A stretch of 64,000 nt of DNA from Vampirovibrionales bacterium. Lineage in GTDB: Bacteria; Cyanobacteriota; Vampirovibrionia; Vampirovibrionales; Vampirovibrionaceae. A program made the position numbers and the translations under genes. The stretch spans positions 62,001 to 126,000 of the forward strand of contig JAJCZA010000023.1 of the NCBI GenBank assembly GCA_029262635.1, written 5' to 3'. The notes below the pieces were generated by a model. It made no database searches. It was not told where the DNA came from and worked only from the letters and a program-made list of their open reading frames with translations. Shown one piece after another: positions 1 to 64,000 of this stretch (position 1 is its first letter; the number at the start of each line of letters is the position of its first letter).

Positions 1-738
1 AAAAGAGGCGCAAATGTCTTTTTTAATGACTTCTAAATCGTTGTGGTCCTCTTTGCCTCTGGCTTTACAAGCGTTTTCGTAAGTCCGCATGGTTGCGGTT
101 TTTAATCCGCTAAAGCTGAAGTCATAGGGGCTTTTCAGCTTGGCTATGGGAAGGGGGTAGGCTTTGGGATTACCTGATTTCGACAGCTTATCCACAGCCG
201 GACCGCCCGGAAAGCCCAATTCTAAAAGCCGCCCTATCTTGTCGTAGGCTTCTCCCACAGCATCATCCAGCGTTTCTCCCAAAATTTCCGTTTCCTTGTA
301 GCTTTTTACGTGGATGAGCTGAGTGTGACCCCCGCTTACTAATAAGCATAAAAACGGTGGCTTTAAGTCGCTTTCCAGATAATTGGAACACACATGGGCA
401 TAGAGATGGTGTACTCCCCGAAAGGGTTTTTCCGCAATCAGACTCAATGTTTTTGCCGTGTTGGCGCCAACCAGCAGTGAACCGATAAGCCCCGGGCCAA
501 GCGTTGTTGAGATGCAGTCCAGATCCGAGAGCTTTAGTTCCGCTTCAGTCAAAGCTTTTTCGACACAAGCGTTCATTGTTTCAATATGTTGACGTGCCGC
601 TGTTTCCGGTACAACACCGCCAAATTGGGCATGTATGTCCGTTTGAGTGTAGATGACATTAGAAAGAACGTGCCGTCCATCTTCTACAATGGCCGCCGCT
701 GTTTCGTCACAACTAGTTTCTAGGGCAAGAATACGCAT
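1..738 (-). CDS. tsaD: tRNA N6-adenosine threonylcarbamoyltransferase TsaD (3' end cut by window edge)
   Basis: TsaD transfers the threonylcarbamoyl group to A37 of ANN-decoding tRNAs, acting with TsaB and TsaE in the cytoplasm. The 246 visible codons read from an ATG at 738 and stay open to base 1, so about 90 C-terminal residues lie outside the window (the family is about 340 residues). The N-terminus begins MRILALETSCDETAAAIVED, the family signature. A metal-binding HLYAH motif follows the VPETAARQH segment, and LLVSGGHTQL and FSFSGLKTA are the usual nucleotide-binding-fold segments. The gene is divergent from the TPR gene that starts near 817. The family assignment is secure. Confidence 0.96.
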   Translation of the reverse strand, partial: MRILALETSCDETAAAIVEDGRHVLSNVIYTQTDIHAQFGGVVPETAARQHIETMNACVEKALTEAELKLSDLDCISTTLGPGLIGSLLVGANTAKTLSLIAEKPFRGVHHLYAHVCSNYLESDLKPPFLCLLVSGGHTQLIHVKSYKETEILGETLDDAVGEAYDKIGRLLELGFPGGPAVDKLSKSGNPKAYPLPIAKLKSPYDFSFSGLKTATMRTYENACKARGKEDHNDLEVIKKDICASF

Positions 739-816
739 AAGGCTACTATGGTACCAAGAAAAAAGAAATAAAAAGCCGGAAAACAAAAGTCGTTTTGTCT
801 AAGTCAGGAAGCATTT

Positions 817-1941
817 TTGATTTTGGGTTACAATACCAAAGTAGCGATTATTATGATCATAAGGCTTCTTTTAAACGTGTCACTCTTTACCTCTTTTTGG
901 GCACCCTGTCGACAATTGGCAAACACATTAAAACCCTATGGGGTTTTAGTTATGTGTGTTGTTTCTCTGGTCGTTGTTAACGGCGCTTTCTATCTTTTAT
1001 TTCCAGCTCAAGGTCACCATCCTTGGAAGGCTCTTGATGCGATTAATCCATTTAACCCGTCTTCAAGGATTCAGGCGGCTTACATCTACCAAAACAGAAC
1101 GCCAGATAAGGTTCTTGGCGATTTCAATTATATGATGGGCTCTCAACTTGCGGCACGGGGACAGCTCATTGCGGCGGAGACCTTTTTAGCGAAGGCCAGT
1201 GTATTAAAGCCAAACGACAGTACTGTACAACTTATTTATGGCTCTGTTCTCGAATCTCTCGGAAAGCTAGAGCCCTCTGTTGCTATCTATCAGAAAGCGA
1301 TTGATGCGGCTCCTGGGGAAGTAGCCGGGTATTATCGCTTAGGAATGCTTTATGACAGAATGGGAAAAACCCATAAGGGGATTGACCTTCTCCATCAGGC
1401 GCTTCTCGTTGAGCCGGATGACGCTTACCTGAATTACGATATTGGCGTTCTTTACTCAAAATCGGGTGATTACCAAGGGTCGGCTACTTACTCAAAACGG
1501 GCTTTTCTGGCAGACGATCAGTTTGCTGAAGCTTATAATAATTATGGGTATGCCCTCGGTAATTTAGGACAGTATGAAGACGCATTAGAAGCCGTGGATA
1601 AAGCGTTGGAACTCAAACCCGATAACGCAGCCTCTTTGGATACCCGAGGGTTTGCCCTGCAGGGCCTTCGGCGTTACAAAGAAGCCCTAGTTGAGTATGA
1701 AAAAGCCCTGAAGCTAGATCCGGCTATTGGTGAAATTTACCTTCATCGCGCTCAGACGCTCCAAAAAATGGCCCGCCTGAAAGAGGCTCTCGATAGCTAC
1801 TCAAAATATTTACGGCTTGAACCGAAGGCACCGGATCGCCCTGACGTTGAGAGAATTATGACCGAACTCAAGGAAACATTGGGTATTGAAGAAGCTCAGA
1901 AAGAAATAAGCCCAGAAGGGGCACCCATTCATGGTCAATAA
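817..1941 (+). CDS. membrane-anchored TPR-repeat protein
   Basis: This is a predicted membrane protein with one hydrophobic helix (about residues 43-65) followed by roughly six tetratricopeptide repeats (about residues 105-345). Repeats such as the one containing YNNYGYALGNLGQYEDALEA keep the spacing of small and large residues expected of TPRs. TPR domains bind proteins; the partner is unknown. The start is uncertain: TTG at 817 has an AGGA eight bases upstream, and in-frame ATGs lie at 853 and 952, the last just before the hydrophobic helix. The stop overlaps the next gene by 11 bases, so the two are probably co-transcribed with aroK and aroB. Confidence 0.85.
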   Translation: MILGYNTKVAIIMIIRLLLNVSLFTSFWAPCRQLANTLKPYGVLVMCVVSLVVVNGAFYLLFPAQGHHPWKALDAINPFNPSSRIQAAYIYQNRTPDKVLGDFNYMMGSQLAARGQLIAAETFLAKASVLKPNDSTVQLIYGSVLESLGKLEPSVAIYQKAIDAAPGEVAGYYRLGMLYDRMGKTHKGIDLLHQALLVEPDDAYLNYDIGVLYSKSGDYQGSATYSKRAFLADDQFAEAYNNYGYALGNLGQYEDALEAVDKALELKPDNAASLDTRGFALQGLRRYKEALVEYEKALKLDPAIGEIYLHRAQTLQKMARLKEALDSYSKYLRLEPKAPDRPDVERIMTELKETLGIEEAQKEISPEGAPIHGQ

Positions 1942-2236
1942 GATGTTCCTGAAAAGCCGATTTTTTTTCAGAGGCGGGCGTACCGCCCTCTTCCCTCTGG
2001 CATTGGGTAGTATGGTTCTGCTTAGTGTCGTCATGCTTATTACCGTGCTAACGATGACCTGCTTCACCAGTTTCGCTCAGCCCTCTTTGCCCGTTTCACC
2101 TCAGGCTGGAAGCACAGAAACACCTAAAAGTAATGACTCTCGAAAAGAGGGAACCACAAAACAAACCGTTGAGCCTCGTCCAGACGTTCAGACTCGACAA
2201 GGAATTAAATCTCGTGAGCCTGTTAACCGCCCATAA
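1931..2236 (+). CDS. small secreted or membrane-anchored protein of unknown function
   Basis: This gene encodes 101 residues starting at an ATG that overlaps the end of the TPR gene. A basic N-terminus (KSRFFFRGGR) precedes a hydrophobic stretch (about residues 20-48) that ends in FTSFAQP, which resembles a signal peptide with an Ala-x cleavage region. The remainder is polar and rich in Pro, Thr, Lys and Arg, so probably disordered. Its last 23 bases overlap the likely start of aroK. I recognise no family. The overlapping layout supports it being translated, but conservation in relatives was not checked. Confidence 0.5.
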   Translation: MVNKMFLKSRFFFRGGRTALFPLALGSMVLLSVVMLITVLTMTCFTSFAQPSLPVSPQAGSTETPKSNDSRKEGTTKQTVEPRPDVQTRQGIKSREPVNRP

Positions 2237-2765
2237 CCGTTTATTCCTCACTGGCTATATGGGTGCAGGAAAATCCACCATTGGCCGACTGTTGGCCAGT
2301 CAATTGGGCTATCGTTTTGTTGATACGGATAAAGCATTGGTTCAACGTTTTGAGAAAAGTATTTCTCAGATTTTTGCCGACCCGTCTTTGGGGGAAGACG
2401 GCTTTCGAGAAGCGGAAACTCGGCTGGTTCAGGAGTTAGCGACCGAAACTAAAATGGTTATTTCTACGGGTGGAGGCACACTGGTGCGCAAAGATACCTT
2501 TGAGCCAGCTCACACTCATGGCACGATTATTTACTTGAAAGCGCCTGTTGAAGAATTGTTTGAACGAGTTATTTTCAGTCCCAAAGACCGACCGATGGTG
2601 AATGTGCCGAATGCGGAAGAAAAATTTCAACAACGCTTTAAAGAGCGAGAGCCTTATTACAACCGTTCTCACTTAATTATTGAAACCGGTGCGGGTCGTA
2701 CGACTGAGGACGTTGTTCGAGAAATCATGGAACGCTTAAACCAAGAGGAGGCTCTTTCGCAATGA
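2214..2765 (+). CDS. aroK: shikimate kinase
   Basis: Shikimate kinase phosphorylates shikimate with ATP to give shikimate 3-phosphate, step five of the chorismate pathway. The P-loop reads GYMGAGKSTIG, followed by the VDTD metal-binding segment, the STGGGTLV glycine-rich shikimate-binding loop and the RPMV lid region. I chose the GTG at 2214 because an AAGGA lies about ten bases upstream and the resulting 183 residues match the usual size. An ATG at 2133 in the same frame would add 27 residues that do not resemble the family. The end overlaps aroB by four bases (ATGA), so the two kinase and synthase steps are translationally coupled. Confidence 0.93.
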   Translation: MSLLTAHNRLFLTGYMGAGKSTIGRLLASQLGYRFVDTDKALVQRFEKSISQIFADPSLGEDGFREAETRLVQELATETKMVISTGGGTLVRKDTFEPAHTHGTIIYLKAPVEELFERVIFSPKDRPMVNVPNAEEKFQQRFKEREPYYNRSHLIIETGAGRTTEDVVREIMERLNQEEALSQ

Positions 2766-3898
2766 GTAGCCTAGACCCGCTTGCCTCGTCTCCTTTCTGG
2801 ATTAAGATAGCCCCTCAAGAACGAGCTTACCCTATTTATATTCAACCTGGAAATCTTTCTAGACTAGCGCCATTGCTGTTGGGGCGCCTCCCGGCCCCCA
2901 AAAAAGTCCTGATTGTCACTGATAAAACCGTTCACTCGATTTATGGCGAGCAGGTTAAAAATCAACTTGAAGAGGTCGGGTACACGATCACAACTCATAT
3001 CATTCCTGATGGGGAAGCCTCAAAGACATTACCGTCTGCCGAAGCCATCTACAGTGCGGCACTGGATGCCGGGTTGGGCCGAAAAGATATTTTACTAGCG
3101 CTGGGCGGTGGTGTGGTTGGTGATCTGGCTGGCTTTTGCGCCGCTACGTTTTATCGAGGCCTCTTCTTGGTTCAGGTGCCCACCACCTTGTTGGCTCAGG
3201 TCGATTCATCGGTTGGCGGGAAGGTCGCCGTTAATTTTAAGACGGTTAAAAACGGAGTGGGCGCTTTTTATCAGCCTCAAATGGTGGTAATTGATCCCAG
3301 AGTTCTTTCAACCTTGCCCGAACGCCAAATTAAGGCTGGGCTTGGAGAAGTCGTTAAATATGGACTTATTGAAAAAACCCGAGGGGCTTATATTCGAGAG
3401 TCTTTTTTCGATTTTCTTGAAATTCAGGCGGATAATCTATTGGATGTCTACCCCTTACTAATCGAACGATGTTGTCAAATCAAGGCGGCCATCGTGAGCG
3501 AGGATGAGACCGAACAGTCCGGCATCCGGGCCTATTTGAATTTGGGACATACGTTTGCCCATGCCTATGAAGCCGCTACAGACTATACTCAATTGCTTCA
3601 CGGAGAAGCGGTTGTCATGGGTATGCTCAAGGCGTGTCAGTTGGCCGAAGCGCTCCATTTATTTCCAAATAGTGAAACCCGTCGTTTTTTAAAACTGTGC
3701 AAAACCCTTGGCTTAAACCTCGAACCGCCTGAAGGACTAGAACCAAATACACTGCTTACTCTGATGCATCAGGATAAAAAAGCCAGTAATAATACCATTA
3801 ATTTTATTCTTCCCCATCAAGAAATTGGCTATGTTGTCGCCCGGAACAACGTGACCCGTGATCAAGTTTTATCCATTCTATCGTTCGATAAAAACTGA
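2762..3898 (+). CDS. aroB: 3-dehydroquinate synthase
   Basis: AroB converts DAHP to 3-dehydroquinate using NAD and zinc or cobalt, the second step of the shikimate pathway. The 378-residue length is normal. Diagnostic segments are DGEASKT (NAD/substrate region), ALGGGVVGDLAGFCAATFYRG, PTTLLAQVDSSVGGKVAVN, and the metal-ligand region with LGHTFAHAYE and LLHGEAVVMGM. The start overlaps the aroK stop. It is convergent with recG, whose stop lies one base further on, leaving almost no terminator space. Confidence 0.97.
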   Translation: MSSLDPLASSPFWIKIAPQERAYPIYIQPGNLSRLAPLLLGRLPAPKKVLIVTDKTVHSIYGEQVKNQLEEVGYTITTHIIPDGEASKTLPSAEAIYSAALDAGLGRKDILLALGGGVVGDLAGFCAATFYRGLFLVQVPTTLLAQVDSSVGGKVAVNFKTVKNGVGAFYQPQMVVIDPRVLSTLPERQIKAGLGEVVKYGLIEKTRGAYIRESFFDFLEIQADNLLDVYPLLIERCCQIKAAIVSEDETEQSGIRAYLNLGHTFAHAYEAATDYTQLLHGEAVVMGMLKACQLAEALHLFPNSETRRFLKLCKTLGLNLEPPEGLEPNTLLTLMHQDKKASNNTINFILPHQEIGYVVARNNVTRDQVLSILSFDKN

Positions 3899-3899
3899 A

Positions 3900-6410
3900 T
3901 TAGCCTGATCCCAACACATTAAAGGTATTATCCGTTTTTTGGAAAATCATGGCTTTTAGTTTCGGGTACTGATTAAAATGTTCTGGATGCTCTACCATTG
4001 AAAAGGCGGCTTTTCGGGCCATTTCCAAAATGCTTTTATCCCGAATTAAATCTGCCAGAATGAAATCAGGCAGACCGCTTTGTCTTGTCCCCAAAAATTC
4101 TCCGGGTCCACGAAGTTCTAGATCTTTTTCTGCCAGCTCAAACCCATCTTCAGATTCAGTCAGGATTTTCAACCGCTTCATGGTGTCTTCACCTTTAGAT
4201 TCGCTAATGAGAATACAGTGGGACTGGTATTTATCCCGTCCAACACGCCCTCGAAGTTGGTGTAATTGTGATAAACCAAAGCGATCAGCGTTTTCAATGA
4301 CCATCACCGTTGCATTAGGGACGTTTACCCCAACCTCAACCACGGTTGTACTCACCAGGATATGAACGTTGCCTTCGGAAAAAGCTTTCATAACCGCCTC
4401 TTTTTCATCAGAGGCCATTTTACCGTGGAGCAGTCCCACTTTATAATCAGGGAAAATATCCGCTTGCAAAAATTCGGCCTCTGTTGTGGCAGCTTTCGCC
4501 GACAGGCTTTCAGATTCTTCAATCAGGGGAAAAACCACGTAAGCTTGATGACCTTTTTCAACTTCATGGCGAATGAGCTGAAATGCTTTTTTACGCTGAC
4601 CGGAACGCAAGACACTGGTCAAAATGGGGGTTCGTCCCGGTGGTAACTCGTCTAATAACGATACATCCAAGTCACCGTGGACTGTCATGGCTAACGTCCT
4701 GGGAATGGGGGTAGCAGTCATGGTTAGCATTTCCGGATGATCCCCCTTATCCTTGAGCTGGGTTCTCTGGCGAACGCCAAACCGATGTTGTTCATCCACT
4801 ACGATAATACCTAGGTTGTTAAATTCGACGTCGTTCTGAATGAGGGCATGGGTGCCTACGGCAATTTTAATTTGCCCGTTTAATAATCCTTGCCGCATGG
4901 CTCGTTTTTGCTTGGCCGATGACTTACCCAGAAACAGCCCGACCTGAATGCCCATAGGCATCAGCCATTTTTGAAACTCCCGATAGTGTTGCTCTGCCAG
5001 AATTTCAGTCGGCGCCATTAGAGCCCCTTGATACCCGTTTTCTACGGCCGTTAGCAGGGTTAATAGTGCGACAACTGTTTTACCACTTCCGACATCCCCT
5101 TGCAGGAGCCGATACATGGGTTCATTTGATTTTAAATCCTGATAAATTTCTTGAAGTACCCTATTTTGGGCATGGGTCAATTGAAAAGGCAACTGCTTGA
5201 TTAATCTATCAGAGTAACCGTTATCAGGTTTCTCAAACGAAATTCCCTTGACAGTTTTCTTGTAATTGGCTCGCACCATAGCCAGTCGGGTCTGCACATA
5301 AAATAATTCATCAAACACCAGCCGTTTTCTGGCGACATCATAGTCTTCTGGCTGATCGGGGAAATGAATTTGCCTGAGCGCTTTTTTTAAATCCAGTAAA
5401 TCGTATTCTTGCCGAAGACTCTCAGGCAAAGGGTCTTCAATGGTATCCAGGTAATCGGTTAGTGCCTGATGAATGGCGCGCCTTAAAAAACGCAGATTCA
5501 ACCCTTCAGTTAAGGCATACACTGGAACGATACGGCCAACATGAAGCGAATGACCTGTTGGGTTTTCGGCAGACGTGTCTTGATCCGCATAGCTTAAAAT
5601 CTCAACTTGCGGCTTTTCAATGGCGGGGATGTTTTTATAGCGATCATGTTTCACACGCCCAGAAAGTAGAATTTCCGCACCGCGTGAATACTGGTTTTTA
5701 TAGTGTTCCAAAACGGCTCGGTGTGCTTTAGCGTAAAACCATGTAGCGCTTGCTTGTCCGGTTTCATCCGATACCACCAGGTTTAACACGGAGACTTTAC
5801 CGCTTTTGGCGTTGTAGGCGCCTACTGAACGGATAGTGCCGATAATGGTGACATCTTGCCCTTCTTCTAGTTCGTTAATCTTGACCCGGTTATGATAATC
5901 AATATGTTTTCTCGGAAAGTAATACAGCAGGTCCTCAATGGTGTGTACGCCCACAATGGCCAATAGCTTGGCTAGCCTCGGGCCCACACCTTTCAAAAAC
6001 TGAACCGGCGTATCATGAACGCCGGTTCTTGCTTGTGGGTAAGCCTCCTCGAGCTCGGAATGCTTTTTTTGTGGGACATCCGATTGAACGGTGGTTGTAC
6101 GGCGTCGTTTTGGGTTTATTCCGTCGGACAGCTGCTGAATGAACCCCTCAAGTCGCTCTAATGCGTTCATGCGGGACCCCAGATCCATGAACGGGTAGTT
6201 CTGAAATTTCTGAATCAGCAAAGCCAACTGTTGGGTTTCTTTAGAATCATCGGGGAGTTGCCATTGGGCCAGCTTGTTTAGGGTTTCACCAATAAACGAA
6301 GAAAATGGTTTTTTCCGTCCTTGCAGATCAATATACTGATGCCGCTTTTCGAAAGCAATAGCCTGTTTCAGGTCGTCTAGTTTAAGTTGGGCTTCCTCAA
6401 CGGGAATCAC
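3900..6410 (-). CDS. recG: ATP-dependent DNA helicase RecG
   Basis: RecG is a double-stranded DNA translocase that reverses stalled replication forks and processes Holliday junctions. From the N-terminus there is an extra helical region (about 130 residues, as in cyanobacterial RecG), a helix-hairpin-like segment FLKGVGPRLAKLL, the OB-fold wedge domain, then the helicase core with GDVGSGKTVVA (Walker A), VVDEQHRFG (motif II), TATPIPRTLA and QLRGRVGRDKYQSHC. The frame stays open to 6608, but I prefer the GTG at 6410. It is the first start codon downstream of a minus-strand TATAAT at 6494-6489, and a GGAG lies 11 bases before it. This gives 836 residues. Confidence 0.95.
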   Translation of the reverse strand: MIPVEEAQLKLDDLKQAIAFEKRHQYIDLQGRKKPFSSFIGETLNKLAQWQLPDDSKETQQLALLIQKFQNYPFMDLGSRMNALERLEGFIQQLSDGINPKRRRTTTVQSDVPQKKHSELEEAYPQARTGVHDTPVQFLKGVGPRLAKLLAIVGVHTIEDLLYYFPRKHIDYHNRVKINELEEGQDVTIIGTIRSVGAYNAKSGKVSVLNLVVSDETGQASATWFYAKAHRAVLEHYKNQYSRGAEILLSGRVKHDRYKNIPAIEKPQVEILSYADQDTSAENPTGHSLHVGRIVPVYALTEGLNLRFLRRAIHQALTDYLDTIEDPLPESLRQEYDLLDLKKALRQIHFPDQPEDYDVARKRLVFDELFYVQTRLAMVRANYKKTVKGISFEKPDNGYSDRLIKQLPFQLTHAQNRVLQEIYQDLKSNEPMYRLLQGDVGSGKTVVALLTLLTAVENGYQGALMAPTEILAEQHYREFQKWLMPMGIQVGLFLGKSSAKQKRAMRQGLLNGQIKIAVGTHALIQNDVEFNNLGIIVVDEQHRFGVRQRTQLKDKGDHPEMLTMTATPIPRTLAMTVHGDLDVSLLDELPPGRTPILTSVLRSGQRKKAFQLIRHEVEKGHQAYVVFPLIEESESLSAKAATTEAEFLQADIFPDYKVGLLHGKMASDEKEAVMKAFSEGNVHILVSTTVVEVGVNVPNATVMVIENADRFGLSQLHQLRGRVGRDKYQSHCILISESKGEDTMKRLKILTESEDGFELAEKDLELRGPGEFLGTRQSGLPDFILADLIRDKSILEMARKAAFSMVEHPEHFNQYPKLKAMIFQKTDNTFNVLGSG

Positions 6411-6488
6411 AATGGGGGGTGCTCCTGTTGCCTTTTTATTCCGATACCGTAGTCTTTTCCGCTTAAAGTGTGCCTCTTGGAGACTCCT

Positions 6489-6498
6489 ATTATATAAT
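6489..6498. promoter_or_regulatory. overlapping divergent -10 boxes for recG and the TPR/propeller gene
   Basis: The sequence ATTATATAAT contains a perfect TATAAT on the plus strand (6493-6498) and another on the minus strand (6494-6489). The plus copy would serve the secreted TPR/propeller gene at 6576 and the minus copy recG. Neither has a convincing -35 at 17 bases; a minus-strand TTGAAA lies at 6520-6515 with a long 20-base spacer. Overlap of the two boxes would make the promoters mutually exclusive. The assignment is inferred from sequence only. Confidence 0.45.
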
Positions 6499-6575
6499 AG
6501 AAGAAGGAGTCTTATTTCAAAAGATTTATTGTGAAGAAAAGACAACACAATTAAAAACAGAGAGATTCTTATACC

Positions 6576-7484
6576 ATGGCTAAATTGAATCGATATTTCC
6601 GAAGACAACTAACCCCACAAGCTTTCCTCAAGCAGGTCGGGTTCTCAGCTTTATTGATCGGATGGTTGCTACCTGTTATGTTGCCTGTCCAAGCGCAAAG
6701 CTATGAAGCGGCCCAAATCTATAATCAGGGGATTGAGCACTATCGTCGGGGCAACCCCACGGCGGCGTTGGATTTATTTAATCAAGCGATTCAAAAAAAC
6801 CCAACCTATCAGGATGCTTATTTTAATATTGGCACCATTCATTTTCAGGCCAATCGTTATCCTCAAGCGGAATCAGCCTTTCGGCGATTGATTGAACTTA
6901 ACCCGCGGGATGATCAGGCCAAATTCAGTTTGGCGTTAGCTTACGAAGCGCAAGGAAAAGTAACGCAGGCACAGGGTATTTTACGCTTAATCACCCCACG
7001 AGAACCCAGTTACCTGAAGGCTCAGGAATTGTTGAAAAAGCTGGAGGGCTCTCGGGAATTAAAAGCTGAGGCCGCTCAAAGGCCACCCTCAGCCGGAATG
7101 CTTCCGAAATTTTCGGTTGATACCGTTGCCAAAGGCTTTTTTGGCCCTACCGGTATGGCCGTAGGGGAGGGAGGCAATCTGTTTGTCGCTAATTATTCTA
7201 AGAACCTGATTTATAGAGTCGATAGCAAGGGGCAAAAACAGGTTTTTACTCAGAATAATGGCCTTAAAGGTCCGGTTGGGCTGGTCTACAATCCTGCCTT
7301 TCGAGAATTCTACGTGGCTAATTATTTAGGCAACACCATCTCCCGGATTTCGCTTGATGGTAAAGTGTCTACGCTGGCTTCCGGGTTGAAAAAGCCTTAC
7401 TACCTGATGCTTGACTTGATTAATAACGCTCTCTATATCTCAGAGCAAGAATCGAATACGGTTTCTCGAATCCGACTGAAATAG
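6576..7484 (+). CDS. secreted TPR and NHL/beta-propeller-like protein
   Basis: This encodes 302 residues with an N-terminal signal peptide (hydrophobic run at about residues 22-40 ending PVQAQS). Three TPR repeats follow (about residues 43-145). A C-terminal half from about residue 178 has repeated FGPTGMAVGEGGNLFVANYS-like units, typical of NHL or SMP-30-type beta-propeller blades; only about three blades are present, too few for a closed propeller. It is probably exported to the periplasm or cell surface as a protein-interaction module. It starts 82 bases after the divergent -10 region. Function unknown. Confidence 0.8.
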   Translation: MAKLNRYFRRQLTPQAFLKQVGFSALLIGWLLPVMLPVQAQSYEAAQIYNQGIEHYRRGNPTAALDLFNQAIQKNPTYQDAYFNIGTIHFQANRYPQAESAFRRLIELNPRDDQAKFSLALAYEAQGKVTQAQGILRLITPREPSYLKAQELLKKLEGSRELKAEAAQRPPSAGMLPKFSVDTVAKGFFGPTGMAVGEGGNLFVANYSKNLIYRVDSKGQKQVFTQNNGLKGPVGLVYNPAFREFYVANYLGNTISRISLDGKVSTLASGLKKPYYLMLDLINNALYISEQESNTVSRIRLK

Positions 7485-7511
7485 GTTTTTAACATGATTC
7501 GGTAAAAGAAA

Positions 7512-7538
7512 ACCCTGACGTTTCTCCATCGTCAGGGT
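7512..7538 (-). terminator. rho-independent terminator reading leftward
   Basis: A perfect nine-base-pair stem (ACCCTGACG with CGTCAGGGT, nine-base loop) is followed on the minus strand by TTTTCTTTTACC. It would end transcription coming from the small minus-strand gene at 7661-7792. There is no T-run on the plus side, though the hairpin lies just past the plus-strand TPR/propeller gene. Confidence 0.6.
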
Positions 7539-7573
7539 GCATAACAGGGCGTTTATACAGGCACAGATTAGGG

Positions 7574-7607
7574 TGCGAATTCCAGCACAGTCGAGCTTGA
7601 ATTCGCA
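7574..7607. repeat. inverted repeat of unknown role
   Basis: Nine-base arms TGCGAATTC (7574-7582) and GAATTCGCA (7599-7607) are separated by 16 bases. No T-run follows on either strand, so it does not look like a terminator. It sits in the convergent gap between the TPR/propeller gene and the small minus-strand gene. Confidence 0.35.
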
Positions 7608-7660
7608 AATAACCTGTCTAGGTTAAATTAATACCACTCCTATGTTTCTTACTATTTATA

Positions 7661-7792
7661 CTAACTAAACGCGCTCGCCTGGTGCTGTTCTTTGTGTTCC
7701 CACTCCAGTAGTGCGTTTTGAACTTCTCGATAGACATTGGTGTCTGTGTCATCTGAATAAGAGGTCAATCGACCCGAGAATTGAATTTGCAT
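7661..7792 (-). CDS. 43-residue small protein of unknown function
   Basis: The frame is open up to 8095, but the ATG at 7792 is preceded by a near-perfect AAGGAGGAG Shine-Dalgarno at a typical distance, so I take the short product. It begins MQIQFSG and continues with a polar sequence ending WEHKEQHQASAFS. The MQI start and early aromatic-Gly motif recall the two paralogues at 44.9-46.1 kb, which also begin MQIT. A good leftward terminator follows at 7512-7538, which supports a real minus-strand unit. If the longer frame were used it would overlap the start of the plus-strand gene at 8052. Confidence 0.5.
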   Translation of the reverse strand: MQIQFSGRLTSYSDDTDTNVYREVQNALLEWEHKEQHQASAFS

Positions 7793-8051
7793 GGTGATAC
7801 ACTCCTCCTTAATTGTGTCGTAATCATAAGTTCCCAACTTAAAAATTAGATGCGTGCGAAAAAATGTGGATATTTTCGATATTTTCTCTTCACTCGCCAA
7901 CATAAAAACCTGTGCAGGTTTCTTGATGCTAGTTTGTAAACCAAGTGTTACATATAAGGCAATTTTTAGAGTTGGATTTCTTTGATTAAGAGGCAGAAAG
8001 TGGAATCCTACGAATTTTTTGTTTAAATAATGTACTAGAGTGTCACCAATC

Positions 8052-8873
8052 ATGTCTTCCCTCTCTCTATCCTCAGCTTTGTCTCTTCCAGTCAAATTTC
8101 AGGCTGAATGGACACGTAAAAAACCACCGGCAAAAAAGGACTGGCATTTAGAGGTACAAAGCCAATCCGATTGTTTTAAATCACCTGACTCAAGACAACC
8201 CAGTGATAAATTACTTCAACACGCTATTGATTCATTGATGGCTCCTAAAGGCTCTGGGTTTTGTGTTATTTCAGGACTTATGAAAACGTTAGGCCTCTCT
8301 GAAGCAGGAATCGTTTATTTTCAGAACCAAATAACCCGAGCGCTCTGTAGCAAACTACATTGGGAACCTTCAGGCCAAGAACCTGACCTCTGTAAGGAGT
8401 ATGATTATGGAAACATGTTATTACATTTAGACTATAGTTTAAATATGATGATTTCAGAACCTAACCACTATAAAAACGTACCTTTTCTTTCTCTTGCCTA
8501 CCCCCCTTTTAAAGGAATAGATGAGAAAGAGGGGCGTATCCAAGTTGCTAATATTCCATTATGGATCCGAGAACATCCGCTTTTATCAAAGCTACCTTTT
8601 ATTTCCTTTCTTTCGGATCAAAAGGGTTCGGCTTATTTTACAAAGAATTTAAAGGATTCACTATTTAGTCAAACTCAAAAAAAAATATTTAAAAACTATA
8701 TTATTACCCTAGATGAAATCGACCATACAGACGACATGCCGGTTGTCTTAATCAATAATGCGCCTGTAACCGGAGTTTTTCATGGGCGAACAGGTTTAAC
8801 AAGCGGTGTGAATAGTCATGGTGACGAACGAATCCGGGGTTTCTATAGAATGTTTGCCAGATTCAAAGATTAG
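8052..8873 (+). CDS. unknown protein
   Basis: The ATG at 8052 gives 273 residues; a GTG at 8040 would add four. I recognise no family. The N-terminus (SSLSLSSALSLPVKFQAEW) is Ser-rich with a VKFQ motif similar in position to the FG motif of other proteins here. The middle contains an HLDYSL segment and a loop rich in Pro (LAYPPFKGI). The C-terminus includes the short motifs VFHGRTG and NSHGDERIRGFYRMF; the conserved-looking His and Arg could be functional but this is a guess. The coding strand is more A/T-rich than its neighbours. It is convergent with argS. Confidence 0.6.
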   Translation: MSSLSLSSALSLPVKFQAEWTRKKPPAKKDWHLEVQSQSDCFKSPDSRQPSDKLLQHAIDSLMAPKGSGFCVISGLMKTLGLSEAGIVYFQNQITRALCSKLHWEPSGQEPDLCKEYDYGNMLLHLDYSLNMMISEPNHYKNVPFLSLAYPPFKGIDEKEGRIQVANIPLWIREHPLLSKLPFISFLSDQKGSAYFTKNLKDSLFSQTQKKIFKNYIITLDEIDHTDDMPVVLINNAPVTGVFHGRTGLTSGVNSHGDERIRGFYRMFARFKD

Positions 8874-8889
8874 TACAATCTAAAATGTT

Positions 8890-10767
8890 CTACATGCTAT
8901 CCGGGGCGGAAACACCGAGAAGTTCCAGCGCTTGGGCCAGCGTTTTTTTGATGGAGAGAATCAACGCTAGTCGGGCACGTGTAATCACGGAATTATCGGT
9001 CAGGATTCGGCAAACGTTATAAAACGAGTGAAAATCCGCCGCCAAATCCAACGCATAGCGAGCGACAATATGAGGCGAGCTGGTTTTTGCGGCTTCTTTT
9101 AAACTATCCTCAAAAGCATCCAGCCGGAGAATCAAGGATTTTAAGTGTTCAAAAGCGTTACTGTCCTCGGAGCCCTCTTCTAACACATTAAAAAGCGGTG
9201 TTAGATCCTCAATAGAAGGAGAGTCCGAGAGTTCATCCAGTGCCTCAAAAGAAATAAAAGGTGTTGGCTTTGGATTCTCTTCTGTCGGTGTCGGCTCTAC
9301 AGCATTCCGCAAGATACTGGCGCATCGGGCATGAGCGTACTGGGCATAATACACGGGATTCTCATGGGTTTCTGCCTGAGCCAGATCCACATCAAAATCT
9401 AACGCCGTATCGGCAGATTTCGACACCATCCAAAAGCGAGTAGCGTCCACGCCCACTTCATCGATCACGTCGGCCAGTGTGAGCATTTTTCGGCGCTTCC
9501 CCATTCGTTCCTTCTCGCCGTCTACAATTAGATTGACCAATTGCCCCAAAATCACTTCAAATCGGGGATCATCCATATCTTTTAAATGCCCTAATGCGGT
9601 TAGAGCGGCTTTCATCCGAATAATATACCCATGGTGATCGGCACCCCAGATATTAATAATCCGGTTATATTGGGGCTGTTCATCGGCATCGGCGCGTGAA
9701 AATTTTTGGTGGTGATAAGCCACATCCGGTGCCAGGTAGGTATAACTGCCATCGGATTTTTTCAGTACCCGATCTTTTTCATCCTCAAAATCGCTGGATT
9801 GAAGCCACAAAGCGCCGTCTTGCTCGTAACAAAAACCATCGTGCTTTAGGCGACTAACAATTTCATCGACGAGTCCTCGATCGTGCAACATTTCTTTTTC
9901 TCGAAACCAGGCTTCAAAATGGACTCCCATGGTTTCCAGTAGGGCTTTCTGCTGAGCGGAAAACGTTTCAACGGCAAAAGCAGAAATTTTTTCGATGTGG
10001 GGCTGAATAAACACCTGAAAGTCATCCGAAGTCAGCACGCCCTCAAACACCTGCAAGTGTTTTTCACACAGTGCTAAGATGTCTTCTTTGCTCTTAGGTT
10101 GGGAAAGATATTGGCTGGCCAGCTCCTTCACATAGTCTCCCGGATAGGGGGGGGCTTCCATATCATCAGGTATTCCCATCCCGTTTGCCGTCAGAATTTG
10201 TTCTACCGCCCGAAGATAGATGGAATACCCGATTTTAAACGTTTGAACCCCGGCATTGTTGATGTAGAACTCTGGGGTTACGGTTGCCCCACAATGCCGC
10301 CAGATGCGTACCAGCGAATCGCCTAAAGCCGCCCACCGGCCATGGCCAATATGGAGCGGGCCCGTTGGGTTCGCAGAAACATACTCGAGAAGAATGGTAT
10401 CACTTTTTAGAGAGTCATTTTTACCCGGCACTTTCGTGGTCAGGGTGTTCAGAAGCGCTTGAGCCATGAGAAGCGTATTAATTCGAAAATTAACAAACCC
10501 GGCAATGGTTGAGGCTTCCAAATCCACACAATGAGCCAGCTCCTTTTCGAGAATTTGGGCAATTTGAGGCGGTCCCAATTTTGCCAGAGAGGAAAGAGGA
10601 GAGATATTCACGGCATAATCGCCATGATCTTTCTGTTTGGGACGCTCAATTTTAATACGGCCCAGCACGTCAGCTAAAGCCACTCGATCCAATGCGATAT
10701 CATTTAGAGCGGGACTGGCGTTTTCCAGGGCTTTATTCAGTGTTTCTGAAATTTTATACCGGATCAT
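8890..10767 (-). CDS. argS: arginyl-tRNA synthetase
   Basis: ArgS attaches arginine to tRNA-Arg (class I synthetase). The 625-residue protein has the N-terminal additional domain (about residues 1-120), the HIGH motif in ANPTGPLHIGHGRWAALGD, and the C-terminal DALR anticodon-binding domain ending LELLGVSAPDSM. As in many ArgS proteins the KMSKS loop is not canonical; GEKERMGKRRKMLT occupies that place. The ATG at 10767 has AGGGG upstream. The linker between the catalytic and anticodon domains carries an acidic/Pro-rich stretch of about 40 residues that looks like a lineage-specific insert. Confidence 0.96.
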   Translation of the reverse strand: MIRYKISETLNKALENASPALNDIALDRVALADVLGRIKIERPKQKDHGDYAVNISPLSSLAKLGPPQIAQILEKELAHCVDLEASTIAGFVNFRINTLLMAQALLNTLTTKVPGKNDSLKSDTILLEYVSANPTGPLHIGHGRWAALGDSLVRIWRHCGATVTPEFYINNAGVQTFKIGYSIYLRAVEQILTANGMGIPDDMEAPPYPGDYVKELASQYLSQPKSKEDILALCEKHLQVFEGVLTSDDFQVFIQPHIEKISAFAVETFSAQQKALLETMGVHFEAWFREKEMLHDRGLVDEIVSRLKHDGFCYEQDGALWLQSSDFEDEKDRVLKKSDGSYTYLAPDVAYHHQKFSRADADEQPQYNRIINIWGADHHGYIIRMKAALTALGHLKDMDDPRFEVILGQLVNLIVDGEKERMGKRRKMLTLADVIDEVGVDATRFWMVSKSADTALDFDVDLAQAETHENPVYYAQYAHARCASILRNAVEPTPTEENPKPTPFISFEALDELSDSPSIEDLTPLFNVLEEGSEDSNAFEHLKSLILRLDAFEDSLKEAAKTSSPHIVARYALDLAADFHSFYNVCRILTDNSVITRARLALILSIKKTLAQALELLGVSAPDSM

Positions 10768-10893
10768 AAACAGGCCCCTTTGTTAGAAAGATATTCACCG
10801 TGTTTCAGGCAAAACCAATCTACCAAAAACAGAGTGAGAAAAACAGGCTCTAATAAGCAAAGGCAGCTTTAAAAAGGAGTCTATCTTTTTATT

Positions 10894-11307
10894 TTACTTC
10901 GTAACGAGGCGTTGGGTCTCTTGAAGCTGTTTTAGGGCCGTAATCCGTTCTTTCGTCGCCTGCGAATTCACGTCGGAATCTTTAATGCTCAACAGGCAAT
11001 CGATGAGCTCGTTAACGTCATTTTGAAAGTATTGGCGAATAACTTTTTCAATGGCAATAACACCTGCCTCATCCCGCTTGACCACAGAACGGTATAGATA
11101 TTTTTTGCCGTCTTTTTCCCGTAACGCAAGCTCTTTATCAACCAAGCGGTCTAATACGGTTTTTACGGTTGTATAGGCCCATTTTTTAGCCGGCGTTTTA
11201 ATTTTTTCCTGCACATTGCCAACATAAATATTACTTTCGGTATTATTCTCCAAATCCCAAACGGCATTGAGAATAATATTTTCTAAATCGCCTTGTTTCA
11301 GATCCAT
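10894..11307 (-). CDS. BlaI/MecI-family transcriptional repressor
   Basis: This is a 137-residue winged-helix protein. The N-terminal segment LENIILNAVWDLEN and the AYTTVKTVLDRLVDKELALRE recognition-helix/wing region match BlaI/MecI repressors, and the C-terminal helices would form the dimer. In staphylococci these proteins are cleaved on a signal from a BlaR1 sensor protease. No BlaR1-like gene lies next to it here, so it is an orphan within this window. The ATG at 11307 follows GGAGGAAAAG. The gene lies between the CoA-transferase genes and argS and has its own apparent promoter. Confidence 0.85.
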   Translation of the reverse strand: MDLKQGDLENIILNAVWDLENNTESNIYVGNVQEKIKTPAKKWAYTTVKTVLDRLVDKELALREKDGKKYLYRSVVKRDEAGVIAIEKVIRQYFQNDVNELIDCLLSIKDSDVNSQATKERITALKQLQETQRLVTK

Positions 11308-11356
11308 CCGATGCTTTTCCTCCGGCTTTAACTGATTGTTGACAGTGTGTTGTTGT

Positions 11357-11373
11357 AATAATTTTCAATTATT
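11357..11373. promoter_or_regulatory. candidate operator upstream of the BlaI-like gene
   Basis: This is an inverted repeat AATAATT-TTC-AATTATT, 50 bases before the repressor start and downstream of its likely promoter. Autoregulation is usual for the family, but the sequence does not match the classical TACA/TGTA BlaI dyad, so the call is tentative. Confidence 0.3.
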
Positions 11374-11429
11374 TTCCCACTCGCCCGACTGGTAGATAGA
11401 TAGACCAGACAAAACAAAGTGTTCATAAC

Positions 11430-11459
11430 AGTATAGTAAAAAAGGAGAGGGGAAATCAA
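11430..11459 (-). promoter_or_regulatory. candidate promoter for the BlaI-like gene
   Basis: On the minus strand TTGATT (11459-11454) and TATACT (11435-11430) are 18 bases apart. The predicted start of transcription leaves a leader of about 115 bases before the ATG at 11307. Confidence 0.4.
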
Positions 11460-11519
11460 TTGAAAGATTGCGGATTAGATAAAAAACTTTGCGTAACTTT
11501 TTATAAACCCGCTCTGGGA

Positions 11520-12194
11520 TTAGGCTGGAACAGGAGCAGAGAGCCTCATTTCAGGCACTTCACCGTTAATCACCAGGTTGGCCTCTGTTTTCTCTTGAAT
11601 CTCCTCTACAGAGACTCCTGGTGCACGTTCCAGAAGGTGAAAGGCCCCATCACGCAGTTCAAGGGTGGCTAAATCCGTAATCACTTTTGAGACACATTGC
11701 ACACCTGTTAACGGTAATGTACATTCTTTCAGAATTTTAGAATCCCCTTTTTTATTGGCGTGCATCATGGCCACAATAATGTTTTGGGCACTGGCAACCA
11801 GATCCATGGCCCCGCCCATCCCTTTGACTAGCTTGCCAGGAATCATCCAGGAGGCCAGATTACCCTTTTGGTCAACCTCAAAAGCTCCCAGAATCGTGAG
11901 GTCCACATGGCCGCCCCGAATCATCTCGAAACTCTCAGAAGATGAGAAATAAGCGGCCCCTGTCGCGGCGGTCACGGTTTGTTTACCCGCATTGATCAAA
12001 TCCGGGTCAACGGTTTCGGCCGCGGGAAACTCGCCCATACCCAGCAGGCCGTTTTCCGATTGAAACATCACCTGAATACCTTCTGGAATATAATTGGCAA
12101 CCAGTGTTGGGATTCCAATACCCAGATTCACGTAATAGCCATCTTTCAGTTCTTGAGATAGCCTTTGCGCAATTTGATCTTTCGTTAATGCCAT
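11520..12194 (-). CDS. scoB: 3-oxoacid CoA-transferase subunit B
   Basis: This is the beta subunit of a succinyl-CoA:3-ketoacid (or acetoacetate) CoA-transferase, which moves CoA between an acyl donor and acetoacetate and so links ketone or short-chain acid use to the TCA cycle. The segment QSENGLLGMGEFP contains the catalytic Glu that forms the gamma-glutamyl-CoA thioester. GGHVDLTILGAFEVD and MDLVA are other family motifs. The 224-residue length is normal. GAGGA precedes the ATG at 12194. It lies 47 bases after subunit A in the same direction, an operon arrangement typical of ScoAB/AtoDA. The exact acyl specificity cannot be read from sequence. Confidence 0.93.
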   Translation of the reverse strand: MALTKDQIAQRLSQELKDGYYVNLGIGIPTLVANYIPEGIQVMFQSENGLLGMGEFPAAETVDPDLINAGKQTVTAATGAAYFSSSESFEMIRGGHVDLTILGAFEVDQKGNLASWMIPGKLVKGMGGAMDLVASAQNIIVAMMHANKKGDSKILKECTLPLTGVQCVSKVITDLATLELRDGAFHLLERAPGVSVEEIQEKTEANLVINGEVPEMRLSAPVPA

Positions 12195-12241
12195 CGTGTG
12201 TCGTCCTCTTTAAATCAGTTTTATATGGATACAAACCGTTT

Positions 12242-12952
12242 TTAAGCGTGTGCCGGTTGTTTTAAGGTCATTTGTTCAATACGTTTCTCAAAGGTTCCCT
12301 GAATCACCCGATCCACGTAAATACCGGGCGTATGGATAAAATCAGGATCCAGTTCGCCGGGTTCCACAATTTCTTCCACTTCGGCCACGGTAATGCGTCC
12401 GGCTTGCGCCATCATGGGGTTAAAATTCCGGGTGGTTTTCCGATAAATAAGATTCCCCATGGTGTCGGCTTTATAGGCCTTAATCAATGAAAAGTCTGCC
12501 GTCAGCGATTCTTCTAGCACGTACATTTTTCCATTGTATTTGCGTGTTTCCTTGCCCTCAGCCACCATAGTTCCATATCCTGTGGGTGTAAAAAAGGCAG
12601 GAATCCCTGCGCCACCGGCCCGGATTTTTTCCGCCAAAGTACCTTGCGGGGTTAAAATCACTTCCAGCTCGCCGCTTAGAAACTGTTGCTCAAAGGTTTC
12701 ATTTTCGCCAACGTAAGAGGCAATCATGGTTTTAATCTGCCGGGTATCCAGGAGTTTACCCAGTCCAAAATGATCGACACCCGCATTGTTACTAATACAG
12801 GTGAGCCCTTTGGCCCCCATTTTCACGAGTTGATCAATAAGGCCTTCCGGAATCCCACAAAGGCCAAACCCTCCGGCCATAACCGTCATATTATCGGTTA
12901 GCCCGGCTAACGCATCCTCATAACGAGTCACAATTTTGTTAAATCCTGCCAT
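12242..12952 (-). CDS. scoA: 3-oxoacid CoA-transferase subunit A
   Basis: This is the alpha subunit of the CoA-transferase encoded with the downstream subunit B gene. It contains the CoA-binding signature [15 protein letters not shown] and the C-terminal [20 protein letters not shown] segment typical of the family. I chose the ATG at 12952 (236 residues, MAGFNKIV start) because an AGGAGAGG lies upstream and the 34 extra residues possible in the open frame to 13054 do not resemble the family. Confidence 0.93.
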
Positions 12953-13118
12953 AATTTTATATGAACCTCTCCTGCCCAACTTAATAGTGTTTGATCCAAC
13001 ATCAAATAGAGTTGTCTCTCTCTCGGATGATTCCATAGATTTATCACAATCCAAGGATGGCTGTCTAATATTTTCCAGCCGGGTCTAGAGTAATCCGCTT
13101 TAATCAATAAGTCTAGCG

Positions 13119-15083
13119 TTAGGAGAGAGGTAAGGAAGCATCCATTGTCTCAATCGCATCCAATTTCCCAACAATTTGAACTTTGGGTAAACTGCTTTTA
13201 ATACGTCGACCATAGCCCTTGGTTCGGATACGGGGGTCCAGAATCGCCACAATACCGTGATCGGTTTGACTCCGGATCAATCGCCCAAAGCCTTGCTTTA
13301 GACGGATTGTCGCCTGAGGCAAGACAAACCCACCAAACCAATCATCGCCCCGACGTTTGAGGTATTCAACAGTCGCTTGGTTCACCGGGTCGTCGGGCGG
13401 TAAGAAGGGAATTTTATCCATGATGACACAACTTAGGGCCTCCCCCGGAATATCGATACCTTCCCAGAAAGTGGCTGTAGCGAACAGCACACTGTTTTTC
13501 GTCTGTTTAAACCATTCAATCAAACGATTTCGGGGCATGTCACCCTGAGTTCGACAAGGGTAAGGTAGTTTTGGAATTAATATCTCGGCAATCTTTAACA
13601 TGTTGCCCCGGCTCGTGAACAGGACAAACCCTCGCCCCTGTGTCTTATGCAGGAGCGCCTCAATTTGCTCGGCACATGCCCCAATAAATGCCTCTGAGTT
13701 TGGGTCGGGCATGGTGTCTGGAATATAGAGTGTGCATTGGTTTTCATAATCAAATGGGCTGGGGAGAAGCAATTCTCGGGTAGACTCCGGTAATCCAAGC
13801 TCCTGTTTAACAAAGTTTAGGGAATTACTGATAGAAAGAGTAGCACTGGTCAGGATCGCTACTTTTTCTGGCCATAACTGCTCGCCCATAATTTGAGAGA
13901 CATTGAGTGGCGTGGATTTTAGTTCAAAGTAGAGCCGTTCTTTATTAATCTCAACCCAGTTGACCCGATCGTGATCAAACGGATTTTCATATAGAAAGTG
14001 TTCCCACCGACCCATGAGCCCTTCCAGTTGTTTAAGGAGCTTATCTCGCTGGACTTTGGCTTTATCTTTATCTAAATCCGTTTCTACCAAGGCAAGTTGT
14101 GTTACTTGCAGGCCCGTTAGCCAGTGGTAAATTTCATGAAGAATGTCCATGTGTCCCTGGACAGCTTCCAGGAAAGCTGAATCTGGGACAAGACGGAAAG
14201 CCCCCCGGTTGACGCTAGAATAGTGTTGAAGTAGCCAATGAAGAATGGCAGACTCCGTGATAGTGATCTCCCGCATATATTCTTCAGGGATCGCCTTCAG
14301 ACGACGCTGGATTTTCTGGAGCAGTTTGGTGGTAGCAAATTTGCCAATGCGTCCGGTAAAAGCGTTTAGCGCATAGCGTTTTAGGTTGTGCGCCTCGTCA
14401 AATACCACAATATCATGGGGCGGCAACATGGATTGTCCGGACATGACGTCCTGTAAATACAAGGCGTGGTTGGCGATAATAATATCGGCTTTGTCTAAAT
14501 CTTCTCGTGCGGCTCGATAGGGGTTTTCCTGGTAAAACCGACACTTTCTATTTAAACAGTCTTCGGTTTCGGATTGAATGTTTTCCCATAGCGCTTGGGG
14601 TACAGAGAAGTCCAGTGTATGCCGATCGCCATCCCAAGGGTGTTCCGTATCGCCTAATTGGCTTTTAATGCGATCCAGATGCATCATCTCACGGGAATCC
14701 ACTTTTAGGTCGCGTTCAAACTCGGTCATTTTCTGGAGGCACAGATAGTTGCGTCGTCCTTTGACCATTTTGACATTGATGTCCGGGTTTTCCAGAAGAA
14801 TCTTAAGCCCGTCGGATTGACCGAGAAAAGGAATATCCTTGTTTAAAAGTTGTTCCTGTAAGGCGATGGTTCCGGTTGAAATAACGACAGGTCGGCGAGA
14901 CTGAAGTAAGGCTGGGATTAAATAGCCAAAAGACTTACCGGAACCGGTACCTGCTTCAATGACAGTGGATTCGCCTATAGTCATGGCCTCCCAAACAGAA
15001 GCGACCATGGTTTCCTGCGTCTTTCGCCGCTCATAGCCGGGAAAGTGAGACAGGATCTCAAAATAGGACTGAAGAATATCCAT
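13119..15083 (-). CDS. dinG: DinG/YoaA-family ATP-dependent DNA helicase (XPD-like)
   Basis: This is a superfamily 2 helicase of the XPD/DinG group, likely a 5'-3' helicase active on damage-associated structures. It has EAGTGSGKSFGYLIP (Walker A, about residue 43), VVFDEAHNLKRYALN (DEAH box, about residue 226) and a C-terminal QGFGRLIRSQTDHG motif VI. The region that holds the iron-sulfur cluster in E. coli DinG has Cys115, Cys176 and Cys181, but the expected fourth Cys (about residue 187) is Asn. No 3'-5' exonuclease domain is present, unlike Bacillus-type DinG. The start is the ATG at 15083 with a poor ribosome site. Confidence 0.88.
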   Translation of the reverse strand: MDILQSYFEILSHFPGYERRKTQETMVASVWEAMTIGESTVIEAGTGSGKSFGYLIPALLQSRRPVVISTGTIALQEQLLNKDIPFLGQSDGLKILLENPDINVKMVKGRRNYLCLQKMTEFERDLKVDSREMMHLDRIKSQLGDTEHPWDGDRHTLDFSVPQALWENIQSETEDCLNRKCRFYQENPYRAAREDLDKADIIIANHALYLQDVMSGQSMLPPHDIVVFDEAHNLKRYALNAFTGRIGKFATTKLLQKIQRRLKAIPEEYMREITITESAILHWLLQHYSSVNRGAFRLVPDSAFLEAVQGHMDILHEIYHWLTGLQVTQLALVETDLDKDKAKVQRDKLLKQLEGLMGRWEHFLYENPFDHDRVNWVEINKERLYFELKSTPLNVSQIMGEQLWPEKVAILTSATLSISNSLNFVKQELGLPESTRELLLPSPFDYENQCTLYIPDTMPDPNSEAFIGACAEQIEALLHKTQGRGFVLFTSRGNMLKIAEILIPKLPYPCRTQGDMPRNRLIEWFKQTKNSVLFATATFWEGIDIPGEALSCVIMDKIPFLPPDDPVNQATVEYLKRRGDDWFGGFVLPQATIRLKQGFGRLIRSQTDHGIVAILDPRIRTKGYGRRIKSSLPKVQIVGKLDAIETMDASLPLS

Positions 15084-15299
15084 GGCTATTTTTACAAACG
15101 AGGGCCTTCTTCTAAAAAAGTCAGTTTCAATGAAAATAGAAATCCGATTCTATTATCAATAAAATCCTCTAAAAAGACCACCATTAGATGGAATGGCTAT
15201 CACCCGATGCTAAAACACGGTAAAATAGAATGAACAGACCGAGTGTTTTGTAAGGGCAAAGGGGTAAAACGACTTTTCACCCGCCTTTTAAGAGTTTTC

Positions 15300-16394
15300 A
15301 TGCTAGAGAGTTTTTTACTGGACGAGACCAATGTTGATCGTATCGAGACGCAATACGAAGCGTTCCGGGCGATTGCCATGGATAAATACCACTGGCATGA
15401 CGAACCCGTTGATTTTTCGACCCTTCGGCCCAACATCGTTAACGGCTTAGTCCGAGGCATTATGGTAGAAGACACTCAGGAAGCGGAACTGATTCGAGGC
15501 TTTATGCTCTATGTGCCCGAAGAACACCGGGCCATTGAGATTAATCTGGTTCATATTCCAGAAGAACTGGAATGGAAAAACATCTTCGATAAAATGATGA
15601 TGACCTTTCTCTCGGTTATTAAGAATCAGCCCGGTTGGGACGCCATTAGTTACCCTCTACTTGGCATTCAGGAACGTTTTGTTCTTACCGCCCATTGGTA
15701 TGGCTTAAAACCGGTGGGGCAAGCCATTCAAAAGTTTGATCTGGTTAATGAAATCAGCTTGCCAGTGCTTCAGAAGGTTCACGAGTCCATGACCTCTCTT
15801 CCCGAGGAGTTTTCAATTATCCCTTGGCCAGCTAAAGAGGGAACGGGTTCGGACAATTGGCACTCCGAGTATAAAGATCAAGTGGCCGAAGCCATTTATG
15901 AATCGTTTGCTAAATCCAACGATGCCAAGTGGGATCCCCGTTTTCAGTCGGTTAATGGGGGCAAAAAAGTGGTTGGGCTCCTGGAAAATAACCAGATGGG
16001 ACTGCTTCAACCGGAAATCACCAGTATTCTGCTGGAACAACAAGGTGATGTAAAAACCGTGGCGGGCTTTTGTTTTATGGTGCAAACGGATGTGGGCAAA
16101 GCCAATATTCCCTTGATTGGGGTGCGCCCGTCTGTTCGAAAAAAAGGGTTGGGTAAACATCTGTTGCGTCAGTCTTTGATCCGCATGGTTCGGGGCATCA
16201 TGGAAGAACGTTTGATGATTGCTGAAGTGACTGCCACCGTGGATACGGATAATTATTTCGCCCTTAAAATGTACCGTCGCATGGGCTTTCAGGAAACAGT
16301 TAACTATCCGCATTGCTATGCGAACGCCGATACCCTTCGAGGTTCCTACTATGGTGGAAAGCTATTTAGGGATTTCGTTACCCCTGTTTTTTAA
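15300..16394 (+). CDS. GNAT-family acetyltransferase with N-terminal extra domain
   Basis: The C-terminal third has the GCN5-related N-acetyltransferase core: VGVRPSVRKKGLGKHLLRQS is the acetyl-CoA pyrophosphate-binding loop and NYFALKMYRRMGFQE the conserved helix-strand end. The first ~200 residues may be a degenerate second GNAT fold. The ATG at 15300 gives 364 residues; the frame is open to 15243 upstream. It is followed after 42 bases by a protein-arginine-methyltransferase-like gene, so the two may act on a common substrate. The substrate is unknown. Confidence 0.8.
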   Translation: MLESFLLDETNVDRIETQYEAFRAIAMDKYHWHDEPVDFSTLRPNIVNGLVRGIMVEDTQEAELIRGFMLYVPEEHRAIEINLVHIPEELEWKNIFDKMMMTFLSVIKNQPGWDAISYPLLGIQERFVLTAHWYGLKPVGQAIQKFDLVNEISLPVLQKVHESMTSLPEEFSIIPWPAKEGTGSDNWHSEYKDQVAEAIYESFAKSNDAKWDPRFQSVNGGKKVVGLLENNQMGLLQPEITSILLEQQGDVKTVAGFCFMVQTDVGKANIPLIGVRPSVRKKGLGKHLLRQSLIRMVRGIMEERLMIAEVTATVDTDNYFALKMYRRMGFQETVNYPHCYANADTLRGSYYGGKLFRDFVTPVF

Positions 16395-16436
16395 AATTTT
16401 TTAGGAAAAGTAGTTAAGCCGGAGAGTCAACAAATT

Positions 16437-17663
16437 ATGACCAACACGACCCTCAATAAATTTATGGATCGTACGACGAAAGTCAAAATGAATCCTGAAA
16501 CGTATATCAAATTTGATGATACGGATCATGTGATGATCAGCAACATTTTTTCCGAGGGCAGTGCCCTGCGGATTAAATGCGATATTTTATTACTACTTTG
16601 GGATATTACGGACTGGAAAGCCATCGGAGACATTCTCGATGCCTGGCCCGACCCGGTGGATCATCCCAAAATTATCGAGCATTTGGCCAATCTTTATGAG
16701 TGCAAAATTGTTGTGACAGAAGAATCTGAAGTCCGAAAGCCTTTAGAGAGTGGGTTATCAGAAAAACTGGGATCTAAAATCCATATTAACGTGGAAAATC
16801 ACCACGTCATGATGAAGGATTTTGTTCGTCTGGCCGCCTATCGTCGGGCCATTGAACGGGCCATTGAATCAGGAAAGACCGTGGCCATGGATCTGGGCTG
16901 TGGCTCGGGGATTCTCAGCTTCTTTGCCGCCAACGCAGGTGCGGAAAAGGTCTATGCCGTAGAGCGTCGTCAGGATATTATTGAATTAGCGCAAGCGCTG
17001 GCCCATGATAATGAGATTAAAAATGTCGAATTTGTTCAGGGGTCGTCTAGCGCATTGTCGGAAGAGGTTTTTACGCCCAAGCCCGATGTGTTTATCTCCG
17101 AGATTCTGGGCAACGGTATTCTGGAAGAGAACGTATTGGAATTTACATTAGACGCCAGAGACCGCCTGTGCGCGCCGGGAGCCAAGCTGATTCCCTATAA
17201 ACTGGATATTTACGTGTTCGCTTATCACTCCAACCTGCGTCAGGATAAAGGGCTGGAGGTGGATGAGTTTAAAGACCTGTATGGCGTGGATTACAAGATT
17301 TTCAAAGAAATTTTGTGCAGTAAGTCCACGTTGCGGCTGGATAAATTCAACTCTCGTATTGATCGACCCATTACCAAGCCGACGTTAGTGAAGGCCGTTG
17401 ATTTTCGTTCGTTTGATAACCCGACCTTTACCAGCGAATTTGAATTGGACGTGACCGAGGAAGGGAACTTTACGGGCTACTGCGGCTATTTTAAAGCGTG
17501 GCTGGATGAAGATACCAGCCTGAGCAACTCGCCCTGGTCGCCGGATACCCACTGGACCCAAATGATTTACACCATGCCCGTTACTCGGGAGGTGAAACCC
17601 GGCGATAAAATCAAAATGGACATCGTCTACGACGGCAACCTCCGAATCCGAGCCCTGTCTTAA
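16437..17663 (+). CDS. protein arginine methyltransferase-like class I SAM methyltransferase
   Basis: This encodes 408 residues. The N-terminal ~95 residues look like a small helical or winged-helix domain. Residues from about 122 match the PRMT fold: HHVMMKDFVRLAAYRRAI (SAM-binding alpha region), AMDLGCGSGILSFFAANAGA (motif I), the acidic YAVE ribose ligand, and SEILGNGILEE, which corresponds to the double-E loop of PRMTs. A beta-barrel-like C-terminal domain follows. PRMTs methylate arginine in proteins and are mostly eukaryotic. Bacterial members exist but have few known substrates. The upstream GNAT gene is probably in the same operon. Confidence 0.8.
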   Translation: MTNTTLNKFMDRTTKVKMNPETYIKFDDTDHVMISNIFSEGSALRIKCDILLLLWDITDWKAIGDILDAWPDPVDHPKIIEHLANLYECKIVVTEESEVRKPLESGLSEKLGSKIHINVENHHVMMKDFVRLAAYRRAIERAIESGKTVAMDLGCGSGILSFFAANAGAEKVYAVERRQDIIELAQALAHDNEIKNVEFVQGSSSALSEEVFTPKPDVFISEILGNGILEENVLEFTLDARDRLCAPGAKLIPYKLDIYVFAYHSNLRQDKGLEVDEFKDLYGVDYKIFKEILCSKSTLRLDKFNSRIDRPITKPTLVKAVDFRSFDNPTFTSEFELDVTEEGNFTGYCGYFKAWLDEDTSLSNSPWSPDTHWTQMIYTMPVTREVKPGDKIKMDIVYDGNLRIRALS

Positions 17664-17715
17664 GCTTTAACGAGTTTTAGTGATGTATATAGGCTGTACC
17701 AATCGAGTGGAAATT

Positions 17716-18585
17716 CTATATACCCGGCTTGCTTGGTGGTACTTGCCTAATTTCGACATTGAATCCCATGCATTCAGCCGCTCTGAAAAAATCCCCTGAT
17801 AAATCAGCGGCAAGGTTAATTCCTGAATCCGTATCCCTATCGTTGTCTAAATTCACCCCTCCATTTTCGTCCTGAAGCGAGGGAAGTAAGCTCGTATAAG
17901 TATTATGAACCGCCATATTCCCCAAGCCATAAACCCTTTCATGCAAAGTGATTACAGCTTGGCTACCCATCTCTAACAGATTTGCAATCTCTGAAGCCTG
18001 CGCTTCAACAAACCTTTTAAAACCTTCATACTCTCCAAATTCATTACGCCAGTGCTGGTTTTGACGAAAATGAATCTTTCCAAACGCTGTACTAAACTCC
18101 CTTCTAAACTCACAAAGAGAAACACCACCCAACGAGGCATCGAGTTTAGTACAGCGTTCATTAATGGCATTAATTTTGTCCCTATATAGAGATGAAATTT
18201 GATCACTTGCTTGAGATATACCTTGCCAATGTTTCAAAATAGCTTGCTCATCACTCGCTAACCAACCAAACCTATCGTTTAACTGGCTAATCTCATGAAA
18301 AAGCATATAGCTGTAAATACTCTCCGGCTTTTCGTCCCAATGCGCCGCCAAAACCATGGCATCAACAACAACTTCCCATAGACTCCGTAGCAAAGTAAAC
18401 ATGGAATGTTGACTTTTTCCAGACAAAGCTGAAATCCCCTCCAAAAGCAGATAGGCCTTCGGTAAAAAACAATATGCAAAAACACTTTGTTGCTGAGTTA
18501 ATTTTGCAGGATCGGCTGAATCAATCAGTTTCCTTAAGATTTGCTTATTAGACTCAAGCATCTCTGGTTTATTTTCAGGAACCAC
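17716..18585 (-). CDS. conserved helical protein, possibly DUF5677 family
   Basis: This encodes 289 residues, mostly helical. The segment LLRSLWEVVVDAMVL resembles the helix with Arg and Glu found in DUF5677-type proteins, which often appear in accessory regions and have no settled function. It starts with a GTG two bases after the purB stop, with GAGG overlapping that stop, so it is probably translationally coupled to purB. The C-terminus has an acidic stretch (LDNDRDTDSG). The coding region is slightly more A/T-rich than purB. Confidence 0.65.
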   Translation of the reverse strand: MVPENKPEMLESNKQILRKLIDSADPAKLTQQQSVFAYCFLPKAYLLLEGISALSGKSQHSMFTLLRSLWEVVVDAMVLAAHWDEKPESIYSYMLFHEISQLNDRFGWLASDEQAILKHWQGISQASDQISSLYRDKINAINERCTKLDASLGGVSLCEFRREFSTAFGKIHFRQNQHWRNEFGEYEGFKRFVEAQASEIANLLEMGSQAVITLHERVYGLGNMAVHNTYTSLLPSLQDENGGVNLDNDRDTDSGINLAADLSGDFFRAAECMGFNVEIRQVPPSKPGI

Positions 18586-18587
18586 CT

Positions 18588-19895
18588 CTAAACCTCAACC
18601 ACCTGCTCGAACCGATTGAAGATGGCGTCGACGTGTCTCAGGTAGTCTTGGATGTCGAAGCAGGCTTCGATTTCAGCGGGGGTTAAATGGGCGGCCATGT
18701 CGGGATCATCCAGCAGGTTCTGGCGAAAGTTGCCGCCCTCGGTGTTCCAGGCGGTGTGGGCGTTTTTCTGAACGAGGCGATACGCTGTTTCTCGGCTCAC
18801 ACCCTTATCGACGAGGGTGAGCATGACCCGTTGAGAGAAGATAGCGCCGCCATAGATGTTCATGTTGCGCAGCATATTTTGCGGGTACACCACCAGATTT
18901 TCCATGACACCCGCCAGCCGGTTGAGCATGTAATGGGTCAAAATGCAGGCATCGGGGAAGATCACCCGCTCAACAGAGCTGTGGCTAATATCCCGCTCGT
19001 GCCACAGGGCCACATTCTCTAAGGCGGGGATCACATAAGAGCGCACCAGTCGGGCTAATCCGGTTAAATTCTCGCCACTAATCGGATTTCGTTTATGGGG
19101 CATGGCCGAAGACCCTTTTTGGCCTTTAGAAAAAGCCTCCTCCACTTCCAATACATCCGTGCGTTGCAAATGGCGAAGCTCTACGGAAAATTTCTCAATA
19201 GAACTCGCCAGTCCGGCTAGTGCCATCATAAACTCCGCATGTAGATCCCGTTGAATCACCTGCGTGGATGTTTTAGCCGGTTGAAGTCCGAGTTCCTCAC
19301 AGGCCTTGGCTTCTACTTCCGGTGTGATGTTAGAATACGTCCCCATGGCACCGCTAAATTGTCCGACCCGGTTTTCTTCCAGAGCATCCCGCAAACGTTT
19401 TTCATGCCGATCCAGTTCATCGACCCATACCAGCAATTTCAGGCCAAAGGTAATGGGTTCGCCATGAATCCCGTGAGAACGCCCGACCATCGGTGTGTGC
19501 TTATGCTCTAGAGCTCGCTTCTGAATCACCTGTCGCAAGCGGGCTAATTTTTCCAGTAATAGTTCACCGGCGTTTCGGATCTGAAGGGCCATGGCGGTAT
19601 CGATCATGTCTGAACTCGTGAGCCCCATGTGGACAAACCGGCTGTTCTCCCCGACCGATTCAGCAATATTGGTGAGAAACGCAATCACGTCATGTTTTAA
19701 TTCGGCGTCCAGTTCGTCAATCCGGCTAATTTGAAAAGCGGCTTTTGAGCGAACATCCTCGTATACACCTGTCGGGACAAGTCCCATCTCTTCTTGAACC
19801 TTTAATACTGCCAGCTCTACGTCTAACCATGACGTGTATTTGGCATCCAGGCTCCAGACGGCGGCCATTTCCGGGAGTGTATAACGTTCGATCAC
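18588..19895 (-). CDS. purB: adenylosuccinate lyase
   Basis: PurB cleaves SAICAR to AICAR and adenylosuccinate to AMP, releasing fumarate in both cases. It carries the fumarase/aspartase superfamily signature GSSAMPHKRNPI and the QRDLHAEFMMALA and GRSHGIHGEPITFG segments with catalytic His. The 435-residue length is normal. Translation starts at a GTG (19895) with GGAAAGGG upstream. The unknown gene just downstream is probably in the same transcript. Confidence 0.97.
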   Translation of the reverse strand: MIERYTLPEMAAVWSLDAKYTSWLDVELAVLKVQEEMGLVPTGVYEDVRSKAAFQISRIDELDAELKHDVIAFLTNIAESVGENSRFVHMGLTSSDMIDTAMALQIRNAGELLLEKLARLRQVIQKRALEHKHTPMVGRSHGIHGEPITFGLKLLVWVDELDRHEKRLRDALEENRVGQFSGAMGTYSNITPEVEAKACEELGLQPAKTSTQVIQRDLHAEFMMALAGLASSIEKFSVELRHLQRTDVLEVEEAFSKGQKGSSAMPHKRNPISGENLTGLARLVRSYVIPALENVALWHERDISHSSVERVIFPDACILTHYMLNRLAGVMENLVVYPQNMLRNMNIYGGAIFSQRVMLTLVDKGVSRETAYRLVQKNAHTAWNTEGGNFRQNLLDDPDMAAHLTPAEIEACFDIQDYLRHVDAIFNRFEQVVEV

Positions 19896-20098
19896 AACGA
19901 AACCCTTTCCTGTTAACTTGCTTGTCTATTATCCATTTAACACGTCTACCTGACAAATCTAGCGCAGCTGGCTTTATTTTGGACCGGCTTTACTCTCCCC
20001 GTATTGAACTTTAGGAGGAAGAAATCACCCATTTCGTTGAGCCAAAAGCTTTCACCATCCTTCATAATAGATAACGAGAGAGAAGTAAGGAAAAACCC

Positions 20099-21490
20099 AT
20101 GCGATTTATGCTCCCTGTTCGGTATTCCGCCTTGAATTCCATTGTTCTGGTGGGATTGCTGTCGTTAACGACATTAACGATGATGTCCTTTTCACCCGCC
20201 CAAAGCGATGGACAAGTTAAAATGACGCCTGTTTCCCAATTGATAAACGAAGTCAACTCAACAAAGCCGGTGGATGCCGTTCTACGCAAGGAACCGACAA
20301 AGGCTAAATCCCAAGCCGAATCGCAACAAGTTCTACAGCCTGAATCCGCCGAAGTCACTCCCGTGACCGAACAACCCACGAAACACACACCGGTTAAAGT
20401 TTTGGAATCCGATGTGGTGGATTTACCACCGCTTAACCCAAGCCCGTCCAATGTCGAGGAACTTTCCAAAGAGTCGGAGCTTCCGCCAGAAAAAACTCCT
20501 GCTTTGCCTCTTTCTGACGCTGATTCTAAAACAGAGGTAGAAAAAGCAAAAAAAGTGCTTCCGCCTCTCCAAACCATTCAAACGGATGACACGGTTCCGT
20601 CGCAAGCGCCAGAACAACAGACGAAGAAGGCTAAAAAAAATAAAAAGATAAAAAAAGCCAAAGAAACCGTGGTCTATCGAGACTTACCCGCCATCGCCGT
20701 GTTTCCGGTTTTGCGCCATGGCAACGAAAAAGCGTTTGGTGATGTGGCTATTGTATTTGCCAACGAGTTTGCCAATAAACTGGAAAAAAAATTCCCTCAA
20801 ACCCGGATTCATAATCCGGTTTATTCCACTGAACAACTTCGAGTCCGTGGGTTGGGACGGATTTATGAGCAAATGATGGATTACTACATTAAGGCCGGCC
20901 GTCCAGAGCCCAGAGCCTTGAAATACCTGCTTGACGAGTTAGCCGACGATGATGGACAGGAGATCGCTCGGGCGGTTTTTGTGGAGGCTGATATTGATCT
21001 GCATCACCAACATCGATCATATCGTCCTAAAGACATGTTTAAAAAGCTTTATATGGACGCTTTGCCCAATGAGCAACGATATTATGTGAATAGTCGGGTT
21101 AAGGTTTACGATACGAGTACACCTCATCATCCATTGATCTGGTCAACCACTTGGAATCATCCGGTTAAAACCACAGGTCTTTACAACGTGACCGCCTCAG
21201 TTTATCAAGATAGTGACAGCTTAAGCGCTTTTTCCTACGCATCACGTATCATGAGTCGAATCGTCGTAGGGTCTTCTCCTAAAAAGGCGTATCGAAAAGG
21301 TACCGTGGAAATTGATACGTCCGTGGCCGGAAAGATTTACAATAAAACTTCGTCTAGTCATCCGGATCCGATTAACCCAGCCGAAAGAGATAATGACAAT
21401 GGGGCATCCACGTCAACAAAGGCGGTCAATCACTTAAGCGATGCCGATCGTCAAGCGATTCAGCGACTGCTCCGAAAACCATCGTATTAA
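20099..21490 (+). CDS. secreted protein with disordered linker and CsgG/GNA1162-like C-terminal domain
   Basis: This encodes 463 residues. A signal peptide or membrane anchor (about residues 12-36) is followed by a long Pro/Glu/Ser/Lys-rich, probably disordered linker (about 37-170), then a strongly basic patch KKAKKNKKIKKAKE (about 176-189). The folded C-terminal part starts at LPAIAVFPVLRHGNEKAFGD, which resembles the start of CsgG/GNA1162-type outer-membrane-associated domains (weak similarity judged by eye). AAGGA precedes the ATG. It is probably a cell-envelope protein; function unknown. Confidence 0.7.
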   Translation: MRFMLPVRYSALNSIVLVGLLSLTTLTMMSFSPAQSDGQVKMTPVSQLINEVNSTKPVDAVLRKEPTKAKSQAESQQVLQPESAEVTPVTEQPTKHTPVKVLESDVVDLPPLNPSPSNVEELSKESELPPEKTPALPLSDADSKTEVEKAKKVLPPLQTIQTDDTVPSQAPEQQTKKAKKNKKIKKAKETVVYRDLPAIAVFPVLRHGNEKAFGDVAIVFANEFANKLEKKFPQTRIHNPVYSTEQLRVRGLGRIYEQMMDYYIKAGRPEPRALKYLLDELADDDGQEIARAVFVEADIDLHHQHRSYRPKDMFKKLYMDALPNEQRYYVNSRVKVYDTSTPHHPLIWSTTWNHPVKTTGLYNVTASVYQDSDSLSAFSYASRIMSRIVVGSSPKKAYRKGTVEIDTSVAGKIYNKTSSSHPDPINPAERDNDNGASTSTKAVNHLSDADRQAIQRLLRKPSY

Positions 21491-21626
21491 GCCGGGAAAA
21501 TAAATACCGTTTTATAAAAAACCATCCGTAATCAGAAAACGCTCTTTCTATTAATGTTTAGAGTGAAATACAGACTGAATGAAGATCGAGACTGCATGCA
21601 AAAATGAGGGGTTAAATACGCACTAC

Positions 21627-21791
21627 TTAATCCTCAAGATAATTTTGGCGTGATTCGCTATTTTTAATGTAATGACGCAAGGCTTCACGGATCAGTTCGC
21701 TACGGGAGCGTTGCTCTTCATCCGCCAGGCCATCAACTTCTTTTAGGAATTTATCAGGAAGCGAGATTAAAACTCGGGAACTCTTAGCCAT
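21627..21791 (-). CDS. ribbon-helix-helix (CopG-like) DNA-binding protein, copy 1
   Basis: This encodes 54 residues. The product begins MAKSSRVLISLPDKFLKEVD (the beta-ribbon) and continues with EEQRSRSELIREALRHYIK, the helix-turn-helix-like pair of RHH/CopG repressors such as NikR, ParD or Arc. AGGAG lies upstream of the ATG at 21791. No toxin gene is adjacent, so an antitoxin role is unsupported. It lies downstream of a second, closely related RHH gene. Confidence 0.85.
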   Translation of the reverse strand: MAKSSRVLISLPDKFLKEVDGLADEEQRSRSELIREALRHYIKNSESRQNYLED

Positions 21792-21910
21792 TTTGTTTAC
21801 TCCTCCAGTATTAAAAAGATGATTATTAAAAAGTTGTGATTAGATTAGTCGGGTTAGGATAATGCAAAACTTAAAGTCGACAGAGGGATAAGTTAGATAA
21901 AGCTTTGTGA

Positions 21911-21955
21911 GTACACACTTCCTCTTTAATTAATCCAGAAGCCGAAAGTGTGTAC
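21911..21955. repeat. inverted repeat between the two ribbon-helix-helix genes
   Basis: Perfect ten-base arms GTACACACTT (21911-21920) and AAGTGTGTAC (21946-21955) are separated by 25 bases. A second pair, GCTTT (21902-21906) and AAAGC (21956-21960), extends the arms with a bulge. It lies just after one RHH gene and ahead of the other on the minus strand. It could be a terminator for the first or an operator for an RHH protein; no T-run is present. Confidence 0.4.
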
Positions 21956-21964
21956 AAAGCGTTT

Positions 21965-22156
21965 TTAATCGAGAAGCAGGGACTCGATGAGTTCTGCGCT
22001 TTTCGAATATTGAGCAGAGGATGCTCGGTTTCGGCGACGAATATACTCTCGGAGTGCTTGTCGAATCAATTCGCTTCGTGTTCTTTGTTCGTCTTCCGCA
22101 AGTTCGTCAATCTTATTGAGGAAATCTTCTCGCATTGAAATTAACACTTTTGCCAT
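21965..22156 (-). CDS. ribbon-helix-helix (CopG-like) DNA-binding protein, copy 2
   Basis: This encodes 63 residues starting at the ATG at 22156, which follows AAGGAGACAG. MAKVLISMREDFLNKIDELA forms the ribbon and DEQRTRSELIRQALREYI the helices. It is clearly paralogous to copy 1 (about half of the aligned residues are identical), with a longer C-terminal tail rich in Ser/Leu. The frame continues upstream to 22282 without family-like sequence. The two genes are probably transcribed separately since about 170 bases and an inverted repeat lie between them. Confidence 0.85.
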   Translation of the reverse strand: MAKVLISMREDFLNKIDELAEDEQRTRSELIRQALREYIRRRNRASSAQYSKSAELIESLLLD

Positions 22157-22496
22157 TCTCTCTGTCTCCTTAATACCCTTTCCATAACATGGCATACGGT
22201 TGGGGTTTGGACTATATTCACGCTGTCTCCGCTTTGTTGCAACGATAGGAAAACCCATAGAAGCAAAAATGCTTATACGCAAATAAAAACATAACCGTCC
22301 GTAAAATTGCCTACCCCTAACGAAATGTTACATTCTTTTTGCACTATATATAGCCCTTTTATGCCTACACTTAACATCTTTAATATATATTCATACCTTA
22401 AAGAACATGATGATCTAATGAGACATTTTTCAGAATTTGTTCTGTGTGTCTTTCGTCTTCTCTTGATTATTCTTTGCGTTCCCACCAGAATGTGAG
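22157..22496. other. gene-free region between RHH copy 2 and mtaB
   Basis: This divergent spacer must hold the promoters of both neighbours. It is A/T-rich on the mtaB side, with TATATATA near 22345 and AATATATATTC near 22383, but I see no -35/-10 pair good enough to call. No RNA gene or convincing small ORF is visible. Confidence 0.4.
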
Positions 22497-23846
22497 GTGA
22501 TGACGACAGCAAGACAACAGTCAACTTCCAATAGAAAGGCACCATCGATTGCCTTTTACACTTTGGGCTGTAAAGCAAACCAGTTAGAATCCTCAACCCT
22601 AGCGGATGACTTCCAGAAGAATGGCTGGCAGGTAGTTCCATTTGATGAGTCGGCTTCGGTTTATGTGGTCAATACCTGTACCGTAACGGAACGGAGCGAT
22701 AAAGAGTCTCAGCGTGTTATCCGTCGGGCTCGCCTATCCAACCCGGCAGGGCAGATTGTGGTTACGGGCTGCTACGCTCAGGTCTCTCCCGAGGAAGTGG
22801 CTCGGCTCGACGGCGTCCATTTTGTCATTGGTAATAATTTCAAGGAAGAAATTCGGCAGATTGTTGAAGAAGCCACTCCTCAAAATTTGTCGAGTCAACC
22901 GCTTGTTCGAGTGTCAGATATTGATAAAAGCAGGATTATGGAAGGCGCTACCCGAAGTGATATTTCCAGAACCCGTGGCAGTTTGAAGATTCAGGATGGA
23001 TGCGATTACAAATGTACGTACTGTATTATCTGGGAAGCCCGTGGTAAAAGCCGTAGCCTGCCGATTAATGATATTAAAACCCACCTGAGCCGTATGATTA
23101 ATGAAGGGTTCAAAGAGGTTGTCCTGACCGGCATTAATATTGGTCAATACAATGATAATGGCGCAGATTTAGCGGATCTGCTAACGGAACTGATAGCGCT
23201 TCCTAAGGCGTTTCGTTTGCGTCTTACATCGCTGGATCCACTGGAAGTACCTGAAAAATTGATTCAGGTGGTGGCTGATAGCCAAGGGAAAATTTGCCCT
23301 CACTTTCACCTCTCAGCACAAAGCGCTCAAGATGATGTGTTAAGGCGAATGGCTCGCCGTCATCACGTGGCAGACATGATCCGAGTCTGTGACACCATCG
23401 CGGAAAAAATTCCCCATGCCTCAGTGGGTTCGGATATTATTGTAGGCTTTCCCGGTGAGACAGACGAGCAATTTGAGGAAACGGTTCGAGTGCTTGAAGC
23501 CGTGCCAATGAATTATTTTCACGTCTTTAGCTACTCTAAGCGCCGAGGAACGCCTGCCGCCGAACAAGGCAATCAGATTTCAGAACGAGTGAAAAAAAGC
23601 AGGGCCCACCGGCTGAAAGCGTTATCTGATAAAAAACAAACGTGTTACCGGACCCGGTTTTTGAATCAAACGGTTGAACTGATTATTGAAGAAGGGTGCG
23701 AAAAAGGAATGTCTGAGAATTATCTTCGCGTTATCCTTGATCCGACTCATCAGTCTGCTAATCTACAGCCAAACGATAAAGCCCGTGTTCAAATCACCCG
23801 CTTAGAAGGTGAGCATACTTACGGAACACTGGAAGAAGTTTTATAA
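22497..23846 (+). CDS. mtaB: tRNA t6A37 methylthiotransferase MtaB
   Basis: This is a radical-SAM methylthiotransferase that converts t6A to ms2t6A at position 37 of tRNA. It starts with FYTLGCKANQLESS, the N-terminal UPF0004 domain with its cluster cysteines (GCK, NTCTVT, VTGCYAQ). The radical-SAM CxxxCxxC appears in IQDGCDYKCTYCIIW, and a C-terminal TRAM domain ends the protein. The 449-residue length is normal. GTG (22497) and ATG (22500) are adjacent possible starts and neither has a well-spaced ribosome site. Its substrate modification (t6A) is made with TsaD, encoded at the window start. Confidence 0.94.
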   Translation: MMTTARQQSTSNRKAPSIAFYTLGCKANQLESSTLADDFQKNGWQVVPFDESASVYVVNTCTVTERSDKESQRVIRRARLSNPAGQIVVTGCYAQVSPEEVARLDGVHFVIGNNFKEEIRQIVEEATPQNLSSQPLVRVSDIDKSRIMEGATRSDISRTRGSLKIQDGCDYKCTYCIIWEARGKSRSLPINDIKTHLSRMINEGFKEVVLTGINIGQYNDNGADLADLLTELIALPKAFRLRLTSLDPLEVPEKLIQVVADSQGKICPHFHLSAQSAQDDVLRRMARRHHVADMIRVCDTIAEKIPHASVGSDIIVGFPGETDEQFEETVRVLEAVPMNYFHVFSYSKRRGTPAAEQGNQISERVKKSRAHRLKALSDKKQTCYRTRFLNQTVELIIEEGCEKGMSENYLRVILDPTHQSANLQPNDKARVQITRLEGEHTYGTLEEVL

Positions 23847-23887
23847 AACAGAAGACAATAGTATTTTTTTGATAAGGGAAACCTCTG

Positions 23888-24421
23888 ATGTCCACTGTCA
23901 CCCCATCTTGTTCTAACAATGAGTTCCATATCTCAATCTGGCCGATTCTCCTACTCAACGGGCTGACATTATTTCTGCTTTCTCTCTTCTGTTTGCTGTT
24001 TGTCCTAATTAATGGCGGGTTTGATCGAACGCTCTCGGAACTTGAAATAATTATTATCAGCTACTTTGGAGGGATTGGCCTTTTGACACTAATCGCCGCA
24101 TCGTGGCTCGCCTGGTTGGGGGGTCCTGTTGTTACACTGGATGCAACGGGTATTTCGATTGAATCCACCTGGTTGATGGATAAAACGTTTCCGGAGCGGC
24201 ATACGTTCCAGATGAGCTGGGAGAATATGGCGACGGTTAGTCAAACCCGATTTCTCACCATGGATTATCTTAAAATTGAATCCCGGTCAAGCCAGCCCTC
24301 TTTGTATATCCCCTTGTTCCTCTCTCGTAAAAAAGATTGTTTAAGTCAGCTTAAAAATATACCGCCAAAAGACCACCCGCTTCCCCAATTTCTGGCCTCT
24401 CTCTATAATGGGAAGCAGTGA
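23888..24421 (+). CDS. two-helix membrane protein with PH-like domain, paralogue 1 of 3
   Basis: This encodes 177 residues with two transmembrane helices (about 17-43 and 54-78) and a C-terminal soluble domain containing the order LDATGISIES, a WENM strand, LKIES and LYIPLFLSRK. It closes with IPPKDHPLPQFL. The pattern suggests a bacterial PH-like fold, with the gating residue Gly in DATGI and Trp in SWENM. It is the first of three neighbours with the same layout, so the trio is a local gene family. Function unknown. Confidence 0.7.
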   Translation: MSTVTPSCSNNEFHISIWPILLLNGLTLFLLSLFCLLFVLINGGFDRTLSELEIIIISYFGGIGLLTLIAASWLAWLGGPVVTLDATGISIESTWLMDKTFPERHTFQMSWENMATVSQTRFLTMDYLKIESRSSQPSLYIPLFLSRKKDCLSQLKNIPPKDHPLPQFLASLYNGKQ

Positions 24422-24449
24422 TTGTCTCTTGTTTTAATGGATCTCTGTC

Positions 24450-25007
24450 TTGGCTTATCGTATTTTTCGTTTGTCTTTAAAATTGATGCTCACGTGGGTG
24501 GGAAAATATTTGCTAATCGCCACGGGTGGTGGGCTGGCTCTTTCTTTGCTTTTAGGTGTTTTCCTGTTTTTTTTCGCTAAACTGCCGCCCGAAATGCTCA
24601 TGGCTCCGATTATTCTGGGAATGATCCCAACGGGCATGTTATTTGCCTTTTTTGTTCCCGTGATTTTGTTGATTTGCTTTCTGTACAGTTACTTTATCCG
24701 GTATGAACTGGATGAAATCGGTATTACTCAACATTTTGGCCCGATTAAACATGAAACCTGCTGGCTGGAAATGAAGAGTGCCGAGGAAAGTACATTAGCC
24801 AAGCTCTCGTTTTATACCATTTCGGTCTTAAAAAAAAATCGACCGTTGACTCTTTATTCCGGTTTCTTAGCTTTCCCGCAAGATTTTACTCAAGCGGTTA
24901 TAGAACTAGCACCTCAAGATAACCCTTTAAAACGTTTGGTTAAAGGGGAGACCTCTGAACCAGAGCAGCGACCGCAGGAGTATGCAGTAATCCATGACCA
25001 AGTTTAA
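24450..25007 (+). CDS. two-helix membrane protein with PH-like domain, paralogue 2 of 3
   Basis: This encodes 185 residues from a TTG at 24450 (an ATG twelve codons later is a possible alternative). Two hydrophobic helices (about 15-42 and 50-82) precede a domain with LDEIGITQHFG, CWLEMKS, LTLYSGFLAF and IELAPQDNPLKRL. The last segment matches the ITLAPKENPIRIF of paralogue 3 and the PPKDHPL of paralogue 1. Its end overlaps paralogue 3 by 14 bases. Confidence 0.7.
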   Translation: MAYRIFRLSLKLMLTWVGKYLLIATGGGLALSLLLGVFLFFFAKLPPEMLMAPIILGMIPTGMLFAFFVPVILLICFLYSYFIRYELDEIGITQHFGPIKHETCWLEMKSAEESTLAKLSFYTISVLKKNRPLTLYSGFLAFPQDFTQAVIELAPQDNPLKRLVKGETSEPEQRPQEYAVIHDQV

Positions 25008-25572
25008 ATTTGAAATTGACTACAATGCCTTTTACAAGGGTATGCTCCCCATGCTGATTCCAATAGGCCTTTTATATCTGATTCTCACGATTGTTCCCCT
25101 TCTCCATTTTTTTGCCCGCTTGTTGGATCTTCTCCTTGATACAATGACCCTAATTGCTATTCCAAGAGAACATATGTCGGGCATTTTGACGATTTTTCTA
25201 GGGCTTTTTATTTTTCTGACATTGGTCTTTTTGGTTTTTGGGGTTCCTTTAATAATTACCAGTGCTTTTCGATTGATTTGCTGCCCGATGAACGTGACGA
25301 AAAAAGGACTAGAAGCCGCTGCTGGCCCGACATTTATCAATGACTATTACACGTTAAAATGGAATGACATTCAAAAGGTTAAGACACAACGCTTCTTTGG
25401 TCTCCCTTATATGGTCGTTTCTTCCAGTGTCAGCCCCCCTTTATGGACTCCCCTGTTCTACGATCAACAGGCGTTAATGCCGGAAGTGTTTATTACGCTG
25501 GCTCCGAAAGAAAATCCCATCCGTATTTTTTTTGAAACGAACCAGCACATCACCCGATTTGATAAAAAATAA
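24994..25572 (+). CDS. two-helix membrane protein with PH-like domain, paralogue 3 of 3
   Basis: This encodes 192 residues. Hydrophobic helices lie at about 16-40 and 63-95, followed by the PH-like C-terminal part (VTKKGLEAAA, LKWNDIQKVK, LWTPLFYDQQ and ITLAPKENPIRIF). The ATG overlaps the end of paralogue 2, with AGGAG 13 bases upstream. It lies 21 bases before metG, so the trio may share the metG transcript. Confidence 0.7.
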   Translation: MTKFKFEIDYNAFYKGMLPMLIPIGLLYLILTIVPLLHFFARLLDLLLDTMTLIAIPREHMSGILTIFLGLFIFLTLVFLVFGVPLIITSAFRLICCPMNVTKKGLEAAAGPTFINDYYTLKWNDIQKVKTQRFFGLPYMVVSSSVSPPLWTPLFYDQQALMPEVFITLAPKENPIRIFFETNQHITRFDKK

Positions 25573-25593
25573 CCTTTCGTAGAGAATACAGGT

Positions 25594-27360
25594 ATGATAA
25601 CGCATCAATCCCCCTACTATATTACAACGGCTATCGACTACGTGAATGCGGCCCCTCACTTGGGTCACGCTTACGAAAAAATTGCGACGGATGTGATTGC
25701 TCGCTTTTACCGGCTACAGGGGCGTCCGGTTCGTTTTCTAACAGGGACGGATGAACACGGTACGAAAGTCGCTAAAACAGCAGAAAGCAAGGGCTTGGAT
25801 CCCAAAGTCTATACAGACCGGATGTCCGAGCAGTTTAAAGACACCTGGACTTGTCTAAATTTAACCTATGACCGCTTTATCCGAACCACGGATCCAGATC
25901 ATTACGAGGTGGTAGCCTCTCTCTGGAAAACCATGCAGGCCAAGGAAGATATTTATAAGGCCAGTTACACCGGTCAGTATTGTCCCGGTTGCGAAAACTT
26001 TCTGCTGGAACGGGACATCAACGAAGCGGGTGAATGCCAGATCCACCTAAAAAAACCGGATGCTGTAGAGGAAGAGAACTATTTTTTCAAACTCTCGCAC
26101 TATAAAGACGATCTACGTACCCTGCTTAAAAGCGAAGGCTTTATCAAACCGGAATTCCGGAAGACAGAAATCCTAAACATGCTGGAAGAGCTGGAAGATA
26201 TTAGTGTTTCCAGGCCAACAGACTCTGTGAGTTGGGGAATTCCCGTGCCAGGTGATCCGGGACAAACTATTTACGTTTGGGTTGACGCCCTGAGCAACTA
26301 CATTACGGGTGCCGGCTATCAACATGACGATTCCCTCTTCCAAACCTTCTGGCCCGCCGATTGTCATATGATCGGCAAGGACATTCTCCGGTTTCATGCC
26401 TTATACTGGCCTGCCATGCTGATGTCCGCCGGTGTCGAACTTCCTAAAAGCGTTTACGCCCACGGGTTTATTAACCTGAATGACGCTAAAATCAGTAAAA
26501 GCATTGGAAACGTGGTATCCCCCCAGGATTTGGTTAATCGTTTTGAGCTTCAGAACGCTGACCCGATTCGCTATTATCTGATGACCGTTACGACGTTTGG
26601 TCAGGACGGCAATTTTACAGAAGATGACTTTAAAAGTCGGGTGAATGCGGACTTGGCCAATAATTTAGGTAACCTGGTCAACCGTAGCCTGAATATGACC
26701 CAGAAATATTTCGACGGCCTTGTACCGGTGCTTGCAGGAGTTGACTCGGGTACTTTGTATCAGCCTGACCCCACTTACCTTGCAGAAATGACAGCTTATT
26801 ATACGGGCTTATCCGATGGTCATGAGGAAAAGAAAAAGTGGAAAGACGGCTACGTGTTTCCCTCAGCCGAAAGTGAACCTCGTTTTCTAAACGCCTTATT
26901 CCGCAACAGTGACGGCTACCTACCTTCTCAGCCGCTGGATCAGTTGCTCGATGATGTTCGTTTTAAATACCAGTGCTTTGATTTTGAGTTTGCCTTGTTT
27001 ACGACCTTTTTCCATCTGATCAACCCAGTAAACCAGTTTATTGATGCCATGGCACCATGGACACTGGCCAAAGAAGGTGATACTGAAAAACTGGCTAGGG
27101 TGTTATACAGTGTGCTAGAGCGAATCCGGCAAGTGGCTATTCTTATTTACCCGGTTACGCCCCTGCTGGCCCAAAATATCTTTGAGCAACTGGGTTACAC
27201 TGTGAGCGAGAAGAATAAAGAACTCACCCTAAATGGCCAACCGCTTCAATGGGATAATCTCTATGAGCCTTTACCCTTTGGGCAGGCGATTCACCTTACG
27301 GGTCCCTTATTGCCCCGTTTGGATAGTGAGATTGTTGGCGCTTCCGGTAAAAAGAAATAA
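25594..27360 (+). CDS. metG: methionyl-tRNA synthetase
   Basis: MetG is the class I synthetase for methionine. It has the HIGH-type motif PHLGHAYEK (residues 21-29), a Zn-knuckle region YCPGCENFLLERD with a later single Cys (GECQIH), so fewer cysteines than the four-Cys form, and NDAKISKSIGN as the KMSKS loop. The 588 residues include an anticodon-binding helical domain; no C-terminal tRNA-binding (EMAP-like) extension is present. A segment of about 80 residues around 385-450 (GHEEKKKWKDG) looks like a lineage insert. Confidence 0.96.
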   Translation: MITHQSPYYITTAIDYVNAAPHLGHAYEKIATDVIARFYRLQGRPVRFLTGTDEHGTKVAKTAESKGLDPKVYTDRMSEQFKDTWTCLNLTYDRFIRTTDPDHYEVVASLWKTMQAKEDIYKASYTGQYCPGCENFLLERDINEAGECQIHLKKPDAVEEENYFFKLSHYKDDLRTLLKSEGFIKPEFRKTEILNMLEELEDISVSRPTDSVSWGIPVPGDPGQTIYVWVDALSNYITGAGYQHDDSLFQTFWPADCHMIGKDILRFHALYWPAMLMSAGVELPKSVYAHGFINLNDAKISKSIGNVVSPQDLVNRFELQNADPIRYYLMTVTTFGQDGNFTEDDFKSRVNADLANNLGNLVNRSLNMTQKYFDGLVPVLAGVDSGTLYQPDPTYLAEMTAYYTGLSDGHEEKKKWKDGYVFPSAESEPRFLNALFRNSDGYLPSQPLDQLLDDVRFKYQCFDFEFALFTTFFHLINPVNQFIDAMAPWTLAKEGDTEKLARVLYSVLERIRQVAILIYPVTPLLAQNIFEQLGYTVSEKNKELTLNGQPLQWDNLYEPLPFGQAIHLTGPLLPRLDSEIVGASGKKK

Positions 27361-27375
27361 AGGAGCGTCCTACGA

Positions 27376-28191
27376 ATGCCAAAAGTTGTTCTTCCGCCTC
27401 TTGCGGATACCCACTGTCATCTGGACTATATTCTCCGCAACGACAAGCATCCGATGGGCGAGGAGGGGGTCTGTCCGGAAAAAGTACTGGAACGAGCACT
27501 GGCCGAAGGGGTTCAGTTTGTCGTGAATCCCAGTGTGACCCCCAAGCGTTTTAATGAAGTCATTACTCTGGCCGAACGGTTTGAGCATGTTTACGCGGGT
27601 GTGGCGGTTCATCCGACGGATGTGGAAGATATTCAGAACATGCCGGATTGGTTGGCCCAAGTGGAAGCTTTGTTGACACATCCCAAAGTAATCGCCGTGG
27701 GCGAAACCGGGCTGGATTATTACTGGGATACGACTCATCAGGATTTGCAAAAATGCTGTTTCAAAAGCCTGCTGGAATTAGGAAAAAAATATGATTTGCC
27801 GGTAATTGTTCACGACCGGGAAGCCCACGAGGATGTGGCGGCCATTATCGACCAGGTTCCCGGTGTTCGGGGTATTATGCATTGTTTTTCCGGCGATGAA
27901 ACTTTTGCCCGCCGTATGATCGATAAAGGCTTTTACATCAGCTTTGCGGGCAACGTGACCTTTAAAAAAGCCGAAGATCTGCAAGCAGCCGCCACCCATC
28001 TACCGCTGGAATGGATACTCATTGAAACTGATTCTCCTTTCCTGACTCCGGTTCCCCATCGAGGCAAGCCTAACGAACCGGCTCGAGTCCGCCATGTGGC
28101 CGAAAAGATTGCCGAACTACGAGGAATCAGCTACGATGAAGTGGCCCGGGCAACCACGGAAAATGCCCGCCGTGTTTATGGATTGAATTAG
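27376..28191 (+). CDS. TatD-family metal-dependent hydrolase
   Basis: This is a TIM-barrel phosphoesterase family member (TatD/YcfH type), probably a DNase or a D-aminoacyl-tRNA-like hydrolase. ADTHCHLDY supplies the N-terminal His-x-His ligands (residues 13 and 15), GETGLDYYWD the Glu ligand, VIVHDREAHED and MHCFSGD further His ligands, and ETDSPFLTPVPHRG the C-terminal Asp. It follows metG after 15 bases with AAAGGAGCG upstream; metG-tatD linkage is very common in bacteria. The 271-residue length is normal. Confidence 0.93.
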   Translation: MPKVVLPPLADTHCHLDYILRNDKHPMGEEGVCPEKVLERALAEGVQFVVNPSVTPKRFNEVITLAERFEHVYAGVAVHPTDVEDIQNMPDWLAQVEALLTHPKVIAVGETGLDYYWDTTHQDLQKCCFKSLLELGKKYDLPVIVHDREAHEDVAAIIDQVPGVRGIMHCFSGDETFARRMIDKGFYISFAGNVTFKKAEDLQAAATHLPLEWILIETDSPFLTPVPHRGKPNEPARVRHVAEKIAELRGISYDEVARATTENARRVYGLN

Positions 28192-28220
28192 CACTAAATT
28201 ACCCCCAAAAAGAGAAACGT

Positions 28221-28448
28221 ATGCTCATTGTCTTCCCATCCACTCCTATGACGGAAAAAGCCAGCCAATGGCTTGCTTCTCAAGGTGTTGACCACAAAGT
28301 TATCCCCATTCCCGAACTCCTGGACTATAAAACCGGTTCGGATACGGCGATCTTACTCGATTCCGAAGATAACATGGATGTGCCCATGCGGCTTTCTCGA
28401 GAAAAATTCGTGGTTATGCGGGTTTTTCGGGAATTTAATCAGGTTTGA
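28221..28448 (+). CDS. small protein, DUF3343-like
   Basis: This encodes 75 residues. The segment FPSTPMTEKASQWLASQGVD followed by KVIPIPELLDYKTGSDTAIL resembles DUF3343, a small domain often near thiol or selenium genes. However, the typical Ser-Ser-Cys-Gly is absent here (DYKTGSD in its place) and the protein has no Cys. It lies 29 bases after the tatD stop and is probably co-transcribed. Confidence 0.6.
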   Translation: MLIVFPSTPMTEKASQWLASQGVDHKVIPIPELLDYKTGSDTAILLDSEDNMDVPMRLSREKFVVMRVFREFNQV

Positions 28449-28476
28449 TCAGCGGAAAAGGTAAAAGGTATTTCCA

Positions 28477-29790
28477 TTGAAACGGCTAAAACACACATTC
28501 TGGCTCCGGCGGCTCGGATTCCTATCGCTTATTTTAGTGGGGCTTTTGAGCGTGACTCAATGCAGTGCGCCGTCACCGTTCACCTCTAACACCAGCCAAA
28601 ACAAACCTATTGTGCTGGAATTTTGGACGATTCAACTTCTGAGCTTTGCCGACATGCTGGAACCTATGTTCGATGAGTTTGAGGCCAGTCATCCTGACGT
28701 TCGGATTAAATGGGTGGACGTCCCTGGTTCTGTCGTTGAAAAGCGGATCCTAACCGCCATCATGAGTCCTAACGTGCCGGATGTCGTTAACCTTAACCCA
28801 GATTATTCGGCTATTCTGGCTAGTCGGGAAGCATTGGTGAACATGAATCAAATTGTTTCCCCTGACCAAAAGACGACTTACCTGCCCGCTGCCTGGAGGG
28901 CTTCATCGCTCAACGACTTCACCTTTGGCCTGCCCTGGTATATTACTTCGAAAGTTACGTTTTACAATAAAGATTTGCTCACCAAGGCCGGATTTAGTCA
29001 ACCGCCCATGACTTTTAATGACTTGTTTCGTTTCTCGAAAACCCTGCGCGAAAAAACTGGCGCCTACGCGACGATGCCTAATATTAGTGTTCGGGGAAAT
29101 TTTTTGAAAGAACTGCAAAAAAGCGGCATTCAACCGTATGACTCTGTTGGGAAAGCCGTTTTTGCCGATCAAGGTGCCGGTGATTATTTAGCCCAGTGGG
29201 TTAATCTGTATAAGAACCAATGGGTGCCTGCAGAGTCCTTGATTGAAGGGCCGGAAGGAGCACCAGATCGTTATCAGTCCGGGACATTAGCCTTGCTAAT
29301 GACGGGCGTCAATTTCGGTAATAAAGTCAAAGAAAACGCCCCCGACGTGTTCAGTCGAACCGGCGTTTCACCCCAATTTCCCATCGATAGTGCTTCCACG
29401 GATTTTTCGACCATGGTGCTAGTGGTGCCGAAAAAAAGTCAACATCCCAAAGAAGCTGTTGAATTTGCTTTGTTTATGACCAATCAAACCAATCAACTTA
29501 CTTTTTGTCGGCGTGCACCTATTCTACCTTCCATAACCGAGGCATTAAAGGCTCCAATGTTTCAGAAGCAAGATTCGGCGGACATCATGAAAAAAGCGAT
29601 CAGCATTAGTGCCCACCAACTGCTGAACGCTCGGGATGTGTACCAGATTCGCCCTCATCAAAAAAAGATAAACGAGATTGTCGACCATTATGTTCAACTT
29701 GCCATGTTGGGTCATATCAGCTCCTCACAGGCAATGGGTCAAGCTCAAAAAGAAGTTAACCAGATTCTATTTGAAGGAAAAACGCCATGA
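28477..29790 (+). CDS. ABC transporter solute-binding lipoprotein (family 1)
   Basis: This encodes 437 residues from a TTG at 28477 with AAAAGG upstream. The signal peptide ends in a lipobox, LSVTQC with Cys29, so the mature protein is lipid-anchored outside the inner membrane. FDEFEASHPDVRIKWVDVPG, LPWYITSKVTFYNKDLLTKA and EAVEFALFMTN match sugar-binding proteins of the family 1 extracellular solute-binding group. No permease or ATPase gene for a transporter is found next to it. The following aldehyde dehydrogenase overlaps it by four bases. Confidence 0.88.
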   Translation: MKRLKHTFWLRRLGFLSLILVGLLSVTQCSAPSPFTSNTSQNKPIVLEFWTIQLLSFADMLEPMFDEFEASHPDVRIKWVDVPGSVVEKRILTAIMSPNVPDVVNLNPDYSAILASREALVNMNQIVSPDQKTTYLPAAWRASSLNDFTFGLPWYITSKVTFYNKDLLTKAGFSQPPMTFNDLFRFSKTLREKTGAYATMPNISVRGNFLKELQKSGIQPYDSVGKAVFADQGAGDYLAQWVNLYKNQWVPAESLIEGPEGAPDRYQSGTLALLMTGVNFGNKVKENAPDVFSRTGVSPQFPIDSASTDFSTMVLVVPKKSQHPKEAVEFALFMTNQTNQLTFCRRAPILPSITEALKAPMFQKQDSADIMKKAISISAHQLLNARDVYQIRPHQKKINEIVDHYVQLAMLGHISSSQAMGQAQKEVNQILFEGKTP

Positions 29791-31214
29791 GTGTGTCTTC
29801 CCCACAAAAGTTGCTTATTAACGCCAATGAATATACAGGTATCGATGGCAAATGGCTTCGTGTAATTAATCCGGTGGATGCCACGGCCGAGGTGGGGCAA
29901 TGTTATTTACTTCAGGAAAGCCAGATTGAGTCGGTTTTAACGGCTGCTCAGGTCGGGTTTGACACCTTTCGAAAAACCACCTCGACCCAGCGTTCGGAAA
30001 TCCTAAAAAAGTTGGCACTGTTGCTTTTAACCCACGAAGGCAAACTGGCTCAGCTCATCACCATGGAGTCCGGCAAACCCATTACCCAGTCAAAAACAGA
30101 GGTTAAGCGTGCTATTCGGCTAGTTCAGGGGTATAGTGATCTGCTTGCCCGAACAAAACGAGAGCTTTATTACCTTCATGACTGCGAGGCCGAGTTGTGT
30201 TATTTCCCGTTAGGGCCGGTGCTGGCGATTACGCCGTTTAATTTTCCGTTGAACCTGATTATCCATAAGCTCGCCCCGGCTATTGCTGCCGGGAATGCTC
30301 TTACGATTAAGCCCTCTTCTAAAACGCCTTTAACAGCCCTCTATTTGGGTCGTCTTGCCATTGAAGCTGGATACACGGCCATTAATGTGGTTCCTTGTGG
30401 CGTGGAGGTTGCCGAAACGTTGGTACAATCTCCCGTGTTCAAAAAACTGTCGTTTACAGGCAGTGCGGATGTTGGCTGGCGACTGAATTCGTTGGCTGGG
30501 CGCAAACCCGTTTCGTTAGAACTCGGCGGCAATGCGGCCTGCATCATTGAAGATTACGATCCGGCCAAGCTAAAAACCATAGCCAAGCGGGTAGCCGACG
30601 GTAGTTTTCTATATGCAGGACAAATCTGTGTTTCCGTTCAACGGATTCTGGTCAACCATCGCCATTACGATGCGTTTACCGCCGCTTTCCTTCAGGAAGC
30701 TCGCGATATGGTGGTGGGCGATCCCATGGACGAAAAAACCGAAGTTGGCCCCATGATTTCTGTGGATGATGTTTTCCGGAGCCGGGGTTTGATTAAGCAA
30801 GCCATTCGAGACGGTGCCAATGTACTTTACGGCGGAAATACTTACAACATGTTTACCCTGAACCCAACGGTTTTTAACCGAACCACCCCGGAGATGATTA
30901 TTAACCGGGACGAGGTTTTTGCTCCCATTGTAACCATCGCTCCTTACGAAACGTTTGAAGACGCCATCGCCTTGGCCAATGATTCCCGATATGGACTTCA
31001 GGCCGGGGTTTATACTCAGGACAATAAAAAAGCGAAACAGGCTTTTGAAGAACTGAACGTGGGCGGTGTAATGATTAACGAAGTGCCCTCGTTCCGTCTG
31101 GATGAGTTGCCTTATGGCGGTATAAAAGACTCGGGGCTTGGACGAGAAGGACTCATGGGCGGCATTGCCGAGATGTCAAACCTGAAAACCAGAATCGAAA
31201 AATTACGGAGCTAA
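29787..31214 (+). CDS. aldehyde dehydrogenase family protein
   Basis: This is an NAD(P)-dependent aldehyde dehydrogenase of 475 residues. TPFNFPLNLIIHKLAPAIAAG, the FTGSADVGWRL cofactor loop, LELGGNAACII (general-base Glu) and GQICVSVQRILV with the catalytic Cys are present, along with the GLGREG C-terminal motif. The combination resembles succinate-semialdehyde or non-phosphorylating glyceraldehyde-3-phosphate dehydrogenases, but the substrate is not determined. It overlaps the lipoprotein stop (ATGA), which suggests coupled expression. Confidence 0.92.
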   Translation: MSVSSPQKLLINANEYTGIDGKWLRVINPVDATAEVGQCYLLQESQIESVLTAAQVGFDTFRKTTSTQRSEILKKLALLLLTHEGKLAQLITMESGKPITQSKTEVKRAIRLVQGYSDLLARTKRELYYLHDCEAELCYFPLGPVLAITPFNFPLNLIIHKLAPAIAAGNALTIKPSSKTPLTALYLGRLAIEAGYTAINVVPCGVEVAETLVQSPVFKKLSFTGSADVGWRLNSLAGRKPVSLELGGNAACIIEDYDPAKLKTIAKRVADGSFLYAGQICVSVQRILVNHRHYDAFTAAFLQEARDMVVGDPMDEKTEVGPMISVDDVFRSRGLIKQAIRDGANVLYGGNTYNMFTLNPTVFNRTTPEMIINRDEVFAPIVTIAPYETFEDAIALANDSRYGLQAGVYTQDNKKAKQAFEELNVGGVMINEVPSFRLDELPYGGIKDSGLGREGLMGGIAEMSNLKTRIEKLRS

Positions 31215-31589
31215 GCGTCCACATGGTTAGAAGGAAGCAGGCCCATTGAATAAAACGGCTCCATCATTGTCCAATATTTAATAGCGGGGCCGGTTATCTT
31301 TCGTGTCATTCCTACAAGGAAGGCTGGAGTCGTAAACACTATAATCTTTCATGCTCTTCTCACAACTTAAAAGAGACCTCTCTTGACTTGTGGGTTATAA
31401 TGGTCTTGAAATCGTGTAAAAATAAAAAGTTGCGACTAATGCAACTTCTAAAAACTCAAGTGAATAAAAACAAGTAATAAGCAAAGCCTGTTCTATCCTA
31501 TTTGTGCTTTAAAGTTTTTTAAAACGCATGGCACCTAATATCATGGACCTGTTTTTATTCTTATGGATTAAATAAGCAGAGAAACCCTC
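31215..31589. other. gene-free region upstream of the phospholipase/nuclease-like gene
   Basis: No ORF or RNA gene is apparent in 375 bases. TATAAT occurs at 31340-31345 and 31396-31401 without a good -35 at the usual distance. A seven-base-pair hairpin (31427-31433 with 31441-31447) is followed on the minus strand by TTTATTTTT, resembling a leftward terminator, yet no minus-strand gene is seen upstream of it. Confidence 0.4.
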
Positions 31590-32525
31590 ATGTTTTCCAC
31601 CCCCCCCCTAATACCAACCGCCTCTCAGCCTGTCATTCGCTTTGGCTGGTGGAAAAAAGACCATGAAATCATTAATGTCGGAGCGCTCCATCAACTTCCA
31701 AGCTCTCCTTGGCAAACCTACTTAGGCAGACACCTTCCTCGAATAGAATATGTAGATGACACTCAAGATGTCTTTGAACGGGGACCCAAGCATTTTATTA
31801 ATCTGGAAGCCATCACCAATGAGTGGCTTTTGAAAAAACCCGAAGCTTACCCTACTTGGCATAACGTTGATATGCGTTTTAAACCCAAAACCCGAAAGAA
31901 AATCACGAAAGACTGGAACAACTCCCTTAAGCATATGCATGTTCCCCAAGGAAGCAATACCATTACGAGTATTTTGAATGCCTATCAAAACTCGGTTGAA
32001 ACGTATCAAAAACTGACCCAGGCAAACCCTTTCATACCCGAAAAGCAACAGGAAAGCTGGGCCATGGATTTAGATGAGTCGCTGGGAGAGTTGATGCATT
32101 ACGTAGGCGATCTGTACATGCCCCTTCACACCAGTCAATATTTTGACTGGAAAATTTTTGGCGAACAAGGGCTCCATGAGTTCATTGAAGGAAAATTACT
32201 CTCTTCCAAAGATTACCAGCAAATCTTGCAAAAAGCAGAACAAAATAAGTCCGCCCTCCCTGAGGTGACACCACAAACGTTAAAACCTTTTATCACTCAG
32301 GAAATTCGACGGACCCATATGCAGATTTTTAAAATCGTGGATATTTGCCGAAAAGTAAAAAAACAATTCCCAGAAGAAACAACGGCCCCCAAAATCATTG
32401 AGCAAGAATTAAGAAAGCGGTTGAAACCTCTGATTGCCAAGCAGCTCACTCAAGCTCAAACCAGTTTGGCCACCCTTCTCCAGCTCGTACAAGCCGAAGG
32501 ACTCAAAGGGCAGTCCATCCATTAA
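31590..32525 (+). CDS. zinc-dependent phospholipase C / S1-P1 nuclease superfamily protein
   Basis: This encodes 311 residues and carries a full tri-zinc ligand set in the family order: Trp20/21 and His25 near the N-terminus, Asp56/57, His68 in PKHFINLE, His170, Asp174 and His180 in ELMHYVGDLYMPLHTS, and His196 with Glu200 in GLHEFIEGKLL. The HxxxE pair is as in bacterial phospholipase C and S1 nuclease. Enzymes of this fold hydrolyse phosphodiesters in lipids or nucleic acids. They are normally secreted, but here there is no hydrophobic signal peptide; instead a short Pro/Thr-rich tail precedes IRFGWW. Confidence 0.75.
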   Translation: MFSTPPLIPTASQPVIRFGWWKKDHEIINVGALHQLPSSPWQTYLGRHLPRIEYVDDTQDVFERGPKHFINLEAITNEWLLKKPEAYPTWHNVDMRFKPKTRKKITKDWNNSLKHMHVPQGSNTITSILNAYQNSVETYQKLTQANPFIPEKQQESWAMDLDESLGELMHYVGDLYMPLHTSQYFDWKIFGEQGLHEFIEGKLLSSKDYQQILQKAEQNKSALPEVTPQTLKPFITQEIRRTHMQIFKIVDICRKVKKQFPEETTAPKIIEQELRKRLKPLIAKQLTQAQTSLATLLQLVQAEGLKGQSIH

Positions 32526-32562
32526 TTTCCCTTGATTTTGCTTAAAACCTTCGCACAAAGGA

Positions 32563-32591
32563 TGAAAACCATAGCCTACCTATGCTATAGT
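32563..32591 (+). promoter_or_regulatory. candidate promoter of the tmRNA gene
   Basis: An extended -10, TGCTATAGT (32583-32591), is preceded 17 bases upstream by TGAAAA (32563-32568), a weak -35. Transcription would begin near 32598, leaving a leader of about 140 bases that RNase P would remove to give the mature 5' end. The leader contains two copies of AGAACGCTTCT. Confidence 0.45.
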
Positions 32592-32740
32592 GAAGTTACC
32601 GTGTCCCTGTTCTTTGACAAGTGAATAACAGTAGTTAAAAAACCGTTTTTTAACCACACACAATGTCCTCACCGCATAAAGTTGCCTTCTGCAGAACGCT
32701 TCTTCTCAAGCAAGAACGCTTCTCCAGAAAACAGCTTTAT

Positions 32741-33160
32741 GGGGCCGATTTGGATTAGACAGGGTGATTGACGGAAGCAAACTGCGAGTCGGAGTGCTGT
32801 TCTCCGTTACCAACAAGCAAAGGCATAAATGCCAACAATAACAATGTGATCGATGCACGAGGCCGCTTCGCTGCCCGTACAGCCACTCTTAAAGCTGCCT
32901 AGGCAACTTTAAAATCTGGTGATCCACTCATCATAGCCAGCATGCCGTTATGATGGGTCAACGATGTATGCTAGCCGAACCCCGATGGTAATAGGGTGAA
33001 CGCGAATTTTTATTACCAAGCCCGGCGGGGTTAAACGCTTGGATTCAGGCTTAGCTATCGGGTTAAGGCTTGCCCGAATTGACGATAAGTTGACCCTACG
33101 CTCGTAGAGGTTTGCCGGCGTACATTCTGGACGAGAGTTCGAATCTCTCCGGCTCCACCA
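32741..33160 (+). ncRNA. ssrA: transfer-messenger RNA (tmRNA, SsrA)
   Basis: The 5' end GGGGCCGATTTGGATTAGAC and 3' end with GAGTTCGAATCTCTCC and GGCTCCACCA form the alanine tRNA-like acceptor and T arm of tmRNA, with CCA encoded. The tag ORF resumes at GCC 32831 and stops at TAG 32900-32902. It encodes 23 residues including the resume alanine: ANNNNVIDAR, then GRFAARTATLKAA. The start Ala-Asn-Asn is as in cyanobacterial tags, but the tag is long and its end is Lys-Ala-Ala, not Leu-Ala-Ala. The gene is one-piece. Confidence 0.96.
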
Positions 33161-33174
33161 TCTTTTAACACTTC

Positions 33175-33194
33175 GCTAAACCGACCCGTTTAGC
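33175..33194 (+). terminator. hairpin after the tmRNA gene
   Basis: A seven-base-pair stem (GCTAAAC with GTTTAGC, six-base loop) lies 14 bases after the CCA end, followed by TTATAT. It is a probable but weak intrinsic terminator. Confidence 0.45.
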
Positions 33195-33278
33195 TTATAT
33201 GGCTACCTCTCGAAATTAATACCCATGGTCTTGACCCCAAAGTCGCACCATTTTAAGTGGGAAAATAATTAAAACAAA

Positions 33279-33303
33279 TTAGCTTGCGGTAACCGCAAGC
33301 TAA
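33279..33303 (-). terminator. rho-independent terminator of the Gly/Ala-rich small gene
   Basis: An eleven-base-pair perfect stem (TTAGCTTGCGG with CCGCAAGCTAA) has a three-base loop. On the minus strand it is followed by TTTGTTTTAATTATTTT. It lies 31 bases past the stop of the gene at 33334-33537. Confidence 0.65.
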
Positions 33304-33333
33304 TGGATGAATGTATTTAGACTATTGGCTTGA

Positions 33334-33537
33334 TCAAGCCAATGTATTAAGCTGATGCACGTCTTTATTGTCTTGTCCTTGATTGATTTGTCCAAAAGCT
33401 AAGTTGGTTGCTTTTGCTCCAGGCTCGTGGGCTGTTTTTTCAGCCCCGTTAAACGTTGCTGCACCACCGAGTGGTTTAGAATTATGTGCCCCGTGTGCCC
33501 CCGACTGTCCACCAGGAATTTGTTGAATGCCTGCCAT
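33334..33537 (-). CDS. small Gly/Ala/His-rich protein of unknown function
   Basis: This encodes 67 residues, low in hydrophobics and rich in Gly, Ala, Gln and Asn (for example GGQSGAHGAHNSKPLGGAA), so likely disordered. The ATG follows AGGGGGA and the gene is closed by a strong leftward terminator, which supports expression. It contains LAFGQINQG, another short Phe-Gly. No family recognised. Confidence 0.6.
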   Translation of the reverse strand: MAGIQQIPGGQSGAHGAHNSKPLGGAATFNGAEKTAHEPGAKATNLAFGQINQGQDNKDVHQLNTLA

Positions 33538-33655
33538 ACGATGTATCCCCCTAATTGATTGTTGCCCTTAAACCTTATGTCTTTTGATGATGTATCTGGT
33601 TTGCCCTGTTGTTAGTATAAAAACAGGGCAAATGACTTTCGTGCATTAACAAAAG

Positions 33656-33696
33656 ATTAAGATACAACCCTCACAAAGTTAGGGTTGTATCTTAAT
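33656..33696. terminator. long perfect hairpin in the gap
   Basis: Arms of 16 bases (33656-33671 and 33681-33696, read ATTAAGATACAACCCT and its complement) flank a nine-base loop. The A/T-rich base of the stem supplies U-rich RNA on either strand. It probably ends transcription of the ATPase gene that reads leftward. Confidence 0.45.
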
Positions 33697-33737
33697 TTAG
33701 TAGAGCTATTTTTTAAGCGTTCTAATGCAAAAATAGC

Positions 33738-33842
33738 TTAAAGCCACCCATCCTCTCGTTCTGCAATTTGTTTGCCCCCGTGGCTAAAAGCAATACCAAT
33801 GGCACCCAAAACAATATAACCAACAGTTTTAAAAGGGGGCAG
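33738..33842 (-). CDS. possible 34-residue membrane peptide
   Basis: An open frame directly after the ATPase stop reads PPFKTVGYIVLGAIGIAFSH and then GGKQIAEREDGWL. This looks like a single transmembrane helix with a charged tail. No ATG or GTG is in place; only a CTG at 33842 could start it, which is why confidence is low. A frameshifted or leaderless extension of the ATPase gene cannot be excluded. Confidence 0.3.
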   Translation of the reverse strand: MPPFKTVGYIVLGAIGIAFSHGGKQIAEREDGWL

Positions 33843-33844
33843 GA

Positions 33845-35098
33845 TTAATCCAGCATGATTCTGGTCGGGTGAAGTTGCTGGTTGACCTCGGCGATGCGAT
33901 CGGCGATGGCGGCCATTTTTTCGTCTTCAGCCTTGGAGGACTTGCCTCGCCGCTTACCTACACCACTGCTATTGAGCGATGCGGTGCTTCCACCTTTGTT
34001 CAGGCGATCAATCACTTTGGTGGCCAGTTGTTCCTGTTCCAGATCCTTGCGCAGTTTTTCGTTTTCACGTTTCAGATCCCGGATATGGGCTTTGAGTTGG
34101 GTGATTTGAGATTCTTCATCTTGCTTTTCAGTAGCCCGTTTGGCTACAGCGTCGGCCAGCATGGAAAGCGCTTTTTCCATAGAACTGTTAACGGTAGCGC
34201 TAAAGTTCATGCCCGCCTCTGGTGTGGCGCCCGCATGTTTGCAATGCCGCTTGCGGACCTTGATTTTTTTAGTTTGCCCTTTGCTATAAAAGAAAAATTC
34301 ACCGGGGTTCAGGCTTTTTATTTCCGCAAAGGAAATACCGGCTTCGTTTAAGAAAGGGCGAATAGCCTTATAATCTTGCTCGGCACTAATGCCACCAAAC
34401 CAGAACCGGTTGCACTGACTCAGGATTTCTTTGCTAATGCTGGCCGGGCGTTGAGTAGCCCAGAGGCTATCAATAGCACGTTTTCGACCTCGTTTGGCGA
34501 TTTTTTGGCTCGCTTGAAGCGGATCCATTTTTTTCTTGTTTCGGCCCGGCCCTCCTACGGTTCTTTGAGGGGCGTAGATTTGGGCTTCTTCAACAACCAG
34601 ACGAATTTTTCGGCGGTATTTTTGCTCGGCCTGAAACAGAGCGTCAGAAATCAGGCCGTAGAGGTGTTGTTGCTCATCGTCCAAAAAGTCCGATAGATCA
34701 AATACGGCAGACAGCCCTGTTTTAAGCATGGTATCCACGTAAAGATCGATAGCTTCTTCTTCAATGGGCAGATTGCCTTGCTCGCCGCCAATAATCATCA
34801 TGGGATAACGTTCGGCTAGCGTAAAATGTTCCCCTTCCGGATCAATAACACAGAGCAGAGTGTTGTTTTCCAGGGTTTCTTCCATGAGAACGCCGGTTAA
34901 ATAGGACTTTCCCATACCGGATGAGGCGAGAATAGCATCTCGTTCGCCGGTGGTTTTATAATCATCAATGGCCACACTAAAGAGTGGAGCGACTTTAAGA
35001 ACACGAGCACCGGGGAGTGTATTTTTAATAAACTTAAACATTTTACTATTATAAAGAATTTTTTCAGTTTCGTGTACCGAAAGTTCGATGGTTTCCAT
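33845..35098 (-). CDS. HerA/FtsK-like ATPase with coiled-coil tail (DUF87-like)
   Basis: This encodes 417 residues. Walker A is ASSGMGKSYL (about residues 58-67), followed by VIDPEGEHFTLAERYP. Walker B is RLVVEEAQIYAP and WATQRPASISKEIL is the conserved sensor region of HerA-like pumping ATPases. The C-terminal ~120 residues are a predicted coiled coil (LKRENEKLRKDLEQEQL) with a basic tail. HerA proteins translocate DNA, usually with NurA; no NurA-like nuclease is nearby, so a DNA or protein export role is open. Confidence 0.8.
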   Translation of the reverse strand: METIELSVHETEKILYNSKMFKFIKNTLPGARVLKVAPLFSVAIDDYKTTGERDAILASSGMGKSYLTGVLMEETLENNTLLCVIDPEGEHFTLAERYPMMIIGGEQGNLPIEEEAIDLYVDTMLKTGLSAVFDLSDFLDDEQQHLYGLISDALFQAEQKYRRKIRLVVEEAQIYAPQRTVGGPGRNKKKMDPLQASQKIAKRGRKRAIDSLWATQRPASISKEILSQCNRFWFGGISAEQDYKAIRPFLNEAGISFAEIKSLNPGEFFFYSKGQTKKIKVRKRHCKHAGATPEAGMNFSATVNSSMEKALSMLADAVAKRATEKQDEESQITQLKAHIRDLKRENEKLRKDLEQEQLATKVIDRLNKGGSTASLNSSGVGKRRGKSSKAEDEKMAAIADRIAEVNQQLHPTRIMLD

Positions 35099-35114
35099 GG
35101 TTTTAAAGGAAAGA

Positions 35115-35130
35115 TTGATCTAAAGATCAA
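35115..35130. promoter_or_regulatory. palindrome in the divergent gap
   Basis: TTGATC-TAAA-GATCAA lies 17 bases upstream of the ATPase start. A role as operator is speculative. Confidence 0.25.
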
Positions 35131-35149
35131 TACAATAGAACATATTCGG

Positions 35150-35177
35150 TTGAGTGTTTTTCTTTTTCCGTTAAAAT
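35150..35177 (+). promoter_or_regulatory. candidate promoter of the DUF5069 gene
   Basis: TTGAGT (35150-35155) and TAAAAT (35172-35177) are separated by 16 bases, about 80 bases before the ATG at 35261. Confidence 0.4.
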
Positions 35178-35260
35178 AGGCAACGCTTAGCGACGAGTGA
35201 ATAAAATGAATCGTGTGTTAATCAAGTCGTATTTATAGATTGAAATAGGTATACAAGCAA

Positions 35261-35515
35261 ATGACAAGCAAAGCACCTCGAAGTGGCCAGGAAGAAGTGG
35301 GCGGTATCCCCTGGATGGCTCGAATGATTGACAAGGCCCGGTTGGAAGCCGCTGGCGAAATAGAACCCTATGATTTAGATTTCCCATGCCCCATGGATCA
35401 GGGGTTATTGGCTCGTTTAGGAATTGACGCCCAAACATTCCAAAGAATCGCCGTGGACTCGCCAACAGACGAAGGCATTTTGGAAGCTTTAAAAGCACAA
35501 GGTGTTAAAGTTTAA
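35261..35515 (+). CDS. DUF5069 protein
   Basis: This encodes 84 residues. GGIPWMARMIDKARLEAAGE followed by CPMDQGLLARLGID matches the DUF5069 pattern (Trp/Leu-Ala-Arg-Met-Ile-Asp-Lys, then Cys-Pro-x-Asp and Leu-x-Gly-Ile), a small family of unknown function found in several bacterial phyla. It is transcribed away from the ATPase. The ribosome site is weak. Confidence 0.75.
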   Translation: MTSKAPRSGQEEVGGIPWMARMIDKARLEAAGEIEPYDLDFPCPMDQGLLARLGIDAQTFQRIAVDSPTDEGILEALKAQGVKV

Positions 35516-35685
35516 TTTTTAAATGATACTTTCGGCTTTGATCTGTATGAGAGAAATCAGGGTGTTTTGGTTTAGGCTGGCATAGAATGACGCTGGCATG
35601 GTCCAATTTTTTGGAAGTTAGAGGGTCATGGCGTGTCTGTAAAAGCTCGACATAAGCATCAAATGGATAAGATGGAGGATGGTCG

Positions 35686-36561
35686 GTGGCCAAAACGGTA
35701 GTGATTCAAGATATCAACGCGACGGGCGCAACCGAACGAAATGATGGTTGGTGGGTTGAACCCCTAATGGTCCTTGGCGGGCTGGGCTTGTTTATTGTAT
35801 ATGCGACCTGGGCAGCGATTCAAGGTGAATTTTATGCCATGGAAAAGGTGGAAGAGATTATTATTCCGGCAGGCGCCAATGCCGCTGAATTTGTCCGGCC
35901 TTACCTTTCTCCCATTTGCTCGCCGGATCTGCCCCGATGGTTTCCCGAACTGTTTAGCTGGTATCAATGGTCGCCCGCGTTTTTGATTCTTCCTTTCCCA
36001 GGTGCGTTTCGAGCCACATGTTACTACTATCGAAAAGCTTATTACCGTTCTTTCTTTACGACACCGGCGGCGTGTTCCGTGGGCGGACAGCCCAGCCCGT
36101 TAAGCAAACTGTTGGGCTTTACCAAAAAATATACAGGTGAAACCCAATTTCCCATGTATTTTCAGAACCTCCACCGGTTTACGTTTTATATTGCGGCTCT
36201 GTTTATGGTGATTCTGGCTTATGACGCCTATCAAGGCTTCTTTGGTTGGGAACATATCGGCTATGCCGACGGAAAGAACTTCCATGTTGGGGTTGGATCG
36301 TTGGTGATCCTTGGCAACGTAGTTCTACTTGGGCTTTATACCTTTTCATGTCATTCCTGGCGGCATTTGCTGGCAGGCAAACTGGACTGCTTTTCCTGTA
36401 GCGACTTTACCAGTAAGCGCTTTGACGCATGGAAACGACAATCCTTTCTAAATGAGCATCACATGCTGTTTGCTTGGGTGAGTCTCATTTGGGTTGGTTT
36501 TACGGATTTATACATTCGCTTGTGTGCGATGGGCATTTGGCAAGATAGGATTCTTTTCTAA
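35686..36561 (+). CDS. sdhC: succinate dehydrogenase membrane anchor subunit (Sdh1-type)
   Basis: This encodes 291 residues from a GTG with GGAGG upstream. Five hydrophobic helices are visible. ATCYYYRKAYYRSFF, NLHRFTFYIAALF and the Cys/His-rich segment SCHSWRHLLAGKLDCFSC (Cys222, His223, His227, Cys235, Cys238) are features I recognise from the large single-anchor type of mycobacterial Sdh1, not the small SdhC/SdhD pair. Heme-free forms of that enzyme carry a Rieske-type cluster in the membrane anchor, so these residues are candidate ligands (see findings). It overlaps sdhA by one base. Confidence 0.8.
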   Translation: MAKTVVIQDINATGATERNDGWWVEPLMVLGGLGLFIVYATWAAIQGEFYAMEKVEEIIIPAGANAAEFVRPYLSPICSPDLPRWFPELFSWYQWSPAFLILPFPGAFRATCYYYRKAYYRSFFTTPAACSVGGQPSPLSKLLGFTKKYTGETQFPMYFQNLHRFTFYIAALFMVILAYDAYQGFFGWEHIGYADGKNFHVGVGSLVILGNVVLLGLYTFSCHSWRHLLAGKLDCFSCSDFTSKRFDAWKRQSFLNEHHMLFAWVSLIWVGFTDLYIRLCAMGIWQDRILF

Positions 36562-38300
36562 TGGCAAAAAAAAGTTATGAAACAAAGTACGAGTGTCATA
36601 CCCATGACGTGTTGGTTATTGGAGCCGGTGGCGCCGGTCTAAGAGCTGCCATTGAAGCCTCGTCTCAAGGGCTTTCGGTCGGATTAATTTGTAAATCCCT
36701 TCTAGGAAAAGCCCACACGGTTATGGCCGAAGGTGGCGTCGCGGCCTCGATGGGAAACGTGGATCCGGATGACGGTTGGAAAACCCATTTTCGGGATACC
36801 ATCCATGGCGGAAAATTTTTGAATAACTACCGAATGGCCGAACTGCATGCCAAGGAATCCGCAGATCGCATCCGGGAATTAGAGCGTTGGGGTGCTGTTT
36901 TTGATCGAACCGAAAAGGGTAAGATCATGCAACGTCCTTTTGGAGGTCATACTTATCGGCGGTTATGCCATGTGGGTGACCATACCGGACTGGAAATCAT
37001 TCGAACTCTCCAGGATAAAGGGGTTCATTCGGGCATTGATGTGTATATGGAAGCGACCATAACCCATTTGCTTAAAGAAGACGGTCGAATTTCCGGCTGT
37101 ATAGGCTATTGGCGAGAAAGCGGCCGGTGCGTTATTTTTAACGCCAAGGCGGTTATTCTGGCGACGGGCGGTATCGGCAAAGGCTTTAAGGTTACCTCTA
37201 ATTCATGGGAATATACGGCAGACGGTCAGGGTATGGCGTACCGAGCGGGTGCCGAGCTGATTGATATGGAATTCGTTCAGTTTCATCCGACAGGTATGGT
37301 GTGGCCCAATGGGGTGAAAGGCCTTCTAATTACCGAAGCGGTTCGGGGTGAAGGTGGCTTGCTAACCAATAGCGAAGGGGAGCGTTTTATGAAAAACGTG
37401 GATCCGGAGCGAATGGAACTGTCAACACGGGACATTGTGGCCAAGGCCATTAACAAGGAAGTGAAAGAGGGTCGAGGAAGCCCACATGGTGGTGTGTTTC
37501 TTGATATTTCCCATCGAGGGCCGGAATACGTAAGGAAAAAACTGCCGGGTATGTACCGCCAACTGCTTGAGTTTGCGGATGTGGATATTACAAAAGGTCC
37601 CATGGAAGTTGGGCCAACTACCCACTATACAATGGGCGGCATCCGAGTAGACGCTGATACAGCACAAACAACGATTCCGGGGCTTTTTGCCTGTGGTGAA
37701 GTCGCCGGTGGTATGCATGGTGCCAATCGCTTGGGTGGCAATTCGCTTTCAGACTTGCTTGTTTTTGGTCGACGTGCAGGACTTGGCGCTGTGGAGTATG
37801 CAAATGGGCTGAAAGAACAACCCCAAATCGATGATGCGGATGTAAAAGCAGCGGTGAAGGAGCTGTCTCAACCCTTTGAGCGGGATGACGGTGAAAATCC
37901 ATATGCTATTCATAAAGACCTGCAAGAGCTGATGCAATCGAAAGTCGGTATCGTTCGAGAAGAGGGCGAACTAAAAGAAGCCCTTGACGAGTTACAGACA
38001 CTTAAAGGGCGTGCAAAAAACATTGCTGTGACTGGTGCCCGGCAATTCAATCCGGGCTGGCATCTGGCCATTGAGCTTGACAACATGCTTATAGCGTCTG
38101 AAATGGTGGCTCGATGTGCTTTACAGCGAACGGAAAGCAGAGGAGCGCATACCCGAATTGATCATGAAGGCTATAACGAGCATTGGGGTAAAACCAACTC
38201 GACCATTAATGCCAACGGTGAAGAGATGGTTATTGGTCAGTCCACGTTAATGGAAATGCCGGATGATCTGAAGGCCCTTGCATATGAGGAGAAAAAATAA
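36561..38300 (+). CDS. sdhA: succinate dehydrogenase/fumarate reductase flavoprotein subunit
   Basis: SdhA oxidises succinate to fumarate at a covalently bound FAD. IGAGGAGLRAAIEA is the dinucleotide fold, KAHTVMAEGGVAAS has the His that binds FAD covalently, MEFVQFHPTGM is the substrate-site segment, RGEGGLLTN holds the catalytic Arg region and GANRLGGNSLSDLLVFG the FAD-contacting C-lobe. At 579 residues it is a normal size. It is directly followed by sdhB (two-base gap) and preceded by the anchor gene. Confidence 0.96.
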   Translation: MAKKSYETKYECHTHDVLVIGAGGAGLRAAIEASSQGLSVGLICKSLLGKAHTVMAEGGVAASMGNVDPDDGWKTHFRDTIHGGKFLNNYRMAELHAKESADRIRELERWGAVFDRTEKGKIMQRPFGGHTYRRLCHVGDHTGLEIIRTLQDKGVHSGIDVYMEATITHLLKEDGRISGCIGYWRESGRCVIFNAKAVILATGGIGKGFKVTSNSWEYTADGQGMAYRAGAELIDMEFVQFHPTGMVWPNGVKGLLITEAVRGEGGLLTNSEGERFMKNVDPERMELSTRDIVAKAINKEVKEGRGSPHGGVFLDISHRGPEYVRKKLPGMYRQLLEFADVDITKGPMEVGPTTHYTMGGIRVDADTAQTTIPGLFACGEVAGGMHGANRLGGNSLSDLLVFGRRAGLGAVEYANGLKEQPQIDDADVKAAVKELSQPFERDDGENPYAIHKDLQELMQSKVGIVREEGELKEALDELQTLKGRAKNIAVTGARQFNPGWHLAIELDNMLIASEMVARCALQRTESRGAHTRIDHEGYNEHWGKTNSTINANGEEMVIGQSTLMEMPDDLKALAYEEKK

Positions 38301-38302
38301 CC

Positions 38303-39082
38303 ATGGCTAAAGCGGAAGCAACATTTCATGTTTTTCGGGGCGAAGCGGCTGACGCTGAAAGTGGCGTTGAAGCCTCTGGTGAATACCAGGAATATAAAGT
38401 TCCTGTTGAGGAAGGCATGGTGGTTTTGGATGCCATGCATTATATTCAGGGTGAAGACGCGCCGGATTTAGCGGTTCGCTGGAATTGCAAGGCGGCCAAA
38501 TGTGGGTCGTGCAGTGCGGAAATTAACGGAAAACCTCGCTTGTTGTGTAAGCAGCGGATGGATGCACTGCCTTTAGATGAACCCATCGTTGTATCACCCC
38601 TTAAAACCTTTCCTTTAGTTAAAGATCTGGTTACCGATGTCTCGTGGAACTACAAAATGAACGCCGCGATTCCACCTTTCCAACCAAAAGAAGAGGATAC
38701 GGATAAGTGGGAAGTTTTTGAGAATGATGTGGTGCGAACCCAGGAATTTCGTAAGTGTATCGAGTGCTTCCTTTGTCAGGATGTCTGCCACGTACTGAGA
38801 AACCACGATCGAAAGGATGCCTTTGCGGGTCCCCGATTTATGGTTCGTTTGGCGAGTCTGGATATGCACCCTATGGATGCTCGGAATGACCGGGTAAAGT
38901 ACACCAAAGAGGAAGCCGGTATTGGCTTATGCAATATTACCAAGTGTTGTACGGAAGTATGCCCGGAAGACATTAAAATTACCGATAACGCCATTATTCC
39001 GATGAAGGAACGGGTGGTCGACGAGTTCTATGACCCCGTGATGAAAGTCCTTCGAGGCATTGGATTGGCACATAAAAAGTAA
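38303..39082 (+). CDS. sdhB: succinate dehydrogenase iron-sulfur subunit
   Basis: SdhB passes electrons from FAD to the quinone site through three clusters. The 2Fe-2S site is CKAAKCGSCSAEINGKPRLLC, the 4Fe-4S site CIECFLCQDVC, and the third cluster CNITKCCTEVCP. The anchor order C-A-B and a 259-residue B subunit match the Sdh1 type. GGAG lies upstream of the ATG. The operon ends here; a seven-base-pair hairpin follows at 39123-39142. Confidence 0.96.
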   Translation: MAKAEATFHVFRGEAADAESGVEASGEYQEYKVPVEEGMVVLDAMHYIQGEDAPDLAVRWNCKAAKCGSCSAEINGKPRLLCKQRMDALPLDEPIVVSPLKTFPLVKDLVTDVSWNYKMNAAIPPFQPKEEDTDKWEVFENDVVRTQEFRKCIECFLCQDVCHVLRNHDRKDAFAGPRFMVRLASLDMHPMDARNDRVKYTKEEAGIGLCNITKCCTEVCPEDIKITDNAIIPMKERVVDEFYDPVMKVLRGIGLAHKK

Positions 39083-39122
39083 GCTCCTTCCTTATTAAGC
39101 GGAGTGGGTTTAAAGAGTCATG

Positions 39123-39142
39123 CCCAAGATCTATTTCTTGGG
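39123..39142 (+). terminator. weak hairpin after sdhB
   Basis: CCCAAGA pairs with TCTTGGG over a six-base loop. There is no T-run after it, so termination is uncertain. Confidence 0.3.
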
Positions 39143-39239
39143 TGTGAGTGTGGCGTTGATTTATTGTTTCTATTGTTTTATGGTTTTAGTTGACTAATTT
39201 TGATTAAGAACTGAGGGTTTATCAGGGGAGGGAAAGACC

Positions 39240-40790
39240 ATGGAAATTTCGATTAAGCCGAAACAGTTGTGGAACCAGAAGAAACGCCAACAGCAAAAAC
39301 TGACTTTAATACCCGCTGCGCAAATAAACCCTTCTCGGTCGGCATCATCCGTACAGGCCAATCGTCTTCATTTTAGCAGTCAGTTGGCTCAAGTTCATTT
39401 CTCAGGGGTTCAAGCTCCTCAACATTTAGATTCGCTGGCGAATATACCCGTGATTGATCTTCTACAGTTGAAAAAAGAGATTCAATCCCCCGATAAAGCG
39501 GGCCAACCCATGATTCAAAAAATGGGCCATGCGCTTCGGGATGTGGGTTTTTTCGCGATGACCGGTTTAGACTTACTCGCTCCACCCGCATTGTTTGACC
39601 AGCATTATAAAGCGACAGAAACTCTATTTAATGCGCTGAGAAAAGACCCGGAGCGTTACAAAAAATTGTATCTGTATCAACAGGGGATTGAACGAGGAGT
39701 ACACCCGGCAGGAGAAGTCCAGCCGGTAAAAATGGCTTTAGGCAAGCAGTTGGATATATCGGGACTGCACATTGAATTAGTCGAAGAGCAAGGCCAGCCG
39801 ATGGCCAAAATTCGCCACGGGTCAAATGAAAAAACAGTTGCCTTTCCAAAGGGTCTGTTTGATCCGAAACAAGAAAGCCCGGAAGAAACTTCGGTGACCA
39901 TTGATGGCTTCATGGTTCGTTTAAGGCGAACCGGAGTTGATATCACTCAGCCAGGAGGTTTGACCGTCGTCGTTCCAGACTCTAAAGAGAATTGGCTCTC
40001 TGGAGCGAGTCCTAACTTTTATCCTATTGAGCACCCTGCCTTTCAGCAGGCCAACCGGGCCGTTTACCATGCACTGGAAGCTATCGGGGTTGAGGTGGTG
40101 CAGGCCCTCTCTCTCTATCTGGAAGATACGAATAAGATACTGTTAAATCGGGTTGTGGATGAGTCAGGACGTTATGAAGGCGATTCGATGATGCGGGCCA
40201 TCCATTATCCGGCTTATACGGCTGAGGAAATGGCCGGGACCCCGGATGAAGCCGAGATTATCCGGGCTGGAGCGCATAAGGATATTTCGCTTATTACTCT
40301 GCTCCCGCAGGCGTCGACTCAGGGGCTTCAGTTACAGCAAAAAGACGGCTCCTGGCTTTCTATTTACGCACAACAGGGAATGGTGTTGGTGAATGCCGGT
40401 GATACTTTGCGTTTAATGACTGAAGGGTTAAAGGCTGGTAATGGAGAGTCGCGAGAAATTGTCTCGACCCTGCACCGGGTGGTCGGTGATAAGGCGACGG
40501 TGGCTACAAAACGCTATGCCAGCCCCTTATTTTTCAATGTCAATTGGAAAAAAGACCTGGTGAATCTGGCAACGAGTCAGCCGGCTCATGCAGTGGACCT
40601 CGATCGAAAAATTGATGTGGTCGCTTCGCCGGGTTTACGCTACCTTCATGCCCGCCACACCGCAAGTCGAACCTTACCGCCAGGAACCTCTTATAAAGCG
40701 TACGAAACCCAGATGCGCTCGATGAGCGAACGTTTGAAGCTTTGGGTGGATGCGCATCCAGAACTGAATGTTAAATGGATTGAGGATTAA
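39240..40790 (+). CDS. 2-oxoglutarate/Fe(II)-dependent oxygenase (isopenicillin N synthase-like), long form
   Basis: This encodes 516 residues. IPVIDLLQLKKE (about residue 69) starts the DIOX-N region and AGAHKDISLITLLPQ holds His346 and Asp348. STLHRVVGDKATVATKRYAS supplies His412 and Arg425, completing the iron triad and 2-oxoglutarate salt bridge. Family members are about 330 residues. The excess here is an N-terminal ~65-residue polar tail (with HFSSQLAQVHFSG) and an insert of roughly 100 residues at about 150-255. GGGGAGGG precedes the ATG. The substrate is unknown. Confidence 0.8.
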   Translation: MEISIKPKQLWNQKKRQQQKLTLIPAAQINPSRSASSVQANRLHFSSQLAQVHFSGVQAPQHLDSLANIPVIDLLQLKKEIQSPDKAGQPMIQKMGHALRDVGFFAMTGLDLLAPPALFDQHYKATETLFNALRKDPERYKKLYLYQQGIERGVHPAGEVQPVKMALGKQLDISGLHIELVEEQGQPMAKIRHGSNEKTVAFPKGLFDPKQESPEETSVTIDGFMVRLRRTGVDITQPGGLTVVVPDSKENWLSGASPNFYPIEHPAFQQANRAVYHALEAIGVEVVQALSLYLEDTNKILLNRVVDESGRYEGDSMMRAIHYPAYTAEEMAGTPDEAEIIRAGAHKDISLITLLPQASTQGLQLQQKDGSWLSIYAQQGMVLVNAGDTLRLMTEGLKAGNGESREIVSTLHRVVGDKATVATKRYASPLFFNVNWKKDLVNLATSQPAHAVDLDRKIDVVASPGLRYLHARHTASRTLPPGTSYKAYETQMRSMSERLKLWVDAHPELNVKWIED

Positions 40791-40804
40791 AGAGTTACCG
40801 ATAA

Positions 40805-41416
40805 TTAGGAAGTCGGTGTTATTTTATGTTCAGGGCAATCGATGCGTATCTCGTTTAAGCACAAGGGTTTCTTCATGAGTTGGCAGTAATACGGGGTGCC
40901 TTCAGGGTTGTCTTTGTCAAAATGCTGACAACTCGAACACATCCGGGTTGGAATTTGCTCTTCCATTTGGAGCTTTTCAATAAGCAAGACCATGCCTTCC
41001 CAAATCGTTTCAATCTCTTGATTCGAAGTGGATTTCAGCGCGAAAAACAGGGGGACTGAGAAGCCGGAAAATTCGGTAAGCAGTGTTTTTCCCGCATCTG
41101 ACAGCTCTAGGTTAAAGGCACGTGCATCGGCCAGATTTTTTATCCGGGTCAGCAGTTTTTTATTTAACAGGCTTTTGACGGCATCACTTAACGTCGCTTT
41201 CGTTACGGCAAATTCTTTAGCCAACATGGAAACCGTACACTGTGAGGACTGATGGTACCCAATAAAAATAATAAGCTGAACCTGCAAAGGGCTCAAAGAA
41301 TGCGCTTTTGCCATATCCCATAGCCCGGAGCGAAATAAGGTTGAGAGTCGCTCAATGGCCGAAATAACTTTTGCGCGAGGATTTTCTATTTTTGATTGTG
41401 GATCAAACCAATTCAT
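40805..41416 (-). CDS. MarR-family regulator with C-terminal cysteine cluster
   Basis: This encodes 203 residues. The winged helix (CTVSMLAKEFAVTKATLSDA and VKSLLNKKLLTRIKNLADAR) matches MarR. The C-terminal extension has MCSSCQHF, YYCQLMKKPLCLNE and IDCPEH, five Cys that could bind a metal or iron-sulfur cluster. Such MarR proteins act as redox- or nitrosative-stress sensors in some bacteria (family-level inference). It lies downstream of a thioredoxin-like gene; a strong palindrome overlapping that gene's promoter is a likely target. Confidence 0.85.
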   Translation of the reverse strand: MNWFDPQSKIENPRAKVISAIERLSTLFRSGLWDMAKAHSLSPLQVQLIIFIGYHQSSQCTVSMLAKEFAVTKATLSDAVKSLLNKKLLTRIKNLADARAFNLELSDAGKTLLTEFSGFSVPLFFALKSTSNQEIETIWEGMVLLIEKLQMEEQIPTRMCSSCQHFDKDNPEGTPYYCQLMKKPLCLNEIRIDCPEHKITPTS

Positions 41417-41445
41417 AACACGTCCGTTCTGTCTCTTCGCGGAGG

Positions 41446-41470
41446 GAGGGGAGGCTAACCGCCTCCCCTC
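41446..41470. repeat. GC-rich hairpin between the thioredoxin-like and MarR genes
   Basis: A ten-base-pair perfect stem (GAGGGGAGGC with GCCTCCCCTC, loop TAACC) lies between the two minus-strand genes. There is no T-run on the minus side. It may stabilise or attenuate the downstream MarR message. Confidence 0.4.
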
Positions 41471-41494
41471 AAAGTGTATTGGCGTCTTAATGGC

Positions 41495-41749
41495 TTAGAC
41501 TTTTGCCGCAGTCAATTTCTTAACATCTTCCATGCTAGCACCAAAATTAATGTGCATCACGTTTCCGTCAATAACCAGTGCCGGAACAGATTGAACACCA
41601 GCGGCTTCAGCTTCAGCAATCCGATTCGGGGTTTCACCAAAATGGACGACTTCCAGTTCAGCTTTACTGCGGTCAATCAAATCAAGAACTTGTTGTTCGG
41701 CGGATACACAAACCGGGCATCCGGCATGATAAAAAATAGCTTTATTCAT
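41495..41749 (-). CDS. thioredoxin/glutaredoxin-like protein
   Basis: This encodes 84 residues from the ATG at 41749. AIFYHAGCPVCVSAEQQV has a CPVC redox motif and VQSVPALVIDG the cis-Pro strand of the thioredoxin fold. GGAG lies upstream. It is the first gene of a two-gene minus-strand unit with the MarR regulator, so it is probably induced under the stress sensed by that regulator. Confidence 0.85.
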   Translation of the reverse strand: MNKAIFYHAGCPVCVSAEQQVLDLIDRSKAELEVVHFGETPNRIAEAEAAGVQSVPALVIDGNVMHINFGASMEDVKKLTAAKV

Positions 41750-41776
41750 AATAAATAATGATCTCCAAAATAAAAA

Positions 41777-41811
41777 CAATAATATAATTAGGATTCCTAA
41801 CTATATTATTG
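41777..41811. promoter_or_regulatory. 35-base near-perfect palindrome, candidate MarR operator
   Basis: Two 17-base arms around a central T (41794) match with a single mismatch, with the core TTAGGATTCCTAA. MarR/SlyA-type sites often have TTAG-n-CTAA cores. The site lies 28 bases upstream of the thioredoxin-like start and covers the -10 box. Confidence 0.6.
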
Positions 41812-41833
41812 TCGATGAGTTTTAGTTTGTCAA
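41805..41833 (-). promoter_or_regulatory. promoter of the thioredoxin-like/MarR unit
   Basis: On the minus strand TTGACA (41833-41828) is followed, 17 bases later, by AATAAT (41810-41805). The -10 lies inside the palindrome, so binding there would block RNA polymerase. Confidence 0.6.
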
Positions 41834-41855
41834 TAGGGGTTAACATTTTTTAAGG

Positions 41856-42113
41856 TCATGTTGGTTTCCAGTGATGTTTCACCATACATCCCAGTGGAAC
41901 AAGGAGTGTGAGTGTGCAAAAAATGATAAAAAATCCGTTTAAAAAACCATGGCCTATAGAGAGATGGAAAAGCTTGGTAAAAAGAGCACCCGCTAAACTA
42001 AGGCCAATGAAAGTGGAAAGTATCATGAATCCTAGAAAAATCCGAAGAAAGCCGGAGTGAGTGGTCTCGGTTTTCAATGAGGGGTTACCTTCAGGGGGTG
42101 CGCTTTTTGTCAT
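41856..42113 (-). CDS. small two-helix membrane protein
   Basis: This encodes 85 residues. A polar N-terminus is followed by two transmembrane helices (about 24-45 and 55-76) and a short tail KHHWKPT. AAGGAG lies upstream of the ATG. It is the last gene of the DUF2339-GntR-small protein unit (11-base gap). Function unknown. Confidence 0.65.
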   Translation of the reverse strand: MTKSAPPEGNPSLKTETTHSGFLRIFLGFMILSTFIGLSLAGALFTKLFHLSIGHGFLNGFFIIFCTLTLLVPLGCMVKHHWKPT

Positions 42114-42124
42114 CGTGAAGCTCC

Positions 42125-43069
42125 TTAGGCTTTTAGAAACGCTTGCAGTTTATCCATTTCCTCTCTAGGGATAATACGAATCGGATAGATAGGCTTAGGG
42201 GTCACCTCCACCAATTGGGGCTGACTGAGATAATCGGCAAAAATGAGTTTGCCATGGCTCAAGGCTTTTCGGATTTCATCCTCACCTTCGGAAACGTGAA
42301 CCATGCGCATGAGTAGCTCTTCGCCTCGCAGGGCAGAAACAACAGCTTCCGCCTGTTTGAGAATGGTGTTACTGTGGGAAATAATGACCAGTAGCTCGCC
42401 GACGGGCAGGCGTTTAATCAACTCTATCTCCTGGGCGCCACTGGTAACATCGACCATCAAAATGGGGGAGTCCGGCACGATGCCGCTATCGGTCAGGCGC
42501 GCCTCTAGGTTTCGGATGTGGTAGCGGCTGGTGACGTAAATACTATCTTCCGGGAGAGACTTGGGGTCGAAGGTGTCGACCAAAACCCCTTTGGCGTTCA
42601 TATTCAAGGTGTCCGATAGTTCCGCCTGAAACAGAGGGAGGATATCCAGCTGATCCGCAGCGTAGACGATGGTGCGCTGGGCGACCCCCAAATGCTTTCG
42701 GTTGGCTTCCTTGACGGCTCGTAATACGTCATTCCAAGGGTAGCCCTTTTCGTAAACCTGTTGAACGAAGTAACGAGCCAGTTGTGACAGGCCCCAGTTT
42801 TCATCGTCGTTGTCCAGATGTTCGGGTTTTAAATCAGCGACCCAAGCGCCACTACCTCGTTTAATGACGATAAAGCCTTTTTGCTCCAACTCCCGGTAAG
42901 CGGCAAGGCAGGTATTGTAGTGGATACCCAACTGGCGAGAAAGGGCTCGAACACTCGGCAAGCGGGTACCCTCTTTCAAAGTTCCCCCGGCAATCTGCAT
43001 GTAGATTTGGGTGATCAACTGGTCGTGGAGGGAGACCTCGGTACCTTTTTGAATGGTGAGTTTCAGCAT
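42125..43069 (-). CDS. GntR-family transcriptional regulator
   Basis: This encodes 314 residues. The N-terminal winged helix includes LKEGTRLPSVRALSRQLGIH and YRELEQKGFIVIKRGSGAWV, typical of GntR. The C-terminal ~230 residues lack the usual FadR, HutC or aminotransferase domain and instead contain a Rossmann-like alternation (SIYVTSRYHI, SPILMVDVTSG, LLVIISHSN) ending KPIYPIRIIP. The start codon directly abuts the stop of the DUF2339 gene, so both are expressed together. Confidence 0.85.
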   Translation of the reverse strand: MLKLTIQKGTEVSLHDQLITQIYMQIAGGTLKEGTRLPSVRALSRQLGIHYNTCLAAYRELEQKGFIVIKRGSGAWVADLKPEHLDNDDENWGLSQLARYFVQQVYEKGYPWNDVLRAVKEANRKHLGVAQRTIVYAADQLDILPLFQAELSDTLNMNAKGVLVDTFDPKSLPEDSIYVTSRYHIRNLEARLTDSGIVPDSPILMVDVTSGAQEIELIKRLPVGELLVIISHSNTILKQAEAVVSALRGEELLMRMVHVSEGEDEIRKALSHGKLIFADYLSQPQLVEVTPKPIYPIRIIPREEMDKLQAFLKA

Positions 43070-44683
43070 CTATTCATTTTCTTTCGTTTTTTCTGTTGAA
43101 TTATCTTTTACGATGAGCCTCTGATTCAGGGCATGATAAGCAAAAGAGCCGCCGAGCATGACCACGCCCAGTCCCAGAAAAGCATAGATTTTATACAGGG
43201 TGTCTAGTGTGGGAATATCCACAAAGATCAGATGAATTAGGGAGACCATCAGCCAAAGCAACCCGGTCCATCGATACTTCTTCGCACCCGTCATAAATCC
43301 AGCGATCATAAACAGAAGGCAGGTGGCTAAAAAACCCAGCGTTAAAAAGTGAGTTTCCAGCGCCATCACCAGCGAAGCGAAGAATGTGAGGAAACACACG
43401 CCCATGATGGGCGTTCGGGCAATAAAAGCGTCCTGCGGATCGATGTGTCGGCTCACCAGCGCATGTTCCAGCAACAAGCCAATGGTACACACGCCACCCA
43501 CGGTAAGGATCAGGGGCCACGCCGCCATGGCGCTCCAGTGCATCAGGAACAGACTAACAAAGGACGCCACCCAGAAGCCGTACGAGGCATACTGATACAC
43601 GCGTCGGTGCAAACCTTGACTGGATATTCTCAGAGCCAAAAAAGCGAGTGCCAACGCTTCAACCCCAAGGACAACGGGTTGCATCAGCGCACCAAAGTGG
43701 TTTAGGGAAGCCAGTGCCACAAACCACAGGCCCAACGCCAGATTGCTCTGGGCAAAGGTGCCAGTTTTCAGGGCCGATTTTACAACCTCGTCTTTTTGAA
43801 GCAGAAGGTAACCGTAGGAGAGCAGGTGACACAAAGCCAGCGAGGCTTCAAATAAACCAGCAGGCCAGTCGTGTTGGGTCAGGAATTGATACAGGGTATA
43901 AAAGACAAAGGTGTTCAGGATGTTCAGAGCCGTGCTCGCTTGATTGGTTTGTTGAGCGGGAAACAGGTTGCCCAGATGAAAGACGATGAAATGAAACCAG
44001 AGAAAGAGCTTCTGCTCTTCGTACACGCCAAAAATGCTACTATTGGATGCCGGAGCCAGCATATTCCAGTAACAAAAGGTCATGAGCGTTCCTGCCATGC
44101 TAGCGATACTAACGAGGCGCCAGCCCGCTTGGTATCGACTGAGCATAACCGAGGCGACGGCGAGAATACCCGCTGTCGCAAAAGCCTGAATCTGTGAGCC
44201 TGAAAAGCTCGCTGTGTAATAGCCAAAAGCCAACGATAGCAGAGCCAGAGTTTTTGAGTTAAAACGTCGGGCCAGTGTAATCATCAGGGCAACATAAGCA
44301 ATGAGCAACGGCCAGCCGATGGTGAGGACGTGGGTATGGACGAGTTGAACTTCCGGGATAAAAAACATGCCGTACAAGCTCAGGTAGCCTAACACGAGCC
44401 CGCCGGATTGTAACACTCGACCGAGAATGGCATATTTCTTAAACAGGTAATGCCCTGTGATGAGCAAACCACCGGCGGAGGTAAACCCAACAAGGATTTT
44501 CAGAAAAGCAATGACCTGAGGATCCAGATGCAAAACTTCAAACGAGTATTTAATCGCCATGACAAAGCCGATGAGTAGGGCAATAATGCCGATTCGGCTA
44601 AACCACTTCATGCCCAGCGTCAATTCCCACGGATTAATGGTTTCTGGTTTTGAAGCGGAGGATTCTTCATCCGGCTTTAACAT
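43070..44683 (-). CDS. DUF2339 multi-spanning membrane protein
   Basis: This encodes 537 residues from the ATG at 44683, which has AAAGGGAG 10 bases upstream (the frame is open to 44710). About 14 hydrophobic helices follow a short acidic N-terminus and the WELTLGMKWFSRIGIIALLIGF motif (broken here only for display) that starts DUF2339 proteins. Function is unknown in the family, but members are long inner-membrane proteins often linked to envelope genes. It forms an operon with the GntR regulator and a small membrane protein. Confidence 0.85.
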   Translation of the reverse strand: MLKPDEESSASKPETINPWELTLGMKWFSRIGIIALLIGFVMAIKYSFEVLHLDPQVIAFLKILVGFTSAGGLLITGHYLFKKYAILGRVLQSGGLVLGYLSLYGMFFIPEVQLVHTHVLTIGWPLLIAYVALMITLARRFNSKTLALLSLAFGYYTASFSGSQIQAFATAGILAVASVMLSRYQAGWRLVSIASMAGTLMTFCYWNMLAPASNSSIFGVYEEQKLFLWFHFIVFHLGNLFPAQQTNQASTALNILNTFVFYTLYQFLTQHDWPAGLFEASLALCHLLSYGYLLLQKDEVVKSALKTGTFAQSNLALGLWFVALASLNHFGALMQPVVLGVEALALAFLALRISSQGLHRRVYQYASYGFWVASFVSLFLMHWSAMAAWPLILTVGGVCTIGLLLEHALVSRHIDPQDAFIARTPIMGVCFLTFFASLVMALETHFLTLGFLATCLLFMIAGFMTGAKKYRWTGLLWLMVSLIHLIFVDIPTLDTLYKIYAFLGLGVVMLGGSFAYHALNQRLIVKDNSTEKTKENE

Positions 44684-44764
44684 AATCAGATAGGCTCCCT
44701 TTAAGTTCATTGCGTATCATATTGCTATGGTAAAGGATTCAGTCCCAAGTGACCCTTTGTATTA

Positions 44765-44784
44765 TGACACTTTTTTGAGTGTCA
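44765..44784. repeat. inverted repeat in the divergent gap
   Basis: TGACACT (44765-44771) and AGTGTCA (44778-44784) are separated by TTTTTG. It could be an operator for the DUF2339 unit or for the gene at 44902. No direct evidence. Confidence 0.3.
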
Positions 44785-44830
44785 CACCCTTTCAAGAAAA
44801 TCGGGCTTGTAAAATTTGTTGAATTTTTTA

Positions 44831-44912
44831 TAAAAATAGGGCAAGTCAGATGTTTTAGGAACGTTATCTTATTGATAAGCAGCAATGAAAGGTTCTGAAC
44901 CATGCAAATAAC
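44831..44912 (+). repeat. duplicated leader, copy 1
   Basis: This is an 82-base segment from TAAAAATAGGGCAAG through the start codon and first codons of the gene at 44902. It is repeated, with about four substitutions and one indel, at 45482-45564 in front of the paralogous gene. It contains TTATC-TTATT-GATAA (a short hairpin). Confidence 0.85.
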
Positions 44913-45468
44913 GGCTTCCTCTCCAACCACTCATACCATACCCCAAGGGCAACCTAAATTTGGGCATTTGGCGAATAAAAAAGAGTTTGAAGAAATTAAA
45001 GCAATAGCTAGCGCTCAAGGTTTGAACAGTGACAAGCTAAATCCCCATTTTGCGATTATTAACGGGAAAGGCGGAATGTTAAAAGCTATTCAGGATGGAG
45101 TAGTTAACAAAGATACATTTAATAATTATAAACAGTGGCTTAGTCGGGTAAGTATTCCGTTTGTTTCACAACCTTTTATGGTGACTCTGGAGAACACCAA
45201 GGATCCTCAAATGGTGGATAAGTTTTTAAAGACGACTCCTCAAGAAGTTGATTCCATGAATGTTGCCGAGTATAAGATGCTTAACCCTGCCAAAAGTCGA
45301 GGTAAATCGGATACCCAAGTTCTTCAGATGGTCTTGGATGAAAGCCCGTGTGCTGTGTATGTGTATAAAACAGGACCAAAACAGTTACTACTTCTTCAAG
45401 TTCCTTATGAGCGAGAGGATAAGCCCAAAGTAGAGCCTGATATGTTGCTTTATCAAAAAACGAAATAA
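44902..45468 (+). CDS. FG-motif protein, tandem paralogue 1
   Basis: This encodes 188 residues beginning MQITASSPTTHTIPQ and then GQPKFGHLANKKEFEEI. No transmembrane helix or signal peptide is visible. The body is mixed alpha/beta with a conserved centre (QPFMVTLENTKDPQMV with KTTPQEVD) and an end GPKQLLLLQVP. It is paralogous to the next gene: QPKFGHLA-x-KKEF, QPx-MV-x-L and GPKQxLxLL are shared. A family of N-terminally FG-tagged proteins is common in this lineage by my recollection, but the function is unknown. Confidence 0.75.
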   Translation: MQITASSPTTHTIPQGQPKFGHLANKKEFEEIKAIASAQGLNSDKLNPHFAIINGKGGMLKAIQDGVVNKDTFNNYKQWLSRVSIPFVSQPFMVTLENTKDPQMVDKFLKTTPQEVDSMNVAEYKMLNPAKSRGKSDTQVLQMVLDESPCAVYVYKTGPKQLLLLQVPYEREDKPKVEPDMLLYQKTK

Positions 45469-45481
45469 GAGGCTTTGCTTC

Positions 45482-45564
45482 TAAAAATAGGGCAAGTCAG
45501 ATGCTTTAGGAACGTTATCTTATTGATAAGTAGCAATGAAAAGGTTCTAACCCATGCAAATAAC
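45482..45564 (+). repeat. duplicated leader, copy 2
   Basis: This is the second copy of the leader at 44831-44912, located directly after the first gene's stop and extending through the MQI codons of the second gene. The duplication therefore covered the promoter/leader and the coding region. Confidence 0.85.
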
Positions 45565-46138
45565 AACGTTTACTCCAACCTCAGTCTCTCAAGCGACGCC
45601 CCAAAAGCAGCCTAAATTTGGCCACTTGGCGAGTAAAAAAGAGTTTAGAGAAATTCAAAATATTGCTGGGAAATTAGGGATAGAGAGTAGTGCTTTAAAC
45701 CCAAATTTTACTCTTGTTAATAACCAAAGTAGAATTCCCTTTTACAATTTTTTTAGATGGAGAATACCGAATCTCCTAGCGCTTAAAAAAGCGGCTAAAG
45801 AGTATGGAGAATTCCTTCAAGGAGATAGTATTAGGCGGCTTCAGCAACCTTTAATGATAGTGCTTCAAAACTTTCCAACCCAAAAGAGCAAAAATAAATT
45901 TTTAGCTATCACTCCCAAGGAAGAACTGAAAGCAATTGTATCGGGCCTTAAAAAAATTGATCCTCAAGCTTTCCGGGGAAGAACGGATGATGAAATCGCT
46001 CAATATGTTTCAGAAAACTCTATTTCTTATAAGAAATATGAATCAGGACCCAAACAGATGCTTATTTTACTTAATCCCAAGGGTTTTTCAATGAATAGAG
46101 AGGACTTTTATCTGATTATCCCATTCGACAAGTTGTAA
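45554..46138 (+). CDS. FG-motif protein, tandem paralogue 2
   Basis: This encodes 194 residues beginning MQITTFTPTSVSQATPQ and then KQPKFGHLASKKEFREI. Relative to paralogue 1 it has an insert rich in aromatic and basic residues (FYNFFRWRIPNLL, about residues 62-74) and ends with NPKGFSMNREDFYLIIPF. The core (QPLMIVLQNFPTQKSKNKFL, TPKEEL, FRGRTDDEIAQYV and GPKQMLILL) aligns throughout with paralogue 1. It shares the duplicated leader. It is convergent with the small membrane gene at 46273-46539. Confidence 0.75.
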   Translation: MQITTFTPTSVSQATPQKQPKFGHLASKKEFREIQNIAGKLGIESSALNPNFTLVNNQSRIPFYNFFRWRIPNLLALKKAAKEYGEFLQGDSIRRLQQPLMIVLQNFPTQKSKNKFLAITPKEELKAIVSGLKKIDPQAFRGRTDDEIAQYVSENSISYKKYESGPKQMLILLNPKGFSMNREDFYLIIPFDKL

Positions 46139-46272
46139 GTCGTACAATGGACGCTTGAGGACTTCGCCCTCAAGGTCTCTGAGAAGAGGCGGAACGTCCC
46201 CGAAATCAAGTGGCCCTGATGGAGAATTCATTAAATTTATAAGATAAGCCAGAATAAAAGAAGCGTTGCTTC

Positions 46273-46539
46273 TTAAAAAACGGGAAACTGTTTGCGGGCG
46301 CTGTGGATGTAGAATGTCAGGCCACCGAATGCCACTATGCCCAGAGAGGTTTCTCGCGTAAACCAAAATGCCCCAATCAGTAAAAGGCAGAGTATAATAA
46401 ACAAGAAATATCCGAACCACTCTCTTATTTTATCTCCCAATGAAAGACGATCCAATGTTTCGCCCATGTCTAGAAGGCGAACGAGAGAACCATAGACAAG
46501 CATCACCATGAGAAGTGATGTAAGCAAGACATGAGCCAT
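46273..46539 (-). CDS. small membrane protein of unknown function
   Basis: This encodes 88 residues with two or three hydrophobic helices (about 3-25, 43-60 and 66-80). The ATG follows AAGGAGAATCCTCCC, a Shine-Dalgarno that is itself half of an inverted repeat (GGAGAATCCTCC), which could mask the ribosome site. Convergent with the FG-motif gene. No family recognised. Confidence 0.6.
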   Translation of the reverse strand: MAHVLLTSLLMVMLVYGSLVRLLDMGETLDRLSLGDKIREWFGYFLFIILCLLLIGAFWFTRETSLGIVAFGGLTFYIHSARKQFPVF

Positions 46540-46616
46540 GGGAGGATTCTCCTTCAGTGGTTTTTAGCGTCGGTCGGACCGGGTTCGACCGTGGCAAGAT
46601 TCTAGCAAAAAGGAGA

Positions 46617-46644
46617 AAAAACTACATCAAAGGGTGTAGTTTTT
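46617..46644. terminator. hairpin with T-run
   Basis: AAAAACTACA pairs with TGTAGTTTTT over an eight-base loop. The A- and T-runs at the stem ends would terminate transcription on either strand. It lies upstream of the gene at 46761 and may insulate it from its surroundings. Confidence 0.45.
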
Positions 46645-46760
46645 CGCCAAATCATCAAGATAACCCTCCAAAAGGTCGACTTCAGAGCCAAGCCTGACAG
46701 AAGGTCAGGTCAATGCATTTTGCTGAACATATTGCTGAACATAACTACGAGGAAATACGC

Positions 46761-47858
46761 ATGCGACTCCTGTCCGAAAAAACTTTGAGAAACCTGTTCG
46801 CCCTTAGCTTCTCGATGGTTCTGTTTACCAGCACGATAGCAGAGGTGAGTTGGGGCGATATGGTGGTTGAGGATTTAAAAACGCCGGTAACCGCAGTGCT
46901 ACAAGAGGAATTAAGCGTTGAAACTACGCAGGCAGGTAGCTCGTTTACCGCCATTACTCAGGAAGACTATCTCTATAAAACCAGTATTCTTCCGGCAGGT
47001 TCCCGCATTATAGGTAAAGTAGAAAAAGTAAAAAAATCCAAGCGACTGGGACGGCCGGGTTATCTTCAACTAAAAATCACCCAAGTGGAATTTCCGGATG
47101 GGCAAATTTTTACCATGCCAGAAACCGTGTTGAATAAAAGAAACAAAGAGAAAAAAGTAAAAGCTCAGCGACATTATCACCCAGAGGCTAAAACCAAAAG
47201 CGGGATGATGAAATCCAACATGGTCTCCATGATCGCAGGATCCTCGACAACTATCGCCCTAACCTCTGTAGGCACGTTTTCATCACCTTACGCACTAGGT
47301 GCTCGGGTGGTGGCCGGCGCCATTTGGGAAGGGTTTAAAGGAGATAAACAAAAACCTCTGTATAAGCGCCTAGCCAAAGGGGGCTGGCGAGGTACCGGTG
47401 TTCCCGGTATGTATTACTATATTAAAAAAGAGCCCAATCCGAACTTTGAAGCCAACGCCGATATTGAATTACACATGAACCCTTATGCGTATGAAGAACT
47501 GCTGAAGGCCAATGCCAATCCCGATGCTGATTGGGAGAATCCCGATTTCAAACGGGTGAAATGGGATGATTATGACTCGCTGGATAACTACGCTAAAATG
47601 GCCGAGCAATTGCAAGATGTACCCGAAGCTGTTTTAACTGTAAAAGCTCAGCCTCAGCCGAGTTCGTCGCCCAATACCTCAGAAGCCCGAAAGCCCTCAA
47701 GAGAAGAAGTCTATTCGCCGGATCCGAACGAACCTGTTTTTACACCGTCACCTGCCGTTCCAGATAAAGGAGCCTATGACTACTTGCCGCCTGTTCCGGG
47801 GCAGGAACAGGAAAAGTCATCGACGTCAGCGGAAGACACCGGATTGAGATTCTTTTAA
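46761..47858 (+). CDS. secreted LPAG-domain protein with Pro-rich tail, paralogue A
   Basis: This encodes 365 residues from the ATG at 46761 (GAGGAA nine bases upstream); the frame is open to 46713. A signal peptide covers about residues 1-30. A beta-rich domain follows with LPAGSRIIGKVEKVKKSKRL, GRPGYLQLKITQVEFPDG, and GTGVPGMYYYIKKEPNPNFE. The last ~75 residues are Pro/Ser-rich and disordered. The order LPAG-x-G-x-RPGY-x-PDG-x-G-G-PG is shared with the gene at 50541. It resembles VirB10/TrbI-type barrel edges only faintly. It overlaps the convergent HTTM gene by 33 bases. Confidence 0.75.
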   Translation: MRLLSEKTLRNLFALSFSMVLFTSTIAEVSWGDMVVEDLKTPVTAVLQEELSVETTQAGSSFTAITQEDYLYKTSILPAGSRIIGKVEKVKKSKRLGRPGYLQLKITQVEFPDGQIFTMPETVLNKRNKEKKVKAQRHYHPEAKTKSGMMKSNMVSMIAGSSTTIALTSVGTFSSPYALGARVVAGAIWEGFKGDKQKPLYKRLAKGGWRGTGVPGMYYYIKKEPNPNFEANADIELHMNPYAYEELLKANANPDADWENPDFKRVKWDDYDSLDNYAKMAEQLQDVPEAVLTVKAQPQPSSSPNTSEARKPSREEVYSPDPNEPVFTPSPAVPDKGAYDYLPPVPGQEQEKSSTSAEDTGLRFF

Positions 47859-49607
47859 TAAACAGGATTCTTCCCAGATAAAGACGCGCTGAAAAGCTTC
47901 GCCGTGGCTGTTGGGCGGCGGTGTGCTTTTTTTTAAAAAATAGAGCCTAAGCTGATTAAATTCAGGACTATTTTTCTCCTTTAATTTTTCCCGGCATAGG
48001 TAACGGGCGTATTGCCGGACGAGTCCTGGCTTGATCTCTGGGAATGTTATAAAGACCATCCACTTTGTCCAGCGTTCCTGACCATGATAGTGGAGAGCTT
48101 CTTGAGCCTGAATCTGGCCATCTTTCATAAGAAACAGGCCCGCCTCCTGTGTCTCTTTCATGGGATATGGGGCAAACATGCTCCAAGACTGACCCAGGCC
48201 AAAGGCCGTTGTGACCCATTGAAGCGGTAGGGACAATGACGGACTTTCGCCTCGCATGACCTGAAGGCTAAGTAAGTTCATAAAGACCATGTACCCCGCT
48301 AAAACAATGGCTATTAAAGACATAGCGATGTTAAGTAAAGGCTTGTTCTGAGAAGAAATCGAACGCCAACAGAGCCATTGAGAGAGCTGAAATAGCTGGG
48401 GACGATGATTGGCAACCTTTTCATAGAGAGCGTTGGCTAAGGTTCTCTGCCATTGTAAAACAGGCGCCATAAAAAACAGCCATGGCGATTGTTGGAGACA
48501 GAAGGTGAGTGCATCTGCTTTTAGCATCATGTCACCTTGAGCGGGCTGAACGATCCATGAATGATGGGTTTTCATGAGCGGGTTATAAATAGGAGAATCT
48601 TGAGCGGGCTGTAGCTTGACGTGAGGCAGGATTAAAAACTCCCGAAGTAGATACACCCCTTTTTTGCAGACCCGGCATTCGCCATCGTAATAAAGGCTAA
48701 AAGACGGCTTAGATGCAAAGAGGCTCTTCTTTTTTTCCTCCCACATCGATGAAGGAATTAAAGCAAGCAATGTGACGAGGTTGATCCATGGAAATAACCC
48801 GAGATAAAAGGCCGCTCCAAAACACAGGTTGAGTAAAGCCAGCAGAAAAATAACACCCCATCGGCAATCGTCATTTTTCCATGGAGAAAGAAGAAAAAGA
48901 GGCCCAATGAGTTCCAGGTAATAAACCACAGAGGTGAGCTGAGGGAATTGACTCGTCAGATTCATAAAAAGCGGGGCCAGCGGGGTGGTGATGGTGTGGA
49001 TACGAAGAGCGTAATAGACGGCCGAATTTTCGGCATGCCATTCAGCGCCTGTTTTGAGCAGAGCGGAAAAAACATAAAGGCAGATCACCTGAAGGGTCAA
49101 TGCAACCGTTCCCCCAGAAAAAACCTTGGACGAAGGCAATGTCGATGGATTTTTGTTTAATGCGGCATCCACGGAAAACATTTGGCTCAGGGGCAGAAAC
49201 ATCGACCAAAACAAGAGATGCCGAAGTACTTCATCACCACCGGTTAAAATAACTGGTGCCCGATTTTGCAGGGATAATAGCAAAGCCCATGAGAGGAACG
49301 TAACCCATCGGGTATGGTAGCCGATGAGTAAGAAGAGGGCCGCCAACAGTTGAAGGATAAACAGTAGAAGCTGAATGCTAGCATCACCGCTGATAAGGTG
49401 CAGACTCCAGCCGCCGGGAATAAAAAAGAGATCCACCACATCGGCACGAGACAGTAAGCCACCGTCCGTGTAAAAGGCGGACAAATCGCCCAGCCGCCGA
49501 AGGAGGTCAATGAATAATATGCCAGCGAGACCGATCCGAAAAACGGCCAGTGAGCGATAATCGAGACTAAACGTTTTTCGAAATGAACGAAGTGTCTTTA
49601 ACCACAT
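47826..49607 (-). CDS. HTTM membrane protein fused to a DCC thioredoxin-like domain
   Basis: This encodes 593 residues. The N-terminal ~270 residues start with YRSLAVFRIGLAGILFIDLL and contain about seven hydrophobic helices, as in the HTTM (vitamin-K-dependent carboxylase-like) family. At about residue 305, FSLYYDGECRVCKKGVYLLR is the start of a DCC (DUF393) thiol-disulfide domain with the D-G-x-C-x-x-C motif. Another hydrophobic stretch and a soluble tail follow. HTTM-DCC pairs are seen together in other bacteria, consistent with an envelope redox role. It is nine bases downstream of the SLH gene. Confidence 0.85.
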   Translation of the reverse strand: MWLKTLRSFRKTFSLDYRSLAVFRIGLAGILFIDLLRRLGDLSAFYTDGGLLSRADVVDLFFIPGGWSLHLISGDASIQLLLFILQLLAALFLLIGYHTRWVTFLSWALLLSLQNRAPVILTGGDEVLRHLLFWSMFLPLSQMFSVDAALNKNPSTLPSSKVFSGGTVALTLQVICLYVFSALLKTGAEWHAENSAVYYALRIHTITTPLAPLFMNLTSQFPQLTSVVYYLELIGPLFLLSPWKNDDCRWGVIFLLALLNLCFGAAFYLGLFPWINLVTLLALIPSSMWEEKKKSLFASKPSFSLYYDGECRVCKKGVYLLREFLILPHVKLQPAQDSPIYNPLMKTHHSWIVQPAQGDMMLKADALTFCLQQSPWLFFMAPVLQWQRTLANALYEKVANHRPQLFQLSQWLCWRSISSQNKPLLNIAMSLIAIVLAGYMVFMNLLSLQVMRGESPSLSLPLQWVTTAFGLGQSWSMFAPYPMKETQEAGLFLMKDGQIQAQEALHYHGQERWTKWMVFITFPEIKPGLVRQYARYLCREKLKEKNSPEFNQLRLYFLKKSTPPPNSHGEAFQRVFIWEESCLLKESQSGVFR

Positions 49608-49616
49608 AAAGAGCCA

Positions 49617-50288
49617 TTATAAGCCTGTAGAAGGACTATAACGTTTTTTTCGTCCGAGCCACCAAGAGAGCGCATAAGCCATGTCGCCCCGGGTCATGGG
49701 TTCTCGCGGACGAATCTTGTTTTTCTCTGCATTAATAAACCCTTCGGAAGCTGCTGTGGCAAGGGCTTTTCGTGCCCATGCAGGAATTTCTTTTTGATCC
49801 GTGTAATGGTTCAACATGTCGTCGATAGTGGACTCTTTAAAGGAATACACACCAAAGGCCTGAGCGAAAATAGCGAACCCTTCGGCCCGGGTTATTTTTT
49901 GTTCCGGATAAAACAGGCCTTTGCGATAACCGGACATAATACCTCGGCTGACGACTTTTTCAATAGCATCATAGGCCCAGTAATCAGGCTTTACATCCGT
50001 AATGATTTTCATGCTGTTCGTCTCGGGACGGGCGTCTAAATCAAACGTTCGAGTGAGAACGGTCGCCAGTTCGGCTCGGCTCATCGTATTTTTAGGATGA
50101 AATTCACCATCGGCCAGGGGCGTCATTAGGTTGGCTTTTAACACTTCTTCTAATGTGGCAGGGGCTTCCGGTGTAAAAGGCGGGTTGTTTGTAAATCCAG
50201 ACGATTGAGAGGCTATTAAAGCGACGAGAAAGAGAATTAAAAGTTGAGTAAAGAGCCATGATGACTTCAGTTTAAAAAATTTGAACAT
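49617..50288 (-). CDS. secreted protein with S-layer homology domains
   Basis: This encodes 223 residues from the ATG at 50288, with AAAGGGG upstream. The signal peptide (about 8-30) precedes two or three SLH repeats: ADGEFHPKNTMSRAELATVL, then ITDVKPDYWAYDAIEKVVSR with GIMSGYRKGLFYPEQKITR, and a third with GFINAEKNKIRPREPMTRGD. SLH domains bind secondary cell-wall polymers or, in Gram-negative relatives of Cyanobacteria, link the outer membrane to peptidoglycan. It is probably an envelope anchor protein. Confidence 0.88.
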   Translation of the reverse strand: MFKFFKLKSSWLFTQLLILFLVALIASQSSGFTNNPPFTPEAPATLEEVLKANLMTPLADGEFHPKNTMSRAELATVLTRTFDLDARPETNSMKIITDVKPDYWAYDAIEKVVSRGIMSGYRKGLFYPEQKITRAEGFAIFAQAFGVYSFKESTIDDMLNHYTDQKEIPAWARKALATAASEGFINAEKNKIRPREPMTRGDMAYALSWWLGRKKRYSPSTGL

Positions 50289-50540
50289 GGAGTAGCCCCT
50301 TTCACAGATTGAATCACTTGATTGTAGTGTAAATAAACAATACAAACAAATGGGGTTCTATATTGACGGCAACGACTTGTATCTCATCGATTTGACCCTT
50401 TTTTGTTACTAAAGTCTATTTTTTCATTTTAATGACTCGTGTGATGTGGTAGTTTTATGAGCAAGTGAGCAGGGTGGCTGTGTTCGATCCGGCTCTTTGG
50501 CTGTTGAACTGAATGATTGTCAGTAGAGAGAAAGATAAAC

Positions 50541-51275
50541 GTGATAAATTCGTTAAAAACGCATGTAGGAATGGGCCTAGCGGCTCTGTTAATTGCTGCT
50601 CTGAGTGTGCCGCTCCCGGTGAGTGCAAAACAAACCTTGAAAAGCCTGAAGGAGCCGCTAACCTTACAAATGACAATGGCACTGGAAGGCAAAGCTACCG
50701 TGGAAGGTGATATGTTTCAGGCTGTATTGACCGAAGATTACGACTACGAAAAGTGGACTCTTCCGGCGGGGACAAAGTTTTCCGGCCGGATTACCAAATC
50801 GAAAACGTCACACCATATGGCACGTCCGGGTTATGTGGTGATGGACATTACGGAAGCCACACTGCCTGACGGGACCTCTGTGGCGTTGGCGGATTATCAA
50901 AACCGAAATAAACCGGTGGTTCATAAAGATGCAAATACGGTGAAGCGAGTGGTTTATAACGGGCTTCCTTTTTTCCTTGTCAATGCCGCGACAACACTGC
51001 CTCTGCGTTTAGTTACAACCGTACCCGGCATGCCCATTGGCTTTGCCAGTAAAATGGCGCTAGGGGTTGCCAAAGAATACCACCGGAAGGACAAAGATAA
51101 AAATCGACCAAATGGTCATAAAGTGGGTTATGGCGTTCTTGTTGGAACGGGGCTACCTGGTATTATGTTCACAGCGGCCAAACGCCCTGAACCTGACCTG
51201 AAAGCTGGTGATAACATCGATGTGTATCTAGAGCCTGAGGGGTTACTTCAGGTGTTTGAAGCGAGTACGCCGTAA
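50541..51275 (+). CDS. secreted LPAG-domain protein, paralogue B
   Basis: This encodes 244 residues from a GTG at 50541 (TTG at 50517 is an alternative). The signal peptide ends PLPVSAK. The domain includes WTLPAGTKFSGRITKSKT, ARPGYVVMDITEATLPDG, an Ala-rich helical stretch, and GTGLPGIMFTAAKRPEPDLK, matching paralogue A (46761) in order and spacing. It lacks the Pro-rich tail of paralogue A. It is followed by a long terminator at 51340-51390. Confidence 0.75.
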   Translation: MINSLKTHVGMGLAALLIAALSVPLPVSAKQTLKSLKEPLTLQMTMALEGKATVEGDMFQAVLTEDYDYEKWTLPAGTKFSGRITKSKTSHHMARPGYVVMDITEATLPDGTSVALADYQNRNKPVVHKDANTVKRVVYNGLPFFLVNAATTLPLRLVTTVPGMPIGFASKMALGVAKEYHRKDKDKNRPNGHKVGYGVLVGTGLPGIMFTAAKRPEPDLKAGDNIDVYLEPEGLLQVFEASTP

Positions 51276-51339
51276 CCTTTTATAATCCCCTTACATACCT
51301 TCACAACCCATTGCTGGCAAGGGGGAAACGGAAGATAAT

Positions 51340-51390
51340 AAAACAGACGCTTATCGTAACCTTGAACCGTTAGCGATAAGCGTCTGTTTT
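51340..51390 (+). terminator. long rho-independent terminator
   Basis: A 17-base-pair perfect stem (51340-51356 with 51374-51390) is extended internally by TAAC/GTTA pairs. The right arm ends in TTTT. It terminates the gene at 50541 and lies just upstream of the small gene at 51411. Confidence 0.7.
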
Positions 51391-51410
51391 AGTAGAGAGG
51401 AGTTTTCGTT

Positions 51411-51509
51411 ATGAGTGAAATAATTCAAGAGTCCTACTGCTGGTATCGGGGATTGATGATTGCGACAGCTTTCGGGCTTCTAACTCTATGGGTGGGGTTG
51501 GGGCTTTAA
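51411..51509 (+). CDS. 32-residue single-helix membrane peptide
   Basis: This encodes MSEIIQESYCWYRGLMIA and then TAFGLLTLWVGLGL. An AGGAG lies nine bases before the ATG. The sequence is a single transmembrane helix with a short polar N-terminus. It sits between two perfect hairpin terminators (51340-51390 and 51529-51563), so it is a separate unit or reads past the first. No family recognised; a toxin-like or small regulatory role is possible but unproven. Confidence 0.55.
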   Translation: MSEIIQESYCWYRGLMIATAFGLLTLWVGLGL

Positions 51510-51528
51510 TCACCCTCTAACGGATTTC

Positions 51529-51563
51529 AAAGACTCATGAAGACACGTTCTTCATGAGTCTTT
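51529..51563 (+). terminator. hairpin after the 32-residue gene
   Basis: A 14-base-pair perfect stem (AAAGACTCATGAAG with its complement, loop ACACGTT) ends in CTTT. It separates the small gene from the EEP array. Confidence 0.55.
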
Positions 51564-51639
51564 ACCTTCTGGAACTTTTTACAGGGTTTCGTGTCCATGG
51601 TTTCATCGTTAATAAAATAAAGAGAAAAGAGAACAGGGC

Positions 51640-52647
51640 ATGCTGACTGATGAACGACTAAAGTGGGTGGATGGATTACTGGGAACGATTTCTCTTTTAG
51701 GTTTTTTGGGAGGCGTGGGGAGCCATGTTTGGTTTCTAGAACTATTCCGGCATTTTTCCCTACAGTATTGGGTACTAAGCTTTCTGGCGTTGGCGATTCT
51801 CTTGGTCCGATGGGATGAACGCCGATTACGCTATTGGTTGCTTCCGCTACTGCTTTGCCTTATGGTGCATGGCAATCAACTGCACCCATATTTCTTTCCG
51901 TCGAACATCAAACCAACTTCAGGTGTTGAGGCAAGTAAAACACCTCCCCTGAAGTTATTACATATGAATGTGTTGAAATTCAATCAGAACTACCCAGCGG
52001 TGGCAAAGGTGATCCGAGCCGATCAGCCTGATATTTTATCCCTTCAGGAAGTCGATAAACGCTGGCTAAAAAAACTGAATGAATTAGGGGCTTTGGATAA
52101 TTATCCACACCGGGCGGTGCACCCTTCAACGGAAAACGGGCTATATAGCCGAATTCCAATGGATTCTTTAACAACAGAGCTTGTCCCGAACGCGCAGGAC
52201 GGAATTTTTATCGAGCGAGGTGAAGGCAGTATTCTGGTGGCCCGGTTTAAATGGCATAAGCAATCGGTAACACTACTGAACTTTCATCCGGCCACCCCGG
52301 TAACGCCGGGACAGTACCAAGGGCAGCAGCGTCATTTTGAAACCCTGATCCAAAAACATCAGGCAGAACCCGGCCATGTGATTGTGGTGGGCGATTTAAA
52401 CACCACCCCGTGGTCGGCAGGGTTTCAGAAAATAACAAGCCAATTAGGACTTCAGGACGCTCGTCAAGGAAAGGGACTTCAACCGACATGGCCTGCTTTT
52501 TTCCCGTTGATGGCTATTCCCATTGATCATGTGCTCACGTCATCCCATGTTGTCACACAAGCTCAACGGGTTGGGCCGTTTGTTGGGTCGGATCACCTAC
52601 CCATTTATATCGAACTGGGTTTTTTGCCCCGGAATCCGGTAAAATAA
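51640..52647 (+). CDS. membrane-anchored endonuclease/exonuclease/phosphatase protein, paralogue 1 of 4
   Basis: This encodes 335 residues. Hydrophobic helices (about 10-35, 41-57 and 63-81) precede an EEP domain: KLLHMNVLKFN (catalytic Asn), LSLQEVDKRW (metal-binding Glu), LLNFHPATP (His), VVGDLNTTPWS (Asp/Asn), PIDHVL and FVGSDHLPIYIEL (final Asp-His). All catalytic positions are present. EEP enzymes cut phosphodiester or phosphomonoester bonds in nucleic acids, lipids or sugars. The soluble domain probably faces outside the cytoplasm. Confidence 0.88.
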   Translation: MLTDERLKWVDGLLGTISLLGFLGGVGSHVWFLELFRHFSLQYWVLSFLALAILLVRWDERRLRYWLLPLLLCLMVHGNQLHPYFFPSNIKPTSGVEASKTPPLKLLHMNVLKFNQNYPAVAKVIRADQPDILSLQEVDKRWLKKLNELGALDNYPHRAVHPSTENGLYSRIPMDSLTTELVPNAQDGIFIERGEGSILVARFKWHKQSVTLLNFHPATPVTPGQYQGQQRHFETLIQKHQAEPGHVIVVGDLNTTPWSAGFQKITSQLGLQDARQGKGLQPTWPAFFPLMAIPIDHVLTSSHVVTQAQRVGPFVGSDHLPIYIELGFLPRNPVK

Positions 52648-52654
52648 AGGGCGT

Positions 52655-53629
52655 ATGATGCCTGCTATTATTTTTATTCTGCGTGTTACGGCCTTGCTTC
52701 TATTAGGCTTTAGTATGGCTGGCTTTTGGGGGGGTTGGAGCTCACTGTTTGATTTGGCTTGTCACTTTCGGGTGCAATACACCATTATTGCAAGCATACT
52801 TCTACTCATGGCCGTTGCGAGCAAGCAATGGCTCGTCGCAGGTATCGCAGGAGTCTGCCTTTTAACCAATGGGTTTGTTATTTCGCCTTATTATAAGCCT
52901 CAGAACGCTAACGAGATGAATGTGAGCCGGTTGTCACCTCCAATTTCCTTGCTTCATCTAAATGTGCTTAAAGTGAATTCAGGAAAAGCAAGCGTTCTAC
53001 GCCTGATTCAGGAAAAAAAACCCGACTTGGTTTCTCTGCTGGAGGTCGATAAAAATTGGATTGATAGACTAAACCCTGTGTTAAACGATTACCCTTATCA
53101 ATTGGCTCAACCTCAGGATGATAATTTTGGCATTGCTTTATATAGTAAAATTCCACTGAAGAATATGTCCGTTATCTATTTCGGCAAGGATTTTCATCAG
53201 CGTTATTTCCCTTCGATTTATGCTGAAAGCAAGGATGAGCGACTGAGTATTCTGGTAACCCACCCCTTGCCACCGATCTCTGGATTTGAGGTGAGAAACA
53301 CCCAACTTCGAGAAATCGCAAAGGCACGGACGGAGTGGTATGACAATGCGCTTGTGGTTGGGGATCTGAACATTACCCCGTGGTCGGTCTTTTTTCAGCG
53401 TTTCTTATCAGAAAGCGACCTTCGGGATTCTCAGAAGGGGTTTGGAATCCAGCCTTCATGGCCAACAGCTTATCCGTTGTTGGGAATCCCCATTGATCAC
53501 GTGTTGGTAAGCCCGAAAATTCAGGTAACGAAACGGGAAACAGGGCCGTTTGTCGGATCCGATCATTTGCCGGTTTACGTGGAACTTCGACTTCCGGCAG
53601 ACGGTCAATCTGAGATTCAGGTAGAATAG
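52655..53629 (+). CDS. membrane-anchored EEP protein, paralogue 2 of 4
   Basis: This encodes 324 residues (two adjacent ATGs at 52655 and 52658). The layout is the same as paralogue 1: helices near the start (SLFDLACHFRVQY is shared by all four as a linker), then SLLHLNVLKVN, LVSLLEVDKNW, VTHPLPPIS, VVGDLNITPWS, PIDHVLVSP and FVGSDHLPVYVEL. The key residues are intact. It lies seven bases after paralogue 1. Confidence 0.88.
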   Translation: MMPAIIFILRVTALLLLGFSMAGFWGGWSSLFDLACHFRVQYTIIASILLLMAVASKQWLVAGIAGVCLLTNGFVISPYYKPQNANEMNVSRLSPPISLLHLNVLKVNSGKASVLRLIQEKKPDLVSLLEVDKNWIDRLNPVLNDYPYQLAQPQDDNFGIALYSKIPLKNMSVIYFGKDFHQRYFPSIYAESKDERLSILVTHPLPPISGFEVRNTQLREIAKARTEWYDNALVVGDLNITPWSVFFQRFLSESDLRDSQKGFGIQPSWPTAYPLLGIPIDHVLVSPKIQVTKRETGPFVGSDHLPVYVELRLPADGQSEIQVE

Positions 53630-53673
53630 TAAGATTCGGTTGTCTTCGCTAAAACGGAAGGAGTTTGAATTCC

Positions 53674-54408
53674 ATGAAACACGCCCGGCAAGTTATTTAT
53701 AAGGCGTTGCGATGGCTATTGATGATTGCTCTTGTGGTGTGCGGCGTTAGTGGAATAGGAAACCAAGAGCGAGCCAACGCGAAATCCATGGGATTGAATC
53801 CGCTGTTCGACACTGAAGCACCTCAGGGGTTCAAGGTATTGCAGCGGGGAAGTGTCCCCAAGGCAACGGGTAAAAAAGGCCGCTATCTGCTGATGACGAA
53901 TCCGAAGACCAAAACCATGGCACTGGTTATAGAAGTAATTCCCCGAGATGTGATCCAGCCGAAGCCGGGTACCTCACTGAATACCCACGACTTGAGCCAA
54001 CTGACAGAATATTTGCTGAAACAATTTGTGGGGTTGGGCGATTTTAAAATCAATGTGGAAAAAGATCGCTGGCTTCGGCTGGAAGGCGATCCTTTTTTTC
54101 ATACCCAATGGCTTCGAATTAAATTCAAGGACGGCTTTGAAGAAGCGGACACAGTGATTCGTTTGCATTACCCTCAAGGGCGCCAAACCATTCTATTGAT
54201 GGGGCGACCGGCGACTGGTGGGTATGATGATTGCCCCACGCTTCGCAAAGATTATTTTATGCTAGAAAACCAGAGCATCGATTTAATTCAAACGTATCAC
54301 TTGGAAAAGGACGCTTTCGGGGACATCGAATTTAATAGGCTAAGCCATTACCTGGGAAACCTGTTTAAGAGTCACCTGAAAAAGAACTGCTTTGTTGATG
54401 AAAGATAA
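53674..54408 (+). CDS. membrane or secreted protein of unknown function within the EEP array
   Basis: This encodes 244 residues from the ATG at 53674 (AGGAG 11 bases upstream; TTG at 53665 is an alternative). A hydrophobic N-terminus (about 13-30) is followed by DTEAPQGFKVLQRG and a mixed beta sequence (LLMTNPKTKTMALVIEV). This start resembles the AGATSAIFGETAPEGYMAMF part of the gene at 56495. It sits between EEP paralogues 2 and 3 and overlaps paralogue 3 by 11 bases, so it is likely part of the same operon and function. Confidence 0.7.
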   Translation: MKHARQVIYKALRWLLMIALVVCGVSGIGNQERANAKSMGLNPLFDTEAPQGFKVLQRGSVPKATGKKGRYLLMTNPKTKTMALVIEVIPRDVIQPKPGTSLNTHDLSQLTEYLLKQFVGLGDFKINVEKDRWLRLEGDPFFHTQWLRIKFKDGFEEADTVIRLHYPQGRQTILLMGRPATGGYDDCPTLRKDYFMLENQSIDLIQTYHLEKDAFGDIEFNRLSHYLGNLFKSHLKKNCFVDER

Positions 54409-55432
54409 AACGGTTAATACCCATAAAAATAGTTATTCCGGTAGAAAAAGGTTAAATTTTCTTTTTATAAGCTTTTTGGCAGTTCCGTTTTTTATGGCGG
54501 CTCTACTTAGTGTGTTGTCTTTTTTAGGGGAGCGACACTGGCTGTTTGATTTAACCGCCCATGGACGATTGCAGTACTTTCTTTTTTTTCTGTTAGCTTT
54601 TGGTGTTTGTATCGCCTTACGGAAAAAAACGGGGGTGGCTATTTCACTGGCCTTTCTTGTAGCGCATGGCATGACAATTTTACCGTTTTACTGGCCCATG
54701 GCCGAAGAAAAAGCGCTGGGAGATCAGCCGTCGATTAAAATTCTGCAGGCTAATCTCTGGGGGAGGGCCGGACGTTTGCCCTGTCAGAATTTGCTGATAC
54801 AAACTCAAGAAAAACAGCCGGACGTATTAACGTTAGAAGAACTCTCGCCCGCCTGTCATCAAGTGCTCATTGAAGCCGGAATTGAGCAAAAATATCCTTA
54901 TGCCCAGCACATTGAAGCCACTCGAATTTCTTTGTACAGCAGAATTCCTCTGAACGCCTCTCGGATTCAATTTGTCCATGCAGGCAACGGCTCATCGATT
55001 ATTGCTGAATTAAACTTAGGAAAGCGGCCTATTTTATTGCTTATGGCCCACACCACCCGCCCCATAAACGCTGCGTCAGATCAAAACCAGAAACAGCATT
55101 TTAAAGAAATGGCAGACATTATTCAGCATCAACGTTTACCTGTGATTGTAGTGGGGGATCTCAATACCACGCCCTGGTCGGTGGTGTATCGACACTTTAT
55201 GACGAAAACAAGCTTGGTAGACACACAAAAGGGTCGAGGGCTTCAACTCTCTTGGCCTGCGACATATCATGTTCCACCCATTCATTTACTGCCGTGTTTG
55301 TTTGGTATTGATCATGCACTGGTCAGCCATGATTTCTATGTCAAACAGCGCGAGCTGGGTCAACGCATCGGATCGGATCATCTGCCCCTGTTTATTGAGT
55401 TGACTCTGGATGCAGAGGCGGGCAAGGGGTAA
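54398..55432 (+). CDS. membrane-anchored EEP protein, paralogue 3 of 4
   Basis: This encodes 344 residues from the ATG at 54398 (two in-frame TTGs precede it). It has hydrophobic helices at about 18-40 and 51-82, then KILQANLWGRA, VLTLEELSPAC, LMAHTTRPI, VVGDLNTTPWS, GIDHALVSHDF and RIGSDHLPLFIEL. It keeps the Asn, Glu, His, Asp and His catalytic residues. It diverges more than the others around the His loop. Confidence 0.87.
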   Translation: MKDKTVNTHKNSYSGRKRLNFLFISFLAVPFFMAALLSVLSFLGERHWLFDLTAHGRLQYFLFFLLAFGVCIALRKKTGVAISLAFLVAHGMTILPFYWPMAEEKALGDQPSIKILQANLWGRAGRLPCQNLLIQTQEKQPDVLTLEELSPACHQVLIEAGIEQKYPYAQHIEATRISLYSRIPLNASRIQFVHAGNGSSIIAELNLGKRPILLLMAHTTRPINAASDQNQKQHFKEMADIIQHQRLPVIVVGDLNTTPWSVVYRHFMTKTSLVDTQKGRGLQLSWPATYHVPPIHLLPCLFGIDHALVSHDFYVKQRELGQRIGSDHLPLFIELTLDAEAGKG

Positions 55433-55452
55433 AATCCCGGTATAATAAAGGA

Positions 55453-56451
55453 ATGCTCATTCAATTTCCCTCTGGAATTTCAACCCGAATCAACGCATGG
55501 CTGACCCATAAACGGGTCCGCTTGTTGGTCAAGGTCATGTTAGTTTTGATTTGTGTAATGACCTGTACCGGTTTTACAGGGCATTGGAGCTGGGTGCTGG
55601 ATTTAACCAGCCATTTTCGCTTGCAATATATGATGGTTCAGGTACTCTTTGCCGGGCTTTTTATTTTTATGCGACGACCACTTTGGCTACTAACCATGCT
55701 GATTTTTTCGATAATTAACGTGGTTCAAATTTTACCCTTTTATGTACCCCCACCTAAAATACGTGCTCACGGACAGTCCATTCAAGTTTTGCATTTGAAT
55801 GTGTTTCGTTTTAATGGGGAGCATCAGCGGGTTCTGAATTATATTGAAAAGACCCATCCGGATTTTATATCCCTAGCCGAGTTTGATGCAAACTGGATTA
55901 AGGCGACCCAAGATTCGGCCGTCTTAAAGCAGTTTCCCTATCATCAGATAGATGCTACTTCCCGCCTGGCCTTATTTAGCCGTTATCCTTTGAAGCAACT
56001 GGACTTTATTCCCGTGGCGCCCGGACAAAGCGAAGGACGGGACGCCTTGATTATCGCCCGGTTTGAGCTGGACGACGAATTAGTCGCTCTCGCTTTAATG
56101 CATCCAAAGCCACCGATTCTGCCGTATTTGGTTCAACGACAACAGGCCCATTTAACAGAACTAAAAACACGTTTACCCACCTTTCCCAAACGGTTTATTT
56201 TACTGGGTGACTTTAACATGACCTCTTGGTCGGCTGTGTTTCATCGCCTAACTCATGACATGGGTGTTCGAGATACTCGTTTAGGACTTGGTTTACAGCT
56301 ATCCTGGCCGGTTCATTCGCCGTTGATGATGCTACCGATCGATCATGCCTTGGTGACGGAGGGTTGGGTTGTTCTTTCACGACACACAGGTGAGTGGGTT
56401 GGCTCGGATCATTTACCTGTACATCTGACATTAGCGTTAAATAAGGTATAA
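55453..56451 (+). CDS. membrane-anchored EEP protein, paralogue 4 of 4
   Basis: This encodes 332 residues. Helices at about 26-45, 53-72 and 76-97 precede QVLHLNVFRFN, ISLAEFDANW, ALMHPKPPIL, LLGDFNMTSWS, PIDHALV and WVGSDHLPVHLTL. It uses Phe and Ser in the Asp loop (DFNMTS) where the others have Leu and Pro. Catalytic residues are otherwise intact. It is the last EEP gene; the accessory gene at 56495 follows. Confidence 0.87.
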   Translation: MLIQFPSGISTRINAWLTHKRVRLLVKVMLVLICVMTCTGFTGHWSWVLDLTSHFRLQYMMVQVLFAGLFIFMRRPLWLLTMLIFSIINVVQILPFYVPPPKIRAHGQSIQVLHLNVFRFNGEHQRVLNYIEKTHPDFISLAEFDANWIKATQDSAVLKQFPYHQIDATSRLALFSRYPLKQLDFIPVAPGQSEGRDALIIARFELDDELVALALMHPKPPILPYLVQRQQAHLTELKTRLPTFPKRFILLGDFNMTSWSAVFHRLTHDMGVRDTRLGLGLQLSWPVHSPLMMLPIDHALVTEGWVVLSRHTGEWVGSDHLPVHLTLALNKV

Positions 56452-56494
56452 TGGCTTTAATTCGTCTTTGTTTTAAATAGGGTGGACTAAAATA

Positions 56495-57154
56495 ATGGAT
56501 AAAAAGTGGCTTATTGGCTGTGGCGGCTGTTTGGGTGTTGTTTTAGTGATTGTTGTTGCCGTTGCCGGGTTAGGATACTGGGGAGTTGATACACTGGTTA
56601 AAGGCTCAGCGGGCGCAACAAGTGCGATTTTTGGTGAGACCGCGCCAGAAGGCTACATGGCGATGTTTGGAATGAAAGATGACACGGGTGAAGGAACAAC
56701 CATGGTGATGATGGTAGGGCCTGATTCAGGAAACGTACTGATCGGACTGGAGACACCTGCCGACAAAACTGAAATGGAGGCGTTTCAGTCAGGCGATCCG
56801 GAAAAGCTAAAACCCTTAATTAACAAGGCACTATCGAATGGCGGCGATAGCGTGGATAACCTGCAAACCTTAGGAATGGACACACTCAACACAACGGCAG
56901 GTAATGTTTTGGCTATTCGTTTAAGCGCAACAAGCAATAGCGGAAAAACGACACCGGCGCTGGTCAGTTTATTGCCTTTGCAAAATAGTCGACTGAAACT
57001 CGCTATTTTGATCAATGGCAACACACGCTCTTCGAGAAGTGACGCCTTGTTTGAAGAAGATTTTGAGTTGATGCTTCGGGACATGACAGACTTGATTAAC
57101 GGAACCGATATCGCTCAAAATATTATTCCCCTAACGGCCTCGATAGAAGACTAG
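56495..57154 (+). CDS. membrane protein with N-terminal CGGC motif, accessory to the EEP array
   Basis: This encodes 219 residues. The N-terminal GCGGCLGVVLVIVVAVAG is a helix with two Cys, commonly seen in small anchored proteins. GETAPEGYMAMFGMKDD resembles the start of the unknown gene at 53674. The remainder is a hydrophilic domain with DTLNTTAGNVLAIRL. AGGGTGG lies upstream of the ATG. Convergent with uvrA. Confidence 0.65.
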   Translation: MDKKWLIGCGGCLGVVLVIVVAVAGLGYWGVDTLVKGSAGATSAIFGETAPEGYMAMFGMKDDTGEGTTMVMMVGPDSGNVLIGLETPADKTEMEAFQSGDPEKLKPLINKALSNGGDSVDNLQTLGMDTLNTTAGNVLAIRLSATSNSGKTTPALVSLLPLQNSRLKLAILINGNTRSSRSDALFEEDFELMLRDMTDLINGTDIAQNIIPLTASIED

Positions 57155-57193
57155 GGAGCTAAAAGAAACTCTGACCACGACACCGGTTATTTT

Positions 57194-60091
57194 TTAAAGC
57201 GCTAAAACCGTTTTTAAAAAGTGTCCGGTGTAAGAGTGGGTTACATTGGCGACTTCTTCCGGCGTACCTTCCGCCACAATATAACCGCCTGCTTCGCCCC
57301 CTTCAGGGCCCATGTCAATCAGGTGATCAGCAACCTTAATAAGATCCAGGTTATGTTCAATGACAATCACGGTGTTACCTTGTTCCACCAGTCGATTCAG
57401 GATCAGAATCAGGTTTTCCAGATCCTTCCAATGCAGTCCCACCGTGGGTTCATCCAGAAGGTACAGGGTTTTACCCGTGTTTCGTTTCATGAATTCCGTG
57501 GCCAGTTTCAGGCGTTGAGCTTCGCCTCCAGACAGAGTCGTGGCCGGTTGCCCCAGCGTAATATACTCAAGTCCGACGTCACGTAGAGTGTTGAGATGAC
57601 GATAAATTTTTTGTTGCGCCTGAAAATAGTCACAGGCCTCTTCAACCGTCATGGCTAGCACATCGGCAATATTTTTTTCCCGGTACTTCACATCCAACGT
57701 GTCCGGGTTATAACGTTTGCCCTCGCATTGGTCACAATGGATATGTACGTCCGGCAAAAAATTCATTTCGAGAGTTTTGTAACCCGCACCGGCACATTCA
57801 GCGCATCGTCCAACCTTGACATTAAAGCTAAACCGCCCTGCGTTATAACCTCGGATTTTCGCGTCCTCTGTCGAGGCAAAAACCTTACGGATATCGTCAA
57901 AAATGCCCGTATAGGTGATAGGGTTACTTCGTGGAGAACGACCGATGGGCTTTTGGTCGATGTGGATAAATTTATCAATATGCTCTAACCCCTCAAGGGA
58001 CTGAACACCCTGAGGCTTGGCGAGGTGTTTACGAAAATGGTAGCGTAACGCGTTATAAAGCAAACCAAACACGAGGGTGGATTTACCAGAACCGCTCAAG
58101 CCTGTTACGCAAATTAGCTTGCCAAGCGGGAAGTGGACATCCATTCCCTTTAAGTTGTGCTGGGTTACTTTCCGAAGGGTTAGGTTGTTTCCACTTCCAG
58201 AGCGCCTTTGGGTGGGGCAAACAATTTTTTGCTGGCCGGATAAGTAATGGCCGGTGAGCGAAGACGGGTTTTTCTCAATCTGCTGAACCGTGCCTTCCGC
58301 AACAACATGTCCACCATGAACACCCGCACCCGGACCAATATCCACCACCCAATCAGCCGCCCGAATCGTCTCTTCATCGTGTTCCACCACAATCAACGAA
58401 TTTCCGATGTCTCGAAGGCGGCACAAGGTTTGGATAAGTTGTCGGTTGTTATGCTGATGCAAGCCAATACTGGGCTCATCCAAAACATACAAAATGCCTG
58501 ATAAACCTGCGCCCAATTGAGTGGCGAGTCGAATGCGCTGAGATTCACCGCCGGAAAGAGTATTAGAGGACCGAGATAGGCTCAGGTAGCCTAACCCAAC
58601 ATCCAGTAGAAATCGAAGACGGCTTTGGGTTTCTGATAGGGCTTGCTGACCGACAGTTTTCTGAAAATCTGTCAGGGTGTCAGGCAATTGTTCAATAAAG
58701 GGTAAAGCGTCAGCAAGCGGAAGTCGAGTCAGTTCATCAATGTTCTTGCCGCCCAGTTTGACGCTAAGAGGTAAGGGCTTTAGCCGACTGCCCTGGCAGA
58801 TGACGCAAGTTTTTTCCTGCATAAACGTCTGAATATAGTTTTTCGTGGCGTCACTTCCATACAAGTAACGACGACGGAGGATGTTGATAATGCCATCAAA
58901 ATCCGAGACGAAATCAAACCAGTCGTAGTCGTCCTCTGATTCGCTTAGAATAACCTCATCCTGTATACCGTCTTCCAGCAAGATTTTTCCTTCCTCTGGA
59001 CGCTCACCATGAAGCAGTAACCGGCGTTCTGCTTCGTTAAGCTGGGTATAGGGGGTTTCGATGCGCACCCCAAATTTTTTGGCCAGTTTTCGCAGGAAAG
59101 CTTGATAATAGCGTCCTGTTGATTTCTCGAAGGGGGCAATAGCGCCTTCCACCAAGGTTTTATTGGGATTAGGAATGAGCAAGGCTTCGGCAATCTCATA
59201 CTGAATCCCCAGTCCTTCGCAGTCAGGGCAAGCGCCATAGGGTGAGTTAAAACTGAACATCCGGGGTGCCATTTCATCCAGTCCTATGGCGTCAGAGCCG
59301 CCCAACTCATGGCCGTTAGGGCAGGCAAGATGGCTCGAAAAGAACTGTTCATAAGGCTCCTCTCCCAAACGCTGGACAATCACATAGCCATCCGAACGTT
59401 TAATAGCAGACTGAACGGCTTCCCCCAGACGGTTGCGTACCAAGTCGTCATGACGCAGGATAATGCGATCCATGACCACATCAATTTTATGGACTTTGTT
59501 CCGCTCCAGCCGAAAATCGTCTTCCAACTCTTCAAGAAGGTGAATTTCGCCGTCAATGCGTACCCGAACAAAGCCTTCTTTTCGAAATTGCTGAAACAGG
59601 GCATTATAATCGCCTTTCCGTCCCCGAACCACAGGCGAAAGGATTTGCAGTTTGCTTTTTTCCTCCCATGCCCAAATCCGTTCCACAATGCGCTCTGCTG
59701 ACTGAGCGGTGACCTCCGCATGACAGACCGGACAATGGGCAATACCAATTCGTGCATAAAGTACCCGAAGAAAGTCATAAATCTCGGTGACGGTGCCGAC
59801 TGTTGAGCGAGGACTTCGGCTAGCAGTTTTTTGATCAATGGAAATAGCCGGGGACAGACCGTCGATGGCCTCGACTTCAGGCTTTTCAAACTGTCCGATA
59901 AACTGCCGGGCATAGGAGCTCAAGCTTTCCACATAGCGACGCTGACCTTCCGCAAAAATGGTATCGAACGCTAAAGACGACTTGCCTGAGCCGGAAACAC
60001 CCGTAAAGACAATCAGTTTATCTCGTGGCAAGGTTAGGCTGACGTGATCCAGATTGTGCTTATTGGCGTTATAAACAAGAATTTCTTCCAC
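57194..60091 (-). CDS. uvrA: excinuclease ABC subunit A
   Basis: UvrA is the damage-recognition ATPase of nucleotide excision repair. It has two ABC cassettes: GVSGSGKSSLAFDTIF and GLSGSGKSTLVFGLLY are the Walker A sites, and TLSGGESQRIRLATQ and TLSGGEAQRLKLATE are the signature sequences. The second zinc finger is CAECAGAGYKT with CDQCEGKRYN. The first finger reads CPNGHEL and CPDCEGLG, a C-x3-H in place of the usual C-x2-C. The 965-residue length is normal. Translation starts at a GTG. Confidence 0.97.
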   Translation of the reverse strand: MEEILVYNANKHNLDHVSLTLPRDKLIVFTGVSGSGKSSLAFDTIFAEGQRRYVESLSSYARQFIGQFEKPEVEAIDGLSPAISIDQKTASRSPRSTVGTVTEIYDFLRVLYARIGIAHCPVCHAEVTAQSAERIVERIWAWEEKSKLQILSPVVRGRKGDYNALFQQFRKEGFVRVRIDGEIHLLEELEDDFRLERNKVHKIDVVMDRIILRHDDLVRNRLGEAVQSAIKRSDGYVIVQRLGEEPYEQFFSSHLACPNGHELGGSDAIGLDEMAPRMFSFNSPYGACPDCEGLGIQYEIAEALLIPNPNKTLVEGAIAPFEKSTGRYYQAFLRKLAKKFGVRIETPYTQLNEAERRLLLHGERPEEGKILLEDGIQDEVILSESEDDYDWFDFVSDFDGIINILRRRYLYGSDATKNYIQTFMQEKTCVICQGSRLKPLPLSVKLGGKNIDELTRLPLADALPFIEQLPDTLTDFQKTVGQQALSETQSRLRFLLDVGLGYLSLSRSSNTLSGGESQRIRLATQLGAGLSGILYVLDEPSIGLHQHNNRQLIQTLCRLRDIGNSLIVVEHDEETIRAADWVVDIGPGAGVHGGHVVAEGTVQQIEKNPSSLTGHYLSGQQKIVCPTQRRSGSGNNLTLRKVTQHNLKGMDVHFPLGKLICVTGLSGSGKSTLVFGLLYNALRYHFRKHLAKPQGVQSLEGLEHIDKFIHIDQKPIGRSPRSNPITYTGIFDDIRKVFASTEDAKIRGYNAGRFSFNVKVGRCAECAGAGYKTLEMNFLPDVHIHCDQCEGKRYNPDTLDVKYREKNIADVLAMTVEEACDYFQAQQKIYRHLNTLRDVGLEYITLGQPATTLSGGEAQRLKLATEFMKRNTGKTLYLLDEPTVGLHWKDLENLILILNRLVEQGNTVIVIEHNLDLIKVADHLIDMGPEGGEAGGYIVAEGTPEEVANVTHSYTGHFLKTVLAL

Positions 60092-60330
60092 AGCGAGGCT
60101 TTCTAATCGTTGTTACAGGCTGGCTCGTGCTTTTTTTGTCATTCTGATTACCCTAATCAATACCACATTTAAGGGTGATTGCATTCAAGTTTTGCCCAAA
60201 TCTTACGATAACAACTAAAGACGCCAAAATAAAGTTTTTACCAAAGGCTGTGGCGTTAGAAGGAATTGGAAAAAGAAACCGGAATCTCACCCTAGAGTCG
60301 GTTGGAAAAAATCAAGATGGAAAGGATACG

Positions 60331-61239
60331 ATGAGTTTGTTTGATGCTCATTTAAACTCTCAGGAGGCCAGTTCTCAGGAACAAGACACGACTCCAAAAC
60401 GCTCGAAGGAGGCGTTTTTTAAAAATGCTGTTGAAGGCGATGATCCAGCAAGCCCTGTGGACGGACACTTATCGTTGCGTTCGTATATTAAAGAACATAT
60501 CCAGCGCCAGATGGATAGCGACCCTACTAGTGAATCCCGGATTATTCAAGAAAAAAATAAGTTTCACCTTTATCAACCCCCTGTCTTCGATCGAGAATTA
60601 GCCGAAAACCCGTCGTTCGGCCAACAGTTATATGGATTAGACACAGAGCTTAGCTCGGGTATTGAACAATATCTGCCCACGCCAGCGGTTCGTTTACGTA
60701 TTATTAAAGAGCGCTTGAATGGGGAAATTGCAACCCTTGAGGAGCACCTGGAGCAATATCGCGCCATTAAAAAACCATCGTTGAAAGTGGTGGAAAAAAT
60801 TGGACACCTGCAGGCCAAATTAGGTACGTTGCGACACCATGAACAAAAAGTGGACTTAGAACTAATAGCCCTGTTTCATCAGCGTTCATCGTTCTTTCAA
60901 GTGGCAAATACATTTCGGAAGGTTAAAAACCAACTGGATAATACAGCAGAAACGTTACTGCCAGAATTCTCCATAGCCAAGCTATTCTCTAAAATCGACC
61001 CCCTTCGAGAGGAGATGGATGCTTTGAACCTGGAACTCCAAGATTTAACAGCCTTACTGCAAGAACAAATGAAACGCCGAAACATGAACGTAAGTGAAGT
61101 AAGCGATGTTGTTAATCAGTATGATCATACGATTCAGAAAATTGACCGCTTGACCCAACAACTGATGGAACGGAAAAGCTGGTGGAAACGGCTGAACGAC
61201 AGGCTTCAACAAATCTACCGAACAATTTATACCGGGTGA
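60331..61239 (+). CDS. coiled-coil cytoplasmic protein of unknown function
   Basis: This encodes 302 residues from the ATG at 60331 (AAAGGA five to nine bases upstream); the frame is open to 60175. The N-terminal ~130 residues are polar. From about residue 115, long helices predict a coiled coil (ERLNGEIATLEEHLEQYRAI, KIDRLTQQLMERKSWWKRL). No transmembrane segment. The gene is convergent with the TPR gene and divergent from uvrA. Function unknown. Confidence 0.7.
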   Translation: MSLFDAHLNSQEASSQEQDTTPKRSKEAFFKNAVEGDDPASPVDGHLSLRSYIKEHIQRQMDSDPTSESRIIQEKNKFHLYQPPVFDRELAENPSFGQQLYGLDTELSSGIEQYLPTPAVRLRIIKERLNGEIATLEEHLEQYRAIKKPSLKVVEKIGHLQAKLGTLRHHEQKVDLELIALFHQRSSFFQVANTFRKVKNQLDNTAETLLPEFSIAKLFSKIDPLREEMDALNLELQDLTALLQEQMKRRNMNVSEVSDVVNQYDHTIQKIDRLTQQLMERKSWWKRLNDRLQQIYRTIYTG

Positions 61240-61263
61240 TGACACCAGTAAACAAAGATTCTA

Positions 61264-62670
61264 TTATGCTGAATAACCGCTGGGAGTAGTCTCAGGTGTT
61301 GGGTTACGGCTTTGTATCTTAATTTCTTTTAAACCGATGACTTCCCACTCAGCCTGGTCGTCTTGCGTATAGGCAATAGACACCTTAACTCGGAGCGACT
61401 GGCTTTTAATGGCATGGACGTTAATGCGTTTGTCGGGCTTGATAGTCAGACTTTTTAAGCTGGCTTTCCCTTCCTGACCCAGAGGCAAGTCAATGGACGA
61501 AACAATTTCAGTCACTTCGTTAATAACACCGCTATCAGATAGGAACGTCACACGGGCGGCTAAAAAGTTAAGCGGACGATGGGCCTTGTTCTGGATCTTT
61601 AAATGGATCACAGGCAATAGGGTACCGGTTTCATAGTCGATGTTCTGAATGTTAATGTTAAACTCACTTAGTTCGACCGGGTAAATATCTTTTAGTGGCA
61701 GATTGGCCATTTTAAAGACCCGATCAGCCTCCTCGAAAAAGCCTTCAGCCTCCTCACCCTTGTTTTCACCCAAGAGCGATTTACCCTTGGCAATAAGCAT
61801 TCGGGCCAGTTTAATACTCATTTCGTCCGGATTCGCGTCGAATGCCTTACGATACCAGATAATAGCCTTGTCCGTCTGGTTGTCCCGTTCGTACATTTCA
61901 GCCATTTTGGCTAACGTATCAACGTCATATTGGTAACGCAGAGAACGTTCTAATAAAACAATCGCCTCATCCAATTTTTTTTCTTTTTCTTTTTGAATTG
62001 CCTGTTTGGAAATAACGGCAATCAGTTTTTCTTTGAGCTCTTTTTCACTATCATAGTGATTTACATAGGAAAGAGCCTGCTCATATTTTTCCATGGAATC
62101 CAGATAATTTTCTTTTTTCTCCAGGTGGTTGCCCCAATCAAAATAGAGTTCGTACAATGCCTTATTCAGGTCGCGGTCATTGGGCAATTTTTTATAAGTT
62201 AAAAGAAGCTGTTCCTCACCTTCTTGATATTGATGGCGAACAATGGCCAGTTTGCTGGAAGCAATTTCGGCTGAACTGTTATTCAGATTACGAGGCTTCA
62301 ACTCGGCGGCTTTTCGGAAGTGGTATTCGGCTTTTTTCCGATAAGCAGACTCGTTTTTCTGATCACGGCCCAAATCTAGATAGACCTTGCCCAGTTCAAC
62401 ATGACCCTGGTAACTGCTGTGATTAGCCACCAATGTTTCAAGGGTCTGGCGTGCCGCTTCAATCTTTTGCTCAATCACTTGACGCTGACCTCGGGCGAGC
62501 AGGTCGTTTTCATCGGTATTCTGGTAGGTAATAACCCCACCAAAAATAAGGGCCGCAAAAAAAACAGCCAAACCAATGGTAAAGGTGTACTGTCCTCCGA
62601 TCTTCATGAAAAGGTTGTTCAGAAAAAAATTCCGGCTATAGCGGCGGTTTCGATTTCCTTTAAATACCAT
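61264..62670 (-). CDS. membrane-anchored TPR protein
   Basis: This encodes 468 residues. A basic N-terminus with KGNRNRRYSRN precedes one transmembrane helix (about 28-50). TPR or Sel1-like repeats cover about 80-300 (for example YRKKAEYHFRKAAELKPRN, then ALSYVNHYDSEKELKEKL, then AIIWYRKAFDANPDEMSIKL). The C-terminal ~140 residues form a beta-rich domain (LPVIHLKIQNKAHRPLNFLA) like a FxLYD or DUF3426-type immunoglobulin fold. It is downstream of the glycosyltransferase in the same direction and may be co-transcribed. Confidence 0.8.
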   Translation of the reverse strand: MVFKGNRNRRYSRNFFLNNLFMKIGGQYTFTIGLAVFFAALIFGGVITYQNTDENDLLARGQRQVIEQKIEAARQTLETLVANHSSYQGHVELGKVYLDLGRDQKNESAYRKKAEYHFRKAAELKPRNLNNSSAEIASSKLAIVRHQYQEGEEQLLLTYKKLPNDRDLNKALYELYFDWGNHLEKKENYLDSMEKYEQALSYVNHYDSEKELKEKLIAVISKQAIQKEKEKKLDEAIVLLERSLRYQYDVDTLAKMAEMYERDNQTDKAIIWYRKAFDANPDEMSIKLARMLIAKGKSLLGENKGEEAEGFFEEADRVFKMANLPLKDIYPVELSEFNINIQNIDYETGTLLPVIHLKIQNKAHRPLNFLAARVTFLSDSGVINEVTEIVSSIDLPLGQEGKASLKSLTIKPDKRINVHAIKSQSLRVKVSIAYTQDDQAEWEVIGLKEIKIQSRNPTPETTPSGYSA

Positions 62671-62709
62671 GGTGCGTCCTGCTGTCTTCTCTTATTTTAT
62701 GAATTAGCT

Positions 62710-64000
62710 TTATTTTACCCTAAATCTGGTCAGAGGACGGGCTAAAAGTGGGAAAATTCCGAGGCTCCAAAGGAAAGGAACTCCCGTGAGGAGGATATAA
62801 TTCAGGATATGAATATTTTGAAGGGGTGTAAAGGCCAATAGCTGGAAGTAGCTAAGCAATAGGCCAAATCGTCGAGGCCAGGCGTTCTCTTCCAGTAAAA
62901 ACAGGAGTGGAAAAAACATGGCGATGTACCAGGCATGGAACTTGGAGCTGGCGAAGGCAATCATAACAACCAGTACGAATGCCATGGGCAGAATGAGATT
63001 TTTATAAGCCCGGTAGGTTTGCTCAAAAGAGGAATGTCGCCAGAAGGTAATACCCTGCCAGAAAAAGAACAAGGCAAAACTTCCCCAAAGGAGAGGTTTG
63101 AAAAAATTCCGCAGGGCTTCAATAGAAAAAATTTCGGGGAAACCATTGGCACCCGGTAGCATTGGGGCGGTGTAATAGACCAGTCGACTGAGCATGGAAT
63201 TAAGTGAGTGTTGGGTCATACTAGCATTTTTCGCCATGGCCTCAAACGGCAGGTTTTGCCAATCTTGAAGATATGGCCAGCCCAGTGCCAGAATAATAAT
63301 ACTAGCCAGTGGGATACCAATGACTAGTGCTCGCCAATCTCTCCAGCGAGTGAGAGCCATCAGAAAGAAGGGAGCCGTTAAAATTGAGGCGTATTTAGTA
63401 AACACCGAAACGGTTAATAGCGGGAAAATCGTCCATCGCCACACAGGAAATTGAACCATCGCAATAGCCAAGAGAAGGCCAAAGGAAACCCAGAGGTCAT
63501 TATGGCCGTTACCAACGATTTGTAAGAGCATTAGCGGGTTCCACCCATAGAGAAGCGCACCGAATTCAGGCCGAGCCAAATTTAACCGATGACCCGTCAG
63601 GTAAATAAGATAGGTGATGGCCAAGTGGAGCAGGACGCTATTGAGCTTGAATAGAAAAAAGGCGAATAAAAAGTTCATGCCGCTAAATTCACAAAGCCGA
63701 TGAGCCAACCGGTTAAAAAAGAACCCGTAGGGAGACGGGTTGTCTACCCAATGCTCATGAAACATGGGATTCGCTTGCCAGTTTTCAATATCGCCAAGCG
63801 GGTGAAGGTAAGGGTTAATACCATAAAAGGCTTGTTGCGCCCCTCGGTTAATGTAGCCGTAAATATCCTTGGAATGAAAAGGAATGACGAACAGTAGAAG
63901 GATGCAAAATAGGCTGGTCCAAAAGAAAATTTGCTGAAATGAAGGAGAGGGCAGATTTTTATCCAAACGATTAGGGGCGCTGGCTTGATAATAAACCCAG
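62710..64000 (-). CDS. membrane glycosyltransferase, GT87/MptB-like (5' end cut by window edge)
   Basis: The frame is open to the last base, so the start lies outside the window; a TTG at 63966 is possible but the coding continues in frame as YYQASAPNR before it. The visible ~430 residues contain about 10 hydrophobic helices and the segment FHSKDIYGYINRGAQQAFYG followed by INPYLHP, a pattern of polyprenol-phosphate mannosyltransferases (GT-C fold). GNGHNDLWVSFGLLLAIAMV and KFHAWYIAMFFPLL are further motifs. Substrate and donor are unknown. Confidence 0.75.
   Translation of the reverse strand, partial: WVYYQASAPNRLDKNLPSPSFQQIFFWTSLFCILLLFVIPFHSKDIYGYINRGAQQAFYGINPYLHPLGDIENWQANPMFHEHWVDNPSPYGFFFNRLAHRLCEFSGMNFLFAFFLFKLNSVLLHLAITYLIYLTGHRLNLARPEFGALLYGWNPLMLLQIVGNGHNDLWVSFGLLLAIAMVQFPVWRWTIFPLLTVSVFTKYASILTAPFFLMALTRWRDWRALVIGIPLASIIILALGWPYLQDWQNLPFEAMAKNASMTQHSLNSMLSRLVYYTAPMLPGANGFPEIFSIEALRNFFKPLLWGSFALFFFWQGITFWRHSSFEQTYRAYKNLILPMAFVLVVMIAFASSKFHAWYIAMFFPLLFLLEENAWPRRFGLLLSYFQLLAFTPLQNIHILNYILLTGVPFLWSLGIFPLLARPLTRFRVK

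Follow-up and report, generated by a model that had tools for sequence, protein, structure and literature searches.

Many otherwise unrelated proteins encoded in this genome (2.99 Mb in 31 contigs) start with a common tag, in which a polar N-terminal leader ends in a short motif centred on phenylalanine. We are highly confident that the tag is real, genome-wide, encoded at the protein level and conserved, and consider it likely that it is a targeting signal. Our preferred explanation, to which we assign a probability of roughly 60%, is that the tag is a lineage-specific N-terminal targeting presequence, read by a receptor, cleaved and moved by a non-Sec route. According to this scenario, a disordered leader with much Ser, Pro and Gln but little Asp or Glu, which ends in a short Phe motif, would have been grafted onto unrelated proteins. 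A receptor would read the Phe motif, and a protease would cut after the small residue that follows Phe (after Phe-Gly in the nuclease discussed below). A route other than Sec would then bring the protein to one place, either outside (the prey cell or the surface) or a dedicated site of the cell. The leading, if tentative, candidate for the carrier would be the second flagellar-type export apparatus of the order.

The tag was first noticed in the window, that is, the whole stretch of 64,000 nucleotides analysed here (positions 62001-126000 of contig C23). All motif instances named in the preliminary description are present, but the coordinates given there mark gene starts rather than motifs. 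On the + strand, the two PKFGHLA motifs are located at 44953 and 45611, IRFGWW at 31635, VHFSG at 39393 and VKFQ at 8091. The last of these reads VKFQA and has no Gly. IQFSG is present as well, but on the opposite (minus) strand; it belongs to an ORF of 43 residues (7661-7792) which starts with MQIQFSG, consists of the tag and a short body, and is too short for the curated set described below. In the first PKFGHLA protein, leader plus tag (residues 1-21, ending in QPKFG) span 44902-44964 on the + strand, with the body extending to 45468, and in the second (residues 1-23, likewise ending in QPKFG) they span 45554-45622 on the + strand, with the body extending to 46138. A leader in which the tag motif occurs twice, as LHFSS and as VHFSG, precedes a 2OG-Fe(II) oxygenase (39240-39407, + strand; body to 40790), and a leader with the tag-like site PVKFQA precedes a protein without a Pfam match (8052-8105, + strand; body to 8873).

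The window hosts had been described as unrelated, and they are indeed otherwise different except for the PKFGHLA pair. These two proteins are tandem paralogues (24/38 identical residues in alignment columns 1-40 and 47/143 beyond) and therefore do not count as two independent cases. The 60 bp upstream of the two genes (region 44831-45553) are 96.7% identical, as opposed to ~33% identity of the protein bodies; judging by sequence, the 5′ end alone looks recently duplicated or homogenised by gene conversion. The 2OG-Fe(II) oxygenase scores above its Pfam cut-off and the S1/P1-like nuclease carrying IRFGWW just below, and the remaining window hosts, PKFGHLA proteins included, match no Pfam family at cut-off. 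The AlphaFold model of a PKFGHLA protein, computed from a two-sequence input, has a pLDDT of only 36.5. Elsewhere in the window (51640-56451), four neighbouring membrane proteins have in common an N-terminal motif, H-[FG]-[SR]-[LV]-QY, and look like tandem paralogues.

To quantify the tag, we expressed the motif of the preliminary description as the pattern [VIP][KHQR]F[GSQ] at residues 5-55 and scored it in the DNA of the genome outside the window. The pattern is present at 34/834 N-termini, compared with 34/4206 internal windows and 493/41700 shuffled N-termini (Fisher p=1.4e-10). Its N-terminal frequency is 5 times the internal one, so that the refuting outcome named in the preliminary description, a frequency equal to that in shuffled or internal sequence, was not observed. 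Individual contigs gave 14/338 N-termini versus 13/1683 internal windows (C2), 15/427 versus 18/2200 (C5) and 5/69 versus 3/323 (C22 and C1 together), and in the window itself the figures are 5/50 and 4/273. A position-specific scoring matrix (PSSM) for which 34 sites of contig C2 served as training set found, on held-out contig C5, 7/394 N-termini versus 2/1820 internal windows at score 11 (p=1.4e-4), 12/394 versus 17/1820 at score 9 and 28/394 versus 74/1820 at score 7. Plain dipeptide or tripeptide enrichment and pooled F-x counts turned out to be too coarse for the tag.

Relatives were examined at score 8 with a second PSSM, built from 66 sites of the genome itself and restricted to candidates of low hydropathy that contain few acidic residues. 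Our sample of the order comprised 18 genomes of three families, namely, the source genome's own family (f1), f2 and f3. Held-out f1 relatives carry the tag at 25/391 N-termini versus 23/1541 internal windows (p=7e-7). No significant excess was detected in the sampled genes of f3 (3/62 versus 4/213 internal) or f2 (2/106 versus 6/449, all from one genome, G008), in the stretches sampled from the rest of the class (4/219 versus 7/962) or in outside loci (5/143 versus 9/619). An F-K-G start of proteins in gut relatives (Gastranaerophilales) was not confirmed by the counts from the other families of the class.

Could such a pattern arise by chance, composition or common descent, with F-G dipeptides simply occurring in low-complexity N-termini or all cases deriving from a single paralogous family? 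We consider this extremely improbable. The two PKFGHLA proteins are admittedly paralogues, and single matches can be false, as exemplified by the N-terminus at C5 245026, which we take to belong to a ribosomal protein L16-like protein. However, the internal, shuffled and held-out controls all argue against it, the Pfam folds of tagged proteins are unrelated, and similarity among these proteins is scarce beyond genuine paralogue pairs. Codons of the Gly that follows the motif Phe are mixed (GGC 13, GGG 9, GGT 8, GGA 5), which places the signal at the protein level. No shared promoter or 5′ DNA cassette was found except for the tandem PKFGHLA pair and two short similarities on C2, and upstream k-mers of tagged genes gave a weak signal.

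The anatomy of the tag was derived from a gene sample covering the window, C2 (1-400 kb), C5 (1-500 kb), C22 (60-120 kb) and C1. A simple gene caller produced 933 genes, 166 of which have a candidate site; from the PSSM candidates, filtered on low hydropathy and few acidic residues, we picked by eye 66 tagged proteins, i.e. about 1 in 14 genes. Because of this selection, the figures that follow for grammar and composition are partly circular. The motif Phe is found at residues 6-59 (median 20), and the grammar reads P/V/I/L-[RQHK]-F-G or F-x-[GAS]. Position −2 is occupied by P (27 of 66), V (17), I (10) or L (9), position −1 by R (17), Q (13), H (10) or K (8), position +1 by G (35) or S (19) and position +2 by G (22), A (12) or S (10). 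All 31 sites that lack Gly at +1 have G, A or S at +2. Residue 3 is Ile in 18/66 proteins. Leaders, subject to the same circularity, are enriched in Pro (2.3-fold), Ser (1.6-fold) and Gln (1.4-fold), with Thr at only 1.2-fold, are depleted in Glu (0.35-fold) and Asp (0.53-fold), and have a mean net charge of +1.7. A hydrophobic core of the Sec/Tat type is missing from the five window proteins scored, in which the top 12-residue hydropathy up to the motif is 0.0-1.3; these proteins provide the independent test for Sec/Tat signals, since the rest of the curated set had been selected for low hydropathy.

Neither Pfam nor NCBIfam appears to have a model for the tag among the best 25 of 41 and the best 25 of 214 families, and the families common to several tagged proteins in these sets are those of protein bodies. 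No description of such a tag was found in the literature searched, to which most subscription papers did not belong. Four small tagged proteins (C5:163465, C5:278421, C2:283412 and L117:6286), possibly members of one small family, have F-G followed directly by an alternating, beta-like stretch and, further on, a TGDE/TGKD-like motif.

A Pfam search with 64 of the 66 tagged proteins (two cross the ends of stretches) revealed diverse bodies among the best 25 of 41 matched families. These include three alpha/beta hydrolases, ClpP, an FtsH-like AAA-M41 protein, an M17 aminopeptidase, adenosine deaminase, an AMP-binding enzyme, PhzF, a trypsin-like protease, a 2OG oxygenase, bactofilins, YidD and a TonB C-terminus. 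An apparent operon (C2:32791-38935) encodes PrkA, DUF444 (YeaH) and SpoVR, each with the tag, and next to this run, at C2 39000, comes another tagged protein that is PrkA-like. Tagged genes adjoin one another on C2 more often than expected (10 pairs versus 3.4, p=0.0006), with no clear excess on C5 (3 pairs versus 1.0 expected, p=0.08). In one relative, G026, ten tag-like genes, nine of which reach score 7, are located within 10 kb (L117:224-10381), a few kb away from the second FlhA.

For several tagged proteins, the genome also encodes an untagged counterpart from which they have diverged. For example, the tagged protein at C2 158820 shares 38% identity across 502 aa with an untagged DEAD/DSHCT helicase, the tagged AMP-binding, M17 and trypsin-like proteins also have untagged relatives, and of the four M41 matches in the genome the tagged one reaches 52.8 bits, compared with 232 for the top one. 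In some tagged proteins a membrane segment seems, by eye, to follow the tag. The idea of a sorting or secretion tag put forward in the preliminary description is partly supported, its N-terminal enrichment being confirmed in the genome itself and in f1 relatives; 'secretion' may be too narrow, because many tagged proteins (PrkA, SpoVR, the helicase- and FtsH-like paralogues) belong to types that use ATP and usually work in the cytosol.

The nuclease at 31590 is the most informative case. Its leader of 17 residues and the tag F18-G19 occupy 31590-31646 on the + strand and are followed by the codon of W20 (31647-31649, + strand) and an S1/P1-nuclease/PC-PLC-like catalytic domain with a zinc-cluster His/Asp pattern (31647-32525, + strand), assigned with Pfam PF02265, AlphaFold, VIA-align and Foldseek. 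The match to PF02265 (E=2.8e-6) scores 27.8 bits, below the curated cut-off of 29.5, and we therefore refer to the enzyme as S1/P1/PLC-like rather than as a member of the Pfam family. In the AlphaFold model (pLDDT 81.8), residues 1-14 are under 50. VIA-align superimposes the model on the 29 family rows listed with Z-scores of 15.9-19.6, the highest being that of the phospholipase C (PLC) of B. cereus, and the next row has Z 5.0; the best Foldseek hit has a probability of 1.00 and E 1.3e-3, with none at or below 0.001. By these comparisons the enzyme is predicted to have the S1/P1-nuclease/PC-PLC fold. A PDB sequence search with this nuclease alone returned nothing related, and a profile of eight nuclease sequences gave a weak match (best E 0.0025).

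Nine distinct genes for such nucleases are present in the order, and F-G is kept in 8/8 of those read. Their leaders, with start codons chosen by us (GTG in 3/7 outside the window), are 8-45 residues long and cannot be aligned with one another. The alignment of the eight homologues has 11 invariant columns, which include the F and G of the tag and six ligand-type His/Asp residues (H25, H68, H170, D174, H180 and H196), presumably the zinc ligands of the family. The residue directly after F-G is Trp in 7/8 homologues and Phe in 1/8, and the eight-sequence profile aligns the Trp with residue 1 of 4cxo, the stretch alone contributing −0.2 bits. Of the 29 family rows listed, 28 have an alignment that starts with model residue 20, which comes immediately behind F18-G19 and coincides with the first residue of the chain; in the remaining row the alignment begins at residue 19. 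The residue matched to it is number 1 in PLC, P1 nuclease, AtBFN2 and clostridial alpha-toxins, 21 in S1, 26 in TBN1 and 27 in SmNuc1. According to one report, the aligned residue of S1 nuclease is its mature N-terminus, and the N-terminal main chain of the mature S1/P1-type enzyme binds zinc (PMC5201275). Residue numbering suggests that the aligned residue is the mature N-terminus in the other family members as well. By extension, both model and alignment point to the residue after F-G as the putative mature N-terminus of the 31590-type enzyme.

With F-G placed directly before the zinc-binding first residue, the tag probably serves as a presequence that is removed behind F-G. The suggestion that a tag accounts for a phospholipase-like enzyme without a signal peptide thus fits unusually well, for the tag ends at the predicted mature N-terminus. 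The 31590 protein has the fold, the zinc-site His/Asp pattern, the aromatic first residue and the His six positions in of S1/P1 nucleases and PC-PLC, but differs from them by a score under the Pfam curated value and by an F-G presequence in place of the Sec signal peptide. For tagged proteins in general, sequence and model comparisons make cleavage after F-G or F-x-[GAS] slightly more probable than its absence.

Several features sit less easily with a cleaved presequence. At least two sites at score 6 are found in 10/66 leaders, which is odd for a single cut, the cargo includes cytosolic-type, ATP-using proteins, and some proteins have apparent membrane segments after the tag. All three would suit an uncleaved docking motif, in which F-[G/S] would attach to a scaffold, chaperone or polar hub, so that the proteins collect at one cytoplasmic site: repeated sites are expected of multivalent docking, and a membrane segment after the tag would keep the tag cytosolic. 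We nevertheless regard docking as unlikely, since an uncleaved tag would block the free N-terminus and need no fixed spacing, and in 8/8 nucleases no residue separates F-G from the zinc-binding residue despite the variable length of the leaders. A degron or handle for regulated proteolysis, serving for instance clearance at a change of life stage, would be in keeping with a disordered leader bearing a short hydrophobic motif and with the presence of ClpP, FtsH-like and trypsin-like proteases among the tagged proteins themselves. It is, however, very unlikely, because it explains neither the exact placement of the tag before Trp1 of the nucleases nor its grafting onto divergent paralogues.

Conservation of the tag in other families of proteins was judged by eye from motif-like sites in orthologues. 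In f1 and f3 orthologues, the tag is kept and the leader sequence has diverged. At least one motif-like site is present in 8/8 f1/f3 genes for the 2OG oxygenase, the weakest being that of G037, and no convincing one was seen in the f2 homologue. SpoVR of f1/f3 has a motif-like site within an N-terminal extension in 6/6 cases; the tag was found in none of the five SpoVR sequences read from f8 (six genomes match) and in none of the 16 read from f4, where LRFGS occurs by chance within the domain at one locus (L176). A perhaps related N-terminus outside the order is that of a 2057-residue protein from another family of the class (L056:6870, genome G004), which starts with MKVNFFLNHLGFTGRRED.

Known export routes were considered as carriers of the tagged proteins. 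In the predatory relative V. chlorellavorus, a type IV system with genes in three operons was proposed for predation (PMC4451040). A type IV secretion substrate was rejected for our genome (95.9% complete), which has no match to the VirB4-type ATPase (PF03135); VirB4 is found in 2/18 genomes of the order, with three matches in G031. An accessory Sec (SecA2) substrate was likewise dismissed, as the genome has one SecA only and no second copy was found in it; 17/18 genomes have a single SecA and in one none was found. Double-glycine leaders handled by C39 ABC exporters resemble the tag in being polar and presumably cut after a Gly-containing motif, but differ in having Gly-Gly instead of Phe-Gly and no large enzymes as cargo, and this route was discarded because the genome has no match to the C39 peptidase (PF03412), present in 4/18 genomes of the order. 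Sec/Tat signal peptides are also N-terminal, and the leader of secreted S1/P1 nuclease/PLC also ends before the first mature residue; nevertheless, they have a hydrophobic core, missing in the five window proteins, and no invariant Phe in a motif. A prepilin-type (class III) signal would require a hydrophobic segment after Gly and Glu at +5, which does not agree with the residues after F-G, WWKKDHEIIN in the nuclease and HLANKKEFEE or HLASKKEFRE in the PKFGHLA proteins.

Type III signals are polar, acid-poor, Ser/Pro-rich and disordered N-termini; they are not known to have a consensus or to be cleaved. The tag resembles them in its N-terminal position, disorder, Ser/Pro/Gln-rich composition and shortage of acidic residues, and most genomes of the order have two export gates. 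It differs in its clear sequence motif, probable cleavage and the many ATP-dependent cytosolic-type enzymes among its cargo. Two full-length FlhA are encoded in 16/18 genomes (G078 has one plus pieces, G063 one) and two FliP in 16/18. Export genes of the source genome are located at C5:417865-423223, C5:478705-480759 and C22:76784-87604; the second set consists of FlhA (C22:85478) and the FliP/FliQ/FliR-like genes at C5:478705-480759, and misses most of the flagellar equivalog cut-offs tested, including that of FlhA, with FliP just passing. The second FlhA adjoins FlgB/FlgC/FliE/FliF-like genes.

It is rather unlikely that the tag is the export signal of a flagellar-type (type III) apparatus, by which effectors or digestive enzymes would reach the prey through the second FliPQR/FlhA. 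The disordered, acid-poor, Ser/Pro-rich leader favours it (in part a selection effect, with nuclease residues 1-14 at pLDDT <50), as do the two FlhA and two FliP in this and most genomes of the order, and the surroundings of the second FlhA show a marginally higher density of tagged genes (21/169 versus 21/303, p=0.034). Yet this excess comes largely from one genome, G026 (9/21), the f2 genome G008 has both apparatuses and tags on 2/106 of the genes sampled, and PrkA, SpoVR and FtsH-like proteins would be odd effectors. With a marginal, one-genome excess and an f2 apparatus without clear tags, type III export is a candidate route rather than a finding.

Mitochondrial and plastid transit peptides are Ser-rich, acid-poor, positively charged leaders with a loose motif near the cut. 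They resemble the presequence proposed here in their long leaders of this composition on many unrelated enzymes, in the loose motif near the presumed cut and in the tagging of one duplicate and not the other; the bacterial host, the lack of a known import complex and the motif itself (P/φ-[RQHK]-F-G or F-x-[GAS]) set the tag apart. That the tag is a bacterial counterpart of transit peptides, a cleavable non-Sec presequence with a Phe-Gly-directed protease and one ATP-containing destination, is possible but doubtful. This destination might, equally tentatively, be the prey cytoplasm or an unrecognised compartment, and we can only speculate that ~100-200 proteins (an extrapolation) would be routed there, re-addressed copies of PrkA, FtsH, helicase and aminopeptidase among them. 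Should the preferred reading as a cleaved, receptor-read presequence be correct, perhaps 7% of proteins would be sorted by a signal that current predictors would probably miss, hinting at a protein-sorting route undescribed in bacteria. It would also explain the source of the free N-terminus in secreted-type zinc enzymes without signal peptides and yield a list of candidate predation proteins that is independent of type IV secretion.

Follow-up and report, generated by a model that had tools for sequence, protein, structure and literature searches.

A rare side-by-side array of four diverged, membrane-anchored EEP-domain genes in a Vampirovibrionaceae genome

The window, a 64,000-nucleotide stretch of DNA, covers positions 62001–126000 of contig C23 in a genome of 2.99 Mb from the Vampirovibrionaceae, the family that also takes in V. 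chlorellavorus. It holds four EEP genes, all complete, full length and on the + strand, at the places where a sequence-only reading of this DNA had seen four tandem, intact, membrane-anchored EEP enzymes. The features of the region are as follows.

51640..52647, + strand: EEP1, 335 aa; PF03372 match (E 2.9e-26); three predicted membrane helices plus an EEP domain; catalytic positions N110, E137, H216, D252, N254, D296, D318 and H319 all there
52655..53629, + strand: EEP2, 324 aa; PF03372 match (E 9.1e-23); EEP1-like architecture; from a lineage other than that of EEP1, EEP3 and EEP4
53665..54408, + strand: 53665 gene, 247 aa; predicted small exported or membrane protein, between EEP2 and EEP3
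54398..55432, + strand: EEP3, 344 aa from the ATG at 54398; PF03372 match (E 2.4e-16); EEP1-like architecture
55453..56451, + strand: EEP4, 332 aa; PF03372 match (E 4.2e-23); EEP1-like architecture; AlphaFold2 mean pLDDT 93.5
56425..56452, + strand: promoter-like site CTGACA-16-TATAAT, 42 bp upstream of the 56495 gene, with 11/12 consensus matches
56495..57154, + strand: 56495 gene, 219 aa; predicted membrane-anchored protein; belongs to the conserved uvrA neighbourhood, not to the EEP array
57194..60091, - strand: uvrA, in the conserved block to the right of the array

EEP1 and EEP2 are separated by 7 bp, EEP2 and the 53665 frame by 35 bp, and EEP3 and EEP4 by 20 bp, while the last 11 bp of the 53665 gene are also the first 11 of EEP3. 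From this spacing we infer an operon-like organization of the EEP run. Co-translation of 53665 and EEP3 is possible in this genome, in an arrangement that is not conserved elsewhere. Across the whole genome there are five PF03372 matches: EEP1–4 and one ExoIII-sized frame of 277 codons on another contig. The GC3 of the four EEP genes (0.445–0.469) is near that of the other genes (0.455–0.509) and thus gives no indication of a recent acquisition.

All four proteins score well above the curated PF03372 cut-off of 24.5 (60.6–93 bits, E 2.4e-16 to 2.9e-26), carry the catalytic residues and, as judged from the model of EEP4, have the EEP fold. The catalytic positions N, E, H, D-x-N, D and D-H are present in each of them. 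The sequence-only reading was right that these residues are intact throughout; the motifs as it worded them do not fit EEP3, which has ‘ANLW’ for ‘LNV’ and ‘HT’ for ‘HP’, or EEP4, which has ‘GDFN’ for ‘GDLN’, the catalytic residues themselves being the same. When 110 family members from a wide range of phyla, EEP1–4 included, were aligned, each of the active-site residues N, E, H, D, N, D, D and H was found in 105–110 of the 110 sequences; poor conservation, which the sequence-only reading had named as a refutation, is not what is seen. Since every catalytic residue is kept in EEP1–4, there is no sign of decay. The proteins share 31.7–34.2% pairwise identity. As the sequence-only reading had noticed of the N-terminal helices, the membrane part is less alike than the EEP part (23–31% versus 32–38% identity, pairwise).

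An AlphaFold2 model of EEP4, the sole array EEP modelled, was built with 23 family members. In it, a short helix at the N-terminus is followed by three long ones (residues 20–42, 47–73 and 76–96) and then by the EEP domain (approximately residues 109–329); the three-helix topology of EEP1 was read across from this model and the alignment. The second helix carries the motif H-F-R-x-Q-Y, whose residues recur across phyla (H in 91/110, R in 84/110, Q in 80/110 and Y in 83/110 family members). Such conservation suggests a role for the membrane part beyond holding the enzyme in place. Basic residues are found at the N-terminus and in the stretch that joins helix 2 to helix 3, next to the predicted cytoplasmic ends. 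By the positive-inside rule, they point to an N-terminus inside the cell and an EEP domain that probably faces the periplasm.

Among known structures, the EEP4 model best matches TDP2 in Foldseek (E 5.7e-15), with human neutral sphingomyelinase close behind; LINE-1 endonuclease is a second nuclease among the best fold matches, and bacterial sphingomyelinases and CNOT6L/nocturnin-type EEPs also match. A search of a viral structure library returned general EEP matches only. When the family profile was compared with solved PDB chains, beta-hemolysin, a sphingomyelinase, topped the list (E 9.7e-10). The likeness to sphingomyelinases thus lies in this best profile match (sphingomyelinase C/beta-hemolysin) and in the high-ranking fold match to the human neutral enzyme (8j2f), whereas identity in the structural alignments with EEP4 is only about 14–16%. 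Bacterial sphingomyelinases are secreted, soluble proteins. The array EEPs do not fit sphingomyelinase C, a soluble protein without membrane helices, because three helices precede their EEP domain.

The likeness of EEP1–4 to the PF03372 superfamily comprises the domain score, the fold and the catalytic residues, but the superfamily is too broad for a substrate to be read from it. Its chemistry is metal-dependent phosphodiester cleavage (PMC10704324). VanJ (NF000373) is the nearest characterised membrane EEP: it resembles the array proteins in being a membrane protein with an EEP domain, and it gives a weak match to EEP1 (34.4 bits). This is the best VanJ score of EEP1–4, against a cut-off of 700, and no glycopeptide-resistance context was seen. 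NF003842 (PRK05421), which we take to be the YafD-type group, matches EEP1 at 38.1 bits across the greater part of its EEP domain but falls below the group's cut-off of 144, and this group is itself uncharacterised. With scores under the curated cut-offs, the array EEPs were assigned neither to VanJ nor to the YafD type. Exodeoxyribonuclease III (TIGR00633) was likewise rejected, with a best score of 19.8 bits against a cut-off of 99.05. A further point of likeness is the cluster of GlcNAc-PDase, Cwh43 and PGAP2IP, EEPs that act on, or are tied to, sugar- or lipid-borne phosphodiesters; unlike the array EEPs, GlcNAc-PDase has no membrane helices (PMC10704324). The match of EEP3 to the Pfam PGAP2IP C-terminal domain is weak, below the cut-off and not significant (E 0.015). 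Our searches found no family model that names the three-helix EEP type and no paper that gives its substrate.

The sequence-only reading had grouped the four EEPs with two accessory proteins, those of 53665 and 56495, as a candidate new envelope system. We compared the neighbourhoods of these genes in relatives. Homologues of 56495 adjoin uvrA in 5/5 relatives examined (G004, G005, G006, G007 and G008), and an EEP lies beside none of them. The uvrA genes next to these homologues are 62.5–64.6% identical to that of the window, and the uvrA block of the relatives runs on with homologues of 60175 and 61264. On the other flank, the 56495 homologues have a prfC-like gene in three cases, a Tex-like gene in one and a paralogue of 56495 itself in one, these names being given by inspection. 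The promoter-like site upstream of 56495, of which about 0.07 would be expected by chance on the same strand of 7.1 kb, suggests that this gene may have its own transcript. Its persistent association with uvrA and its own promoter-like site identify 56495 as a member of the uvrA neighbourhood that is merely abutted by the EEP array. The model of its product is of moderate quality (pLDDT 73.8) and weakly matches DcrB (E 7.9e-5); against Pfam and PDB sequences the protein gave nothing significant.

The only non-EEP gene truly within the array is 53665. Its product has no significant Pfam match, is remotely homologous to the 56495 family (hhalign E 7.3e-7, probability 91.8) and has one detected homologue among 58 genomes, in G008 and away from EEPs. 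On synteny in relatives, both genes were rejected as EEP partners. When 62 same-strand neighbours of EEP homologues were compared with Pfam, the only repeated families were TPR, rhomboid and beta-lactamase-like proteins, with two or three occurrences each, and no recurrent partner gene family was found among them. Conserved clustering, which the sequence-only reading had proposed as a check, was not observed: the EEPs of relatives are dispersed, and the supposed accessories do not travel with them. The tight spacing on one strand and the remote homology between the 53665 and 56495 proteins would be in line with a dedicated, multi-component system of the envelope in which the four EEPs work with these two proteins as accessories. 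We nevertheless consider such a system highly improbable, given that the 56495 homologues of relatives keep uvrA without an adjacent EEP while their other flank varies, that 56495 has a promoter-like site of its own, that the single detected relative of 53665 is not near an EEP and that no neighbour family exceeds two or three of the 62.

Matches to the EEP family at E 1e-25 occur in 68/156 genomes of the class, with at most five per genome, some of which are fragments. Genomes of the Vampirovibrionaceae contain 0 to 4 full members each, none of them adjacent, and four genomes of the order (G002, G006, G008 and G014) hold several EEPs each on separate contigs. One of the G008 copies contains an in-frame stop, which may be an assembly error given that its contig is 3.4 kb long. 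Adjacent same-strand pairs are present in three genomes of the class (G084, G078 and G124), and in a fourth (G055) two EEPs on opposite strands are separated by about 1 kb. The best 80 loci from 84,980 species genomes include one tandem pair (L149), and the family spans phyla including Planctomycetota, Verrucomicrobiota and Omnitrophota. Beyond this window, no run of three or four EEPs was found in the 156 class genomes or the best 80 loci, where contig breaks may hide arrays. The membrane-anchored EEP family is widespread in bacteria, and its side-by-side layout here is the rare part. The earlier statement that such genes are usually single does not hold, since genomes of the class often have more than one copy; what survives of the proposed unusual expansion in one block is the rarity of the adjacency, multiple copies themselves being nothing unusual.

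Phylogenetic analysis places EEP2 apart from the other three EEPs. A single clade of all four was rejected by AU tests, both with the wider set (p 0.0018) and with EEP-domain columns only (p 0.00016). A branch with support 99/98 (EEP-domain columns) parts EEP2 from EEP1, EEP3 and EEP4: on the EEP2 side lie copies from G006 (L059) and G002 (L048) and proteins of other phyla, and on the other side are further Vampirovibrionales copies. At least two old lineages are thus represented in the array. EEP3 clusters with two copies from G014 (L056 and L055) and one from G008 (L052), supported at 95/81 in the wider set and 93/86 in the EEP-domain tree. With EEP-domain columns, a clade of EEP1, EEP3 and EEP4 is borderline (p 0.054), and EEP1 and EEP4 are acceptable as sisters (p 0.46); these two may derive from an old duplication. 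Branches are long (about 1.1–1.6 changes per site in the wider-set tree), which makes the placement of single copies uncertain. The array may be ancestral and later dispersed in relatives, or it may have been assembled in this lineage.

These data also bear on whether one gene recently duplicated in tandem to give four redundant or decaying copies, a possibility that the sequence-only reading had raised. The head-to-tail layout, the local tandem pairs elsewhere in the class and the EEP1/EEP4 pairing that the test did not reject would suit such an origin. However, identity is only 32–34%, the catalytic residues are intact in full-length genes and the AU tests reject one clade for all four, which makes the idea scarcely credible; a recent event giving rise to all four EEPs is refuted by the identities and the AU tests.

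We consider it probable that four old and diverged EEPs have been gathered in this lineage specifically and that they act at the inner membrane, facing the periplasm, as metal-dependent enzymes on phosphate esters of the envelope or membrane. Each protein would be held in the inner membrane by three helices with its N-terminus inside, which would place the EEP domain on the periplasmic side. There, as expected from the superfamily, it would use divalent metal ions to hydrolyse a phosphodiester or phosphoester bond. The likely substrates would be phosphate groups at the membrane surface, such as phospholipid, polyprenyl-linked or lipopolysaccharide-type head groups, and the four copies may be tuned differently, with a division of labour among them. 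The array would simply sit beside an unrelated, conserved uvrA block. Membrane or envelope esters are favoured over nucleic acid as substrate by the conserved polar motif in the membrane, by the probable orientation towards the periplasm and by the profile match to a sphingomyelinase.

Membrane-tethered nucleases at the periplasm or surface, serving nutrient scavenging or prey digestion in a bacterium related to Vampirovibrio, which preys on algae, would instead be suggested by the fold and profile likeness to TDP2, LINE-1 endonuclease and ExoIII. They would also fill a gap: the V. chlorellavorus genome paper counts 106 proteases/peptidases and no DNases (PMC4451040). In contrast, the family is present in phyla not known for predation (the Planctomycetota, Verrucomicrobiota and Omnitrophota named above), a simple tethered nuclease needs no conserved polar residues in its membrane helices, all array EEPs lie under the ExoIII cut-off and there is no sign that this organism is a predator. 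We hold the nuclease reading to be unlikely. A special case of the envelope-ester reading is a VanJ-like role in the protection or recycling of lipid-linked cell wall intermediates. VanJ is a membrane protein that raises teicoplanin resistance by a mechanism reported as unknown (PMC4790382, PMC6001138). Its NCBIfam model ranks among those that EEP1 matches best, and 10/23 family members match it weakly, but these scores remain far under the 700-bit cut-off and the genome already has a BacA-type undecaprenyl pyrophosphate phosphatase. PAP2 was not found in this genome, yet it is often missing in the order, from members with these EEPs and from members lacking them alike. The EEPs were rejected as PAP2 stand-ins, there being no significant EEP–PAP2 association across 58 genomes (Fisher p 0.11, kinship ignored). 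A VanJ-like role thus has a low probability. A bolder form of the envelope-ester reading, in which three-helix H-F-R-x-Q-Y EEPs are an unnamed, cross-phylum type of periplasm-facing lipid-head-group phosphodiesterase and the four-enzyme operon, drawn from at least two old EEP lineages and combining different specificities, jointly remodels a number of lipids or glycans of the envelope, appears to us quite unlikely.

We conclude that the arrangement at this locus is real and rare, that its enzyme family is common and little characterised, and that on this evidence the locus does not amount to a new system of several proteins. The uvrA-linked gene shows that a conserved neighbour is easily mistaken for a component of such a system. 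Many bacterial phyla commonly carry membrane-anchored EEPs, and four diverged natural variants side by side in one genome provide a ready set for comparing substrates and specificity.

The membrane-anchored protein encoded beside uvrA opens a block that is conserved in Vampirovibrionaceae:

56495-62670, gene order small membrane protein (56495), uvrA, 60175 protein, TPR protein (61264)

This block was present in all five relatives examined by neighbourhood comparison, its orientation being altered once. The products of 56495-57154 and of 53665-54408, the latter lying between the second and third EEP genes, are remote homologues of each other and belong to one unnamed family; a search with the predicted structure of the 56495 protein returned a weak DcrB-like match. 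An EEP copy in the Vampirovibrio relative G008 (locus L050, contig C126, 476-1483) carries a single in-frame TAA, and is either a pseudogene or the product of an assembly error, the contig being short.

No PAP2-type phosphatase was found in the whole genome, although BacA is encoded there. The majority of genomes in the order likewise lack PAP2.

Further upstream, the window encodes:

44902-45468 and 45554-46138, adjoining paralogues with a near-identical N-terminal stretch, QPKFGHLA(N/S)KKEF
46713-47858 and 50517-51275, exported proteins with a common LPAG...RPGY...PDG pattern, with the genes for HTTM and SLH proteins lying between them
47826-49607, a fusion protein in which the domain search recognised HTTM together with a DCC1-like thiol-disulfide oxidoreductase domain

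Judged by eye, the two exported proteins look like paralogues. Short F-G/F-S-G motifs resembling the stretch of the adjoining pair also occur in other proteins, within 75 residues of the N-terminus. This pattern, picked post hoc, had 8 matches in 14,100 N-terminal residues versus 7 in 55,191 other residues, and the N-terminal motif may be an export signal.
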